In this document: positions 1 to 51,353 of the stretch, piece by piece | Position numbering within the stretch: position 1 is the stretch's first letter | How the letters are laid out: every line of letters begins with the position of its first letter | From: Bacteroidaceae bacterium | GTDB taxonomy: Bacteria; Bacteroidota; Bacteroidia; Bacteroidales; Bacteroidaceae | Direction of reading: 5' to 3' | Assembly: GCA_017448825.1 (NCBI GenBank) | Contig: JAFSKR010000030.1 | Location: 1 to 51,353, forward strand | Length of the DNA: 51,353 bases | Translations under genes and position numbers: made by a program | Notes under the pieces: generated by a model | Told to the model about the DNA's origin: nothing | The model's input: the letters and a program-made list of their open reading frames with translations, nothing else | Database searches by the model: none

Positions 1-2
1 CA

Positions 3-605
3 GGGGCGTTTATGAATTGTTCCAAATTGTCAGAGTTGGTGATTGGCGATAACGTTCGCACGATAGGTTATCGTGCCTTTGCCAATTGTGTGGATTTGGA
101 AGAGGTGGTGATACCCGACAAGGTGACCACGTTGGAACGGAAGAATACAGTATACGAGGAAGCTGAAACGTTCAGTGGTTGCACAGGTTTGACCTCTGTA
201 ACCTTGGGCAAGCGAATGACGACGATGGGAACGGGTGTGTTTACAGGTTGTGCCAACATCGCCAATGTGACCATCAAGGACGGTTGTGCATTGGTTGGCG
301 AGCAGTGTTTCAAAGATAGCGAGAAAATACAGGCCATCTATGTTTATTGTACCGATGTGCCTGCTGCAAGCGCCAATTCCTTCAAGAACTACAATGCGAC
401 GCTTTATGTGCCAGCAGAATCGATGAATGAATATAAGGCGCATGAGGTGTGGAGTAAGTTCCTCTCCATAGAAGACGTTTGGGCAACTGGTATCGGCAAC
501 ATTGACGCATCAAAGGAGAAGGAGGGCAAGTTCCTGGAGAAGGGACGAATCGTCATAGTGCGCAATGGCAAGAAGTATGACTTGTCGGGCGCGGCAGTGG
601 AGTAG
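3..605 (+). CDS. BspA-type leucine-rich-repeat surface protein, C-terminal part (5' end outside window)
   Basis: The frame is open from the window edge, so only about the last 200 residues are visible. They contain BspA/LRR_5-type repeats of the form L..V.IGDNVRTIGYRAFANC and L.SVTLG....MGTGVFTGC, with the usual spacing of about 23 residues. A non-repeat cap (about residues 110-155) contains TLYVP and EYKAHEVWSKF. Proteins of this type are secreted or surface-exposed in Bacteroidales and often act in adhesion. The last 40 residues (GKFLEKGRIVIVRNGKKYD then LSGAAVE) form a tail also found on the 1762-residue protein at 18215-23503, so the two may share an export or anchoring signal. A strong hairpin terminator follows the stop. 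The repeat family is clear; the biological role is not. Confidence 0.85.
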   Translation, partial: GAFMNCSKLSELVIGDNVRTIGYRAFANCVDLEEVVIPDKVTTLERKNTVYEEAETFSGCTGLTSVTLGKRMTTMGTGVFTGCANIANVTIKDGCALVGEQCFKDSEKIQAIYVYCTDVPAASANSFKNYNATLYVPAESMNEYKAHEVWSKFLSIEDVWATGIGNIDASKEKEGKFLEKGRIVIVRNGKKYDLSGAAVE

Positions 606-629
606 TTGCCCCGACTGCTTGAAACAAAA

Positions 630-667
630 AAAGGCTGCATGTACGCGTGTGTGTACATGCAGCCTTT
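630..667. terminator. Bidirectional intrinsic terminator between BspA-like gene and coaX
   Basis: A perfect 15-bp stem (AAAGGCTGCATGTAC at 630-644 pairing with 653-667) closes an 8-nt loop. It has an A-run on one side and a T-run on the other, so it can terminate the convergent genes on both strands. Confidence 0.9.
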
Positions 668-699
668 CATATTGGGTGGAACTTTGGTGCAGGGGACAG

Positions 700-1404
700 T
701 CAGAGTGCGGCTAATCCCTTGAACACCAGATAGGGGTCGTGGGTGATGGGACAGGTGATGTCGTCGGAGAAACGGAAGGTGTTGCCACCTGTGAGGAAGA
801 CGTGGAGGTCGGGGTAGTCTTGCAGGAGGTGGCGGATGTAGCCTTCTATCTCGAAACGGGCACCGTTGACTGCTGCTGAGAGCATGGCGGTACGGGTGTC
901 GTTGCCCAGCAGCACTGCTTCTTGCTCGGCTTTGATGGCAGGGAGCAGTGCGGTGTGTTCGTGCATGGCATGAAGCCTCAACTGAACTCCGGGGGAGATG
1001 GCTCCGCCCAAGATGCACCCTTCTCGGGAAATCACATCGTAGGTGATGCAGGTGCCGGCATCTATAATGAGTAAGGTGTGGTCAGCGTCTTGTGAGAGCG
1101 CACCAATGTCGGCTGCCCATCGGTCGGCACCGAGGGCGGGATGAACGTTCGAGATGGGCTTGACGGGGCAGGGCACGGAGGCGTTGAGCCAAAGCACGGG
1201 AAGACGCAATGCTGTCAGGGCTTCGTTCAGGAGGGGGTCGTCACCTGCCACCGTGGAGATGTGCACTACATCAAGACGGAAAGTGGCAGCGAGACGGGCA
1301 AAGGCATCCTTCCACGACTCTGTGAGCCGTTCGAAATGGAGGATGTCGGTATCGGCAACTGCTAACTTGGCAGATGTGTTGCCTATGTCAATCAGAAGTT
1401 TCAT
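700..1404 (-). CDS. coaX: Type III pantothenate kinase
   Basis: CoaX phosphorylates pantothenate, the first step of coenzyme A synthesis, in the cytoplasm. The N-terminus MKLLIDIGNTSAKLAVA is the ASKHA phosphate-1 motif of type III enzymes. Further motifs are GADRWAADIGAL (pantothenate-binding region) and IIDAGTCITYDVI (phosphate-2), then GGAISPG. I chose the ATG at 1404 because it gives the family-typical start; an in-frame ATG at 1428 would add eight unconserved residues. The length of 234 residues is normal to slightly short. It is the last gene of the rpoN-led run, 42 nt after the DUF2207 gene, and faces the terminator at 630-667. Confidence 0.93.
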   Translation of the reverse strand: MKLLIDIGNTSAKLAVADTDILHFERLTESWKDAFARLAATFRLDVVHISTVAGDDPLLNEALTALRLPVLWLNASVPCPVKPISNVHPALGADRWAADIGALSQDADHTLLIIDAGTCITYDVISREGCILGGAISPGVQLRLHAMHEHTALLPAIKAEQEAVLLGNDTRTAMLSAAVNGARFEIEGYIRHLLQDYPDLHVFLTGGNTFRFSDDITCPITHDPYLVFKGLAAL

Positions 1405-1446
1405 GAGTCTCTTTTCTGTCGATTTCATCGGAGGATAGGGGAGGCA

Positions 1447-3405
1447 TCACCAGCTACCGCCGCCACCGCCTCCGCCACCGCCGCCAGAGAAGCCTCCTCC
1501 ACCGCTGGAATAGCCACCAGACGAACTGCTGTTGTGGCTGACGGTGCTGATGGCGCTGATGGTGCTGTTGGTGGATGAAAGCAGGCTGCTGGTCATGTGA
1601 GCGGTCAGTGCATGGCCGACCAAGGGACTGGCCGACTCATACCATTCGGGTTGCTGTACGTCGATTTTCTCGAACAGTTTCGTCCATTTCTTCGTGAGTC
1701 CAAACACCATGGCGTATGGCAGCACTTTGTAGAAGTATTGGGGGTCATCTGCCTGCAATGCCTCCAGACGCGACTGCTCGGCTGTCTTGATGAATTCCTT
1801 GAAGCCCAGCAGACGTCCCATCATCTGTGCACGATACTTGGAGTTGACATTGAAAAATCCAGCCAACTCGCACAGCAGGAAGCAACTGGCAAAAAGGGCA
1901 ATAATCATCCATGTGCTCATAGGAGCGCCGTAGTCGGGTAAGTATTTGCAATAGATGAAGCAGATGCAGGCCATGATGATGGTTTTGATGGCAAGGGCAA
2001 GCCAGTCTTTCCAAGTGCTGCCCAAAATGTCTTTGATGCTCAAAGCCAATCGGAACACCCAACCGATGAAGAAGGGGATGAGCCACAGGCCTATCGCTAA
2101 GATGATGCTATTCTCGTCGAAGGTTCGCGTGACTGTATTGGTGGCAAGTACCATCGTGCTGGAGAGCATCAAGGGAAGGTAGAGCAGCACGCTCCAGTTG
2201 ATGTGAGTCAGGCTTTTCTTGCCTGTGAACTTCTTCTTCAGCAAGTTTTTGATGGATTCCACTTTTTGAGGCTTCTCACCGATGTCTTTCAATTTGACAG
2301 TCTGTTGGCCGGTTGGGAACAGGAGTTCCATCATGCTCTTTTGGTACTTGGGTGCATCTTGGGGCAGGTCTTTTAGTTTGGTGAGCTGCAAGTCACGTTT
2401 GGTGGTAAAGGTCTTCTTCTCTTCCAGTTCCTTGATGCTGATGTAGCCACGTCCAGCCAACCAGGGAATGAGTGAAGCCAAGTCTTCGGCATCCACACTG
2501 CCATCGGTGATGGTGCCGACTTCCGCACTACTGATGTCGTCGGGAGGATAGAACTCTATCACCTTGGTTACGGAAGGACGCTTGATGGTCAGCATCATAG
2601 TGACAATCAGCACTATCAGTAATAGTGTGATGCCTCCAAAGAGGTAATGCCAGAAATAGTTGACGCTAAGTACATCTTCATAATAGTCTGCTGGCAGTTT
2701 GGCATAAAGGGTGATGCCTTGCTTGGGTTGGATGCTTTCTGCCCGACCTGTAATCATATTGCTGTTTGCTTTGATGACCAAATTCTGGACAGTGTTATCC
2801 TTGTTACCATACGCGCCGCTATAGACTTCCAACCGTTTCAGGATGTCTGCTGGCAAGGGCTTCTCAAATTTTAACTTGAAGCTGAAATGCTCAGTAGGTT
2901 CGTTGAAATCGGTGCCTAAGACGGTGTGGAAGAGGTAGTCAAACTCGGGACGACGGTCATCGCGATAGATGTATTTATAGTGCAGCACATACCGTTGTGC
3001 ACCTGTTACCTGTTTGTAGGCACTTCCGATGCGAATGACGTAAAAATCATCATCATCTTCATCAACGACGAATTCCCAGTTGTCCACATAGATACTGTCC
3101 ACCTTGCTCACATAGTTGAACTTTTGCCAGTTCTGTACGATTTGCCCTTCTATCACATGCTGCTTCTGCCCCTCGTCTTTTGATACATCGTGCTGCAAAG
3201 AGAACGTTGTGGGGATGTAGCGATAGATGCCGTGGCGAGGTTCGGTGAAGAAGACATCCATCGTTTCTGTGATATCCCACACATTGTTCTTGTGTACCAC
3301 TGCATCAACATGGTAGTTGGTGTAATAGTAGCCACCCAAGTCAGCTTTCGCCGTCATGCCGAAAGTGGAGAGGAGGGTCAAAAGTATAAATCGGATAGTT
3401 CTCAT
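1447..3405 (-). CDS. DUF2207-family membrane protein with glycine-rich tail
   Basis: This is a 652-residue envelope protein with a signal peptide (MRTIRFILLTLLSTFGMTAKA). An extracytoplasmic beta-rich DUF2207 domain (about residues 22-245) contains RHGIYRYIP and YVLHYKYIY. A membrane helix follows at about 250-275, then a cytoplasmic stretch, then a second group of hydrophobic helices at about 400-515. The last 25 residues are almost all Gly and Ser and end in W, a usual feature of this family. The function of DUF2207 proteins is unknown. It starts 4 nt after lemA; LemA and DUF2207/TPM-type membrane proteins are often paired in bacteria, suggesting they work together at the membrane, but this is inference. 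Confidence 0.88.
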   Translation of the reverse strand: MRTIRFILLTLLSTFGMTAKADLGGYYYTNYHVDAVVHKNNVWDITETMDVFFTEPRHGIYRYIPTTFSLQHDVSKDEGQKQHVIEGQIVQNWQKFNYVSKVDSIYVDNWEFVVDEDDDDFYVIRIGSAYKQVTGAQRYVLHYKYIYRDDRRPEFDYLFHTVLGTDFNEPTEHFSFKLKFEKPLPADILKRLEVYSGAYGNKDNTVQNLVIKANSNMITGRAESIQPKQGITLYAKLPADYYEDVLSVNYFWHYLFGGITLLLIVLIVTMMLTIKRPSVTKVIEFYPPDDISSAEVGTITDGSVDAEDLASLIPWLAGRGYISIKELEEKKTFTTKRDLQLTKLKDLPQDAPKYQKSMMELLFPTGQQTVKLKDIGEKPQKVESIKNLLKKKFTGKKSLTHINWSVLLYLPLMLSSTMVLATNTVTRTFDENSIILAIGLWLIPFFIGWVFRLALSIKDILGSTWKDWLALAIKTIIMACICFIYCKYLPDYGAPMSTWMIIALFASCFLLCELAGFFNVNSKYRAQMMGRLLGFKEFIKTAEQSRLEALQADDPQYFYKVLPYAMVFGLTKKWTKLFEKIDVQQPEWYESASPLVGHALTAHMTSSLLSSTNSTISAISTVSHNSSSSGGYSSGGGGFSGGGGGGGGGGSW

Positions 3406-3409
3406 TATT

Positions 3410-3964
3410 TTATGATAGTTTTACGTTTACCACATTTCTTTCCTTCGTGTTTTCTACCTCATACATTGGTAAGGTGCTGAAACCAAATATGCTGGCAATG
3501 AGGTTGAAGGGGAACATTTGGCATTGGTTATTGTATGCTCGTACACTACCATTGTAGTAGCGGCGAGAGAAGGCGATTTCTTCCTCCATCCTGGAGAGTT
3601 TTCCCTGTAAGTCCAGAAAATTGGTGTTGGCCTTCAGCTCAGGATAGCTCTCCACCACTACAAAGATGGACTTGAGGGCATCACTAATCTTCATCTCTCC
3701 ATGGATAGCGTCTGCCAGATTTCCTTGCTTGGCCTCACTGCGCATCTTGGTGACGTTCTGAAGCGTGTCAGTTTCATGTTTCGCATAGCCCTTCACTACT
3801 TCGACCAAACTTGGGATGAGGTCGTAACGCTTTTTCAGATAGACATCCATCGTAGAAAAAGCTTCTTTCACCTTGTTGCGTAGTTGTATGAGTTTGTTGT
3901 ATGTCAGTGCCACAAACAGGAGGACAATGGCTATCACGATGCCCGCAATTATATACATATTCAT
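3410..3964 (-). CDS. lemA: LemA family protein
   Basis: A 184-residue protein with a single N-terminal membrane anchor (about residues 3-22) followed by a LemA helical bundle. Characteristic stretches are YNKLIQLRNKVKEAFSTMDV, LKKRYDLIPSLVEVVKGYAKHE, and near the end YNNQCQMFPFNLIASIFGF. LemA proteins are anchored in the inner membrane; their biochemical role is not settled. It lies 4 nt after ispG and 4 nt before the DUF2207 gene, so translation is probably coupled to both. The start could also be the second Met two codons later, which would not change the topology. Confidence 0.93.
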   Translation of the reverse strand: MNMYIIAGIVIAIVLLFVALTYNKLIQLRNKVKEAFSTMDVYLKKRYDLIPSLVEVVKGYAKHETDTLQNVTKMRSEAKQGNLADAIHGEMKISDALKSIFVVVESYPELKANTNFLDLQGKLSRMEEEIAFSRRYYNGSVRAYNNQCQMFPFNLIASIFGFSTLPMYEVENTKERNVVNVKLS

Positions 3965-3968
3965 ATTT

Positions 3969-5387
3969 TTAATAGATCTTAGTATTCAAATCTTCTTCGA
4001 TAAATTGAATCAGGCGTTCCACTGCATTGGCTTCGGGGATGTTCTTCTCGATACATATTTTCTGTTTGTAGAGCGACACCTTGCCTACACCTGCACCAAC
4101 ATAGCCATAATCGGCATCAGCCATTTCACCAGGGCCGTTCACGATACAGCCCATAATGCCAATTTTGAGCGTGGCAAAGCGTTTGTCTGTCATGGCACGT
4201 TGGCTTACGGCAGCACGTATCTTGGCGATGGTCTCTTCGAGGTTGTAGAGCGTGCGCCCACATCCTGGGCAGCTGATATATTCAGTCTTCGTAAACTTGA
4301 TGCGAGCAGCTTGCAGGATGCCATCTGCCAGTTCTGTCAGTTTCTCCTTGGTGAAACCGTCGTTTTTGATGATGAGTTGATGGGCTAACTGGTCTATGAA
4401 CAAGGCTCCTACCGTCATGGAGGCTTTCAGTTGCAAATCTTCCCATTGGGTTTCGTGGAACTCGACAGTCACTGTGTCATCGACGATGGAAGCTTTCGCT
4501 TGTTCTCTTAATGAGGCACATTCCTCGATGGAATCGACCAATTTCTTGGCAACAGGAATTTCTTTTTCGGGGGCTTCGGAGAGAGAAACACGAATCGTGT
4601 CACCGATGCCTTCGCAAAGGAGAGCACCGATCCCGACTGCACTTTTGATACGTCCGTCTTCACCTTCACCCGCTTCAGTCACTCCCAAATGCAACGGAAA
4701 GGTCATTCTTTCTGCTTCCATCTGCTTGACCAACAGACGAACGGTTCTCACCATAACGACCGTGTTGCTGGCCTTGATGGATATGACGACATCTGTAAAG
4801 TGCTCACGTACACAGATGCGCAAGAACTCCATGCACGATTCGACCATGCCTTCTGGTGTGTCACCATAACGGGACATGATGCGGTCACTCAACGAACCAT
4901 GATTCACACCGATGCGGATGGCTGTATGGTGTTCTTTGCAGATGTTCAAGAAAGGCACCAGACGCTTGTCGATTTTCTCGATTTCATCGGCATATTCCTT
5001 GTCTGTATATTCCAATTTCTTGAATGTTCTGGCAGGGTCAACATAGTTACCAGGATTGATGCGCACTTTCTCACAGATGGTGGCAGCAGTATCGGCAACG
5101 GCAGCGTTGAAATGGACATCGGCAACGAGAGGCACTGTATAGCCGTCGGCCCGTAAAGCGTTGCTGATGTGCTGCATATTGAGGGCTTCACGTTGCCCCT
5201 GTGTGGTGAAACGCACGATTTCACCACCTGCATCGACGATTCTCTTGGCTTGGGCGACGGAAGCCTCCGTGTCCATCGTCGAGGTGTTTGCCATCGACTG
5301 AATGCGGATGGGGTTGTCTGCACCCAACCGTAAGCAGCCCACGTTCACTTCCGTGGTTCTTCTCCTTTGATAACCCATATGATTCAA
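3969..5387 (-). CDS. ispG: 4-hydroxy-3-methylbut-2-enyl diphosphate synthase (IspG/GcpE)
   Basis: IspG is the [4Fe-4S] enzyme that converts MEcPP to HMBPP in the MEP isoprenoid pathway. The N-terminal TIM barrel carries VNVGCLRLG, PIRIQSMANTSTMDTEA and RIGVNHGSLSDR. The C-terminal iron-sulfur domain has CPGCGRT (about residue 375) and IGIMGCIVNGPGEMADADYG with the cluster cysteines. About 108 residues separate SLSEAPEKE from the first CPGC, against roughly 35 in E. coli-type enzymes. This is therefore an insert-bearing form, but at 472 residues it is shorter than the 600-residue-plus three-domain enzymes I would expect in Bacteroidales. It sits 13 nt after purE and 4 nt before lemA. Confidence 0.96.
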   Translation of the reverse strand: MNHMGYQRRRTTEVNVGCLRLGADNPIRIQSMANTSTMDTEASVAQAKRIVDAGGEIVRFTTQGQREALNMQHISNALRADGYTVPLVADVHFNAAVADTAATICEKVRINPGNYVDPARTFKKLEYTDKEYADEIEKIDKRLVPFLNICKEHHTAIRIGVNHGSLSDRIMSRYGDTPEGMVESCMEFLRICVREHFTDVVISIKASNTVVMVRTVRLLVKQMEAERMTFPLHLGVTEAGEGEDGRIKSAVGIGALLCEGIGDTIRVSLSEAPEKEIPVAKKLVDSIEECASLREQAKASIVDDTVTVEFHETQWEDLQLKASMTVGALFIDQLAHQLIIKNDGFTKEKLTELADGILQAARIKFTKTEYISCPGCGRTLYNLEETIAKIRAAVSQRAMTDKRFATLKIGIMGCIVNGPGEMADADYGYVGAGVGKVSLYKQKICIEKNIPEANAVERLIQFIEEDLNTKIY

Positions 5388-5400
5388 TGGCTTGGTTGCG

Positions 5401-5910
5401 TCAGTTGCACTTATATGTATATTTCACTTCTTTCAACTCGGCGTTCGCCTTTTCTATTTTCTGGCGGAGGTCGTTTTTGTATGCTGCGAATTTCTTTGCC
5501 AACGCCTCGTCAGAAAGAGCGAGCATCTGTATGGCCAGAATGGCGGCATTGAGGGCGCCATTGATGGCGACGGTGGCAACAGGAATGCCAGGAGGCATCT
5601 GTACCATCGAATAAACGGCATCCATTCCATCCAGCACACTTCCCTTCACGGGTACACCTATTACGGGGAGAATCGTGTTGGCGGCGATGACACCAGGCAA
5701 CGCGGCAGCCATACCTGCACCAGCGATGATGACCTTGATGCCACGTCCTTTGGCTTCTTTGGCAAACTCTTCCACTGCATCGGGGGTGCGATGGGCGGAA
5801 AGTGCGTTCATCTCGAAGAAAACGCCCATTTCATCGAGAAACTTGGCAGCCTTTTCCATGATAGGGAGGTCGGACGTGCTGCCCATGATAATTGAAATGA
5901 CTGGTTTCAT
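5401..5910 (-). CDS. purE: N5-carboxyaminoimidazole ribonucleotide mutase
   Basis: PurE moves the carboxyl group of N5-CAIR to give CAIR in purine synthesis. All family motifs are visible in 169 residues: MGSTSDLPIMEKA, the catalytic SAHRTPD, AGAGMAAALPGV, and GVPVKGSVLDGMDAVYSMVQMPPGIPVATVAI (given in parts: GVPVKGSVLDGMDA, then MPPGIPVATVAING). The length is typical of class I PurE. No purK lies beside it; it sits in the rpoN-led run between the PAP2-like gene (48 nt upstream) and ispG (13 nt downstream). Confidence 0.97.
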   Translation of the reverse strand: MKPVISIIMGSTSDLPIMEKAAKFLDEMGVFFEMNALSAHRTPDAVEEFAKEAKGRGIKVIIAGAGMAAALPGVIAANTILPVIGVPVKGSVLDGMDAVYSMVQMPPGIPVATVAINGALNAAILAIQMLALSDEALAKKFAAYKNDLRQKIEKANAELKEVKYTYKCN

Positions 5911-5958
5911 ATATGCGTTGTTTTTAGTTTAACTTCTTTTAGTAGTATCTTCCCCTTT

Positions 5959-6612
5959 CTACATCCAATTGATGAGTATAAACGTCATGGCGCAGGCATA
6001 TCCGATGCCAAAACCCACCAGCACTTGGGCCAGGCTGTGTTGACGAAGGATGATACGGCTGGTGCCTAGGACGCCAGAAAGCAGGAGCAAGCCGCAGAAC
6101 GGCCATACAGGATTGTAGAAAAAAAGAATGCTGAAAGCATTGAGTGCGCCCACCAAGCCTCCCATGCCGACCATGTGTGTACTGACTTTCCACCAAGCAT
6201 TGATGGTGATGCAGATGATTTGGGAGATAAGGCCTGCCATGACGATACCACGGAAAAACATGGCTGCATTGAGTTTTGTCATGATGACGAGGCATGTTGC
6301 ATAACTGAGTAGGGCGACGATGTAGGGCATATGCCGATGTTCTCGATGACTCAGTTCCAAGTGTGTCCATCGCTTGAAAAGTCGGAACAGGCCTATGCCA
6401 ACTGTTGGGACAAATGCCGTGAAGAAATACACCAAGCAGATGATGAACAGTTTGTAGCCCCAAGGCAACATCCGCAGATAACTGAACAGGAACAGCCCAA
6501 AGAACACCCACAATGGGGCGTACAATGGCATGAACAGTGTGGAAAGCACTTTCGCGGTCTGTATCAATCGTTTTTCGTTCATATCTGCATGGAAATGGAC
6601 AAAACTTTTCAT
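5959..6612 (-). CDS. PAP2-superfamily-like integral membrane protein
   Basis: A 217-residue polytopic protein with about six hydrophobic segments (for example VLSTLFMPLYAPLWVFFGLF and YKLFIICLVYFFTAFVP). The C-terminal half keeps a PAP2-like layout: WWKVSTHMVG resembles motif C2 (normally PSGH), and SRIILRQHSLAQVLVGFGIG resembles motif C3 (SR..L..H...DV..G) with Gln where Asp is usual. The normal first motif KxxxxxxRP is not clear. It may be a lipid phosphatase relative, or a PAP2-fold protein that has lost or changed activity. The start ATG overlaps the rpoN stop as ATGA, so translation is probably coupled. A hypothetical-protein label would be equally cautious. Confidence 0.7.
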   Translation of the reverse strand: MKSFVHFHADMNEKRLIQTAKVLSTLFMPLYAPLWVFFGLFLFSYLRMLPWGYKLFIICLVYFFTAFVPTVGIGLFRLFKRWTHLELSHREHRHMPYIVALLSYATCLVIMTKLNAAMFFRGIVMAGLISQIICITINAWWKVSTHMVGMGGLVGALNAFSILFFYNPVWPFCGLLLLSGVLGTSRIILRQHSLAQVLVGFGIGYACAMTFILINWM

Positions 6613-8129
6613 CCTCGGCGGTTTCCGACGGCTGGAATGCCCATCTCTGTACGGTATTTAGCAATGGTGCGTCGAGCCAGAGTCATCCCCTTTTCCTTCA
6701 TCAGTTCCACAATTTTATCGTCTGGATATGGATTCTGTTTGTCTTCTCCATCAATGATGGATTGCAACATCTCCTTCACCCGACGACCATCAATCTCCTC
6801 ACCTGCGGCATTCTTTCGGGTTAGTTTGAAAAACTCAGACAAGGGGTAGATGTGTCCATCCACCAGCGCACATTTGGAATTGCACACGCGTGATATGGTG
6901 GATACATCATAATTAGCCCGTTTTGCCACGTCTTCCATAATTAACCGTACCTTGTCATCCTCATCTTTTGTCAGGAAAAACGTGCGTTGAAGGGCAATGA
7001 TGGCTTTCATCGTCTCATAAAGGGTGCGGCGACGTTGCTTGACAGACTCGATAAACATTTGTGCCGCCTCCACTTTTTGGCGTGTATAAAGCAATCCTTC
7101 TTTTTCGCTTCGAGTCATCTTGTCGGGATGTGCTTGCAAGGCTTTCAGCTGACGAAGATAATCTCGACTGACGTGCAAACGAGGTATTTCCCCATTGTTT
7201 AACCGCATCTGGATGTCTCCATCAGGGTCTGTTTCCACGATGAAATCGGGAATTTGTGTTTGTACACGGTCTGTGGTCGATTCGCTTAACGCAAAGCCAG
7301 GATTGACATTCAACTTTTTGAAATCTTCAAACAAGGCATCCACTTGAATGGAAGAAATTCCCAACTTGTTTTTCAGTCTTTCCTTGTTTTTGTTGATGAA
7401 AAGGTCATAATGGTCGGCAATGATTTTCCGTTCCAACAACAAGACCTTCTCCTTCACTTCCGAGATAGGTTTCTCTTTGTTGTGCAGTTGGCGGTCAATC
7501 TGTAAGAGCAAACATTCTTGTGTGGAACGTGCTCCAATGCCTGGAGGGTCAAAACTTTGCAGGATTCGTAAGACTTTTTCCACGTCACGTTCCGTTACAT
7601 ACAGGTATTCTTTGAAGGCCAATTCGTCGGTGATGGAAGATAAGGGACGGTCGATGAAGCCTCGATTGTCAAGTGAACCTATCAAATACTTTAAGATTTT
7701 CTTGTCATCTGTGCTCAAATGGTAACTCATCATCTGCGACTCCAAATACTCGATGAACGAGTCGCTATCGCCAATCGGCATCTCATTGTGTTCGTCTGCT
7801 CCATTCCCTGACGCATAGACAGGCAGGTCATCATCACTATACATGGAGAGGTTGGTGGTCATGTCTCCTTCTGCATCGCTATAAGGGTCAACTCCCGTGT
7901 CATTAGGGTCGATTTCATCGGAGAACTTGGCATCATTTTCTGTCTCTTCATCGAAATTGTCACTGCCCCCCTCCTCCAACGCAGGATTGTCCATCACTTC
8001 CTTCTTCACCTGCTGCTCAAACTCGGCAACAGGCATCTCCAGCAATCTGACAAACTGGAGTTGTTGCTGAGAAAGACGAAGTTGTTGCTCCATCTTTTGA
8101 GTTTGGGTTTGAGTCAATGACTGTGCCAT
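6609..8129 (-). CDS. rpoN: RNA polymerase sigma-54 factor
   Basis: Sigma-54 directs RNA polymerase to -24/-12 promoters and needs an AAA+ activator. Region I is the Gln/Leu-rich N-terminus (QKMEQQLRLSQQQLQFVRLL). An acidic linker (about residues 48-110) is followed by the core-binding and DNA-binding regions, and the RpoN box is present as LARRTIAKYR close to the C-terminus. The length of 506 residues is normal. It heads a tight seven-gene minus-strand run (rpoN, PAP2-like, purE, ispG, lemA, DUF2207, coaX), with its own Bacteroidota-type promoter at 8148-8179. No sigma-54 activator gene is visible in this window. Confidence 0.97.
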   Translation of the reverse strand: MAQSLTQTQTQKMEQQLRLSQQQLQFVRLLEMPVAEFEQQVKKEVMDNPALEEGGSDNFDEETENDAKFSDEIDPNDTGVDPYSDAEGDMTTNLSMYSDDDLPVYASGNGADEHNEMPIGDSDSFIEYLESQMMSYHLSTDDKKILKYLIGSLDNRGFIDRPLSSITDELAFKEYLYVTERDVEKVLRILQSFDPPGIGARSTQECLLLQIDRQLHNKEKPISEVKEKVLLLERKIIADHYDLFINKNKERLKNKLGISSIQVDALFEDFKKLNVNPGFALSESTTDRVQTQIPDFIVETDPDGDIQMRLNNGEIPRLHVSRDYLRQLKALQAHPDKMTRSEKEGLLYTRQKVEAAQMFIESVKQRRRTLYETMKAIIALQRTFFLTKDEDDKVRLIMEDVAKRANYDVSTISRVCNSKCALVDGHIYPLSEFFKLTRKNAAGEEIDGRRVKEMLQSIIDGEDKQNPYPDDKIVELMKEKGMTLARRTIAKYRTEMGIPAVGNRRG

Positions 8130-8147
8130 ACCTAATCAATTTGGCTA

Positions 8148-8179
8148 CAAAGATAGCACAAAAAGTGAGCAGTACAAAA
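8148..8179 (-). promoter_or_regulatory. Promoter of the rpoN run
   Basis: On the minus strand TTTTG (8179-8175) is followed after exactly 19 nt by TATCTTTG (8155-8148), matching the Bacteroidota -33/-7 pattern. It ends about 18 nt before the rpoN ATG, so the leader is very short. Confidence 0.8.
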
Positions 8180-8275
8180 TAAAACTACTCATTTTTTGTG
8201 GTTTAATGACGCCCATATTATTTAAAGATATATAAAAACAAAGGCGAAACTACAATGGGAATGAAAAAAAGTTGT

Positions 8276-8283
8276 TATATTTG
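8276..8283 (+). promoter_or_regulatory. -7 element of the dnaE promoter
   Basis: TATATTTG (then C) matches the Bacteroidota -7 consensus TAnnTTTG and lies about 20 nt before the dnaE ATG. No clear -33 TTTG is seen at the right distance. Confidence 0.6.
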
Positions 8284-8303
8284 CAAAGTAAAAGTCAAAC
8301 AGT

Positions 8304-11300
8304 ATGGAAGATTTCGTACACTTGCACGTACATACGCAATATAGTATCCTTGACGGACAGGCTGCCATTCCGAAACTTGTTGATAAGGCTATCAAGAATG
8401 GAATGCGAGGCATGGCAGTGACTGATCATGGCAATATGTTCGGCATCAAGGAATTCTTTAATTACTGTAATAAGGTCAACAAGGAGAAGCCTGAAGGGGA
8501 AAAGTTCAAGCCCATCTTCGGGTGTGAGGTGTATTGTGCTCGCCGTGACCTTCATTCAAAGGAGAATAACGCCATTGACAAGAGTGGATGGCACCTCATT
8601 TTATTGGCAAAGAATGAGGTCGGTTATCATAATTTGGTGAAGATCGTCAGCGAGGCATGGGTGGATGGTTACTACCATCGTCCCCGAACCGACCACAAGT
8701 CCATTGAAAGACATCATGAAGGAATCATTGCTTCATCGGCATGTTTGGCTGGTGAGATTCCACGTTACGTCAGTCACGGACAAATAGAAGAGGCGGAGAA
8801 GTCTATCGAATGGTTCAAGCGCATTTTTGGTGAGGATTTCTATATTGAACTGATGCGGCATGAGGTGAAAGACCCGATGCAGAAAGCTAATAGGGAAGTT
8901 TACAGAGACCAAAAGGCCATAGAGCCAACTTTGATAGAACTGGCTCGCAAACACAATGTCAAGCTCATCTGCACCAACGACTCCCACTTTGTTGACGAGG
9001 AGAACGCCGAAGCGCATGACCGCCTGCTTTGTCTCTCCACAGGGAAGGATTTGGATGACCCCAATCGTATGCTTTATAGCAAGCAAGAGTGGTTCAAGAC
9101 CCGCGAGGAGATGAACGATGTGTTTAAGGACATCCCCGAGGCATTGAGCAATACGATGGAGATACTCGATAAAGTGGAAACCTATACCATCGACCATGCT
9201 CCCATTATGCCATTTTTTGCCATTCCTGAGGATTTCGGCACCGAGGAAGAGTGGAGGCAGAAATTTACAGGCGAGGACATCTTTAACGAGTTCACACGTG
9301 ATGAAAAGGGCAACGTGGTACTTTCACAGGAGGAAGCGGAGAAAAAGATTAAAAAGCTCGGTGGAATCGATAAATTATACCGCATCAAGTTCGAAGCCGA
9401 CTATTTGAAGAAAATCACATACGATGGTGCCAAAAGACTTTATGGGGATCCCATCCCCGACAATGTGAAAGAACTGTTGGACTTCGAATTGCATGTCATG
9501 AAAACGATGGGCTTTCCTGGCTACTTCCTCATTGTGCAAGATTTCATCAACTCGGCACGAAAGGAACTTGGCGTATGGGTGGGGCCAGGACGTGGCTCTG
9601 CGGCAGGTAGTGCGGTGGCTTATTGCTTGGGCATCACAAAGATAGACCCTATCAAATACGACCTGCTGTTTGAGCGTTTCCTCAACCCAGACCGTATCTC
9701 GCTTCCCGATATTGATACCGACTTTGACGATGATGGCCGTGGTAAAGTGTTACAGTGGGTGACAGAGAAATATGGTGCCGAGAAAGTAGCGCACATTATC
9801 ACCTATGGCACGATGGCCACAAAATTGGCTATCAAGGATGTTGGACGTGTGCAGAAAGTTCCCTTGGCAACGGTGAATGCGCTGTGCAAGGCGATTCCCG
9901 ACAAATTACCTAACGGTAAGAAGCTAAATTTGGCCAATGCTATCGAATGTATCCCAGAACTGAAAGATGCTGCTACGTCGCCCGACCCGTTGTTGCGTGA
10001 TACAATGAAATTCGCGCAGATGTTGGAAAATAATGTGCGTAACACGGGTGTACATGCTTGTGGCACCATCATTTGCCGTGATGCCATCGATGATTGGGTG
10101 CCTGTGAGCACGGCTGACGACAAGGAAACAGGTGAGAAACTGAGATGCACCCAATACGATGGTCACGTGATAGAGGAAACTGGGTTGATTAAGATGGACT
10201 TTCTTGGTCTGAAAACTCTCTCACAGTTAAAGGAGGCGGTGGCGAACATCAAGGAGAGCCTTGGTATTGACATCGATGTGGATGAACTTGACATTCAAGA
10301 TCCAGCTACCTATCAGCTTTATTGTGACGGACGCACCGTGGGAACGTTCCAGTTTGAATCGGCTGGTATGCAGAAATACCTTCGTGAACTTCAGCCCAAC
10401 GTGTTCGAGGATTTGATTGCCATGAATGCTCTCTATCGCCCTGGTCCGATGGACTATATCCCCGATTTCATCGACCGAAAACAGGGTAGAAAGCCTATTC
10501 AATATGACATCCCGTGCATGGAGAAATACCTCAAGGACACTTACGGAATCACTGTCTATCAGGAGCAGGTGATGCTTCTTTCCCGTCAGTTGGCAGACTT
10601 CACGCGTGGTGAGAGCGATGCGTTGCGTAAGGCAATGGGTAAGAAGAAGAAGGACATCGTTGACCAAATGAAGCCAAAGTTCATTGAAGGTGGCATCAAG
10701 AATGGGCACGACCCCAAGATTTTGGATAAGATATGGGCGGACTGGGAGAAATTCGCCTCGTATGCTTTCAATAAGTCACATGCCACCTGTTATTCGTGGG
10801 TGGCCTATCAGACGGCTTATCTCAAAGCCAATTTCCCTGCTCAGTTCATGGCTGCCGTGATGAGTCGTTCGCTCGATAACATTTCTGAAATACGCAAATT
10901 GATGGACGAGTGCAAGCAGATGGGCATCAATACTTTAGGGCCAGATGTGAACGAGTCAAGGCACAAGTTCTCTGTCAACGCCAATGCTGATATCCGCTTT
11001 GGTATGGCTGCCATTAAGGGTGTAGGAGAGGCAGCGGTGCAGGCCATCATCGATGAGCGCGAAAGGGGAGGCGCTTTTTCTTCCGTGTTTGACTTTTTCG
11101 AGCGTGTGAACCTTTCACAATGCACGAAGAAAAACATTGAAAATTTGGTGGTGGCGGGTGCTTTTGACAATTTCAAGGACTTTAGCCGTGAGACCTTCTT
11201 TGCATTAGGGCAAAAACCTGGGGAGAATTTCTTGGATGTGCTTGTGCGCTATGGCAATAGTTATCAGCAAGACAAATTCCAAGCACAAACTTCGCTTTTT

Positions 11301-12011
11301 GGTGGGATGGATGTGGCGGTGAGTCATCCTGCCATGCCTAAGAGTGTCCCTATTTGGGGAAACTTGGAACGCCTGAACAAAGAGCGGGATTTGGTGGGCA
11401 TCTACCTTTCCGCCCATCCGTTGGATGAGTATTCGGTCGTGCTCAAGCATGTTTGCAACGCGCACTTCAATCAGATTGATGAGCAGAAAGGTGAACTTGC
11501 CAAACTGAAAGAAGTCACCCTGGGGGGAATTGTCACAGGTGTGCGGACGGGTGAGACCAAGAAAGGCACCCCTTACGGCATCGTGAAACTGGAGGATTTT
11601 GAAGGCAATGGCGAGTTGGCGTTCTTTGGAAAGGATTGGGTGACCTATCGCAACTTCTTCGTGGAGGGGGCGTCGCTCTACATGAGGCTGAAGTTTGAGG
11701 CCGACCGCTTCCGTTCAGGTATGTACAATATGGTGGTTCTTTCCATCGATTTGCTTTCAGAGGTGAATGACAAACTTATCCAAAAGGTCACGTTTGATGT
11801 GCCGCTTGATATGCTGACATCGACGATGGTGGAAGACCTTGCTGAGATTGTCAAGAAAAACCCAGGTGAGGCAGAACTCATCTTCAACATCCATACTTCT
11901 GACAGTAACAAGGTGACGCTCATGTCGCGCACGGTGAAAGTGAGAATGGGGAAAACGCTGGGTCGCTACATCGACGAACATGAGGACGAGATGAAAGTAA
12001 GAGTAAACTAA
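8304..12011 (+). CDS. dnaE: DNA polymerase III alpha subunit
   Basis: This is the replicative polymerase catalytic subunit, 1235 residues, DnaE1-type. The N-terminal PHP domain starts with FVHLHVHTQYSILDG and contains AVTDHGNMFG. The polymerase core carries GPGRGSAAGS (about residue 425) and the catalytic aspartates in SLPDIDTDFDDDGR (about 467). It also has the fingers segment RPGPMDYIPDFIDRKQG and SHATCYSWVAYQTAYLKANF. A helix-hairpin-helix region follows (FGMAAIKGVGEAAVQAI), then an OB fold near 1070 (VTLGGIVTGVRTGETKKGTP). It begins a plus-strand run, 33 nt before trxA, and is divergent from rpoN. The PHP domain looks largely intact, so residual exonuclease activity is possible. Confidence 0.98.
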   Translation: MEDFVHLHVHTQYSILDGQAAIPKLVDKAIKNGMRGMAVTDHGNMFGIKEFFNYCNKVNKEKPEGEKFKPIFGCEVYCARRDLHSKENNAIDKSGWHLILLAKNEVGYHNLVKIVSEAWVDGYYHRPRTDHKSIERHHEGIIASSACLAGEIPRYVSHGQIEEAEKSIEWFKRIFGEDFYIELMRHEVKDPMQKANREVYRDQKAIEPTLIELARKHNVKLICTNDSHFVDEENAEAHDRLLCLSTGKDLDDPNRMLYSKQEWFKTREEMNDVFKDIPEALSNTMEILDKVETYTIDHAPIMPFFAIPEDFGTEEEWRQKFTGEDIFNEFTRDEKGNVVLSQEEAEKKIKKLGGIDKLYRIKFEADYLKKITYDGAKRLYGDPIPDNVKELLDFELHVMKTMGFPGYFLIVQDFINSARKELGVWVGPGRGSAAGSAVAYCLGITKIDPIKYDLLFERFLNPDRISLPDIDTDFDDDGRGKVLQWVTEKYGAEKVAHIITYGTMATKLAIKDVGRVQKVPLATVNALCKAIPDKLPNGKKLNLANAIECIPELKDAATSPDPLLRDTMKFAQMLENNVRNTGVHACGTIICRDAIDDWVPVSTADDKETGEKLRCTQYDGHVIEETGLIKMDFLGLKTLSQLKEAVANIKESLGIDIDVDELDIQDPATYQLYCDGRTVGTFQFESAGMQKYLRELQPNVFEDLIAMNALYRPGPMDYIPDFIDRKQGRKPIQYDIPCMEKYLKDTYGITVYQEQVMLLSRQLADFTRGESDALRKAMGKKKKDIVDQMKPKFIEGGIKNGHDPKILDKIWADWEKFASYAFNKSHATCYSWVAYQTAYLKANFPAQFMAAVMSRSLDNISEIRKLMDECKQMGINTLGPDVNESRHKFSVNANADIRFGMAAIKGVGEAAVQAIIDERERGGAFSSVFDFFERVNLSQCTKKNIENLVVAGAFDNFKDFSRETFFALGQKPGENFLDVLVRYGNSYQQDKFQAQTSLFGGMDVAVSHPAMPKSVPIWGNLERLNKERDLVGIYLSAHPLDEYSVVLKHVCNAHFNQIDEQKGELAKLKEVTLGGIVTGVRTGETKKGTPYGIVKLEDFEGNGELAFFGKDWVTYRNFFVEGASLYMRLKFEADRFRSGMYNMVVLSIDLLSEVNDKLIQKVTFDVPLDMLTSTMVEDLAEIVKKNPGEAELIFNIHTSDSNKVTLMSRTVKVRMGKTLGRYIDEHEDEMKVRVN

Positions 12012-12044
12012 CTATATTTTGTAACTCTATTAAAACGTAACATT

Positions 12045-12356
12045 ATGGTTATCAACGATTCAAATTACAATGAAGTGGTTGCACAAGGCAAACCTATGGT
12101 ATTGGACTTTTGGGCTACATGGTGTGGCCCTTGTCGCATGGTGGGTCCAATCATTCAGGAACTGGCTGACCAGTATGAAGGTCAAGTCATTGTGGGCAAG
12201 GTGAACATCGAAGAGGAAGCTGACGACCTTGTGTCACAGTTTGGCATCCGCAACATCCCGACCATCATCTACATGAAGGATGGTCAGATTGTGGACAAGG
12301 TGGTGGGTGCTGCTTCCAAAAGTGTGCTCGAAGAGAAACTTAAAGCTCTTTTGTGA
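12045..12356 (+). CDS. trxA: Thioredoxin
   Basis: A 103-residue single-domain thioredoxin with the redox motif WCGPC at residues 26-30 and the cis-proline loop RNIPTIIYMKDG. It has no signal peptide, so it should act in the cytoplasm as a disulfide reductase for enzymes such as ribonucleotide reductase. It lies 33 nt after dnaE, an arrangement that would link thiol supply to DNA synthesis. Its TGA stop overlaps the ATG of the next gene (TGATG). Confidence 0.96.
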   Translation: MVINDSNYNEVVAQGKPMVLDFWATWCGPCRMVGPIIQELADQYEGQVIVGKVNIEEEADDLVSQFGIRNIPTIIYMKDGQIVDKVVGAASKSVLEEKLKALL

Positions 12357-12718
12357 TGGCCGGCACTGACGATTCAATCCTCCGTGGTGCCCCCGAGGCT
12401 GCCTCGGCCATAGACAATGAAATCCTCAGAGGCGCGGAAGAAGACGCTAAAGAGGTTGCCTTCATCCAGAACTATATGGGCGTGGAGAACCGTGACCTGT
12501 TCACGGAAGAGGACATCTATTACTGCCTTGACGTTCTGTTCGAATATATAGACAATATGAGCGACCAAGCCGATGCCGATGGATTCATCGACATTGACAC
12601 GGAAGAGATTGCCAAACATATTCAGAAGAAGGCGAAAAAAGAAGGCATGGGGCCTTATGACCGCGATGCCTTGATTCTCTTGATTGATGCAGAACTGGAA
12701 TACAACGAAAAGAACTAA
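12356..12718 (+). CDS. Small acidic protein of unknown function downstream of thioredoxin
   Basis: A 120-residue, strongly acidic, soluble protein with no signal peptide and no Cys. I do not recognise a domain. The N-terminus repeats a short motif (DSILRGAPEAAS then NEILRGAEEDAK). The middle (FTEEDIYYCLDVLFEYIDN) looks helical, and DADGFIDIDTEE resembles an EF-hand-like acidic loop, although no full EF-hand is evident. The ATG at 12356 overlaps the trxA stop (TGATG); a GTG one codon earlier is less likely. Coupled to dnaE-trxA, it may act in the same physiological setting, but nothing in the sequence states a function. Its stop codon lies inside the hairpin at 12710-12733. Confidence 0.8.
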   Translation: MAGTDDSILRGAPEAASAIDNEILRGAEEDAKEVAFIQNYMGVENRDLFTEEDIYYCLDVLFEYIDNMSDQADADGFIDIDTEEIAKHIQKKAKKEGMGPYDRDALILLIDAELEYNEKN

Positions 12719-12733
12719 AGGCTTTTAGTTCTT
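12710..12733. terminator. Bidirectional hairpin that contains both convergent stop codons
   Basis: AAGAACTAAA (12710-12719) pairs perfectly with TTTAGTTCTT (12724-12733) around a GGCT loop. The plus-strand stop TAA is at 12716-12718 and the minus-strand stop of tsaE is at 12725-12727, so both genes end Lys-Asn-stop from the same palindrome. Confidence 0.75.
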
Positions 12734-13141
12734 CATTCTTACCACCCTCCCCCCATCCATCTCCTCCTCGATGGTGACCTTCACGGCATCGTCGGGGAGG
12801 AGATTTTCTATGAGTTCTGGCCATTCCATGAAGCATACATTGCCCGAATAGACATAATCCTCATAGCCGATGTCCAGCACTTCCTGCGCTTTCTTGATGC
12901 GGTAGAAGTCAAAGTGATAGATTGGCTCCCCGTGTCCGTTCATGTATTCATTCACGATGGCGAAAGTAGGTGAATTTATCACATCTTCCACCCCTAACTC
13001 CTCACACACCGCCTTGATGAAGGTCGTCTTTCCAGCTCCCATCTTCCCGTAGAAGGCAAAAACCTTGTTTTCGCCCATTTCATCGACGAATTTCTTGGCA
13101 GCCTTTTCGATTTCATCGATGTTTTTGATATAAATCTCCAT
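12725..13141 (-). CDS. tsaE: tRNA threonylcarbamoyladenosine biosynthesis ATPase TsaE
   Basis: TsaE is the P-loop ATPase that drives the TsaB-TsaD complex making the t6A37 modification of ANN-decoding tRNAs. The 138-residue protein has Walker [11 protein letters not shown] (residues 32-41), [10 protein letters not shown] (switch-like segment), HFDFYRI (Walker B-like region) and the late [11 protein letters not shown] motif. It lies 26 nt downstream of porX on the same strand and is probably cotranscribed with it. It ends in the shared hairpin with the gene after trxA. Confidence 0.96.
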
Positions 13142-13167
13142 ACATTATCTTGGTGTCTTTTTCCGTT

Positions 13168-14718
13168 TTATTTTCTTCGTTTGCTTTGCATCGTTATCAG
13201 CGGTATCAGCATCTCCTCCATCGAGATGCCGCCATGCTGGAACGTGTTCTTGTAGTAGCTGACGTAGTAGTTATAGTTGTTGGGGTAGGCGAAGAAGTCA
13301 TCATTCTGGGCAAAGATGTAGGTGGTGCTGATGTTGGGCGAAGGAAGGAATGCTGCCTTGGGTGCTTTCAACTCATACACCTGCTTCTGGTTGTAGCTCA
13401 GGTTCTTGCCCAGCTTGTAGCGCAGATTGGTATTGGTGTTCTTGTCGCCTATCACTTTGATGGGGTTGTTCACACGGATGGAGCCGTGGTCGGTCGTGAT
13501 GATGATTTTCGCATTCGTCTTCGCCAGTTCCTTGAAGAGTTCGCGCACAGGCGAATTGTGGAACCACGAGGCAGTGATGCTGCGGTAAGCCCGTTCGTCG
13601 CTTGCCAGTTCACGCACCATCCTCGACTCTGTGCGGGCATGACTGAGCATATCGATAAAGTTGATGACCAGCACGTTCAAGTCATTGTTCATCAGGTTCT
13701 TGAACCTATCGACGATTTTCTCCGATTCCGACGAGTTGTTCAGTTTGAAATAAGAAAAGGTGTTCTTCCTGCGATAGCGGTCGAGTTGTGTCTGGATGAG
13801 CGGCTCCTCGTTCAGGTTCTTGCCCTCCTCCTCGTCTTCATCCACCCACAGTTCGGGGTACATTTGTGCTATCTGATTGGGCATGAGGCCTGAGAAGATG
13901 GCGTTGCGGGCATACTGCGTGGCGGTGGGTAGGATGCTGAGGTAGAGCTGTTCGTCAAAGATGAAGTCGTCTGCCAGTTCTTTCGAGATTTCGCGCCATT
14001 GGTCGTAGCGGAAATTGTCGAACACCACCAGAAACACCTTTTCGCCTTGATTCAGCAGGGGGAAGATGGTTTTCTTGAACACATCGGGCGACATCAGCGG
14101 GCGCTCCTCGCTGTTCTGCACCCACTGGAGGTAGTTTTTCCGCACAAACTTCGCGAACTCGTTGTTTGCCTCCGCCTTCTGCATTTTCAGCATATCCGTC
14201 ATCTCGCTGTTCGTCTCTGCCAGCTCCAACTCCCAGAATACCAGACGTTTATACACCTCTTTCCATTCCTCCAGCGTGTAAGAGTCGTTGATTTGCATGC
14301 CGATGTGGGAAAAATTCTGCTGATACCCCTTATTCGTCACCTCCGTCTCAATCTCCCGTTTGTGCAGATGCTTCTTCAGGGTCAGGAATATCTGGTTGGG
14401 GTTCACGGGCTTGATGAGGTAATCGGCGATTTTCGAACCGATGGCCTGATCCATGATATTTTCCTCCTCGCTCTTCGTCACCATCACAATCGGGATGGTC
14501 GGATTGATTTCCTTAATCATCGACAACGTCTCCAACCCGCTCAAGCCTGGCATATTCTCATCCAAGAAGATCAGGTCAAAATTGTGCTCACGGCACAGGT
14601 CGATGGCATCTTGGCCATTCGTTGCCGTTACGACCTCATACTCTTTTTTTTCGAGGAAGATGACGTATGCCTTCAGCAGTTCAATCTCGTCATCCACCCA
14701 TAGCAAAGTTCCATTCAT
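13168..14718 (-). CDS. porX: T9SS response regulator PorX (receiver + PglZ phosphatase-like domain)
   Basis: The protein has a CheY-type receiver domain at residues 1-120 (VDDE at 8-11, phosphoacceptor D53 in LIFLDENMPG, T81, K103 in YLIKPVNP). A linker and an alkaline-phosphatase-superfamily PglZ domain follow: FDNFRYDQW near 233, PTATQYARNAIFSG near 266 with the presumed catalytic Thr, and ITTDHGS near 409. This architecture and length (516 residues) match PorX, which with PorY and the sigma factor SigP controls type IX secretion in Porphyromonas. I chose the ATG at 14718 because it starts directly at the receiver; a longer frame from 14769 runs through the promoter. No histidine kinase porY is in the window. 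Confidence 0.93.
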   Translation of the reverse strand: MNGTLLWVDDEIELLKAYVIFLEKKEYEVVTATNGQDAIDLCREHNFDLIFLDENMPGLSGLETLSMIKEINPTIPIVMVTKSEEENIMDQAIGSKIADYLIKPVNPNQIFLTLKKHLHKREIETEVTNKGYQQNFSHIGMQINDSYTLEEWKEVYKRLVFWELELAETNSEMTDMLKMQKAEANNEFAKFVRKNYLQWVQNSEERPLMSPDVFKKTIFPLLNQGEKVFLVVFDNFRYDQWREISKELADDFIFDEQLYLSILPTATQYARNAIFSGLMPNQIAQMYPELWVDEDEEEGKNLNEEPLIQTQLDRYRRKNTFSYFKLNNSSESEKIVDRFKNLMNNDLNVLVINFIDMLSHARTESRMVRELASDERAYRSITASWFHNSPVRELFKELAKTNAKIIITTDHGSIRVNNPIKVIGDKNTNTNLRYKLGKNLSYNQKQVYELKAPKAAFLPSPNISTTYIFAQNDDFFAYPNNYNYYVSYYKNTFQHGGISMEEMLIPLITMQSKRRK

Positions 14719-14738
14719 ATCTTTTTGTCCTTTGTTTG

Positions 14739-14770
14739 CAAAGGTACGCATTTTCGCCACATTCACCAAA
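14739..14770 (-). promoter_or_regulatory. Promoter of porX-tsaE
   Basis: On the minus strand TTTG (14770-14767), 20 nt, then TACCTTTG (14746-14739) followed by C. This is a near-ideal Bacteroidota promoter about 20 nt before the porX ATG. It lies inside the longer reading frame, which argues for the downstream start. Confidence 0.85.
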
Positions 14771-14858
14771 CCCTCTCCTACTTTTTAAGTTTTATTACCA
14801 ATCCTTCCCCACATTCTCCATCCCGACACCTCCACCACCTCTCTGGAGGGGTGCCGTG

Positions 14859-14950
14859 CACCTCAAAAGCGGTATGAGTCACACCTCAAAAGCGGTATGA
14901 GTCACACCTCCAAAAGGGTATGAGTCACACCTCTTTAGAGGATGTGAGCG
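14859..14950. repeat. 23-bp tandem repeat, four units
   Basis: Units start at 14859, 14882, 14905 and 14928, exactly 23 bp apart. Each begins CACCTC and continues with AAAAG..GTATGAGTCA; the first two are nearly identical, the third has small changes and the fourth is degenerate. The array lies in the spacer between porX (its 5' side) and the end of porW, with no gene in it. Confidence 0.9.
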
Positions 14951-14966
14951 ACCCTCCGAAGTCCTG

Positions 14967-15017
14967 AAAGGCTGGCAACCCACGGACACGCCTCGCCTGT
15001 GAGTTGCCAGCCCTTTG
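14967..15017 (-). terminator. Terminator-like hairpin after porW
   Basis: GGCTGGCAAC (14970-14979) pairs with GTTGCCAGCC (15003-15012) around a 23-nt loop. It lies about 85 nt past the porW stop. The T-run on the minus strand is short, so termination may be weak. Confidence 0.6.
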
Positions 15018-15097
15018 TACGTGGCACCAGCTGATGTTACGACGCTGGAAACGTGTCGTTGCTTGATGCGGTGTGCCGATTGTTGTTGTGCTGGTTG

Positions 15098-18013
15098 TTA
15101 GAAGATGAAGTTGTCTTCCTCGAAATCGTCCTCATCCTCCTCTTCTTCCGCAGGTTCTGGCAGTTCCGTCGGTTCGTCGAGAGAGGACGGTTCGTCCTCG
15201 TTGATGTGGAGGGAGCCGATGCGGTCGAAGTGTTCGTCGTAGAAGTCGAAATAGTCGGCAAAGCTGAGGCCCTTCATGAGTTTCTTGAGGTTCTCCTCGC
15301 TGATGATGAAGCACTTGAGGCCCTCCAGCTTGTAGGCCATGTCGGGGTTGTTGAGCAGACGGTGCAGATATATGTAAGCCTCGTCGTAGTTGAGGAAGGT
15401 GCGCACCTGCATCATGTCGATGCCGTCTCCCTTCTCCATCGTGAGGTCGAAGTTGCGGACGGTGAACGCCGTGAAGTTGTAGCGTGCCATCTCGTAGAGG
15501 AGCTGGTTCTCATCGACAGCATCACGCTCATAGGCAATGACGAAGACGAAGTCGGTGTTCTTCTCGGGGTTGAAGGTGGAGTCGTTCCCCAGCGAGTCGC
15601 CTTCCTCGCCAATGCCGCGCCGACGTTCCCAGATGCTGCCCATCTCGAACTTGCCGCCCTGCAAGAGTCGTCCTTCCTTCAGACCCTTCACGTAGAGGCC
15701 TGCCAGCTCGCTCACGCTCGACTTGGGATATTTCTCCACCAGCGTCTTCAAGTCGTTCATGAAGCGGTCGCGCTCACCCAGTTCCAGGCGGCTCATGGCC
15801 TCCAAGAACATGAAGCGTGGACGGTTATCCCCATTCGGGTACTCCTTCTCCATCTCCTGGCTGTTGTGAATCACGGTTTGGTAGTCGCTGAACTGGAAGG
15901 CATCATAGGTGAGGGTGTAGATGGAGTCCTCTATTTGCTTGCCATACCTGCCCTTATACTCGAAATCGGGGTCGGAGATGAGGATGCCGTGCTCATTCTC
16001 GGGAAACTCCGTCAGGAGCCGCTCCTTGTAGGCATCGGCATCGTCGCGCCGCTCCATCCTCGAATAGAGTTGGAACATATTGTAGTAGAGCTCGTCAAAC
16101 TGCTGGAAATCAGGGAAGTCGGTCAAGATGCGCAGGAAAGTCCGTTCAGCCAACGGCAGGTTCTCCATGCTGTCTTTGTAGATGATGGCAGAGCCATACA
16201 AGCCCTCCACCAACGCGGCATTGGAGGCTGCCATCTGTTCCTCGGTGAAGGGGATGTCCTTCAGGTAGTACTCGGGGCGATGTGGGTCGTTGGCATACTC
16301 CTCTGCCTTGATGCTGTCCTTCTCCTCCTTCGAGAGTTTCTTGCCCTTGTTGGCCTGGTTGATGCTGTCTTCCACCGCCGCGATGCTGTCCTGCACGGCT
16401 TTCAGGCTGTCCGACAGTTCTTCCTCGTTGAAGTCGCTCAGCACGGTCTTGTTGTTTCTGCGCCAGTCGTCAGCCAGTTCGCGCTTGCCCCACTTCTTCT
16501 CGAACTCCTTCTTGCCAGCCGTCACGGTGGTGGGGTTGTAGAAGTACCACACCGCTGTCTGCTGTCCGTTTCGGTTGCTCACCCCCTGCTGCTGAGCGTT
16601 GGCACCGGTGCGTTGGGCGTTGTTGCCCGCTCCGCTCGCTGCTTCCTGTGCCTTCTTCTCCTCCTCGCGTTCCTTCTTTTTCAATTCCTCGATGGTCTTC
16701 TTGATTTTTGCCATGCGTGTGGCAGAATCAAGCCGCGCCATCATCTGGAGGCTGTCTTGCAGCTCCACAGCCGAGGCGTAGGGCAGCAGCTCGTCCAATA
16801 TCTTGCCGCGCTCGTCTATCTCCTTGTAGTCCTCGCGGTCTTTGTCCAACAGGCCAATCACCTGCGAGTAGCACTCCTGCGCATCGACAAACTTCTCCTT
16901 GTCCCAATAGAGTTGCCCCAAGTGCAGCATCACGACACCCTTCTCGATGCCGTTGCGGGTGCTCTTCTCCACACCGTCCTTGTATGCCCAGATGGCACGT
17001 GTGGTGTCGCCCTTCGCCAGATATATGTTGCCAATGGCATAGAACACCTGGTCGAGGTAGTCCTTGTTCTTGGGGTTCTTCGACATGGCAGTCAACTTCC
17101 GAATCATCTGCTTCGCGCGTCCCTTCGACATCGCCTCGGTCATCTGGATGCGTGCGTTGAACTCCAGTTCGTAGGGGGGATTCTTGCGGATGACCTTTTG
17201 GAAGTATTTGTACGCCTCGGGGTCGTGTCCTATCTTGTGGTAGAGCTGACCGAGCAGCAAGTACATACGTGCCCGCGGCAGATTGCGGTGTTCAACCTTG
17301 AGTGCCTTCTCGATGTTGAGGATGGCCTCGGGATATTGCTGGTTGCGCAGTTGGATGTCTGCCAAGACAGAGGCTTTCAGCGGTTCGAGATTGGTGGGGA
17401 AGGAGTCCCGCTGGGCACGATTGATAAGGTCCTCGGCATCGTAGAACCACTCCAGCTCGGCATAGCAACGTGCCTCCAGCAGCCGTGCCCTCGCCACGAG
17501 GTTCGGCTTGGAGAAATAGAGCCGCTGGATGTAGGCGAAGGTCGATGCAGCCTCCATATATTCGCCCTTGCGGAACTGTGCCTCGCCCATCAGGAACCAT
17601 GCCCTCCACAGGAAGGGATTATACTCCTTTTGGCTCAGCCAGATTCTGTCTTTCGGTTTCTTGGGACGGTTCTTCTTCCACTCGGGACGTGCCGTGATGC
17701 TGTGGGTCTTGATGGTCTTCTGGCACTTCTCCACCGCCGTGTTGAAGTTGCCCGACCCTATCTTTGCCGTGGCTTTGTTGCCTGTCACGTAGAGCGGAAT
17801 CACCTCCGTGAAGTTGTCCTTGTTGCCCTCTTCCTGCAACCGTTGCCCCTCCTTGTAGGCTTCATGTCCGTTGAAATAGGTGTTGTACCTCGCCTTGAAG
17901 CCCTGCACATTGCGCGTCAACGCCGTGTTCTTCTTCGTGGAACACGACGCCAGCACACAGAGTGCCACATAGATATATAATATGTATAGGATGCGTTTCA
18001 AATGAACAGGCAT
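15098..18013 (-). CDS. porW: TPR lipoprotein of the type IX secretion system, PorW/SprE-like
   Basis: A 971-residue lipoprotein: the signal sequence ends in the lipobox LASC at about residue 24. The start of the mature protein (CSTKKNTALTRNVQGFKARY then NTYFNGHEAYKEG) is the pattern I associate with PorW/SprE. Tetratricopeptide-like helical repeats fill much of the protein (for example WFLMGEAQFRKGEYMEAAST and YLLLGQLYHKIGHDPEAYKY). A charged coiled region (about 425-460) and a very acidic C-terminus (EEEEDEDDFEEDN) are also present. PorW is an outer-membrane-associated lipoprotein needed for T9SS function. It lies on the same strand as porX-tsaE but about 380 nt away with a hairpin between, so it is a separate unit. 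PorW is inferred from architecture; a generic TPR lipoprotein is the fallback. Confidence 0.82.
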   Translation of the reverse strand: MPVHLKRILYILYIYVALCVLASCSTKKNTALTRNVQGFKARYNTYFNGHEAYKEGQRLQEEGNKDNFTEVIPLYVTGNKATAKIGSGNFNTAVEKCQKTIKTHSITARPEWKKNRPKKPKDRIWLSQKEYNPFLWRAWFLMGEAQFRKGEYMEAASTFAYIQRLYFSKPNLVARARLLEARCYAELEWFYDAEDLINRAQRDSFPTNLEPLKASVLADIQLRNQQYPEAILNIEKALKVEHRNLPRARMYLLLGQLYHKIGHDPEAYKYFQKVIRKNPPYELEFNARIQMTEAMSKGRAKQMIRKLTAMSKNPKNKDYLDQVFYAIGNIYLAKGDTTRAIWAYKDGVEKSTRNGIEKGVVMLHLGQLYWDKEKFVDAQECYSQVIGLLDKDREDYKEIDERGKILDELLPYASAVELQDSLQMMARLDSATRMAKIKKTIEELKKKEREEEKKAQEAASGAGNNAQRTGANAQQQGVSNRNGQQTAVWYFYNPTTVTAGKKEFEKKWGKRELADDWRRNNKTVLSDFNEEELSDSLKAVQDSIAAVEDSINQANKGKKLSKEEKDSIKAEEYANDPHRPEYYLKDIPFTEEQMAASNAALVEGLYGSAIIYKDSMENLPLAERTFLRILTDFPDFQQFDELYYNMFQLYSRMERRDDADAYKERLLTEFPENEHGILISDPDFEYKGRYGKQIEDSIYTLTYDAFQFSDYQTVIHNSQEMEKEYPNGDNRPRFMFLEAMSRLELGERDRFMNDLKTLVEKYPKSSVSELAGLYVKGLKEGRLLQGGKFEMGSIWERRRGIGEEGDSLGNDSTFNPEKNTDFVFVIAYERDAVDENQLLYEMARYNFTAFTVRNFDLTMEKGDGIDMMQVRTFLNYDEAYIYLHRLLNNPDMAYKLEGLKCFIISEENLKKLMKGLSFADYFDFYDEHFDRIGSLHINEDEPSSLDEPTELPEPAEEEEDEDDFEEDNFIF

Positions 18014-18033
18014 ATTTACCTGAATATATAACG

Positions 18034-18067
18034 AAAAGCCCCCCTGCTTTATTGTGGCAGGAGGGGC
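18034..18067 (-). terminator. Intrinsic terminator after a decayed gene tail
   Basis: On the minus strand GCCCCTCCTGC (18067-18057) pairs with GCAGGGGGGC (18047-18038) with one bulge, followed by TTTT. It sits 21 nt before porW and directly after the relic at 18073-18120, whose terminator it probably once was. Confidence 0.65.
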
Positions 18068-18072
18068 AAAAT

Positions 18073-18120
18073 GATGGCAGCACCATCCACCCTGTGCATC
18101 GCACCAATGCGGGTGATAGC
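18073..18120 (-). pseudogene. Relic of a C-terminal tail like those of the BspA-like and 1762-residue proteins
   Basis: Sixteen codons on the minus strand read AITRIGAMHRVDGAAI, which aligns with VIIKNGTKYSVNGAAI of the large protein and with AIIRNGVKHGVNGATI of the relic at 23698-23838. Hand alignment with the latter gives 38 of 48 nucleotides identical. No start, stop or upstream coding sequence remains, and a terminator follows. It appears to be the last trace of a deleted gene of the same class. Confidence 0.6.
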
Positions 18121-18147
18121 TGATTGGATGTGGAACGTTTATACAAA

Positions 18148-18181
18148 AAACTCCTTCGGGCTTCTCCGCCCGAAGGAGTTT
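18148..18181 (-). terminator. Intrinsic terminator of the 1762-residue protein gene
   Basis: AAACTCCTTCGGGC (18148-18161) pairs perfectly with GCCCGAAGGAGTTT (18168-18181) around TTCTCC. It is 34 nt past the stop codon and has T-rich sequence downstream on the minus strand. Confidence 0.9.
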
Positions 18182-18214
18182 GAATAGAATTAAAAGATGT
18201 ATGTCTTTGTAAGA

Positions 18215-21200
18215 CTACTTAATGGCAGCGCCATTCACGCTATACTTCGTACCATTCTTGATGATGACTACCTTGCCGTCCTCGAGGTACTTGCCGTTCT
18301 TCACGGTAGTAGCACCGCCGATGCCGTTGATGCCAACAGGAATGGTGTAAGTGAGGGTCACCTTCAAAACAACTGCGTCAGCAGTACCGCTCTCCACGAA
18401 TGCGTAAGTGGCAGTGAAAGTAGTTTCTTCGTCGGTATGACCAGGATAGCCACCTACTTCATAGAGTTGAGTGTCAGCCTTCGAGAAGTCAGCCTTCACA
18501 TAGAAGTAAGGAGCAATTTCGATGTCACCTGCCCATCCTTGCCAGTCGCCGTTAGCGTCACGCCAGCCGTCAGTAGTGCTGACTCCGTAGTTGCTGTCGA
18601 GCGAACCGTCAGACTGAACTGCGTAGATATCTACGTCGTCGAGAGACTCAACACCAAGTTTGTCGAGGATAGCGTCAACGTCAACGTCAGATGTCATTCC
18701 TTCGTAGTAGCTGCCAGTCTCAGACTCGAATGCAACAGTCACTTCATCAACCTTGTTGAGGTCGTCGAAGGTGAGGTCGATAACAGGCTCTTCGATGAAG
18801 TCCACAGTCACAGTAACAATCACTTGCTTGTTGCCTGCACCGAGAATCCAACCAGCGATGAGTTCATCACCAGCCTCTGGGTCATTGCCTGGATGAGTGC
18901 AGAGAGTGAACGAACCGTCATGTGGATACTTGAGGCAGAGACCGAGGTCTGTACCGTCACCGTTCCATTCCATTGGGTCGCCAGCAATGTCACGCCATCC
19001 GTCATGGTCTTCACCAGCTTCCCATGTAGTCATTACGATAGGATACATAGTTTCGATTTCGTCCCAAGACTCGATTTCAAGAGCTTCGAGGATTTCAGCC
19101 TCGTCATAAGCAACTTCATCAGGCGTGTAGCCCATACCTTCAACACGCTCAAACGTATAAGCGATGATAGGAGCAGGCATCTTGACAACCTGGAGGCTTG
19201 TTACTGTAGTGTTAGCCCAGTTAGCGCCCTTGATAGAGTGGAGGTGAGCAAAGCCGTAGTCAGCGATGATGGCTTCGAGGTCGATAGTGTAAGTCTTCGT
19301 GCCGTCGCCATTGTCCACAACAGTTTCATACTTAGCAGTCTGTTCTGCGTCGTTAGGTATATTGATGAGAGCACCTTCGTTCTCAACGCGGTTGAGGAGG
19401 AAGCGAGGCTCACCTTCAGATGCTACAGCCACAAGTGCAATAGCGTCGCTGAGGTCAGCGTACTGGAGGTAAGAAACGTTGGAGTTACCGTAAACGTTCT
19501 GAGTGGAAACATCAAGACCGTCGCCATTGTAGAAGCGCTCAGCGTCGTTGATTTCACCAGTTGCGTCGGCTGCAGTCCAAGCGTGGAAGTCCTCAGGAGT
19601 GAGGTCTGTGTAAACACCTTCGGAAGCGTAGATGATAGAAAGAACGTTGGCAACATACCAGTTACCGGCAGCTTCAAGGTTCTCAATACCATAAGTAAGT
19701 TCACCGTTCACAACAGAAGCTGTCAGTGTGACAATTGTCTGTTCGCCATCGGCAACCCAAGTACGGTCAACCACTGTGAGGCCTTCTTGAGACTCGTTAG
19801 CGAATGCAACGGCAAGGTCGTCACCAGTTGGGCACTCGAAGCCACGACCAGAAGTGTAGGAAGCAGCAAGTTCAAGAGTAACAATGTAAGTACCATTCTT
19901 CAAACCAGTAAGAGTTTGAGTGAGCACTTCACCTTCATCGATAGAGCCAGCACCGCTGTAACGCTCGTAAGCTGTGTGGCCAAGACCTGTGTAACCACCA
20001 GTCTGACCCTCCCAAGCAGCAGGTGCGAAGGCAACGATGTCGTCACCTACCTCATAGTTCTCCTTGTTCCACTTGTCAAGAGCTTCAAGATAGTCAGCAT
20101 AAGCTTCCAGATATTTGTTGTACTCTTCCTCAGAAACAGCAGCCCAAACATCCTGAGCTTCGTCTTCGGTAGAAAGATAGAGACGAGTGTCGCCCTTTGA
20201 AGGAACAACAGAGAGGTTGCCACCATCTGCTACATTGTTGTTGGCGATAGTGAATGTGCCGTTAGCAGCGATAGCTACTGTCCACATGCCATCACCACTT
20301 CGACCAGCACCGTCAACCCACATGCCAGCTGCGTCAGAGCAGTCAACAGCGTTCCAGTTGCCGTTAGGCAGTTGGTCGTTGAACTTGTATGTTGCACCAT
20401 CCTCGTTTGCAGTCAGCATTACAGGATAACCCTTGTCAGCTGCAACAGAAGCACGAGTGCCCCAGTCATTGCCACCTACAAAGAATGCCTTAGCCTCTAC
20501 GTTGTAGAGATACTGAGCTTCAGAACCATCAGTAGAGAGGGTTGCGAATGCAGGAGCAGCAGGAGCCTTTGGCATATCAGTGTACTCTTCGATATTCCAA
20601 ACTACATAGCCGTTAGAAGCGTTCTTGTCACCGTAGCATGGAGAACCTGCGGCAGCACCGTCAGAAGTGTTGGTGCCGAGGAGACCGCTCTTGCCCTTGA
20701 TGGTGTAACCACCCTCTGTAGTAGAGATTGTCCAACCGTAAGCGTCAGTGGAAGCCTTCATGGTCCAGTTGTTAGAACCTTCATAGACTATATACTCACC
20801 GTCTTCGTTACCCAGAGCGTATGTGCCATTGCCCATATCCTTGAAGTAAACATTGGTGCCTTCTTCGGCAATCTTGATGCCTTCGGCAGAGATGCTGAGG
20901 GCGTATGTGCCGTCAGAAGTGGTCAGTTCGAATACATAAGGCTTGCCTTCCTCTGGAGCTACACGTGGAGCAGCAGCATAAGCGTCGTTAGCAGCTCTCA
21001 GGGCTTCAACAGCGGCTAAGATTTCTTCGGCGGTAGCCTCTTCGTCGTTGATGACTGCAGCAGCAATTTCAACGGCAGCAGCATAAGCGTCGTAAGCCTC
21101 TTCTGTAATCTGGAAGAACTCATCGCCTACACCTTCCATTGCCTCAACAACAGCCATAGCTTCAGCGAGCAATTCAGAAGCAGAAGCAACAAGAACTTCA

Positions 21201-23503
21201 GTAGTCACGTCCTTCAACTGCCATACATAGTTAGGTGAGAGAGAGTAGCCAGCCTCTGGAAGTTCGTTGTCTGTGATGACAGCCCAGTAAGTGTTGGCAC
21301 CCCAGTTTGTACCAGTAGAGTTCGTAGAACGAACAGCATATTCTGTACCATTGTAGAAGAATACCTGACGCTCCCAACCACTACGGTTATTAGCGTTGGT
21401 ATGGATGCTGCCGTTGTTGACAACGTCGCCAGTAGAACCATTGCTCAAAGTTGGGTTGGTGAACATATTGATGCTCCATGCCTTGGCATAAGCACCTGTA
21501 GTATTGTCAGCCTTGAACTCGAAAGCATCAGCCTCTTCCTCATCAGCAGTCAACTTACCTTCAGCAGTGAGGTAGTAAGTGGTTTCACCCACTTCTGCGA
21601 AGATTTCATAGTAGTTACCATCTGTAATAGTTGGCAGAGCCTTCTCGAAGTTCTTCTGGAGTTCTTCTGCGGCAGACTCTTCGGCAGTGATATACTTCAC
21701 GTTCTGGAACGAGAGCCAGCTGATGTTGTTGTCATCAGCCACGTTGAAGGTGATAGTGAGCTTGCCGTCTTCGCCTACAGTAGCGTTAGCCTTGTACTCG
21801 CCAATGTTGAACTGACCAACAGCGTCGCCTTCAGTCACGTCAACAGCCTCGCCATCGTTAGCGGAGAGTGTGATGCCTGTAGCGTCGGCAGCTGCAGTGC
21901 CGTTCTTGGCGCGAACACGTACCCATGCCTTTACTACATAGTCACCAGCCTTAACACCCTCAACTGTAGCAGTGAGTTCGTTAGCACCGAGTGAGTAGGC
22001 ATCTCCTGTCCAGTACTCGAAGAAAGGAACCTTGAAATTAGTGCCGTCGCTTTCACCTTCTACAGACCAAGTGTTGATGTAGAGTGAAGTTGCGAAATCG
22101 CTGCACTGTGCGCCGCCAATGGTCCAAGCAGAAAGGAGCAGGTCGTCGAATGAGTTGGATGAGTGCCAGCCAGCCACAAGCTCTGGATTCACAACAGCCT
22201 CGGTGAGGGTACCCTCGTCGAAAGCAGTCTTGTAGCCGTCAACAAGCTCCTTGTAAGTAGTGTAAGCATCTGCTGTATAGACGTTGGTGTTCTCTGCGAG
22301 AGCGTAGAGAGCATCGATAGCAGCCTTGTTCTGGATGTCGAGCTTTGCTTGATTGATAGCAGCAGTGAGAGCAGCGATAGCAGTGCTGTAAGCTTCCTTA
22401 GTAGCCTCGATTTCTTCAGAGCCGCTGAGAGCCTCTTCAAGAGCTGTCTTTGTTGCAGTGCCAACATTTCCACCCTTCAGTTCTGTTGCTTGAGCACGAA
22501 GAGCCTCAACTTGTGTGATGTAGTCTGCGAGTTCAATCTGTGCAGCGTCTGCATCAGGACCGTAATAAGTCAACTCGAAGTTGTCCCAGATACACCAGAG
22601 AGAGGTGTTTGTTTCCAGTTTAGCACCTACCGTGATGTCGCCAGCCTCGGCCAGTGTGATAAACATAGGGTCAGCAGCATACAGCCCATTTGTGAATGAG
22701 GCAGAGGCGGCTGACATGTCGTTTTCAGAACCTGTTTTCAAAGGGAATGTAGAAGTTGCATCGTTGAGGAAGAAAACAGGAAGGTTGTCATTATCTGTGC
22801 CATCTTGACGATAGAATCCTTGAGCAGTCAGTTTGTAAACACCCTTGGGGGCATCTGCAATTGTCTGGCTAATAGTAAAGACAGAGTGGAAAGATTCTGC
22901 ACAGTTGTTAGTATTGTTGCCTCCAGAGAGATTTTTATTTGTGCAATCTTCAGAGACAACCCACTTTGAACTATTACGGTTGTTGCGACCAAATCCTTGT
23001 GCAAGGATAAGGAATGTTGCATCTACGGGAGCTTCAGCCGTTGCCTTAGCGAGAGAAGCTATCATGTCTGCCTCAGAGATGATGTTCCATAGTGCATTCT
23101 TGGAATCCGCAGCGAGGTTCTTGCCCAAAACGGTGGAAGTACCATCATAGCCATAGTAATTCTCGCCATTGGCAATTGTGTAATAGTCGCCGGATGCAGT
23201 GATGGTCAGACCGCCAGCAACAGGCTGACCATCCATGTAGTCACCACCAAAGTAGTAGTTAGTACCACCATTGGAAACCTGTGACTCAAGAGTGTACGTG
23301 CCGTCCTCATTTGCAATGAGCGTCACATACTCTGGGTTCTTCACGAGAGAAGCACGTGTGCCCCAATCGTTGCCAGCACCCCAATACTTGCCGGACTCAA
23401 CGTTCTGAAGGTAGTATTTACCATCAGCAAACTGAGCGTTGGCAGTGAGCGCTATGCACATCAGAGCCACCAGCGAGAAGAGAAATTGTAGGTTTTTCTT
23501 CAT
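18215..23503 (-). CDS. Giant secreted multi-domain protein with shared C-terminal tail
   Basis: A 1762-residue acidic protein with a clear signal peptide (MKKNLQFLFSLVALMCIAL then TANAQ). A domain at about residues 22-80 (YYLQNVESGKYWGAGNDWGT) recurs at about 1000-1060 (YLYNVEAKAFFVGGNDWGT). FIVAR-like helical segments occur near 325-420 and 780-850 (for example ALEEALSGSEEIEATKEAYS and VEALRAANDAYAAA). A third pair of repeats has DGWRD..GD cores near 1500 and 1646. The last 40 residues (GKYLEDGKVVIIKNGTKYSV then NGAAIK) match the tail of the BspA-like protein. The overall look is of a carbohydrate- or host-binding surface protein; no catalytic motif is recognised. A weak -7-like TTTATTTG lies at 23587-23580. 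It stands alone between two terminators. Confidence 0.85.
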   Translation of the reverse strand: MKKNLQFLFSLVALMCIALTANAQFADGKYYLQNVESGKYWGAGNDWGTRASLVKNPEYVTLIANEDGTYTLESQVSNGGTNYYFGGDYMDGQPVAGGLTITASGDYYTIANGENYYGYDGTSTVLGKNLAADSKNALWNIISEADMIASLAKATAEAPVDATFLILAQGFGRNNRNSSKWVVSEDCTNKNLSGGNNTNNCAESFHSVFTISQTIADAPKGVYKLTAQGFYRQDGTDNDNLPVFFLNDATSTFPLKTGSENDMSAASASFTNGLYAADPMFITLAEAGDITVGAKLETNTSLWCIWDNFELTYYGPDADAAQIELADYITQVEALRAQATELKGGNVGTATKTALEEALSGSEEIEATKEAYSTAIAALTAAINQAKLDIQNKAAIDALYALAENTNVYTADAYTTYKELVDGYKTAFDEGTLTEAVVNPELVAGWHSSNSFDDLLLSAWTIGGAQCSDFATSLYINTWSVEGESDGTNFKVPFFEYWTGDAYSLGANELTATVEGVKAGDYVVKAWVRVRAKNGTAAADATGITLSANDGEAVDVTEGDAVGQFNIGEYKANATVGEDGKLTITFNVADDNNISWLSFQNVKYITAEESAAEELQKNFEKALPTITDGNYYEIFAEVGETTYYLTAEGKLTADEEEADAFEFKADNTTGAYAKAWSINMFTNPTLSNGSTGDVVNNGSIHTNANNRSGWERQVFFYNGTEYAVRSTNSTGTNWGANTYWAVITDNELPEAGYSLSPNYVWQLKDVTTEVLVASASELLAEAMAVVEAMEGVGDEFFQITEEAYDAYAAAVEIAAAVINDEEATAEEILAAVEALRAANDAYAAAPRVAPEEGKPYVFELTTSDGTYALSISAEGIKIAEEGTNVYFKDMGNGTYALGNEDGEYIVYEGSNNWTMKASTDAYGWTISTTEGGYTIKGKSGLLGTNTSDGAAAGSPCYGDKNASNGYVVWNIEEYTDMPKAPAAPAFATLSTDGSEAQYLYNVEAKAFFVGGNDWGTRASVAADKGYPVMLTANEDGATYKFNDQLPNGNWNAVDCSDAAGMWVDGAGRSGDGMWTVAIAANGTFTIANNNVADGGNLSVVPSKGDTRLYLSTEDEAQDVWAAVSEEEYNKYLEAYADYLEALDKWNKENYEVGDDIVAFAPAAWEGQTGGYTGLGHTAYERYSGAGSIDEGEVLTQTLTGLKNGTYIVTLELAASYTSGRGFECPTGDDLAVAFANESQEGLTVVDRTWVADGEQTIVTLTASVVNGELTYGIENLEAAGNWYVANVLSIIYASEGVYTDLTPEDFHAWTAADATGEINDAERFYNGDGLDVSTQNVYGNSNVSYLQYADLSDAIALVAVASEGEPRFLLNRVENEGALINIPNDAEQTAKYETVVDNGDGTKTYTIDLEAIIADYGFAHLHSIKGANWANTTVTSLQVVKMPAPIIAYTFERVEGMGYTPDEVAYDEAEILEALEIESWDEIETMYPIVMTTWEAGEDHDGWRDIAGDPMEWNGDGTDLGLCLKYPHDGSFTLCTHPGNDPEAGDELIAGWILGAGNKQVIVTVTVDFIEEPVIDLTFDDLNKVDEVTVAFESETGSYYEGMTSDVDVDAILDKLGVESLDDVDIYAVQSDGSLDSNYGVSTTDGWRDANGDWQGWAGDIEIAPYFYVKADFSKADTQLYEVGGYPGHTDEETTFTATYAFVESGTADAVVLKVTLTYTIPVGINGIGGATTVKNGKYLEDGKVVIIKNGTKYSVNGAAIK

Positions 23504-23642
23504 AAGTTTGTTTGGTTTAAGTTAATAAAAATGTTAATTATAAAAGGTTTTGGTTTAGTCCAAGAGGTGTTTTGAGGTGCAAATAAACGAAAAAAAAGTT
23601 AAACGAAAGAAATTTTTCGAGAAAAAATGTTGTAAAGACGTA

Positions 23643-23677
23643 AAAAAGGCACTAAGCTTGTGACTTTGTGCCTTTTT
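23643..23677 (-). terminator. Intrinsic terminator after a decayed gene tail
   Basis: AAAAAGGCAC (23643-23652) pairs with GTGCCTTTTT (23668-23677) around a 15-nt loop. It lies 21 nt past the tail relic at 23698-23838 on the minus strand and also insulates the large gene downstream. Confidence 0.8.
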
Positions 23678-23697
23678 GTATGAGTGTTGGGCACTTG

Positions 23698-23838
23698 CTT
23701 GATGGTAGCACCATTCACACCATGCTTCACACCATTGCGGATAATAGCCACCTTACCGTCCTTGAGGAACTTGCCGTTAGCCTTAGGCTTAGCAGTGTTG
23801 AAGCCAGCGATGCCGTCAACCGCACCGCACTTGGTACG
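23698..23838 (-). pseudogene. C-terminal remnant of a secreted protein of the shared-tail class; stop codon lost
   Basis: The minus strand reads GAVDGIAGFNTAKPKANGKF then LKDGKVAIIRNGVKHGVNGA then TIK, clearly the same tail as at the C-termini of the BspA-like and 1762-residue proteins. Where those end in K or E plus stop, this copy continues with CAA (Gln), a one-base change from TAA. The frame then runs on through the old terminator to 23599. No body of the gene survives upstream: priA ends about 100 nt away. This is a truncated relic, not an active gene. Confidence 0.8.
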
Positions 23839-23889
23839 CCAGTTCGGGAGAAGTAGTCCTAAAACACCGAACAACTCATGCTGTTTTAT

Positions 23890-23903
23890 CGAACGGACGT
23901 TCG
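23890..23903. repeat. Short palindrome between priA and the tail relic
   Basis: CGAACG (23890-23895) and CGTTCG (23898-23903) form a 6-bp inverted repeat with a 2-nt centre, 34 nt past the priA stop. It is too short to call a terminator with confidence. Nothing else is seen in 23839-23936. Confidence 0.4.
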
Positions 23904-23936
23904 TTATAATCTTGAATGTGGGGATGCCACGAGGCG

Positions 23937-25952
23937 TTACAGGGGGTCAACATCGTAGTAGATGTTGAGGTTTTTGGCGATGGAGAGCATCTGCTGCTGG
24001 ATGGAGAGGAGGGCTTGGCGCACTCGGCTGATAGAGGCTTGTGGTTCCATCTTGAGCATGAGTTTGCGGATGTAAAGGGACTGGATGCGCGCTACAGGTG
24101 GACGGTCGGGACCGAGTACCCGATGACCGAAAATAGCACGGAGGCGTTCGCCCATGTCGGCAGCGAGATGGTCGAGCAGCCGGTCATCGCGGTGACGCAG
24201 ATAGATGTAGATGAGACGGTGGAAGGGGGGATAGTGAAAGAGTTGGCGTTCTGTCATTTGGGTGTAAAACATCTGCCAGTAGTCGTTGGCGGTTATTTGT
24301 CGGATGATGTCAGTGTCGGCAGAACGGGTCTGGAGGATGACATGGCCAGGGCGATTGTTGCGTCCAGCACGTCCAGCCACTTGGCTGAGCGTTTGGAATG
24401 TGCGCTCATAGCTGCGGAAGTCGGGGAGGTTGAGCATGGTGTCGGCATCGAGAATGCCCACAACAGAAACGTTGTCGAAATCGAGGCCTTTAGTGACCAT
24501 CTGGGTGCCGATGAGGATGTCGGCGCGGTGGTCAGCAAAGTCGGAGATGATGGTTTCGTATTGTTGCCGTGTCTTGGCTGTGTCGAGATCCATACGGAGG
24601 GTTGTTGCCCCTTCAAACAGTTTGTGGATTTGTTCTTCAATCTTTTCCGTGCCTGTACCCACATCCATGAACCGTTCCCCCTCGCACGCTGGGCACTGTG
24701 TGGGGATATGTGTGGTATAGCCGCAATAGTGGCAGGTGAGGGTGGAGGTCTTCTTGTGGAGGGTGAGGGTCACGTCGCAGTGGGGGCATCGGGGCACCCA
24801 TCCGCACTGCTTGCACTCAATGAAAGAAGAGTAGCCGCGACGATTTTGAAAGAGAATGATTTGTTCTTTTCTGTCCAGTGCTTCCTGCATGACTTCGATG
24901 AGGCGAGGGGAGAACACCCCATGCATGAGGCGTTTTCGCTTTGCCTCTTTGGTATCAACGACTTCGATGGTGGGCAGCATCATGTCTCGGTATCGCTGGG
25001 TGAGCTGCACGTAACCGTACCGTTTTTTGTGGGCAAGGTGGTACACTTCGAAAGAAGGGGTGGCGGTGCCAAGCAATGTTTTTGCGCTGCTCATTTGGGC
25101 GAGCATGATGGCGGCATTTCGGGCGTGATAGCGAGGGGCAGGCTCTTGTTGTTTGTAGCTCTGTTCGTGCTCTTCGTCCACGATGACGAGCCCGAGGTTC
25201 TGGAAAGGGAGAAACACGCTGGAGCGCACGCCGAGGATGAGTTGATAGGGTGCGGAGGATGCCTGTCGCTGATAGACTTCGAGCCGTTGTACGTCAGTGA
25301 ACTTGGAATGATAGACACCCATGTGATTGCCAAAGAATCGGCGCAATCGTTCGGTGATTTGGGTGGTGAGGGCAATTTCGGGCAAGAGGTAGAGCACTTG
25401 TTCCCCTTTGGCCATATGTTGGCTGATTAAGTGGATGTAGATTTCCGTCTTGCCTGATGAGGTGACACCGTGCAGGAGGGTGACGTTTTGAGTTTGGAAA
25501 GATTTCTCGATTTCGTTCAAGGCTGTCTGTTGGACGGGGGAGAGGGTGGTGGGAGTGGCGAGATGGTCGTCGAGTGAGTTGCCGTTCTTGCTGCCTTTCC
25601 TTTTTCGGGTCCTCTCTTTCAGTGCCGCCTCGTCTTTGGGCTTCATGGCACCAGGGAGCGCACCCTTCATCACATCGCCCAGTGGACAGAGGTAGTAATT
25701 GGCTATCCACTGCCAGAAGGCGAATTGCAGTTCGTTCACCACGGGATGGTCGTCCAGCACATCGATGATTGCCTTTATCTCCACCCCTTGTGGCGTCTTG
25801 TTGTGTACATGAAGCACAACCCCTGTGTATATTTTGTTTTTACCGAGGGGTACAACAACTCGACAGCCTCGCATCACTCGGTGCTCCATGTCGGAGGGGA
25901 CGAGGTATGTGAAGCTGTCGAATGGTATGGGTAGAATGATGTCAGCAAACAT
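23937..25952 (-). CDS. priA: Primosomal helicase PriA (replication restart), short form
   Basis: PriA recognises stalled forks and reloads the replicative helicase. The 3'-end-binding domain covers residues 1-104 (ILPIPFDSFTYLVP, VVVPLGKNKIYTGVV, WIANYYLCPLGDVMKGALPG). The helicase has Walker A HGVTSSGKTE (161-170), DEEH, GTATPS, LFQNRRGY and QVAGRAGR. Eight zinc-binding Cys lie in C..CG...C..C and CHYCG..PTQCPAC. Only about 33 low-complexity, Lys-rich residues (105-137) separate the first domain from the helicase, where other PriA proteins carry a winged-helix domain. At 671 residues it is clearly shorter than the usual 730-820. It follows the outer-membrane barrel gene by 37 nt with a hairpin between. 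Confidence 0.95.
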   Translation of the reverse strand: MFADIILPIPFDSFTYLVPSDMEHRVMRGCRVVVPLGKNKIYTGVVLHVHNKTPQGVEIKAIIDVLDDHPVVNELQFAFWQWIANYYLCPLGDVMKGALPGAMKPKDEAALKERTRKRKGSKNGNSLDDHLATPTTLSPVQQTALNEIEKSFQTQNVTLLHGVTSSGKTEIYIHLISQHMAKGEQVLYLLPEIALTTQITERLRRFFGNHMGVYHSKFTDVQRLEVYQRQASSAPYQLILGVRSSVFLPFQNLGLVIVDEEHEQSYKQQEPAPRYHARNAAIMLAQMSSAKTLLGTATPSFEVYHLAHKKRYGYVQLTQRYRDMMLPTIEVVDTKEAKRKRLMHGVFSPRLIEVMQEALDRKEQIILFQNRRGYSSFIECKQCGWVPRCPHCDVTLTLHKKTSTLTCHYCGYTTHIPTQCPACEGERFMDVGTGTEKIEEQIHKLFEGATTLRMDLDTAKTRQQYETIISDFADHRADILIGTQMVTKGLDFDNVSVVGILDADTMLNLPDFRSYERTFQTLSQVAGRAGRNNRPGHVILQTRSADTDIIRQITANDYWQMFYTQMTERQLFHYPPFHRLIYIYLRHRDDRLLDHLAADMGERLRAIFGHRVLGPDRPPVARIQSLYIRKLMLKMEPQASISRVRQALLSIQQQMLSIAKNLNIYYDVDPL

Positions 25953-25962
25953 GTGTTTGTTG

Positions 25963-25985
25963 GAGATGCGATGTTATCGCACCTC
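25963..25985 (-). other. Hairpin between the barrel gene and priA
   Basis: On the minus strand GAGGTGCGAT pairs with ATCGCATCTC (one G-U pair) around a 3-nt loop. It starts a few nt after the barrel gene stop and ends 10 nt before the priA ATG. There is no T-run, so it may stabilise the upstream mRNA or attenuate readthrough rather than terminate. Confidence 0.55.
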
Positions 25986-25989
25986 TTGA

Positions 25990-26622
25990 TTAGAACAGGT
26001 AGGTCAGAGAAATCTGATGGGTGTTGTTCTTGAGCTTGCCCTTGACGGTGTTGCCCGCAGTGCCGATGAGGGTTGTTTCTGCTGTCTTGCCGATGCCGAT
26101 GTTGTAGTTGTAGCCGATACGGATATGGTTGAGTGCGGTGACACCAGCACCCACGTTCCATGAGAACTCAGATTTCTTCAGTTCCCAATCCTCCGTGAAA
26201 CCTTGATAATTGGAGAGTTTCCAGTTTCTGTCGCCGACGTTCCATGCGAACTGTGGACCAGTGGCAAGATAGACGCTGGCGAGGTTGCTCAGACCAATGG
26301 TGTATTTCACATTGATGGGCAGTGCCACATAGTGGAGGGTCTTGTTGGCTTTTTGCCCGTTTTCGGTAAGGCCGATGATTTTATTGTTGTAAAGCAGAGA
26401 GACATCGGCACCAATACCGATGAGTGGTGCTGTGAAGTCGGCTGTGACACCGGCGAAGAAACCGGTGCGGTTCTTGCCGTCGATGTTGCTTTGCATGTTT
26501 TTCAAACTGACAGAGTTGACATTGAGACCAGCCTTGATACCAAATTGGAATTGTGCCTGAGCAGGCATTGCGAATGTGAGGGTTGCCACCAGGACAACAA
26601 TACTCAGAACGTTCTTTTTCAT
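25990..26622 (-). CDS. Outer-membrane beta-barrel protein (porin-family/PorT-like fold)
   Basis: A 210-residue protein with a signal peptide (MKKNVLSIVVLVATLTFAMP then AQAQ), then alternating beta-strands typical of the small OMP_b-brl_2 barrels of Bacteroidota (FGIKAGLNVNSVSLK, TGFFAGVTADFTAPLIGIGA, VALPINVKYTIGLSN). It ends in an aromatic residue, TYLF, as expected for the BAM assembly signal. I chose the ATG at 26622 because it gives the signal peptide; the frame from 26730 adds 36 residues without such features. The function is not predictable beyond an integral outer-membrane role. It lies directly upstream of priA, an unrelated partner. Confidence 0.85.
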   Translation of the reverse strand: MKKNVLSIVVLVATLTFAMPAQAQFQFGIKAGLNVNSVSLKNMQSNIDGKNRTGFFAGVTADFTAPLIGIGADVSLLYNNKIIGLTENGQKANKTLHYVALPINVKYTIGLSNLASVYLATGPQFAWNVGDRNWKLSNYQGFTEDWELKKSEFSWNVGAGVTALNHIRIGYNYNIGIGKTAETTLIGTAGNTVKGKLKNNTHQISLTYLF

Positions 26623-26935
26623 GCGTTTTTTTGTTTTTTTAGTTGATATTGATGGATTTTGTTGCAAAGTAAACACTTTTTTCTTACATGAAGAAATATT
26701 TAAGCCAAAAATTTCTTCAGGTATTTGCACGATGTTATTTCATTCCCTTCCTCGTAGTCAATAGAATAAGAACCCGTATGTGATTATAAGTATATGCTCA
26801 TATTGTAAAGTGTAGTTACGAAAAGAACTTGTCCCCCACTTTTGGCAAAATTCGTTAACTATTATCAAAATCAGCCTTTTAAGTACTTGTCAACACCCCT
26901 GTTGAAAACTTTTTTGAAAAAAAATTAAGAAAAAG

Positions 26936-26950
26936 TGGGGAATTGTGGGG
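26936..26950 (+). promoter_or_regulatory. Candidate MraZ operator: two TGGGG repeats with 10-bp period
   Basis: TGGGG occurs at 26936-26940 and again at 26946-26950, just upstream of the mraZ -7 element. MraZ in E. coli binds TGGGN repeats separated by 5 nt, the same geometry. Only two units are present here. Confidence 0.55.
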
Positions 26951-26958
26951 AAAATCGC

Positions 26959-26966
26959 TATATTTG
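26959..26966 (+). promoter_or_regulatory. -7 element of the mraZ/dcw promoter
   Basis: TATATTTG followed by C matches TAnnTTTG and lies 30 nt before the mraZ ATG. No TTTG stands 19-20 nt upstream, so the -33 part may be replaced by the operator region. Confidence 0.6.
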
Positions 26967-26996
26967 CACCAAAATTTGTTTAAGTGACTGAAAAAG

Positions 26997-27440
26997 ATGC
27001 AATTTTTAGGCGATTATCCAGCAAAGGCTGATGCCAAGGGACGCGTGTTTCTGCCAGCAGCATTCCGCAAGATTCTCGACGCAGAGGGAGAGAAATCTCT
27101 TGTCTTGCGTGGTGATGTCTTCCAGCGGTGTCTTGTGCTGTATCCCGAATCGGTGTGGAACGCCCAGTTGGACGGCCTTCGGCAGGGTTTGAATCAGTGG
27201 AACAGCAAGCAGCAGATGATGTTGAGGCAGTTTGTGTTGGATGCAGAGCCTATAGAACTGGATAAAGAAGGACGATTGTTGATTTCGAAGCGGAAATTGC
27301 AGTATGCGGGTATTGAGAGTGAGGTGCGTTTCTTGGCGATGCTTGACAGGATAGAAATCTGGAGCAAGCAGGCACTGGAGGAGGTGATGAATCAGAGTGC
27401 CACGCTGGGCAATGACATGGAGGCGATGCTGGGGCAGTAG
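26997..27440 (+). CDS. mraZ: Transcriptional regulator MraZ
   Basis: A 147-residue protein of two AbrB/SpoVT-type swapped-hairpin halves, each with the D.KGR signature: DAKGRVFLPAAFR near residue 14 and DKEGRLLISKRKL near 86. MraZ forms a ring and represses its own promoter in the dcw cluster by binding TGGG repeats. It is the first gene of the cluster here, 37 nt before rsmH, and two TGGGG repeats lie in its promoter region. Confidence 0.96.
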   Translation: MQFLGDYPAKADAKGRVFLPAAFRKILDAEGEKSLVLRGDVFQRCLVLYPESVWNAQLDGLRQGLNQWNSKQQMMLRQFVLDAEPIELDKEGRLLISKRKLQYAGIESEVRFLAMLDRIEIWSKQALEEVMNQSATLGNDMEAMLGQ

Positions 27441-27477
27441 TTGTTTGGAAAAGGAATAGAGAAAAGGAGATTCCGTT

Positions 27478-28398
27478 ATGGCAGAATCGAATGTCGCATA
27501 TCATGTACCCGTCCTCCTGAACGAAAGCGTTGAGGGGTTGAATATTGATGAGGGTGGTTGCTATGTGGATGTGACATTTGGAGGGGGTGGACATAGTCGT
27601 GCGATTTTGTCTCGATTGGGTGCTGGTGGGCACTTGTACAGTTTTGACCAAGATGCCGATGCGGAAAAGAATGCGGAAGGCTTTGACCAAGGGCGGTTTA
27701 CGTTTGTGCGGAGTAATTTCCGCTTCTTGAAGAACTTCATGAAGTTTTATGGTGTGGAACAGATTGACGGGTTGTTGGCGGATTTGGGTGTCAGTTCACA
27801 CCACTTCGATGATTCTGAACGGGGTTTTTCCTTCCGTTTTGACGGGTTGCTTGATATGCGAATGAATCAGCGGGCAGGGCGGACGGCAGCGGATGTGGTC
27901 AACACTTATACGGAGAAGCAGTTGGCAGATGTGTTTTATTTGTATGGTGAACTGAAGCAGAGTCGCAAGTTGGCAGCAGCGATTGTGAAAGCGAGACAGA
28001 CGAAAAAGGTGGAGACGATAGGCGACTTTCTGGAAGTGGTTAAACCATTCTTCCGTAACGAACGCGAGAAGAAGGAATTGGCGAAAGTGTTTCAGGCGTT
28101 ACGCATTGAGGTGAATCATGAGTTGGAAGCCCTGAAGGAGATGCTGAGAGGTGCGACGGAACTGCTGAGGCCAGGTGGAAGGTTGGTGGTTATCACCTAT
28201 CATTCGCTGGAAGACCGATTGGTGAAGAACTTGATGAAGACAGGCAATGTGGAGGGAAAGGAAGACAAGGACTTTTTCGGACGGGTGAATGCTCCTTTCA
28301 AATTGGTCAACAGACAAGTTGTCGTGCCGAGCGAGGAAGAGATGGAGCGAAATCCAAGAAGCAGAAGCGCGAAATTGAGAATGGCAGAAAAATTGTAG
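27478..28398 (+). CDS. rsmH: 16S rRNA (cytosine1402-N4)-methyltransferase
   Basis: RsmH (MraW) methylates N4 of C1402 in 16S rRNA using SAM. The Rossmann-type SAM site is VDVTFGGGGHSRAIL (about residues 24-38), followed by DQDADA and LLADLGVSSHHFD. The C-terminus has the family ending NPRSRSAKLRMAEKL. Its 306 residues are normal length. It is the second gene of the dcw cluster; 91 nt separate it from ftsL and contain only a weak GC-rich inverted repeat near 28453-28476. Confidence 0.97.
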   Translation: MAESNVAYHVPVLLNESVEGLNIDEGGCYVDVTFGGGGHSRAILSRLGAGGHLYSFDQDADAEKNAEGFDQGRFTFVRSNFRFLKNFMKFYGVEQIDGLLADLGVSSHHFDDSERGFSFRFDGLLDMRMNQRAGRTAADVVNTYTEKQLADVFYLYGELKQSRKLAAAIVKARQTKKVETIGDFLEVVKPFFRNEREKKELAKVFQALRIEVNHELEALKEMLRGATELLRPGGRLVVITYHSLEDRLVKNLMKTGNVEGKEDKDFFGRVNAPFKLVNRQVVVPSEEEMERNPRSRSAKLRMAEKL

Positions 28399-28489
28399 AG
28401 TCCACGCCTTGAGAGGGTGGTAAAGTGAGATACACATATTTAATTATTAAGGGCGGGTTTATCTGAAAGCCCCCGCAGAGTGAAACGTT

Positions 28490-29128
28490 ATGTCGAAGAA
28501 AGACGAAAGGGAATTTGTTGAAATGGAAGAGTCGCAGATGACTCCTCCAGAAGACGTTGGGGCAGAACTGGAACTGAAGACGGAAGACCAAGAGGCTATG
28601 GAGGCGATGCGGAAGTTCACCGATGAGGATAGTGACGAGATGGGGGAAATCTCGGTTAAGTCTATCCTCGGAGGGGATTTCTTGATGAGTAAATTCATGA
28701 TGAAACAGGTGGCATTTGTGATGTTCTGTGTCGTGCTCATGTTGCTCTACACAGGCAATCGCTATGATAGTCAGCAAGATGCCATCTTGATTGACAGTTT
28801 GCGAGAGCACTTGCAGGTAGTGAAGTATAATGTGTTGACACAATCGAGCGAACTGATGAACCTGACGAGGCAATCTAATGTGGAGAAGGCGTTGAAGAAT
28901 ACGGGGGACAGTTTGCTACACAACTCGATAACTCCTCCTTATCTGATTAAGACTGGTGCCCAGCACCGATTGACGGATGTGGAAGAACCAGAAGAAGTGT
29001 TGGTGGGAGAAGGGAAACGGGATTCGGTGCCACAAGACGACGGGATGACGGAGGATGAGCCTGAAGAGGGGATGATAAAAGCGGAAAATCAGGAAACTAA
29101 AACCAAACAGGAAGATGAAGTTCGATAA
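28490..29128 (+). CDS. ftsL: FtsL-like divisome protein with acidic N- and C-terminal extensions
   Basis: This bitopic membrane protein occupies the ftsL position. It has an acidic cytoplasmic segment (about residues 1-70), one transmembrane helix (VAFVMFCVVLMLLYTG, about 74-90) and a periplasmic heptad-like segment (LIDSLREHLQVVKYNVLTQS). A long acidic C-terminal tail follows (about 150-212, with EEPEEVLVGEG and DEPEEG). Typical FtsL proteins are about 100-120 residues, so this one at 212 is nearly double. FtsL joins FtsQ and FtsB to activate FtsW-FtsI. The identity rests on position and topology, as FtsL sequences are poorly conserved. It overlaps the next gene by 14 bp. Confidence 0.75.
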   Translation: MSKKDEREFVEMEESQMTPPEDVGAELELKTEDQEAMEAMRKFTDEDSDEMGEISVKSILGGDFLMSKFMMKQVAFVMFCVVLMLLYTGNRYDSQQDAILIDSLREHLQVVKYNVLTQSSELMNLTRQSNVEKALKNTGDSLLHNSITPPYLIKTGAQHRLTDVEEPEEVLVGEGKRDSVPQDDGMTEDEPEEGMIKAENQETKTKQEDEVR

Positions 29129-31322
29129 AAAATATATCAATACCCGCATCACGGTGATTGTCGTGATTGCTGCGTTGCTGATGGTGGCGATTATCGCCCG
29201 TGCCGTCATTACCGCTACCGTGGAAAATGAGAAGTGGAAGAAGGTGGGTGCGGTCAGTGTGAGCGACACGATGAGCCTGAAGCCTAACCGTGGTAACATC
29301 CTGAGTGCTGACGGGCAGTTGATGGCGAGCAGTTTGCCTGATTATAAGGTTTATATCGATTTTCTGGCGGGTGTTGAACGGCTTGCCGATTCGGTGGCAC
29401 CTGATGGTTCCAAAGTGAAGGTCTATGACCCTGACCAGCTGGTGGAGAAAAAGGAGATGTGGGAGACCAATATGGATTCCATTTGCCGAGGGTTGGCAGA
29501 AATCTGTCCTCGTTATACCTTTGATGAGTATAAGTCGCACCTGATGGAGGGGCTGGAGAAGCGCAAGCGCTATTGGGAGGTCTGTCCACATACCGTGTTG
29601 AACTTCATTCAGTTCAATGAGTTGATCAGGCTGCCCGTTTTCTCTCTGAAGAACCGTTACCGCAGTGGTTTAACCTACGAAGAGCGCAACAACCGCAACA
29701 AGCCGTTTGGCTCATTGGCTCGACGTACATTAGGGGAAATGTTTGGTGCGAAAGACTCGGCGCGTTCGGGTTTGGAACTGGCGTATGACTCCTTGTTGAG
29801 AGGTGAGCCAGGCAAGGTGCATCACAAGAAAGTGTTGTCCAAGTTCCTGTCAATCATTGACAAGGAGCCAGTGGATGGTTATGACCTTGTGAGCACCATT
29901 GATGTGAGTATGCAGGATATTTGTGAAAGTGCGTTGCGTGAGAAGTTGCATGAACTGGACGCTTCGATGGGTGTGGTGATTCTTATGGAAGTGAAGACGG
30001 GGGATGTAAAGGCGATTGTAAATTTGGTGCGATATGATGATGGCAACTATTATGAGGCACAAAACTTTGCCCTTGCCGCTTTGATGGAGCCAGGCTCCAC
30101 CTTCAAGACGGCCTCTATTTTGGTGGCGTTGGATGATGGGTACATTACTCCCAAGACCATTGTCGATACGGGGAGCGGAATTTGCAATATGTATGGCGCG
30201 AAGATGAAAGACCACAACTGGTACAGAGGTGGGTATGGTGTGATTGATGTGCCTCATGTGTTGATGTTTTCCAGCAACGTCGGTGTGAGCAAACTGATAG
30301 ATGCCCATTATCACAACCAACCCGAGAAATTTGTGGAGGGTTTGCGTAGAGTGGGCATTGGCACTCCTTTGGGCTTGCCTTTTGATGGTGCTGCTGACCC
30401 AAGGATTCGTATGCCTCACAAAGACCATAAGGGAGGCTATAGGATGTCTGACAACTGGTCTGCTACGGCTTTGGCGTGGATGTCCATTGGTTATGAAACC
30501 CAGATACCGCCCATCAGTACGGTGAGTTTTTACAATGCCATTGCCAATAATGGCAAGATGGTGCGCCCCCGTTTTGTGAAGGGCATCTCGAAGAATGGTG
30601 AGATGGTTGAAGAGTTCCCAGTTGAAGTGATTAGGCCTCACATCTGCAAGCAATCCTCATTGGATGACATCCGCAATATCCTCTATCGTGTTGTGAATGA
30701 CAAGGAAGGACTCGGAAAGAAAGCCGGCAACCCTTATTTCCATGTGAGTGGTAAGACGGGTACGGCACAGGTGGCAGGAAAGGGTGGCTATAAAGGTGGG
30801 CAAAACGAGCACTTGGTGAGTTTTTGTGGCTTCTACCCGTCTGAAGACCCCAAATACACTTGTGTGGTAGCGATTCGCCATTCCTATTATGTGGCAAGCG
30901 GTGGCGGTCAGGCTGGCCCTGTCTTCTCGAAGATAGCACGTCGCATCTATTCGAAGAATGTGACCACCGACCTGAATGTGGCAAAAGACTCGACGGCAGT
31001 GTTTGTGCCCGAGGTGAAGCCTGGGGATGTGATGGCGGCGCGGTATGTGCTGGAACAGCTTGGACTGAAATCTGAAGGCGGTCAAGGTTATGAGTGGGGA
31101 ACGGCGTTGTCGGGTAATCAGTGTGTGGAGTTCCAACAAGTGAAGATGAACAGTAACACTGTCCCGAATGTAGTGGGAATGGGTGCCCGAGATGCTGCTT
31201 ACGTATTGGGCAGCAGGGGCTTGAAAGTGAGAATGAAGGGGCGCGGCAAGGTAACCAATCAGAGTGTAGCAGGTGGTAGTCAAGTGGTGAAGGGGCAGAC
31301 TGTGCTGATAGAACTGAATTGA
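29115..31322 (+). CDS. ftsI: Septal penicillin-binding protein (FtsI/PBP3 class B transpeptidase) with PASTA domain
   Basis: This is a class B transpeptidase that crosslinks septal peptidoglycan. It has an N-terminal membrane anchor (about residues 8-32), then a PBP dimerisation domain starting near KPNRGNILSADGQL. The transpeptidase active-site motifs are STFK (about 326), SSN (about 386) and KTGT (about 546). One PASTA-like domain covers about residues 667-735 (VPNVVGMGARDAAYVLGSRG). The length of 735 residues and the C-terminal PASTA domain match the SpoVD-like FtsI of Bacteroidales. It overlaps ftsL by 14 bp and is followed by murE, the usual dcw order. Confidence 0.95.
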   Translation: MKFDKKYINTRITVIVVIAALLMVAIIARAVITATVENEKWKKVGAVSVSDTMSLKPNRGNILSADGQLMASSLPDYKVYIDFLAGVERLADSVAPDGSKVKVYDPDQLVEKKEMWETNMDSICRGLAEICPRYTFDEYKSHLMEGLEKRKRYWEVCPHTVLNFIQFNELIRLPVFSLKNRYRSGLTYEERNNRNKPFGSLARRTLGEMFGAKDSARSGLELAYDSLLRGEPGKVHHKKVLSKFLSIIDKEPVDGYDLVSTIDVSMQDICESALREKLHELDASMGVVILMEVKTGDVKAIVNLVRYDDGNYYEAQNFALAALMEPGSTFKTASILVALDDGYITPKTIVDTGSGICNMYGAKMKDHNWYRGGYGVIDVPHVLMFSSNVGVSKLIDAHYHNQPEKFVEGLRRVGIGTPLGLPFDGAADPRIRMPHKDHKGGYRMSDNWSATALAWMSIGYETQIPPISTVSFYNAIANNGKMVRPRFVKGISKNGEMVEEFPVEVIRPHICKQSSLDDIRNILYRVVNDKEGLGKKAGNPYFHVSGKTGTAQVAGKGGYKGGQNEHLVSFCGFYPSEDPKYTCVVAIRHSYYVASGGGQAGPVFSKIARRIYSKNVTTDLNVAKDSTAVFVPEVKPGDVMAARYVLEQLGLKSEGGQGYEWGTALSGNQCVEFQQVKMNSNTVPNVVGMGARDAAYVLGSRGLKVRMKGRGKVTNQSVAGGSQVVKGQTVLIELN

Positions 31323-31370
31323 TGTACGATAGTGTCACGAAAAAAAGGGAAAACAGAAAAAAAGAACTAT

Positions 31371-32816
31371 ATGAAACTGAAAGAACTTGTAAGCAACGTC
31401 AATGTCCTTGAGACGCGCGGAGACATGGAACGGGAAATTCACGGTGTACAGATTGATTCCCGTCAGATTGTCGGGGGCGACCTCTTTGTGGCAGTAAGAG
31501 GTACGGTAGCAGATGGGCACAACTATATTGGCAAGGCGCAGGAAAACGGTGCCGTGGCTGTGTTGTGTGAGGAGATTCCTGCTGATGCTACCGAAGCGGT
31601 TACCTATATCAAGGTGGAGAACACCGAACAGACGGTGGGTCAAGTGGCAACCTCCTTCTATGGTAATCCTACCAGTAAACTCAAATTGGTAGGTGTGACA
31701 GGTACCAACGGAAAGACTACCATTGCGACGGTGCTGTATGAGTTGTTCAGACGAATGGGACATAAGGCAGGACTGCTTTCGACGGTGTGCAACTATGTGG
31801 ACGGTGAGGCTATCCCTACAGAACATACGACACCTGACCCCATCACGCTGAATGCCCTGTTGGCACGTATGGTAGAGGCTGGATGTGAGTATGCTTTCAT
31901 GGAGGTGAGCAGTCACAGTATTGTACAGAATCGAATCGGTGGTTTGACCTTTGCGGGTGGTTTGTTCACCAACATCACACGTGACCACTTGGACTACCAC
32001 AAGACTTTTGAAAACTACATCAAAGCGAAGAAACTTTTCTTCGACAACCTCCCCACGACAGCCTTTGCTATCACCAATGCTGATGACAAGAACGGGATGG
32101 TGATGGTGCAGAACACCAAGGCGACGGTGAAGACCTATTCGGTGCAGCGTCCAGCTGACTTTAAGGCGAAAATCATTGAGTGCCATTTTGAAGGGATGTA
32201 CCTCGAAATCAATGGGAAAGAGGTTGGTGTGCAGTTTATTGGTAAGTTCAATGTGAGCAACCTTTTGGCTGTCTATGGGGCAGCTGTGATGTTGGGCAAG
32301 GATGAGCAGGAGGTGCTGGTGGCATTGAGTGCCATGAAGCCTGTGAATGGACGGTTTGAGGCTCTTCGTTCCCCCTCGGGCTATACGGCCATTGTCGATT
32401 ATGCCCATACCCCGGATGCCTTGGAGAATGTGCTGAATGCCATTCATGGCGTGCTGGAAGGTAAGGGACAAGTGATTACCGTTTGTGGTGCTGGTGGTAA
32501 TCGTGATAAGGGTAAGCGTCCGCTTATGGCTCGAGAGGCTGTGAAACAGAGTGATAAGGTTATCATCACGAGTGACAATCCGCGCTTTGAGGAGCCTCAA
32601 GACATCGTGAATGATATGTTGGCAGGGTTGGATGAGGAACAGATGAAGAAGGTCATCGCCATCGTGGATCGTCGTCAAGCCATCAAAACAGCTTGTATGA
32701 TAGCTCAAAAAGGTGATGTGATACTCATTGCAGGAAAAGGACATGAGGACTATCAAGAAGTGAAGGGTGTGAAGCACCATTTCGATGACAAAGAAGAGGT
32801 GAAAGCGTGCTTCTGA
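31371..32816 (+). CDS. murE: UDP-MurNAc-tripeptide synthetase MurE
   Basis: MurE adds the third residue, here probably meso-diaminopimelate, to UDP-MurNAc-L-Ala-D-Glu. The ATP site GTNGKTT is at about residue 110, the HTTPDP substrate loop follows, and the DNPR motif (SDNPRFEEP, about 400) indicates meso-DAP specificity. I chose the ATG at 31371 because it opens the conserved MKLKELV start; a GTG at 31332 would add 13 Lys-rich residues. The length is 481 residues. It lies 48 nt after the PBP gene. Confidence 0.97.
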
Positions 32817-32854
32817 ATAAAATGAAACATTAACGATTTATCAGCAACAATACC

Positions 32855-34114
32855 GTGTTATACAATCTTTTTCGCTATTTGGACAGCCTTGACATCCCAG
32901 GTGCGGGAATGTTCAGTTACGTGTCTTTCAGAGCGTTGGCTTCACTTATCTTGTCACTAATTATCTCGATGGTGGCAGGTGAGTACTTCATCAAGTATAT
33001 GCGTCGCAAAAAGCATATCGAAGAGGCGCGCGATGCAGCCATTGACCCCTATGGTGTACAGAAGAAGGGGGTTCCGTCTATGGGCGGTGTCGTGATACTG
33101 GCAGCTGTGCTCTTGCCTGCTCTCTTGATGGGCAAGTTGACCAATGTCTATATGGTGCTGCTCATCATCACAATTGCTTTCTTCGGAGCCATTGGTTTCC
33201 TGGATGACATGATTAAACTGCGGGGCAATAAGGACGGAATGCCGCCTAAACTCAAACTGTTGGCACAGTTTGTCTTTGGCATCGTGATAGGCTTGACGCT
33301 TTGGCTGAGTCCTGATGCAGTGGTGCGTGAGAATGTGGAGCGTGAAATTGGCGAAAAAGTGGAGGTCTATCATAAGAGTGAAGCGCGTAAAAGCACCGTG
33401 ACAACGGTACCTTTTGTCAAGAGTAACAACATTGACTATTACGAGGTGTTCAGTTTTGTGCAAGACGGTAAGACCAAACGTGCCTGTGGGTGGATTCTCT
33501 TTGTGTTGGTTACGACCTTTGTAATCGCTGCTGTCAGCAATGGGGCCAATCTCAACGATGGGATGGACGGAATGTGTGCAGGCAACTCTGCCATTATTGG
33601 TGTGACGTTGGGCATTCTGGCATACGTGAGTGGTCACATCCAGTTTGCCAGTTACTTGAATGTTATGTACATACCAGGCTCTGAGGAAGTTGTCGTATTC
33701 TTGTGTGCATTCATCGGTGCTTTGGTCGGCTTCTTGTGGTACAATGCCTATCCCGCCAAGGTCTTCATGGGCGACACTGGTAGTCTTGCCATCGGCGGTG
33801 TGATTGCCGTCACAGCCGTTATCATCCACAAAGAGCTTCTGCTGCCTATCATGTGTGGCATCTTTTTGATGGAGAGTGTCTCGGTGATGGTGCAGTTGGC
33901 ATACGCTAAACAAGGAAATAAACGAGGGCAGAAGTGGAGGGTCTTTAAGCGTGCTCCTTTCCACGACCACTATCGTCACAAAATGGAGGATGGTGTGCGC
34001 TACCTCATCAAGCGACCCAAAGGTCTGCTGTTCGAATCGATGATAACAACGCGGTTCTGGATTGTTACAATCCTGTTGGCCGCCATAACAATTATAACTT
34101 TGAAAATCAGATGA
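32855..34114 (+). CDS. mraY: Phospho-MurNAc-pentapeptide transferase MraY
   Basis: MraY makes lipid I by moving phospho-MurNAc-pentapeptide to undecaprenyl phosphate. It is a polytopic protein of about ten helices. The family motifs are KKGVPSMGGVVI, FLDDMIKLRGNKDG, GANLNDGMDGMCAGN and MGDTGSLAIGG, with APFHDHYRH near the C-terminus. A soluble insert of about 60 residues (near 155-210) is typical of Bacteroidota MraY. Translation appears to start at GTG 32855 (conserved start LYNLFRYL). It overlaps murD by ATGA. Confidence 0.97.
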   Translation: MLYNLFRYLDSLDIPGAGMFSYVSFRALASLILSLIISMVAGEYFIKYMRRKKHIEEARDAAIDPYGVQKKGVPSMGGVVILAAVLLPALLMGKLTNVYMVLLIITIAFFGAIGFLDDMIKLRGNKDGMPPKLKLLAQFVFGIVIGLTLWLSPDAVVRENVEREIGEKVEVYHKSEARKSTVTTVPFVKSNNIDYYEVFSFVQDGKTKRACGWILFVLVTTFVIAAVSNGANLNDGMDGMCAGNSAIIGVTLGILAYVSGHIQFASYLNVMYIPGSEEVVVFLCAFIGALVGFLWYNAYPAKVFMGDTGSLAIGGVIAVTAVIIHKELLLPIMCGIFLMESVSVMVQLAYAKQGNKRGQKWRVFKRAPFHDHYRHKMEDGVRYLIKRPKGLLFESMITTRFWIVTILLAAITIITLKIR

Positions 34115-35442
34115 AAAGAATCGTTATATTGGGTGCTGGCGAGAGTGGCGCAGGAGCTGCTGTGTTGGCCAAGAAGGAAGGTTTTGATGTGTTTGTCAGT
34201 GACATGTCGAAAATCAAGGATAGGTATAAGAAGTTGCTCAACGACCACGAAATTGTGTGGGAAGAGGAACAGCATACCGAACAGCTTATTCTGAATGCTG
34301 ATGAAGTCATCAAGAGTCCTGGCATCCCTGAGAATGCACCCATGATTGTGAAAATCCGAGAGAAGGGTATTCCCATCATCTCTGAGATAGAATTTGCTGG
34401 CAGATATACTCATGCCAAAATGATTTGTATCACGGGTAGTAATGGCAAGACCACCACGACGTCACTCATCTACCATATCTTGAAAAATGCTGGGTATAAC
34501 GTCGGTTTGGCAGGCAATATAGGCAGCAGTCTGGCTTTGCAGGTGGCAGAGCAGAATTACGACTACTACGTTATAGAACTCTCCAGTTTCCAACTGGACA
34601 ATATGTACGATTTCAAGGCTGATATTGCCGTTTTGATGAACATAACACCCGACCACCTTGACCGTTATGACTTCAAGATGCAGAATTACATCGATTCCAA
34701 AATGCGCATTATCCAAAACCAGACATCAGATGATGCCTTTGTCTTCTGGAATGACGACCCTATCGTGTCTGCAGAACTGAAAAAGTATAACATCAAGGCA
34801 AAGCTCTGTCCCTTCAGTGAATTCAAGAGTGATAGTGTCATTGGATATGTTGATGCTGACGAATATGTGATAGAGGGTCCTACTCCTTTCAACATGGAGC
34901 AGGAGGAGTTGGCGTTGCGTGGTAAGCACAACCTTTACAACTCCCTTGCAGCAGGTATCACTGCTGATTTGGCAGGTGTCGGCAATGACCAAATACGTGA
35001 AGGTTTGAAGACTTTTGAGGGGGTGGAGCATCGTTTGGAAAAGGCGGGAAGAGTTCGTGGGGTGGAGTTCATCAATGATTCTAAAGCGACCAATGTGAAC
35101 GCTTGTTGGTATGCCCTTGACAGTATGCGCACTCCCACTGTCCTTATCCTCGGTGGCAAGGATAAGGGCAACGATTACTCTGAGATATTCGATCTTGTCC
35201 GCGAGAAGTGTATCGGGCTTGTTTTCCTTGGTGTTGATAACTCCAAACTTCATGCGGCGTTTGATGATTTCGGTCTTCCGATTGCCGACGTGAAGAGTAT
35301 GAAGGATTGTGTGGATGAGTGTTTCAAAATGGCAAAACCCGGAAGTACCGTTTTGCTGAGTCCTTGCTGTGCCAGCTTTGACCTTTTCAAGAATATGGAA
35401 GATCGGGGCGAACAGTTTAAGGAATGTGTGAAGTGCTTGTAA
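34111..35442 (+). CDS. murD: UDP-N-acetylmuramoylalanine-D-glutamate ligase
   Basis: MurD adds D-glutamate to UDP-MurNAc-L-Ala. The N-terminus VILGAGESGAGAAVLA is the UDP-binding Rossmann start, GSNGKTTTTSL near residue 108 is the ATP site, and ITPDHLDRYDF and EFINDSKATN are family motifs. Its 443 residues are normal. The start overlaps the mraY stop by 4 bp (ATGA), indicating coupled translation. Confidence 0.97.
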   Translation: MKRIVILGAGESGAGAAVLAKKEGFDVFVSDMSKIKDRYKKLLNDHEIVWEEEQHTEQLILNADEVIKSPGIPENAPMIVKIREKGIPIISEIEFAGRYTHAKMICITGSNGKTTTTSLIYHILKNAGYNVGLAGNIGSSLALQVAEQNYDYYVIELSSFQLDNMYDFKADIAVLMNITPDHLDRYDFKMQNYIDSKMRIIQNQTSDDAFVFWNDDPIVSAELKKYNIKAKLCPFSEFKSDSVIGYVDADEYVIEGPTPFNMEQEELALRGKHNLYNSLAAGITADLAGVGNDQIREGLKTFEGVEHRLEKAGRVRGVEFINDSKATNVNACWYALDSMRTPTVLILGGKDKGNDYSEIFDLVREKCIGLVFLGVDNSKLHAAFDDFGLPIADVKSMKDCVDECFKMAKPGSTVLLSPCCASFDLFKNMEDRGEQFKECVKCL

Positions 35443-35480
35443 CAGAGAATATTAGGACTTGAATTGAAAAATTGTTGGTT

Positions 35481-36815
35481 ATGGGAAAGTTTGTGAAAGA
35501 CCTTTTTGGAGGAAACCTGTTCAAGGGTGATAAAGGTGTGTGGATGATCTATTTTTTCTTGTGTATGATATCGCTGGTGGAAGTGTATAGTGCCTCCAGC
35601 CGATTGACGTTTGAGGGAGGACATCACTGGGGACCAATGGTCAGTCAGGCAGGGTTCTTGGTGTTGGGATTGGTCATTATCTTGTTTGTCCACCGAATTC
35701 CTTGCAAGTGGTTTATGCTCTTTCCTTTCATCCTCTTGCCCGTAGCCATCTTACTGTTGCTTTATACAGCTGTGCTTGGAGGTGGTAGCACCGTGAACGA
35801 CACCCATCGTTGGGTCAGCATCGGATCCATCAGTTTCCAGCCTTCTGAAGTGGCGAAGGCAGCCCTCCTTATGACGGTAGCTGTGGTGCTTGCGAAGACA
35901 CAGACTGAGAAGGAAGAGTTTGTGCGTGGGAAAAAACGTAAGGTGGTTGGTGCCATCAAGGGCAAACGATATTTGGCGTTTGCCATTGTGGGTGGTTCGG
36001 CCGTGGTGATATGTGGACTTATCTTCATGGACAATTTTTCCACCGCTGCCATGCTGTTCTTCGTGGTCATTGTCATGATGTTTATCGGTCATGTGCCCAA
36101 AGACCTTATGTTTAAGGGGCTTGGCACTCTTGCAGGTGTTGGTGCTTTCTTTGCCATGACAGTAATAGCCGTACCCGAAACGACGTGGAAAGAGATACCT
36201 GGTTGCAAACGTGTGGTCACCATGAAACACCGCGTGGAACGAAAACTTGGAATCGGTGAAGAGTTGGCACAAAAGAAGACTAACAAGACCGACACGCAAA
36301 TTTTGCTTGATGATGAGAACTCGCAGACCACCTATGCTTCCATCGCCATCGCCAACTCTGATGTCATCGGTATGGGACCTGGCAATTCTATCCAACGCGA
36401 CTTTCTTCAGCACGCTGAGTCCGATTTCATCTATGCCATCATCGTTGAAGAACTCGGTATAGGTGGTGCGTTTTTCGTTGCTTTCCTTTACCTCGTTCTG
36501 CTGATTCGTGTGGGACGTATTGCTCAACGATGCCCAAGTTTCTTCCCGGCCTATTTGGTGCTTGGCTTTGGTATCATGATGGTGCTGCAGGCTTTTGTCA
36601 ACATGAGTGTGGCGGTGGGGCTTTTTCCTGTCACAGGACAGACCCTTCCTCTTATCAGTAAGGGTGGCACTTCCATCCTTATCACCAGTTTCTACATCGG
36701 TGTTATCCTCAGTGTCAGCCGCTATGCAGAAAAGAAGGAACAGAAAGCGCCACTCGTCGAAGCGGCTCCCAATGGGGAAACCAGTGAGTATTATACTGAC
36801 GGTGCTATGGCGTAA
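35481..36815 (+). CDS. ftsW: Septal peptidoglycan glycosyltransferase FtsW
   Basis: FtsW is a SEDS-family glycan polymerase that works with the class B PBP encoded upstream. Its multiple helices include motifs such as GGSTVNDTHRWVSIGSISFQ (which contains the usual R.I.LG..SFQPSE equivalent), AHAESDF-like QHAESDFIYAIIVEELG and GLFPVTGQTLPLISKGGTS. I chose the ATG at 35481; earlier in-frame TTG codons (35472, 35475) add little. The length is 444 residues. A cytoplasmic, Lys-rich loop near 230-270 is longer than in E. coli. A 172-nt gap with a promoter follows before murG. Confidence 0.95.
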   Translation: MGKFVKDLFGGNLFKGDKGVWMIYFFLCMISLVEVYSASSRLTFEGGHHWGPMVSQAGFLVLGLVIILFVHRIPCKWFMLFPFILLPVAILLLLYTAVLGGGSTVNDTHRWVSIGSISFQPSEVAKAALLMTVAVVLAKTQTEKEEFVRGKKRKVVGAIKGKRYLAFAIVGGSAVVICGLIFMDNFSTAAMLFFVVIVMMFIGHVPKDLMFKGLGTLAGVGAFFAMTVIAVPETTWKEIPGCKRVVTMKHRVERKLGIGEELAQKKTNKTDTQILLDDENSQTTYASIAIANSDVIGMGPGNSIQRDFLQHAESDFIYAIIVEELGIGGAFFVAFLYLVLLIRVGRIAQRCPSFFPAYLVLGFGIMMVLQAFVNMSVAVGLFPVTGQTLPLISKGGTSILITSFYIGVILSVSRYAEKKEQKAPLVEAAPNGETSEYYTDGAMA

Positions 36816-36918
36816 GGCTATTGCCTTTTGAAGGCATCCCCTTTTGCCCTTCATGGTGTCAAAAGGAATAGATGTGTGCGTTTTTTGTGGCGTAAATGTT
36901 GATTTGTGGAGATTTGTT

Positions 36919-36949
36919 ATTGTGCATCCGCGATTTTTTTGTACCTTTG
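36919..36949 (+). promoter_or_regulatory. Internal dcw promoter before murG
   Basis: ATTG (36919-36922), 19 nt, then TACCTTTG (36942-36949) matches the Bacteroidota promoter pattern. It lies 38 nt before the murG ATG in the 172-nt gap after ftsW. Confidence 0.75.
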
Positions 36950-36987
36950 TCCATTCATAAAGCATATCAAGATAAAAGTTTGCAGAA

Positions 36988-38112
36988 ATGGAAGAAAACA
37001 GGCCTTTGAGAGTGATGGTGAGCGGTGGTGGAACAGGTGGACATATTTTCCCGGCCGTATCTATCGCGAATGCTATCAGGAAGCAACATCCTGAGGCGGA
37101 AATCCTGTTTGTGGGTGCACTGGGTCGGATGGAGATGCAACGTGTTCCAGCTGCTGGTTACAAGATTGAAGGGTTGCCTGTGAGAGGGCTGGTACGTCCG
37201 CTGTGGAGTCTGAAGAATATCGGTGTGATGCTGGACTTTCTGAAGAGTAAGCAGATGGTGAAGAAACTCATCCGCTCGTTCAAACCACAAGTTGTGGTGG
37301 GCGTGGGTGGCTATGCGTCGGCTCCGACACTGAATGCTGCCTATTCGTTGGGCATCCCATGCCTGATACAGGAACAAAACTCGTATGCCGGTGTGACGAA
37401 CAAGTCGTTGGCGAAGAAAGCGCAGAAAGTGTGTGTGGCATATAGTGGTATGGAACGGTTCTTCCCGGCAGAGAAGATAATCATGACAGGAAATCCTGTT
37501 CGTCAGAACTTGCTGGATACAACTATTACAAAGGAAGAAGCTCGGCAAAGTTTCGGATTGGAGGCGAATAAACGGACAGTGCTCATCATCGGTGGCAGTC
37601 TTGGAGCAAGGACGATGAACGAGAGTGTGATGTCACATCTGGAGGATATTCGCCGCTGTGAGGATGTGCAGTTCATCTGGCAGACAGGCAAGTATTATAG
37701 CGAGAGTATCTCAGAGGCATTGTGTGAGGTGGAGGAAGTGCCTAATTTGAAAGTGATGGACTTCATTAGTAGTATGGATAATGCCTATGCAGCAGCCGAT
37801 GTGGTGGTGAGCCGTGCGGGTGCCAGTTCCATCTCGGAGTTGTGTCTGTTAGGTAAGCCATGTATCTTGGTTCCATCGCCCAATGTGGCAGAAGACCATC
37901 AGACGAAGAATGCGTTGGCGCTTTCGACGAAGGATGCTGCCATTTTTGTGGCAGACAAGGATGCCAAAGAACAACTTGTTGGCATGGCACTGGAGGTTGT
38001 TAGAGATGATGCCAAATTAGCATCGTTGAGCAAAAACGTAAAGCAGTTGGCTTTCCAAAACTCAGCGGATGTGATAGCGGAGGAAGTCTATAAGTTAGCA
38101 AAGAAAAATTGA
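36988..38112 (+). CDS. murG: UDP-N-acetylglucosamine--N-acetylmuramyl-(pentapeptide) pyrophosphoryl-undecaprenol transferase
   Basis: MurG adds GlcNAc to lipid I, giving lipid II, on the inner face of the membrane. The glycine-rich acceptor-side motif SGGGTGGHIFPA is at residues 11-22, with VGVGGYASAPTLNAA and QEQNSYAGVTNK. The donor-side motif VVSRAGASSISELCLLGKPC and VPSPNVAEDHQ are near the C-terminal third. Its 374 residues are normal length. A promoter lies directly upstream, so murG-murC-ftsQ-ftsA-ftsZ can be transcribed apart from the first half of the cluster. Confidence 0.97.
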   Translation: MEENRPLRVMVSGGGTGGHIFPAVSIANAIRKQHPEAEILFVGALGRMEMQRVPAAGYKIEGLPVRGLVRPLWSLKNIGVMLDFLKSKQMVKKLIRSFKPQVVVGVGGYASAPTLNAAYSLGIPCLIQEQNSYAGVTNKSLAKKAQKVCVAYSGMERFFPAEKIIMTGNPVRQNLLDTTITKEEARQSFGLEANKRTVLIIGGSLGARTMNESVMSHLEDIRRCEDVQFIWQTGKYYSESISEALCEVEEVPNLKVMDFISSMDNAYAAADVVVSRAGASSISELCLLGKPCILVPSPNVAEDHQTKNALALSTKDAAIFVADKDAKEQLVGMALEVVRDDAKLASLSKNVKQLAFQNSADVIAEEVYKLAKKN

Positions 38113-38165
38113 ACGGTGAAAAAAGATTGGACGCGGAAATTTGAAGGAATGAAAATTTGATAAAG

Positions 38166-39536
38166 ATGGAGAGACAGGATATCAAATCGGTGTATTTTGT
38201 AGGTGCTGGTGGTATTGGCATGAGTGCGTTAGTGCGTTACTTTTTGACCCAAGGCTACTATGTGGGAGGGTATGATAAGACCCCGAGTGAATTGACGGAA
38301 CGGTTGATAGCGGAGGGGGCAAAGATACACTATGAGGAAAATGTGGAGGCGATAGATGCCTGCTTCAAGCAGAAAGAGAGCACGTTGGTGGTCTATACGC
38401 CAGCTATCCCTGCTGAACATAGAGAATTGGTCTATTTTCAGGAGAATGGCTTTGAGATACAAAAACGGGCGCAGGTATTAGGATTTTTGACACAGTCGCA
38501 TAAGGGACTCTGTGTGGCGGGAACCCACGGCAAGACCACGACTTCGACAATGGCTGCTCACTTGTTGCATCAGAGTCAAGTGGACTGCAACGCTTTCTTG
38601 GGTGGTATTTCGAAAAACTATGGAACGAATTACATCTTGTCGGATAGCAATTATGTGGTCATCGAAGCAGACGAGTTCGATCGCTCTTTTCATTGGCTGC
38701 GACCCTATATGACGGTCATCACGGCAACCGATCCCGACCATCTGGACATCTATGGAACGAAAGAGGCGTATCTGGAGAGTTTCCGTCATTATACGACGCT
38801 TATCCAGAAAGGTGGTGCACTCATCATCCATAGGGGGTTGGAGATGAACCCCGACGTGCAGGAGGGAGTAAAGGTGTATGACTATGCACGGACGGAAGGC
38901 GACTTCCATGCAGAGAACATTCGTATCGGTGGAGGTGAAATCGTGTTTGACTTTGTGCATCCGAAGGGAGTGGTGAAGGACATCCAGTTGGGTGTTCCTG
39001 TGAGCATAAACATAGAAAATGGCATCGCGGCTATGGCTCTTGCCATCTTGAATGGAGTGAGTGAGGACGAACTGCGAGAAGGAATGAGAAGTTTTAAGGG
39101 CGTTGACCGTCGTTTTGACTTCAAGGTGAAGACAAACAAGATGGTGTTCCTCAGTGACTATGCACACCATCCGAATGAGATAGAACAAAGCGTGAAGTCA
39201 GTGAGGGAACTTTATCAAGACAAAAAGATTGCAGCGATATTCCAGCCCCATCTCTACACACGCACACGTGATTTTTACAAGGAGTTTGCATCTGCTCTTT
39301 CGCTGTTGGATGCAGTATATTTGTGTGACATCTATCCTGCGAGAGAGTTGCCGATACCAGGCGTGACCAGCCAACTTATCTATGATAACTTACGCGAGGG
39401 CATTGAGAAATACCTTATTCACAAAGAGGACATCATGGATGTAGTAAGGAAACGCGATTTTGATGTATTGATGTCGTTGGGTGCTGGAGATATAGAGAAT
39501 TATGTACCAGAAATAGAGAAAGAATTGAAGAACTGA
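38166..39536 (+). CDS. murC: UDP-N-acetylmuramate--L-alanine ligase
   Basis: MurC joins L-Ala to UDP-MurNAc. The N-terminus VYFVGAGGIGMSALVRYFL is the nucleotide-binding start, GTHGKTTTSTMAAHLL (about residue 119) the ATP site, and FLSDYAHHPNEI and FQPHLYTRTRDF are MurC motifs. I chose the ATG at 38166; a TTG three codons earlier is less likely. The length is 456 residues. The 53 nt between murG and murC are AT-rich and show no element. Confidence 0.97.
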   Translation: MERQDIKSVYFVGAGGIGMSALVRYFLTQGYYVGGYDKTPSELTERLIAEGAKIHYEENVEAIDACFKQKESTLVVYTPAIPAEHRELVYFQENGFEIQKRAQVLGFLTQSHKGLCVAGTHGKTTTSTMAAHLLHQSQVDCNAFLGGISKNYGTNYILSDSNYVVIEADEFDRSFHWLRPYMTVITATDPDHLDIYGTKEAYLESFRHYTTLIQKGGALIIHRGLEMNPDVQEGVKVYDYARTEGDFHAENIRIGGGEIVFDFVHPKGVVKDIQLGVPVSINIENGIAAMALAILNGVSEDELREGMRSFKGVDRRFDFKVKTNKMVFLSDYAHHPNEIEQSVKSVRELYQDKKIAAIFQPHLYTRTRDFYKEFASALSLLDAVYLCDIYPARELPIPGVTSQLIYDNLREGIEKYLIHKEDIMDVVRKRDFDVLMSLGAGDIENYVPEIEKELKN

Positions 39537-39593
39537 AAATAAAAAGGTTGAGAATTGAGGGGATGAGAATTTGAACAATTAAAAGCAGGAAAG

Positions 39594-40361
39594 ATGAAAG
39601 TGGGAAAAATAGTTAAGGTGACGTTGGTGTCGCTGCTCTTGGTCGGGTTGGTGGCATACGTAGGTTACTCTGTGCTGTTCTTATCAGGCCCTGATGAGGA
39701 TGAAAAGTGTGAAGCGGTGGAGTTGGTGCTGAATCAAGATATACAGTCAGTTTTTGTGGATGAGAAAGAAGTGGAGGAGTTGTTGAAAAACGTCCATCTC
39801 TATCCGAAGGGTATGTTGATGAAAGATGTGAATACCAAGAAGATAGAGGAAGCTATTAGTGGCAATGAGTTTGTGTCGAAAGTAGAGTGCTACAAATCGG
39901 CAAACGGGAAACTTTGTATCGAGGTGGAACAACGGGTTCCTGTCATCTTTGTGGCACCTGACGGACAAAGTGGGTATTTTGTGGATGCACAGGGTAAGAT
40001 GATTCCCGATAGAAACTACGTGATGAATTTGGTGACAGCCTCGGGCAATATCGATGAGAAATATGCTTGTACGCAGTTGGCCGAGTTTGGGCAGTTTTTG
40101 CAGACAGATGCCTTTTGGAACAGCCAGATAGAACAGATATATGTACAGAAAAATCGAAAGGGCGAACGAGTGGTGGAGATAGTACCGCGTGTGGGCAACA
40201 ATATCGTGTATCTCGGAACAATGGATGACTATCAGAAGAAACTTCGTAAGTTAAAGGTCTTCTACGAGAAAGCTGTCGGCACGGTGGGTTGGAACAAGTA
40301 TGCAAGGGTAAACCTTGAATATGACAACCAAATTATTTGTACCAAAAAGAAGAAAAATTAA
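39594..40361 (+). CDS. ftsQ: Cell division protein FtsQ-like
   Basis: A 255-residue bitopic protein with one N-terminal transmembrane helix (VTLVSLLLVGLVAYVGYSVL, about 9-28) and a periplasmic POTRA-like domain (NKKIEEAISGNEFVSKVECY region, given here as KIEEAISGNEFVSKVECY). A beta domain follows, with VEQRVPVIFV and GYFVDAQGKMIPDR, as seen in Bacteroidota FtsQ. FtsQ recruits FtsL/FtsB to the septum. It lies between murC and ftsA (12-nt gap to ftsA), the standard order. Sequence identity to well-known FtsQ is low, so position is part of the evidence. Confidence 0.88.
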   Translation: MKVGKIVKVTLVSLLLVGLVAYVGYSVLFLSGPDEDEKCEAVELVLNQDIQSVFVDEKEVEELLKNVHLYPKGMLMKDVNTKKIEEAISGNEFVSKVECYKSANGKLCIEVEQRVPVIFVAPDGQSGYFVDAQGKMIPDRNYVMNLVTASGNIDEKYACTQLAEFGQFLQTDAFWNSQIEQIYVQKNRKGERVVEIVPRVGNNIVYLGTMDDYQKKLRKLKVFYEKAVGTVGWNKYARVNLEYDNQIICTKKKKN

Positions 40362-40373
40362 AACAGACAAGAT

Positions 40374-42002
40374 ATGAACATTTCGGACAAGGATTTTATT
40401 GTAGCGATAGAACTTGGCTCGTCCAAGATTATGGGTGTCGCTGGTAAGAAGAAAGATGGAACGATGCAGGTTCTTGCATACGCAGAGGAAAAGACTGCGG
40501 GGTGTGTGAAACGTGGCGTTGTCTATAATATAGAGAAGACCTATCAGAGTGTGAACAACATCATTGCAAAATTGGAGTCGGTGCTCAAGACGAAAATAAT
40601 GCGTGCATACGTGGGCTTGGGTGGTCAGTCGGTACGCTCCTATAAGTGTATCATTAAGCGTAACCTTTTGACTCAGAGCTATATCACGAATGAAGCTATA
40701 GATGCTATCCGTCAGGAGAGTTACGAGATACCGTTCAGCGACTACGAGGTGCTGGAGAACTATCCGCAGGAGTTCGTCGTGGATTCCAGTAGTATTGCTG
40801 ACCCTGTGGGCGTGATGGGAACGAATATCGAAGGTGAGTTTTTGGATGTCATTGCCAAGCATAATCTTCGTTCCAATATCGAGACGGTCTTTGCTAATAC
40901 GAACGTAGATATCGTAGAAGAACTCATCTCTCCACTCCAGTTGGCGAACAATGTGCTGACCGATGCCGAGAAACGTTCGGGTTGTGCGTTGGTGGATCTC
41001 GGTGCTGATACGACAACGTTAGTGGTGTATAAGAACAATATCGTCCGTTACCTCGTCACCATCCCACTGGGATGCAACAACATTAACAAGGACTTATCGA
41101 CTCTCCCCATTGATGAAGCAGAGACAGAGACCATCAAGTTGAAGTATGGTGATGCGTGTCAAGATACAGATGCTGCGGAAGAGGGTGATTCACAGATGTA
41201 CACCACAACGGACGGGCGTCAGATAGATGTGTCACTTATCAAAAACGTTATTGAAGCCCGTATGGGTGAGATTATCGCTAATGTGAGCACACAAATCGTG
41301 AACTCCAACTATAGTGGGAAATTGTTGGCGGGGTTGGTGTTGACGGGCGGTGGCAGTAATATGAAGAACATTGTCAAGGCGTTTATCAATAGCACCAAGA
41401 TTGACAAGGTGCGCATCGCCAAGAATGTTAACCAGATGGTGGTGAAGACTTCCAATGCGTCGAGCATGACGCTTGACAATGTCCAAAATACCACGATTCT
41501 CTCGTTGTTGCTGGCTGGTACAGTGTCTTGCGGTGGTGATGCCTTCGATGGTACTCTCGATATGTTTGGTCAGCAGCAGAAGGATGAAGAACGTCGTAAG
41601 CGTCAAGAAGAAGCAGAGGCCGCTGCCAAGGCAGAGGAACAGGATGCCATCACGTTTGATGCGGTGAAAGCTGATATCCGTTCAGCCTTTGATAAGGTGC
41701 AGAAGCAGATTGTCGAGCTGGACAAGTATGGTCGTGATAAGAAGGTTCGCCAGAAGGCCAAGGACATGTCTCTGAACATCTTGGATGAAGCGATAGGTGA
41801 GAAGTATGAAAATGCGGCCAAGGCTTTGGAGGGCAAGGACAAGTTCAGACAGAGCCTCAAGGAGGGTGCTGACTTGGCAGAGATGCTCAAGAAAGCGGTG
41901 GATGACCTGACGGATATGGTCAATAAGGTGAACAAGGAAAATAGTGCATGGGGACGCTTCACGAAGGCACTCTCCGACATTGTAAACGAAGATAATAACT
42001 AA
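40374..42002 (+). CDS. ftsA: Cell division protein FtsA with long C-terminal extension
   Basis: FtsA is the actin-like protein that links FtsZ to the membrane. The actin-fold core (about residues 1-390) contains VAIELGSSKIMGVAG, CALVDLGADTTTLVVYKNN and GLVLTGGGSNMKNI. From about residue 394 comes an added 150-residue part: a charged Glu/Lys/Ala-rich coiled coil (DEERRKRQEEAEAAAKAEEQ), a helical segment, and a final helix NSAWGRFTKALSDIV. That final helix could be the amphipathic membrane-targeting helix. FtsA is usually 420-480 residues, so 542 is long. It is 19 nt before ftsZ. Confidence 0.94.
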   Translation: MNISDKDFIVAIELGSSKIMGVAGKKKDGTMQVLAYAEEKTAGCVKRGVVYNIEKTYQSVNNIIAKLESVLKTKIMRAYVGLGGQSVRSYKCIIKRNLLTQSYITNEAIDAIRQESYEIPFSDYEVLENYPQEFVVDSSSIADPVGVMGTNIEGEFLDVIAKHNLRSNIETVFANTNVDIVEELISPLQLANNVLTDAEKRSGCALVDLGADTTTLVVYKNNIVRYLVTIPLGCNNINKDLSTLPIDEAETETIKLKYGDACQDTDAAEEGDSQMYTTTDGRQIDVSLIKNVIEARMGEIIANVSTQIVNSNYSGKLLAGLVLTGGGSNMKNIVKAFINSTKIDKVRIAKNVNQMVVKTSNASSMTLDNVQNTTILSLLLAGTVSCGGDAFDGTLDMFGQQQKDEERRKRQEEAEAAAKAEEQDAITFDAVKADIRSAFDKVQKQIVELDKYGRDKKVRQKAKDMSLNILDEAIGEKYENAAKALEGKDKFRQSLKEGADLAEMLKKAVDDLTDMVNKVNKENSAWGRFTKALSDIVNEDNN

Positions 42003-42021
42003 GCATAAAATAGAATAAGAT

Positions 42022-43332
42022 ATGGCAGAAAGTGAAGATATTGGTGTTTTCAACTTTGCGAAGGGCACTACAAGCATCATCAAGGTGATAGGTGTTGGTG
42101 GCGGTGGTAGCAACGCTGTCAACCATATGTATAATGAAGGCATTCACGATGTGACCTTTGTCGTCTGCAATACCGATAATAAGGCGTTGCAGGATTCTCC
42201 TGTTCCCGAGAAGATTCAGTTGGGCAGCGAGGGTCTTGGTGCGGGCAACCGTCCTGACCGTGCTCGTAAGGCGACGGAAGAATCTATCGAGGAAGTGAAA
42301 AATATGCTTTCTGACGGCACAAAGATGGCCTTCATCACTGCTGGTATGGGTGGTGGTACGGGCACAGGTGCGGCTCCCCTCATTGCCAAGACGGCAAAGG
42401 AAATGGGTATCCTCACCGTGGGTATCGTGACCATCCCGTTCCGTTGGGAAGGCAACAAGAAGATAGACCAAGCCCTCGATGGCGTAGAGGAGATGAGTAA
42501 GAACGTAGATGCGTTGTTGGTCATCAACAACGAGCGTCTTCGTGAGATTTATCAGGACTTCACTGTCATTAAGGCGTTTGCCAAGGCAGACGACACACTC
42601 TGCAATGCGGCACGTTCTATTGCTGAGATAATAACGATGCACGGTATTATCAACCTCGACTTCAACGATGTCAGCACAGTGCTCAAGGATGGTGGTGTTG
42701 CCATTATGAGTACGGGCTATGGTTCGGGTGAAGGTCGTGTGACGAAGGGAATCAACGATGCCCTCAACTCGCCCCTTCTCAACAACAACGATATCTACCG
42801 TGCCAACAAGATACTTCTCCGTATCTCCGTGCCTGATGAGGCTGGCGATGGCAATAGTGCCCTCATGATGGACGAGATGAACGAGGTGCATGAGTTCATG
42901 GAGAAGATTAAGACAGAGGATGTGGAGACTAAATGGGGACTTTCTGTTGACCCGTCTCTGACAGATCAAGTGAAAATCACCATCCTTGCCACAGGTTTTG
43001 GTGTCGAAGACATAGACTCCGACGAGCTTGGTAATCGTCTGATGGCTCGTGACAAGGAGCAACAGCAACGTGACGCAGAAGAGGCAGAAGCCGCCGCAGA
43101 ACGTGCCAGCCGCCGTGAACGTATCTATGGTCCCGAGAAGAATCGCCGTACCATCCGTCGTCCGCTGTACAGCTACATCTTCAAAGAGGAAGACCTTGAC
43201 AACGAGGATGTCATCAGTATGGTAGAGACATCGCCCACTTACAAGCGTTCGAAGGAGACCTTGCGTCAACTGACAGAGATAGGTTCAAAAAACTCAAACG
43301 CGATAGAGCAGGGTGCCACTATCACTTTCTGA
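42022..43332 (+). CDS. ftsZ: Cell division protein FtsZ
   Basis: FtsZ is the tubulin-like GTPase of the division ring. The GTP-binding signature GMGGGTGTGAAP is at about residue 108-119, the N-terminal GVGGGGSNAVNHM and the T7-loop region NLDFNDVSTVLKD are intact. A charged linker (Glu/Arg-rich, about 340-395) leads to a C-terminal segment NEDVISMVETSPTYKRSKE, the likely partner-binding peptide, followed by about 25 further residues. The total of 436 is typical for Bacteroidales. It is the last gene of the dcw cluster and is followed by a strong hairpin. Confidence 0.98.
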   Translation: MAESEDIGVFNFAKGTTSIIKVIGVGGGGSNAVNHMYNEGIHDVTFVVCNTDNKALQDSPVPEKIQLGSEGLGAGNRPDRARKATEESIEEVKNMLSDGTKMAFITAGMGGGTGTGAAPLIAKTAKEMGILTVGIVTIPFRWEGNKKIDQALDGVEEMSKNVDALLVINNERLREIYQDFTVIKAFAKADDTLCNAARSIAEIITMHGIINLDFNDVSTVLKDGGVAIMSTGYGSGEGRVTKGINDALNSPLLNNNDIYRANKILLRISVPDEAGDGNSALMMDEMNEVHEFMEKIKTEDVETKWGLSVDPSLTDQVKITILATGFGVEDIDSDELGNRLMARDKEQQQRDAEEAEAAAERASRRERIYGPEKNRRTIRRPLYSYIFKEEDLDNEDVISMVETSPTYKRSKETLRQLTEIGSKNSNAIEQGATITF

Positions 43333-43360
43333 GAATTATCATCAATTCACCTATGAATAT

Positions 43361-43392
43361 GCGAAGGGATGCGGACAACCGCATCCCTTCGC
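43361..43392 (+). terminator. Terminator-like hairpin after ftsZ
   Basis: GCGAAGGGATGCGG (43361-43374) pairs perfectly with CCGCATCCCTTCGC (43379-43392) around ACAA. It lies 28 nt past the ftsZ stop. The following sequence is only moderately T-rich. Confidence 0.75.
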
Positions 43393-43422
43393 TGCTTTCG
43401 GTATTTGTTGTTAATAAAAGAT

Positions 43423-43461
43423 GTGCCGACTCGGTTAGAATCACTTCTGGATGGTCGGCAC
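43423..43461. repeat. Inverted repeat of unknown role between ftsZ and gyrB
   Basis: GTGCCGAC (43423-43430) and GTCGGCAC (43454-43461) form an 8-bp stem with a 23-nt loop. There is no T-run on either side. It may be a gyrB-side 3' structure or a protein-binding site. Nothing else is recognised in 43462-43545. Confidence 0.5.
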
Positions 43462-43545
43462 GAGAATATATGTAAGAATTGAATGAAATGTTCGGTTGGG
43501 TGCTATATACTAGTCGGGACAAGTTTTGTAGTACCCCCGTTTTTT

Positions 43546-45522
43546 CTATGCGTCAATGTTTGCATAGGTGGCATTCCGTTCGATGAACTCGCGTCGTGGT
43601 GCCACATCTTCTCCCATCAGCATGGAGAACGTGTAGTCAGCCTCGGCTGCATCGTCAATGGTCACCTGCTTCAGAAGGCGCGTTTCAGGGTTCATGGTGG
43701 TTTCCCAAAGCTGCTCTGGGTTCATCTCACCAAGACCTTTGTAACGCTGCACCTTAATCTTGTCTTCCTGTCCTTCGCCATATGTGTCGATGAAACGTTG
43801 CAGCGCAGATTCGTCGTAGCAATATTCGCTAATTTTCCCTTTGGTACACTTGTAGAGTGGGGGGGTAGCGATGTACAAACGTCCATCCCGAATCAGTTGT
43901 GGCAGGAAGCGGAAAAACAACGTCATCAGAAGCGTGTCGATGTGCGAACCATCGACATCGGCATCGGTCATGATGATGGTCTTATAGTAGCGCAACTTGT
44001 CGTAGTTCGCCTCCTTTTGGTCTTCGGGGTTCAGACCGAACTTCACGCCCAGAGCCTGGAAGATGTTGTTCACCTCCTCGTGCTCGAACGCCTGATGCCA
44101 TTTTACACGCTCCACATTGAAGATTTTACCACGGATGGGCAGGATGGCTTGGAAGTGACGGTCGCGTCCCTGCTTGGCCGAACCACCTGCCGAATCACCC
44201 TCGACGATGAACATCTCGCAGTTGGCAGCATCCTTATCCGAGCAGTCAGCCAGTTTGCCAGGCAGACCACCACCGCTCATTGGGTTCTTTCTCTGCACCT
44301 TCTCGCGGGCAGTACGGGCTGCCACACGTGCTTCAGCGGCCAGAACCACCTTGTCGATGATCATCTTCGCCTCCTTCGGATGCTCCTCCAGATAGTACGT
44401 CAGAGCCTCGCCCACCGCTTGCTGCACCGCACCAGCTACCTCGCTGTTGCCCAGCTTAGTCTTTGTCTGACCCTCAAACTGAGGCTCTGCCACCTTCACG
44501 CTGATAACCGCCGTGAGACCCTCGCGGAAGTCCTCTCCACTGATTTCTATCTTCTGCTTCTCCAGTTTCTCCGTGATTTTGTTGTCGTCCGCATATTTCT
44601 TCAGCACACGGGTCAATGCCGTGCGGAAACCTTGCAGATGTGTACCACCTTCAATCGTGTTGATGTTGTTGACGTAGGAGTGGATATTCTCATTATACGA
44701 AGTGTTATACATGATAGCCACCTCAATTGGCGTGTTCTGCTTCTCGGTGTTGAGGTAGATCACGTCATCAAACAGACACGTGCGCGTCGAGTCGATGTAG
44801 CGTACAAAGTCTTTTAAGCCACCTTCGCTGTAAAAAACCTCCTGACGGATACCTTCGATGCCCATCTCGGCGTTCTTTTCCAGTCTCATGTCTGTCAGCG
44901 TGATTTTGATGCCCGCGTTCAAATAGGCCAGCTCACGCATACGGTTCGCCAGGATGTCATACTTGTATGTCGTGGTGATGAAGATGGTCTTGTCAGGCCA
45001 AAACTGTTGGCGAGTGCCTCTCAGCTCCGTTTCGCCTACTACTTTCACGTCGTAGAGTGGCTTGCCCTTCTCATACTCCTGTTGATACACCTTACCGTCG
45101 CGGAACACCTGCGAGGTCATGTGTGTGGAGAGTGCATTCACACAGCTCACACCCACACCGTGCAGACCACCCGACACCTTGTAGGAACCCTTGTCGAACT
45201 TGCCGCCAGCGTGCAGCACCGTCATCACCACTTCCAAGGCGCTTCGGTGCTCCTTCTCGTGCATGTCAACAGGAATGCCTCGTCCGTCGTCCTGTACGGT
45301 GATGGAGTTATCTTCGTTGATTGTTACTTCAATATGGGAACAGAATCCAGCCAGTGCTTCGTCGATGGAGTTATCGACCGTCTCATAAACAAGATGGTGG
45401 AGTCCCTTTTCGCTGATGTCACCAATGTACATCGCTGGACGTTTCCTCACCGCTTCCAGGCCTTCGAGGACTTGGATATTACTGGCTGAATAATTTTCTC
45501 CGTTGATTAATGCTTCATCCAT
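43546..45522 (-). CDS. gyrB: DNA gyrase subunit B
   Basis: GyrB is the ATPase half of gyrase, which adds negative supercoils. The GHKL ATPase contains RPAMYIGD, TVQDDGRGIPVDMH and SGGLHGVGVSCVNALS. The Toprim domain has EGDSAGGSAKQGRDR (about residue 440) and MTDADVDGSHI. The C-terminus has QRYKGLGEMNPEQLWETTM. Its 658 residues, without the long insert seen in gamma-proteobacterial GyrB, fit Bacteroidota. RYKGLGEMNP could also fit ParE, but the length and the RPAMYIGD/QTLRGK-free pattern favour GyrB. A -7 element lies 107 nt upstream. Confidence 0.95.
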   Translation of the reverse strand: MDEALINGENYSASNIQVLEGLEAVRKRPAMYIGDISEKGLHHLVYETVDNSIDEALAGFCSHIEVTINEDNSITVQDDGRGIPVDMHEKEHRSALEVVMTVLHAGGKFDKGSYKVSGGLHGVGVSCVNALSTHMTSQVFRDGKVYQQEYEKGKPLYDVKVVGETELRGTRQQFWPDKTIFITTTYKYDILANRMRELAYLNAGIKITLTDMRLEKNAEMGIEGIRQEVFYSEGGLKDFVRYIDSTRTCLFDDVIYLNTEKQNTPIEVAIMYNTSYNENIHSYVNNINTIEGGTHLQGFRTALTRVLKKYADDNKITEKLEKQKIEISGEDFREGLTAVISVKVAEPQFEGQTKTKLGNSEVAGAVQQAVGEALTYYLEEHPKEAKMIIDKVVLAAEARVAARTAREKVQRKNPMSGGGLPGKLADCSDKDAANCEMFIVEGDSAGGSAKQGRDRHFQAILPIRGKIFNVERVKWHQAFEHEEVNNIFQALGVKFGLNPEDQKEANYDKLRYYKTIIMTDADVDGSHIDTLLMTLFFRFLPQLIRDGRLYIATPPLYKCTKGKISEYCYDESALQRFIDTYGEGQEDKIKVQRYKGLGEMNPEQLWETTMNPETRLLKQVTIDDAAEADYTFSMLMGEDVAPRREFIERNATYANIDA

Positions 45523-45734
45523 TTTTTATATTCTTTATATTCTCTTTTATTGACTTCGTTTTACTCGGTCACGAATCGAAGAAGGCAAAACGTTGTGTTG
45601 CAGGTCTTGTTGTTCCTTCGTTTCTGTTACAAAGGTATGGAAAAAACTTGACATACCGAAATAAAAGGGCAAGAAAGTTTCCCCTACGGGGAAAAATATC
45701 ATATCGGGGCGGACAAACGTCCCAATATGACACA
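45523..45734. other. Leader region of gyrB
   Basis: This 212-nt AT-rich stretch carries the gyrB -7 element and has no plausible gene. A short ORF on the plus strand near 45510-45755 has no Bacteroidota promoter or conserved feature. Confidence 0.6.
45630..45637 (-). promoter_or_regulatory. -7 element of gyrB promoter
   Basis: TACCTTTG on the minus strand matches the consensus. A TTTCG-like -33 lies about 19 nt upstream, close to but not exactly TTTG. The leader to the gyrB ATG would be about 100 nt. Confidence 0.6.
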
Positions 45735-45769
45735 AAAAGGTCGGGAATCTTTTGAATTCCCGACCTTTT
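45735..45769. terminator. Bidirectional intrinsic terminator between rpsT and gyrB
   Basis: AAAAGGTCGGGAAT (45735-45748) pairs with ATTCCCGACCTTTT (45756-45769) around a 7-nt loop, with A- and T-runs. It lies about 85 nt past the rpsT stop on the minus strand and separates rpsT from gyrB. Confidence 0.9.
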
Positions 45770-45853
45770 CTTTATCTCTAAAAAATCTTTAGCTTCACGC
45801 AGTTCTTGTATGTTGCATCGTTTTCTTGTCAGTTATTATACTGTTGTTGCTAC

Positions 45854-46108
45854 TTATGCAAGCTTCGCAATCATCTTAGCTGTACCCGACTTCAGGTTGG
45901 CGGCCTTCTTCCAGTGGATGATGTTCTGCTTAGCCAACTTGTCAAGCATCTTCTGGAGTTTGGGGAACATCTCCTCGGCTGTAGCCTTATCTTTCGTGTT
46001 GCGGATGTCGCGGAGGTAGTTACGCATTGTCTTTGCGTAGTAGCGGTTGTGGAGTCTGCGCTTCTCGTTCTGGCGGATGCGCTTCAGACATGATTTGTGG
46101 TGTGCCAT
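45854..46108 (-). CDS. rpsT: 30S ribosomal protein S20
   Basis: An 84-residue, strongly basic, helical protein with the S20 N-terminus [20 protein letters not shown] then [14 protein letters not shown], and the late motif [19 protein letters not shown] (here [16 protein letters not shown]). S20 binds 16S rRNA helices h9 and h44 during early assembly. It lies 92 nt after tRNA-Glu on the same strand with no promoter consensus between them, so both are probably made from the tRNA promoter. A terminator stands downstream. Confidence 0.97.
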
Positions 46109-46200
46109 TTGTCTTGAAAATTTTAAGTGTTAAATTTTAGTTTTGGGGTTGGAGTCCGATGTGGTATGGCGCTTTGACCTCGCACCCATCTCCATAAAAA

Positions 46201-46275
46201 TGGTAGCCCATAGCAGAGTCGAACTGCTCTTTAGAGAATGAAAATCTCTCGTCCTAACCGATAGACGAATGGGCC
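46201..46275 (-). tRNA. tRNA-Glu (anticodon TTC), CCA encoded
   Basis: The minus strand folds as a 75-nt cloverleaf: acceptor GGCCCAT/ATGGGCT (a G-T pair at the end), D stem GTCT/GGAC, anticodon stem AGAGA/TCTCT with loop TTTTCAT giving TTC, a 4-nt variable loop, T stem AGCAG/CTGCT with loop TTCGACT, then A and CCA. It decodes GAA/GAG. Its promoter is at 46307-46338. Confidence 0.95.
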
Positions 46276-46306
46276 AACCGCAAGCAACTTTTTCAAATTG
46301 CGAGTG

Positions 46307-46338
46307 CAAAGGTACGACTTTTTTGTTGACTGCCAAAA
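46307..46338 (-). promoter_or_regulatory. Promoter of tRNA-Glu (and probably rpsT)
   Basis: On the minus strand TTTTG (46338-46334), exactly 19 nt, then TACCTTTG (46314-46307) followed by C. This is one of the best promoter matches in the window and lies 32 nt before the mature tRNA. Confidence 0.85.
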
Positions 46339-46418
46339 CTTTTCAGCACTTTTTTTCTCTCTGCCTCAATTTTTCGACTCTTTCGTTTGGCAATTCTCGA
46401 TGGAAAGGCATCCTCTTG

Positions 46419-47528
46419 TCAGTTTTGTAACGGTTCGTAGGGGAGGCCGAACACATCGGCAACGGCTTTGAACACCACTTTTCCTTCCACGATGTTCAGT
46501 CCCTTTGCCAAAGCTACATCATCCTTGCAAGCCTGTTTCCAACCCTTGTCAGCGAGGGCGATGGCATAACGCAAAGTGGCATTCGTGAGTGCCAGCGTTG
46601 AGGTGTTGGGGACGGCTCCAGGGATGTTCGCCACACAATAATGCAAGATGCCTTCCTCCGTATAGACAGGTTCGCTATGAGTCGTGGGGCGTGAGGTCTC
46701 GAAGCAGCCGCCTTGGTCGATGGCGACATCCACGAGCACGGTGCCTGGCTCCATCAGCTTCAGCATATCACGGGTAATCAGATGCGGTGTCTTGTCACCA
46801 GGCACCAGCACCGAACCGATGACGACATCCACCGTGGGCAGTTGCTGACGGATGTTGTGCTCCGACGAATAGAGCGTGTGTACGTTAGCTGGTGTTTCAA
46901 GGTCGAGTTGACGCAGACGGGGCAGCGAGACATCTGTGATGGTCACTTCGGCACCCATGCCAGCAGCCATCCGTGCAGCCGCCTCTCCGACTACACCACC
47001 GCCCAGCACCAGCACTTTGGTGGGCGATACACCTGGCACACCGCTCATCAATTTGCCTTTGCCGCCTTTTGTCCTTTGCAGATAGTAGGCACCATTGAGC
47101 GAAGCCATGCGCCCAGCCACCTCACTCATCGGTTGCAACAGCGGCAGGGATCCGTTGGGCAATTGTACTGTCTCGTATGCCAGACACACGGCACCGCTCT
47201 TCAGCATGGCATCCGTGAGTTCCTTCTCGCACGCGAAATGGAAATAGGTGAAGAGCAGCTGTCCCTTGCGCACCAGCTTGTATTCGGGTTCAATAGGTTC
47301 CTTCACCTTCACAATCATGTCAGCCTCGCGATACACATCCTCGATAGCTGGCAGAATCTTTGCCCCTGCCTTCACATAGTCGTCATCGCCGAAGCCGCTG
47401 CCTTCGCCAGCCGTGTGCTGCACAAAGACCTCATGGCCGCGCCTTGTCAGTTCTGCCACTCCCGCAGGGGTCATGCCCACGCGGTTCTCATTGTTCTTAA
47501 TTTCCTTTGGAATACCGACTTTACACAT
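46419..47528 (-). CDS. ald: Alanine dehydrogenase
   Basis: Ald converts L-alanine to pyruvate and ammonia with NAD. The 369-residue protein starts with VGIPKEIKNNENRVGMTPAG, with Lys and Arg of the substrate site (KxxNR, about residues 10-16), and ends the substrate domain at VKVKEP. The NAD fold VLVLGGGVVGEAAARMAAGM is near residue 170, and VVDVAIDQGGCFETSRPTTH (here LVDVAIDQGGCFETSRPTTH) near 265 is a family signature. In many Bacteroidota ald lies near tsaE-porX; here it does not. No terminator is obvious downstream. Confidence 0.96.
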   Translation of the reverse strand: MCKVGIPKEIKNNENRVGMTPAGVAELTRRGHEVFVQHTAGEGSGFGDDDYVKAGAKILPAIEDVYREADMIVKVKEPIEPEYKLVRKGQLLFTYFHFACEKELTDAMLKSGAVCLAYETVQLPNGSLPLLQPMSEVAGRMASLNGAYYLQRTKGGKGKLMSGVPGVSPTKVLVLGGGVVGEAAARMAAGMGAEVTITDVSLPRLRQLDLETPANVHTLYSSEHNIRQQLPTVDVVIGSVLVPGDKTPHLITRDMLKLMEPGTVLVDVAIDQGGCFETSRPTTHSEPVYTEEGILHYCVANIPGAVPNTSTLALTNATLRYAIALADKGWKQACKDDVALAKGLNIVEGKVVFKAVADVFGLPYEPLQN

Positions 47529-47559
47529 AGTACTTTGATTTTAAGTTGTTTTTTCTTTG

Positions 47560-47590
47560 CAAATATAAACTTAAAAATCCAAATATCAAT
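47560..47590 (-). promoter_or_regulatory. Promoter of ald
   Basis: On the minus strand ATTG (47590-47587), 19 nt, then TATATTTG (47567-47560) followed by C, 32 nt before the ald ATG. Confidence 0.7.
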
Positions 47591-47652
47591 GATAAGACGG
47601 ATTTTATTGCCATTTGCTGCACTTTTTTCGTGCGCCTCACCAAAATTTTCAC

Positions 47653-47660
47653 TACCTTTG
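47653..47660 (+). promoter_or_regulatory. -7 element of recO promoter
   Basis: TACCTTTG followed by C lies 26 nt before the recO ATG. Upstream TTTTTTCG at 47623-47630 could act as a weak -33. Confidence 0.6.
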
Positions 47661-47686
47661 CCACGAAAATAGCAGTTGGTGGTGAG

Positions 47687-48415
47687 ATGCAAGCAATACT
47701 TCGGGGCATCGTGTTGAGGACGGTGAAATATGGTGACACCTCTCTCGTTGTCGACCTCTTCACCGAGAGTCGTGGGCGTCAGGCGTTCATGACAAGTATC
47801 TCACGTGCTAAGCGTTCCGTGCGTAGTGTGTCCTTCTGGCAACCGCTTTCGATGGTGGAGTTCAGTGCCGACCTCCGTCCCAACAGCGGCAAAATGCCCC
47901 GTCCTGTCGATGTGCGGACCTATTATAACTACACCGACCTGCCCTTCTCCCCCGTCAAATCCACCCTCGCCCTCTTCTTGGCGGAGTTTCTCAGTGCTGC
48001 CCTGCGTGAGGAGAAGGAGAATCCTCCCCTCTACCATTATATTGAGCATTCACTCCAGTGGCTCGACATGGTGAGGTCACCCACTTCGATGGCCAATTTC
48101 CATCTCGCTTTCCTCATGCACCTCAGTCGCTTCATCGGCATCTATCCCAATTTTGACCGCCCCGATCATTACTTCGACCTGCTTGCCGGCACCTACTGCG
48201 ACCGTCAACCTCCTCATGCCCACTTCCTTCGTTATGCCGAAGCTCGTGCCCTCCCCACGCTCTTCCGCATGGATTATCCCACTCTGCACCTCTTCCGCCT
48301 CTCGCGCCAGGAGCGTCAGCGCATCCTTCACGTCCTCAACGAGTACTACCGTCTTCACGTCCCGAATTTCCCCGAATTGAAGTCCTTGGAAGTGTTGCAG
48401 GAGTTTTATTCCTAA
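47687..48415 (+). CDS. recO: DNA repair protein RecO
   Basis: RecO helps load RecA onto SSB-coated DNA in the RecFOR pathway. The N-terminal OB fold starts MQAILRGIVLRTVKYGDTSL and contains TESRGRQAFMTSI. The C-terminal helical part (for example PLYHYIEHSLQWLDM and FHLAFLMHLSRFIGIYPNF) matches Bacteroidota RecO. I chose the ATG at 47687, which is the conserved start; the frame from 47546 runs across the ald promoter. The length is 242 residues. Its coding strand is unusually C/T-rich compared with the dcw genes. Confidence 0.93.
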   Translation: MQAILRGIVLRTVKYGDTSLVVDLFTESRGRQAFMTSISRAKRSVRSVSFWQPLSMVEFSADLRPNSGKMPRPVDVRTYYNYTDLPFSPVKSTLALFLAEFLSAALREEKENPPLYHYIEHSLQWLDMVRSPTSMANFHLAFLMHLSRFIGIYPNFDRPDHYFDLLAGTYCDRQPPHAHFLRYAEARALPTLFRMDYPTLHLFRLSRQERQRILHVLNEYYRLHVPNFPELKSLEVLQEFYS

Positions 48416-48425
48416 CTCACACGGC

Positions 48426-49106
48426 TTACGGCAATTCTCTCAAGATGTACCTGCGCTTCTTGAGCGAAGGGGGCGTGAGGGTGAGGTGGGCCTTGGGGAG
48501 ACGGTGCAGATAGGGGATTGGCACGTTGAGAGCCAGCGAGTTGACATAACTGGCGTTGCCCTCACCGCTTCCAGTATGGCATCCCGCTCCACCACTCTGC
48601 CGATGTTTTCTGCCAACATCCTTAGGGTTTCGGTTTGACGGGCTGGGGGGTGCTGCTGCACCTCGTCGTGCTTCACCACACACGGGTTGGCATCGAAAGT
48701 GGTCATGCCCATGATGTAATGCTCCTGTCGCAACTTCTCTTAGTGCTCGAACTGTTCCTTGTTTTTTTGCGATGTGTTCTTCGGGATAGAACGGCTTGGG
48801 GATGTAGTCGTTGCCTTTTGGATGGAAGCGCGTCAGTAGGTCGGTTATCTCGGTGTGGTTGGTGAGGAGGAGGATGAGCATGTGGTGGTCTTGTCGGCGA
48901 TTCAACCGTGCCGGTTCAAAGCCGTTTGTTTCGGGCATATTCACGTCGAGCGGCATGAGGTCGGAGCATTTTGACGGGTGGAGTTTCCATGCCGTAGGTC
49001 CATTGTCAGCATAGGTTATCTCGTAGCTCTCCACTTGGAGGAACTTCTTGGGTAAGATGGCTTTGCGTGCATCGTCATCTACAAGCATAGCCTTGATTTT
49101 CTTCTT
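48426..49106 (-). pseudogene. Frameshifted OmpR/RprY-type response regulator
   Basis: Three minus-strand frames each hold part of one protein. Frame one begins KKKIKAMLVDDDARKAILPK and keeps the phosphoacceptor in PLDVNMPETNGFEP and the Lys in NDYIPKPF. Frame two (about 48700-48560) has TFDANPCVV and LRMLAENIGRVVERDAILEA, the start of an OmpR-type winged helix. Frame one again then gives NSLALNVPIPYLHRLPKAHL and SLKKRRYILRE, the recognition end. At least two frameshifts are needed to join these parts, so it cannot make a working regulator. It follows the kinase relic directly. Confidence 0.82.
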
Positions 49107-49416
49107 GGTCTTGGGGTAGGGTGATGGTGAAATGAGTGCTTTTGCTTTCGGTGCTGCTGAGGGTGGCTGTGCCGCCGTGTGCCTCCACTGATAACTTTAC
49201 ATAACTAAGTCTCAAGCTGATGGAGGGGAGAGTCTCCTTCTCACCTTTCCCGAAAGATGATCTGTCGGGCAAAGAATGGTAGAACTGGCTGAACACGTGC
49301 CATTGCTCTGCCTTGGGGATGCCATTGACGGTAATGCTGAGGACGCAGCTGCACGATTGATCCATCTGATAACCCATCATAATCGTCACATCCTCTCGGG
49401 AATCTTCTGTCCTTCA
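49075..49416 (-). pseudogene. C-terminal relic of a sensor histidine kinase
   Basis: The minus strand reads DVTIMMGYQMDQ, then ITVNGIPKAEQWHVFSQFYH and SLRLSYVKLSVEAHGGTATL, and ends STHFTITLPQ. This is the end of a HATPase domain (DNG.GIP, VF..FY, GLGLYYVK...HGG). Key residues have been lost: DNG is now TVN, and the G2 box glycines are Ser/Ile/Arg. The N-terminal sensor, the H box and the N box are absent; a stop lies just upstream and the 23-bp repeat array follows. It overlaps the response-regulator relic by about 30 nt, as in functional kinase/regulator pairs. Confidence 0.8.
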
Positions 49417-49540
49417 TCGCCTCAAACTTCTTTCATCATAACATTTTAGTTTCAGATTGGCTTGGCATCGAACGTCGAAGTGGATTTGGATACTGACGCA
49501 AGGTGGCTTGTCCGATTGTTCGGGATGCATTTCGCGCCTA

Positions 49541-49680
49541 CTTCCAATTCCCATTTTCTTTGTCCTCCAATCCCCATTTTCTTGATTTTCCATATCCCAT
49601 TTTCTTGGTCTTCCACTCCCGATTTTCTTTGTCCACCATTCCCAATTTTCTTGCTCTTCCATACCCGATTTTCTTGCAAA
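49541..49680. repeat. 23-bp tandem repeat, six units
   Basis: The core ATTTTCTT recurs at 49553, 49576, 49599, 49622, 49645 and 49668, every 23 bp. Each unit reads roughly TTCCA..CCC(A/G)ATTTTCTTG. Units differ by a few bases. Because 23 is not a multiple of 3, the array stays open in several frames and yields repetitive but meaningless ORFs. Confidence 0.92.
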
Positions 49681-49830
49681 CTCGGGGTGTCAAATCCGAT
49701 ACCTCCAGTCGCGCAAAAGCAAAAAACCCTAAAGCGATATTCCGATACACTCAGAAGCGATAAATCGTTTATGGGTTTATCGCCACGGAAATAAAAAATG
49801 ACGCTCTTTCCCAAAAAAAACGGCAGAAAG

Positions 49831-49862
49831 TTTGCAGGTTTGAAAAAAAAGCCTTACCTTTG
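49831..49862 (+). promoter_or_regulatory. Strong promoter without an obvious gene
   Basis: TTTG (49831-49834), 20 nt, then TACCTTTG (49855-49862) followed by C is a full match. The next plausible ATG of a real gene is 360 nt downstream. Confidence 0.75.
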
Positions 49863-50174
49863 CAGCCGAAAGCTCTCAGCTGTATTTATCTGAAACTCAG
49901 AATCAACTCACCATTTGGCTCGACTGCACATCCTCGCATTCAAGCCAAACTGAACCATGCAATCCCGCCAAATCAGTGTGAAAACACCCCATTTCAGGCT
50001 ATTTCAGCCCCCCAAACCTACCATTTCTTGACCCTCCACACCCCCACAAGCGCACCTGCACCCGACCTCCACACAGAGAAGCAAAACCCCTCCCTCCGCA
50101 CCATCATTTCCCCTAAATTCACCCCCGTACACATTTTAAATAATAAAAAGCACCCATAATTCAAAAAAAAGTCC
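49863..50174 (+). other. 312-nt C-rich stretch between two promoters, no clear gene
   Basis: A frame covering this stretch encodes a Pro/His-rich string with no recognisable domain, and its only starts are TTG at the promoter and a 24-codon ATG ORF at 49957. I see no conserved gene. It could be a long leader of the gene at 50223 or a small RNA made from the promoter at 49831-49862. Confidence 0.5.
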
Positions 50175-50182
50175 TACCTTTG
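50175..50182 (+). promoter_or_regulatory. -7 element upstream of the secreted protein gene
   Basis: TACCTTTG followed by C, 40 nt before the ATG at 50223. The flanks (AAAAAAAAG then pyrimidines) resemble those of the promoter at 49831-49862; no -33 TTTG is visible. Confidence 0.6.
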
Positions 50183-50222
50183 CACACACAACATTCCAAA
50201 CCCCAAAAACCAACACCGCATC

Positions 50223-51284
50223 ATGACACAAACCCGACAATGGATGATTGCCGCCATCCTCACCATCAGCGGCACCCTGAACCTATCAGCCCAGAAGATA
50301 CAGACAGTGGACCACGACGGCCGACCCATCGCCTTCGCCCACGTCATGAACGCAGAAGGCACCCTCCTGGGCGTGACCGACCAGGACGGCATCCTCAGCG
50401 ACGTGCAAGGAGCCAAGACACTCCACATCACCCACGTCACCTGCAAGCCCCGAGTCATCCAAACCACCGACATCCACGACGGACGCATCATCCTCGACGA
50501 CGCCGACTTCAACCTGCCCGAAATCACCGTAACCCCCAAAGACTGGCTCTATATCGAAACCTACTATCGCGTCGCCATCATACAAAACCACAACGAGCTA
50601 CTCTTCTTCGGCGAAGGCATCTACGACAACTACATCGACCTCAACTCCAAGAAGCCCTGGAACGACTACCACCATCCCGTCAAGCAACACTACGCAGCCA
50701 AGAAACTCTACAACCTCCTCTTCTGGGCATCCTACTCAAACCACTGCATGCCACCCCTCCACCCAGCAGTCCGCAAAGGAGGCAAAGTGACAGCCCAAAC
50801 CTACACCAACGGACGAGCCGACCTCATCGCCGAAGGAAAAAAAGTCGGCTACGCCACCATCGACAGCGACAAAAGACACGTAACACTCGACCTGCTCAAC
50901 TACGTCAATGCCGTCGGCACAGAAAAGAAAAAGAAAGAAGCACAACACATAACCGAAGTCAACGACAACGCAAAAAGCTACTTCTACGACGTCTACCACG
51001 TCGATGCCGACGGCAACGCAGGCATCGAAGACTTCATCATGCTGCAGTGGGCCACCCACGGCGTAATGAAGAAAACCGACGCACCCGTCGACATCCTCAT
51101 CATGACCTATGCCACCGACCATGCCTACCTAAGCAAGAAAGAAAAAAGCACCTTCAAGAAAGCCCGCAAGGAAAACCAAATCACCCCCGCCCAGCTCACC
51201 AACTACGCCCACAACCACGGTGTCCCCCCCATCGATGCCGCCCTCCAAGCCAAAATCACCCAACTAAAACACACCCCCCAATAA
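50223..51284 (+). CDS. Secreted protein with carboxypeptidase-regulatory-like (CarboxypepD_reg) domain
   Basis: A 353-residue protein with a signal peptide (MTQTRQWMIAAILTISGTLN then LSAQ). An N-terminal beta-sandwich of the kind at the start of TonB-dependent and surface proteins of Bacteroidota follows: QTVDHDGRPIAFAHVMNAEG then GVTDQDGILSD (about residues 27-100). The rest (about 105-353) has no domain I recognise, though FFGEGIYDNYIDLNSKK and FYDVYHVDADG suggest a beta-rich fold. Many Bacteroidota outer-membrane and surface-attachment proteins have this layout. The coding strand is extremely C-rich and G/T-poor compared with the dcw genes. The function is unknown. Confidence 0.8.
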   Translation: MTQTRQWMIAAILTISGTLNLSAQKIQTVDHDGRPIAFAHVMNAEGTLLGVTDQDGILSDVQGAKTLHITHVTCKPRVIQTTDIHDGRIILDDADFNLPEITVTPKDWLYIETYYRVAIIQNHNELLFFGEGIYDNYIDLNSKKPWNDYHHPVKQHYAAKKLYNLLFWASYSNHCMPPLHPAVRKGGKVTAQTYTNGRADLIAEGKKVGYATIDSDKRHVTLDLLNYVNAVGTEKKKKEAQHITEVNDNAKSYFYDVYHVDADGNAGIEDFIMLQWATHGVMKKTDAPVDILIMTYATDHAYLSKKEKSTFKKARKENQITPAQLTNYAHNHGVPPIDAALQAKITQLKHTPQ

Positions 51285-51309
51285 CCCCCACCCCCCAACC
51301 CTCCTCCCC

Positions 51310-51353
51310 CTCACCCCACCACATCTCCCCCTCACCCCCCACATCTCCCCCTC
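51310..51353. repeat. C-rich tandem repeat, start of an array at the window edge
   Basis: Two units, CTCACCCCACCACATCTCCCC (21 nt, here given as CTCACCCC then ACCACATCTCCCC) and a 20-nt variant, are followed by CTC at the window end. The array probably continues beyond 51353. Confidence 0.75.

Follow-up and report, generated by a model that had tools for sequence, protein, structure and literature searches.

A conserved C-terminal tail on secreted Bacteroidales proteins is a probable T9SS sorting signal resembling short CTDs with exchanged motif order

Two proteins with unrelated bodies, encoded in a 51,353-nucleotide stretch of the genome of a gut bacterium of the Bacteroidaceae (the window), end in the same short tail. 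This tail is probably a T9SS sorting signal, namely a variant of the short CTDs in which the order of the motifs is changed; we put the probability of this reading at roughly 65%, and a role in secretion is suggested by the features described below. The tail is tied to the short CTDs of Prevotella intermedia because it has a PT/GI-like motif, a predicted three-stranded fold and two halves which resemble the CTD motifs D-E and B. In the initial annotation, one conserved tail on different proteins had been proposed to act in sorting, a variant of the T9SS signal being considered plausible, and this proposal gains support from the analysis.

A BLASTP comparison of the BspA-like LRR protein with the 1762-residue protein (one comparison) gave a single significant alignment, which is the tail (E 2e-8). 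In this alignment 19 of 38 residues are identical and 29 of 38 positive; the remainder of the two proteins gave no significant alignment (next-best alignment E 1.4), so that the tail described before on two unrelated bodies is real. Since the window starts at a contig end, the LRR ORF lacks its 5' end and its signal peptide is not visible; at the N-terminus of the 1762-residue protein a signal peptide is evident. A profile of the two tails was then used to search all of the assembly (2.95 Mb, 75 contigs, 85.9% complete). Four matches were obtained at E ≤ 1, of which three are good (E 2e-10 or better); all three good copies lie inside the window and the fourth, with E 0.475, elsewhere. The coordinates are given in Table 1. 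The T9SS genes porX and porW, whose proximity had been noted at the outset, are both present in the window.

Table 1. Positions of tail copies, their parts and the T9SS genes in the window.
Feature	Position	Strand	Evidence
BspA-like LRR surface protein, 200 codons	3..605	+	ORF; PF13306, 82.4 bits
Tail of the BspA-like LRR protein	483-602, stop 603-605	+	BLASTP, ORF
TGI in the linker of the LRR protein, candidate motif for cleavage by PorU	486..494	+	sequence; motif enrichment; PT/GI consensus as reported in PMC11969387
27-residue tail core of the LRR protein, D-E-like half then B-like half	522..602	+	
porX, T9SS response regulator	13168..14769	-	NF052313, 836.5 bits, cut-off 300
porW/sprE, T9SS lipoprotein	15098..18013	-	NF052312, 725.7 bits, cut-off 250
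Smaller, more decayed remnant of the tail, located between porW and the 1762 gene	18072..18120	-	
1762-residue secreted protein, tail at end	18215..23503	-	ORF
Tail of the 1762-residue protein	18218-18337	-	
27-residue tail core of the 1762-residue protein	18218..18298	-	
VGI, linker motif ahead of the tail core in the 1762-residue protein	18329..18337	-	
Orphan remnant of the tail, located between the 1762 gene and priA	23698..23820	-	genome profile search

Among the genomes of the same genus, 36 of 37 matched at E 0.01 (the source genome counted, G004 missing), and at this threshold 1 of 24 more distant genomes did (G051, E 0.008). A sample of the family, searched with the A3 profile of 28 tails, gave matches at E 0.001 in 50 of 251 genomes and in 13 of 30 genera. 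With the broad profile A5 and a threshold of E 0.0001, 8/295 genomes of the order sample matched and 1/296 of the phylum sample, the latter being the source genome itself. In G514, a genome of another family, at least 25 tails were counted with 25 of 83 candidates scored. Bacteroidales bacterium KHT7, named as a rumen bacterium in PMC7807696, is also among the carriers (L118). In the sampled stretches, tail-carrying ORFs numbered 7 of 318 for G179 and 2 of 605 for the source genome. One secreted tail protein (L134) was found in a record labelled Bacillota (isolate NALB_7861_17), a label which looks doubtful.

The window also holds the two tail remnants listed in Table 1. The larger, which the initial annotation does not mention, has a stop codon upstream, is bodiless and continues its frame beyond the usual stop position, and is for these reasons read as a remnant; its DNA is 77.8% identical to the tail of the 1762 gene over 81 bases, and the more decayed remnant has 79.6% identity to it over 49 bases. 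In other genomes, too, giant tail genes are preceded on their own strand by a priA homologue (L103, L117/L284, L268/L280, L072), so that the remnants flanking the 1762 gene fit neighbouring tail genes which were lost. Upstream of priA, a small outer-membrane beta-barrel protein is encoded (25990-26730, minus strand; PF13505, 67.5 bits), whose match to PorT is below the threshold (20.6 vs 125 bits).

Two orphan remnants beside one gene, together with tandem carriers elsewhere (G019:C42; L287 in G179), would also be produced by a spreading 3' gene segment which is kept by recombination among neighbouring genes and has no function itself. We regard this as highly improbable: conservation of the protein pattern extends over 13 genera and diverse bodies, the intact tails of the window share little DNA identity outside the protein pattern, and in G514 the tail is carried by 35 of 291 called ORFs, counted in 20 stretches chosen around known hits.

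The position of the tail and the N-termini of its carriers were analyzed in the named genome contigs, where the scan gave 115 relatives, the best 80 of which were retained. In all 80 loci the tail forms the extreme C-terminus, the match ending not more than 4 codons from the stop codon. Signal peptides were called by a hydrophobicity rule, not by SignalP, and by this rule 56 of the 62 carriers with a closed 5' end have a signal-peptide-like start vs 129 of the 284 remaining ORFs in these loci (118 of 284 when the first ATG is used, the carriers staying at 56 of 62). Tails on cytoplasmic proteins, which the initial annotation had named as a refuting result, were not found as stated there; 6 of 62 carriers fail the rule. 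One of these six (L112) plainly has a signal peptide, although it scores under the cut-off; the gene of L079 is interrupted, and L145 has a run of N inside; for L074, L091 and L130 no signal peptide was seen in the open frame. The excess recurs in G514 (28 of 32 tail ORFs, three more being unreadable, vs 82 of 218 others), in which the 4 of 32 start-readable tail ORFs without a signal peptide by the rule count as evidence to the contrary, and in G179 (7/7 tail ORFs vs 95/271 others). The tail is found, like a T9SS CTD, at the extreme C-terminus of proteins with a Sec signal peptide.

The source genome encodes SprA, the translocon of the T9SS (at C3, 2678.7 bits) and PorU (at C29, 957.4 bits), both outside the window. 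In the family sample sprA is present in 195 of 251 genomes, including 48 of the 50 tail carriers vs 147 of the 201 non-carriers (Fisher p 2e-4, uncorrected for phylogeny). The corresponding figures at genus level are 12 of 21 genera with sprA and 1 of 9 without (p 0.04, likewise uncorrected for phylogeny). A tail equally common in genomes without T9SS, the other refuting result named in the initial annotation, was not seen as such: it occurs in 48 of 195 sprA-positive and in 2 of 56 sprA-negative genomes. One of these two is probably T9SS-positive: G258, of which 78% is present in the assembly, contains porU together with 8 type-A CTD matches. For the other, G130, matches to sprA, porU and type-A CTDs were not obtained, and its divergent tail lies on a contig of 3,462 bases; G130 is a true exception or one derived from contamination. 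As expected of a T9SS CTD, the tail occurs in genomes with T9SS core genes, the exceptions being G258 and G130. The system does not need the tail, because 147 of the 195 sprA-positive family genomes are without a match. At order level the correlation was discarded as uninformative: sprA is present in 8 of 8 carriers, yet also in 277 of all 295 genomes.

PorU itself does not bear the tail in any of the 6 genomes in which its C-terminus was inspected. The PorU proteins of this genus (L273, L274, L275, L278) could be aligned with the model no further than about position 990-997 of 1095. Their C-terminal domain is shortened, which is not the case for PorU in G179 and G514.

For the analysis of the linker ahead of the tail, a profile of the 27-residue core without the linker columns was used, which matched 259 ORFs (125 non-redundant). 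In the 25 residues which precede the core, the motif [TV][GASD]I was seen in 60 of 125 sequences vs 6, 3 and 6 in three control windows further upstream, and TGI in 29 of 125 vs 0, 0 and 0, whereby the far control windows lose short proteins. An earlier count of 73/132 vs 2 was superseded, the profile used for it having included linker columns. Judged from the sequences, the tail has a putative cleavage site of the PT/GI-like kind with conserved Ile, as is known from short CTDs. AlphaFold2 predicted three strands for the tail alone (mean pLDDT 78.7, pTM 0.47). For the last 165 residues of the 1762-residue protein (pLDDT 79.1) it predicted a folded domain, a disordered linker (residues 126-135, pLDDT < 50) and then three strands; a single three-stranded sheet behind a flexible linker, as in short CTDs, is what these models suggest. 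Foldseek returned 136 matches of the tail model in the PDB at E 10 and none at E 0.001. The best of them, a strand unit of N-acetylglucosamine-6-phosphate deacetylases, was judged trivial.

Related bodies were found to take either ending. Locus L287 of G179 has a tandem pair of genes with 72% identity over 985 columns and with different endings: the protein of 996 residues ends in the tail, and that of 1333 residues runs about 370 residues further and ends in a type-A-like B-D-E motif (12.4 bits vs the NCBIfam cut-off of 23). When bodies of tail proteins were compared with bodies of proteins having short or long CTDs, 9 of 243 pairs aligned to both body ends. These are L118 with L360, then L114, L144, L181, L214 and L327 each with L317, and finally L044, L026 and L133 with L288. 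Since L181 and L214 hold the same gene, as do L026 and L044, 7 pairs in three clusters are left; the aligned bodies are 22-45% identical, and L288 and L360 belong to the source genome. Within the L317 cluster even the linkers are alike (PTGMENN, PTAIENS and PTDIENT vs PTAIENT) until the endings diverge. We judge this exchange of endings to speak most strongly for an equal role of the tail and the known CTD.

This interchange bears directly on the idea that the tail is a C-terminal structural or attachment module, for instance a cap or a strand unit for assembly, which is unrelated to export by the T9SS. A unit of three strands on a linker could have other uses, G130 carries a divergent tail without T9SS genes, and most T9SS genomes of the family are without the tail. 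A module of this kind would, however, hardly be expected to change places with known CTD endings, to follow a cleavage-like linker motif or to be associated with sprA, and we consider it rather improbable.

Short CTDs were harvested with a regular expression, which gave 8, and with an iterated profile, which gave 26 non-redundant sequences. In short CTDs the cleavage site is followed by YDLxGRxV (motif B) and then by GxYIxNGKKVxxK (D-E). In the tail it is followed by GKYLENGKIVIVK and then by KYNVxGQxIK. The two orders were compared with ungapped profiles and column-shuffled nulls using 25 short CTDs, at least 2 of whose D-E blocks were mis-parsed, and the motif blocks had been defined after the likeness was already noticed. 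The first half of the tail matched D-E over 13 columns (p 0.003) vs p 0.18 for B, and the second half matched B over 12 columns (p 0.0005, the floor of the test), although it also resembles D-E (p 0.016). A score of 23.3 was obtained for the order D-E-B, whose null was 11.6 with sd 1.8 (p 0.002, again at the floor), and one of 13.6 for B-D-E (p 0.13). Repeat tests used 21 strictly parsed short CTDs, then 9 from the source genome alone, and the tails split into A5 rows 1-36 and 37-55. The D-E-B result was robust, with p 0.003 (the floor) in all six subset tests; B-D-E gave p 0.02 to 0.09, reaching 0.02 in two of the six, and the reversed tail scored 11.9 and 12.0. The swapped order had already been favoured when hhalign was used for permutation tests with 15 and with 10 short CTDs, but with a weak D-E block: in one of these tests the swapped order was best (23.9 vs 20.1), and 10 of 120 shuffled D-E blocks reached 23.9. 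The tail thus appears to contain the motifs B, D and E of the short CTDs, D-E less clearly by hhalign, and the order which fits their sequences is D-E-B instead of B-D-E. In the canonical CTD sheet the strand order is b4-b3-b6-b7 (PMC11285876). The turns of the tail model are short and would put the B-like strand next to the E-like one, so that a permutation which is exact in space is doubtful.

That the strand neighbours are likely to differ between the tail and a canonical CTD would be natural if the tail were a T9SS signal of a new class and of separate origin, the likeness to D-E and B being a convergence of short strand units with NG turns. The weakness of the D-E block in hhalign, where 10 of 120 shuffles did as well, and the lack of similarity to long type-A CTDs point in the same direction. 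Convergence leaves less room for ungapped matches of 13 and 12 columns in one order only, for a PT/GI-like linker common to tail and short CTD, and for linkers which are alike in L114/L144 and L317 right before the endings differ. We consider it an unlikely explanation, but one to be kept in mind, and prefer the reading of the tail as a short CTD of altered motif order.

If the tail is such a signal, its carriers would be exported as follows. The signal peptide, which is supported by the sequences, would carry the protein through Sec. In the periplasm the tail, predicted as a three-stranded sheet on a flexible linker, would be read, and the protein would be passed through SprA to a PorV-type shuttle. 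By analogy to P. intermedia, PorU may cleave the linker close to T/GI, after which the body may be attached to surface polysaccharide. A CTD of one species may not work in another (PMC11285876).

A more far-reaching proposal would make the tail a sorting class of its own, served by its own shuttle or anchoring route, and in some Bacteroidales the main T9SS signal in place of type A. The numbers in G514, where at least 25 tails stand vs 12 type-A matches in a genome with SprA and PorU, point this way, and we advance the proposal as a tentative possibility. Lists of T9SS cargo for rumen and hindgut Bacteroidales are concerned, as the available models miss the tail and sets of large surface proteins have probably been overlooked. 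Should the tail be a CTD with swapped motifs, it offers a test by nature of what T9SS reads, the placement of a few motifs and not their order in the chain, and the related bodies with either ending are ready-made pairs for tests of T9SS recognition.

Among the known systems, the established CTDs are those of types A, B and C (PMC10202324). Matches to T9SS models of Pfam and NCBIfam were found for none of 28 tails, the other matches listed being to unrelated families with E 0.013 or worse; for types B and C this result covers such models as the two collections contain. Types B (TIGR04131, PF13585) and C are C-terminal T9SS signals as well (PMC10202324); they differ from the tail by a length of about 100 residues and by motifs of their own. 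Type A (PF18962, TIGR04183) is likewise C-terminal, is found on the same kinds of bodies and was matched in 41 of 42 genomes tested, which are mostly tail carriers. It differs from the tail in its length of about 70-80 residues, its seven-stranded sandwich and its model, which matched 0 of 28 tails. Homology to the long type-A CTDs of the same genomes was rejected, as hhalign gave a probability of 5% and no profile similarity. Among the matches listed in a limited search of the open-licence part of PubMed Central, there was no paper on the tail or on a permuted CTD.

The closest counterpart is the short T9SS CTD of P. intermedia (Ye et al. 2025, PMC11969387), whose cleavage and glycosylation are reported there from mass spectrometry. 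Short CTDs also occur in the source genome, from sampled stretches of which 11 of the 26 non-redundant sequences were obtained; therefore, the tail is a minor class there. NCBIfam recognised none of four short CTDs tried. The source genome combines these short CTDs with long type-A CTDs (5 TIGR04183 matches), and P. intermedia is given in the same paper as the sole species of the phylum reported with both CTD lengths. Failing the type A model and the motif order of the short CTDs, the tail is filed in neither class. The short CTDs of P. intermedia have the order B-D-E, in contrast to D-E-B in the tail. Both are C-terminal on signal-peptide proteins, including LRR proteins, both have about 40-55 residues from a PT/GI-like site to the end, and both are predicted to form one three-stranded sheet with D-E- and B-like elements.
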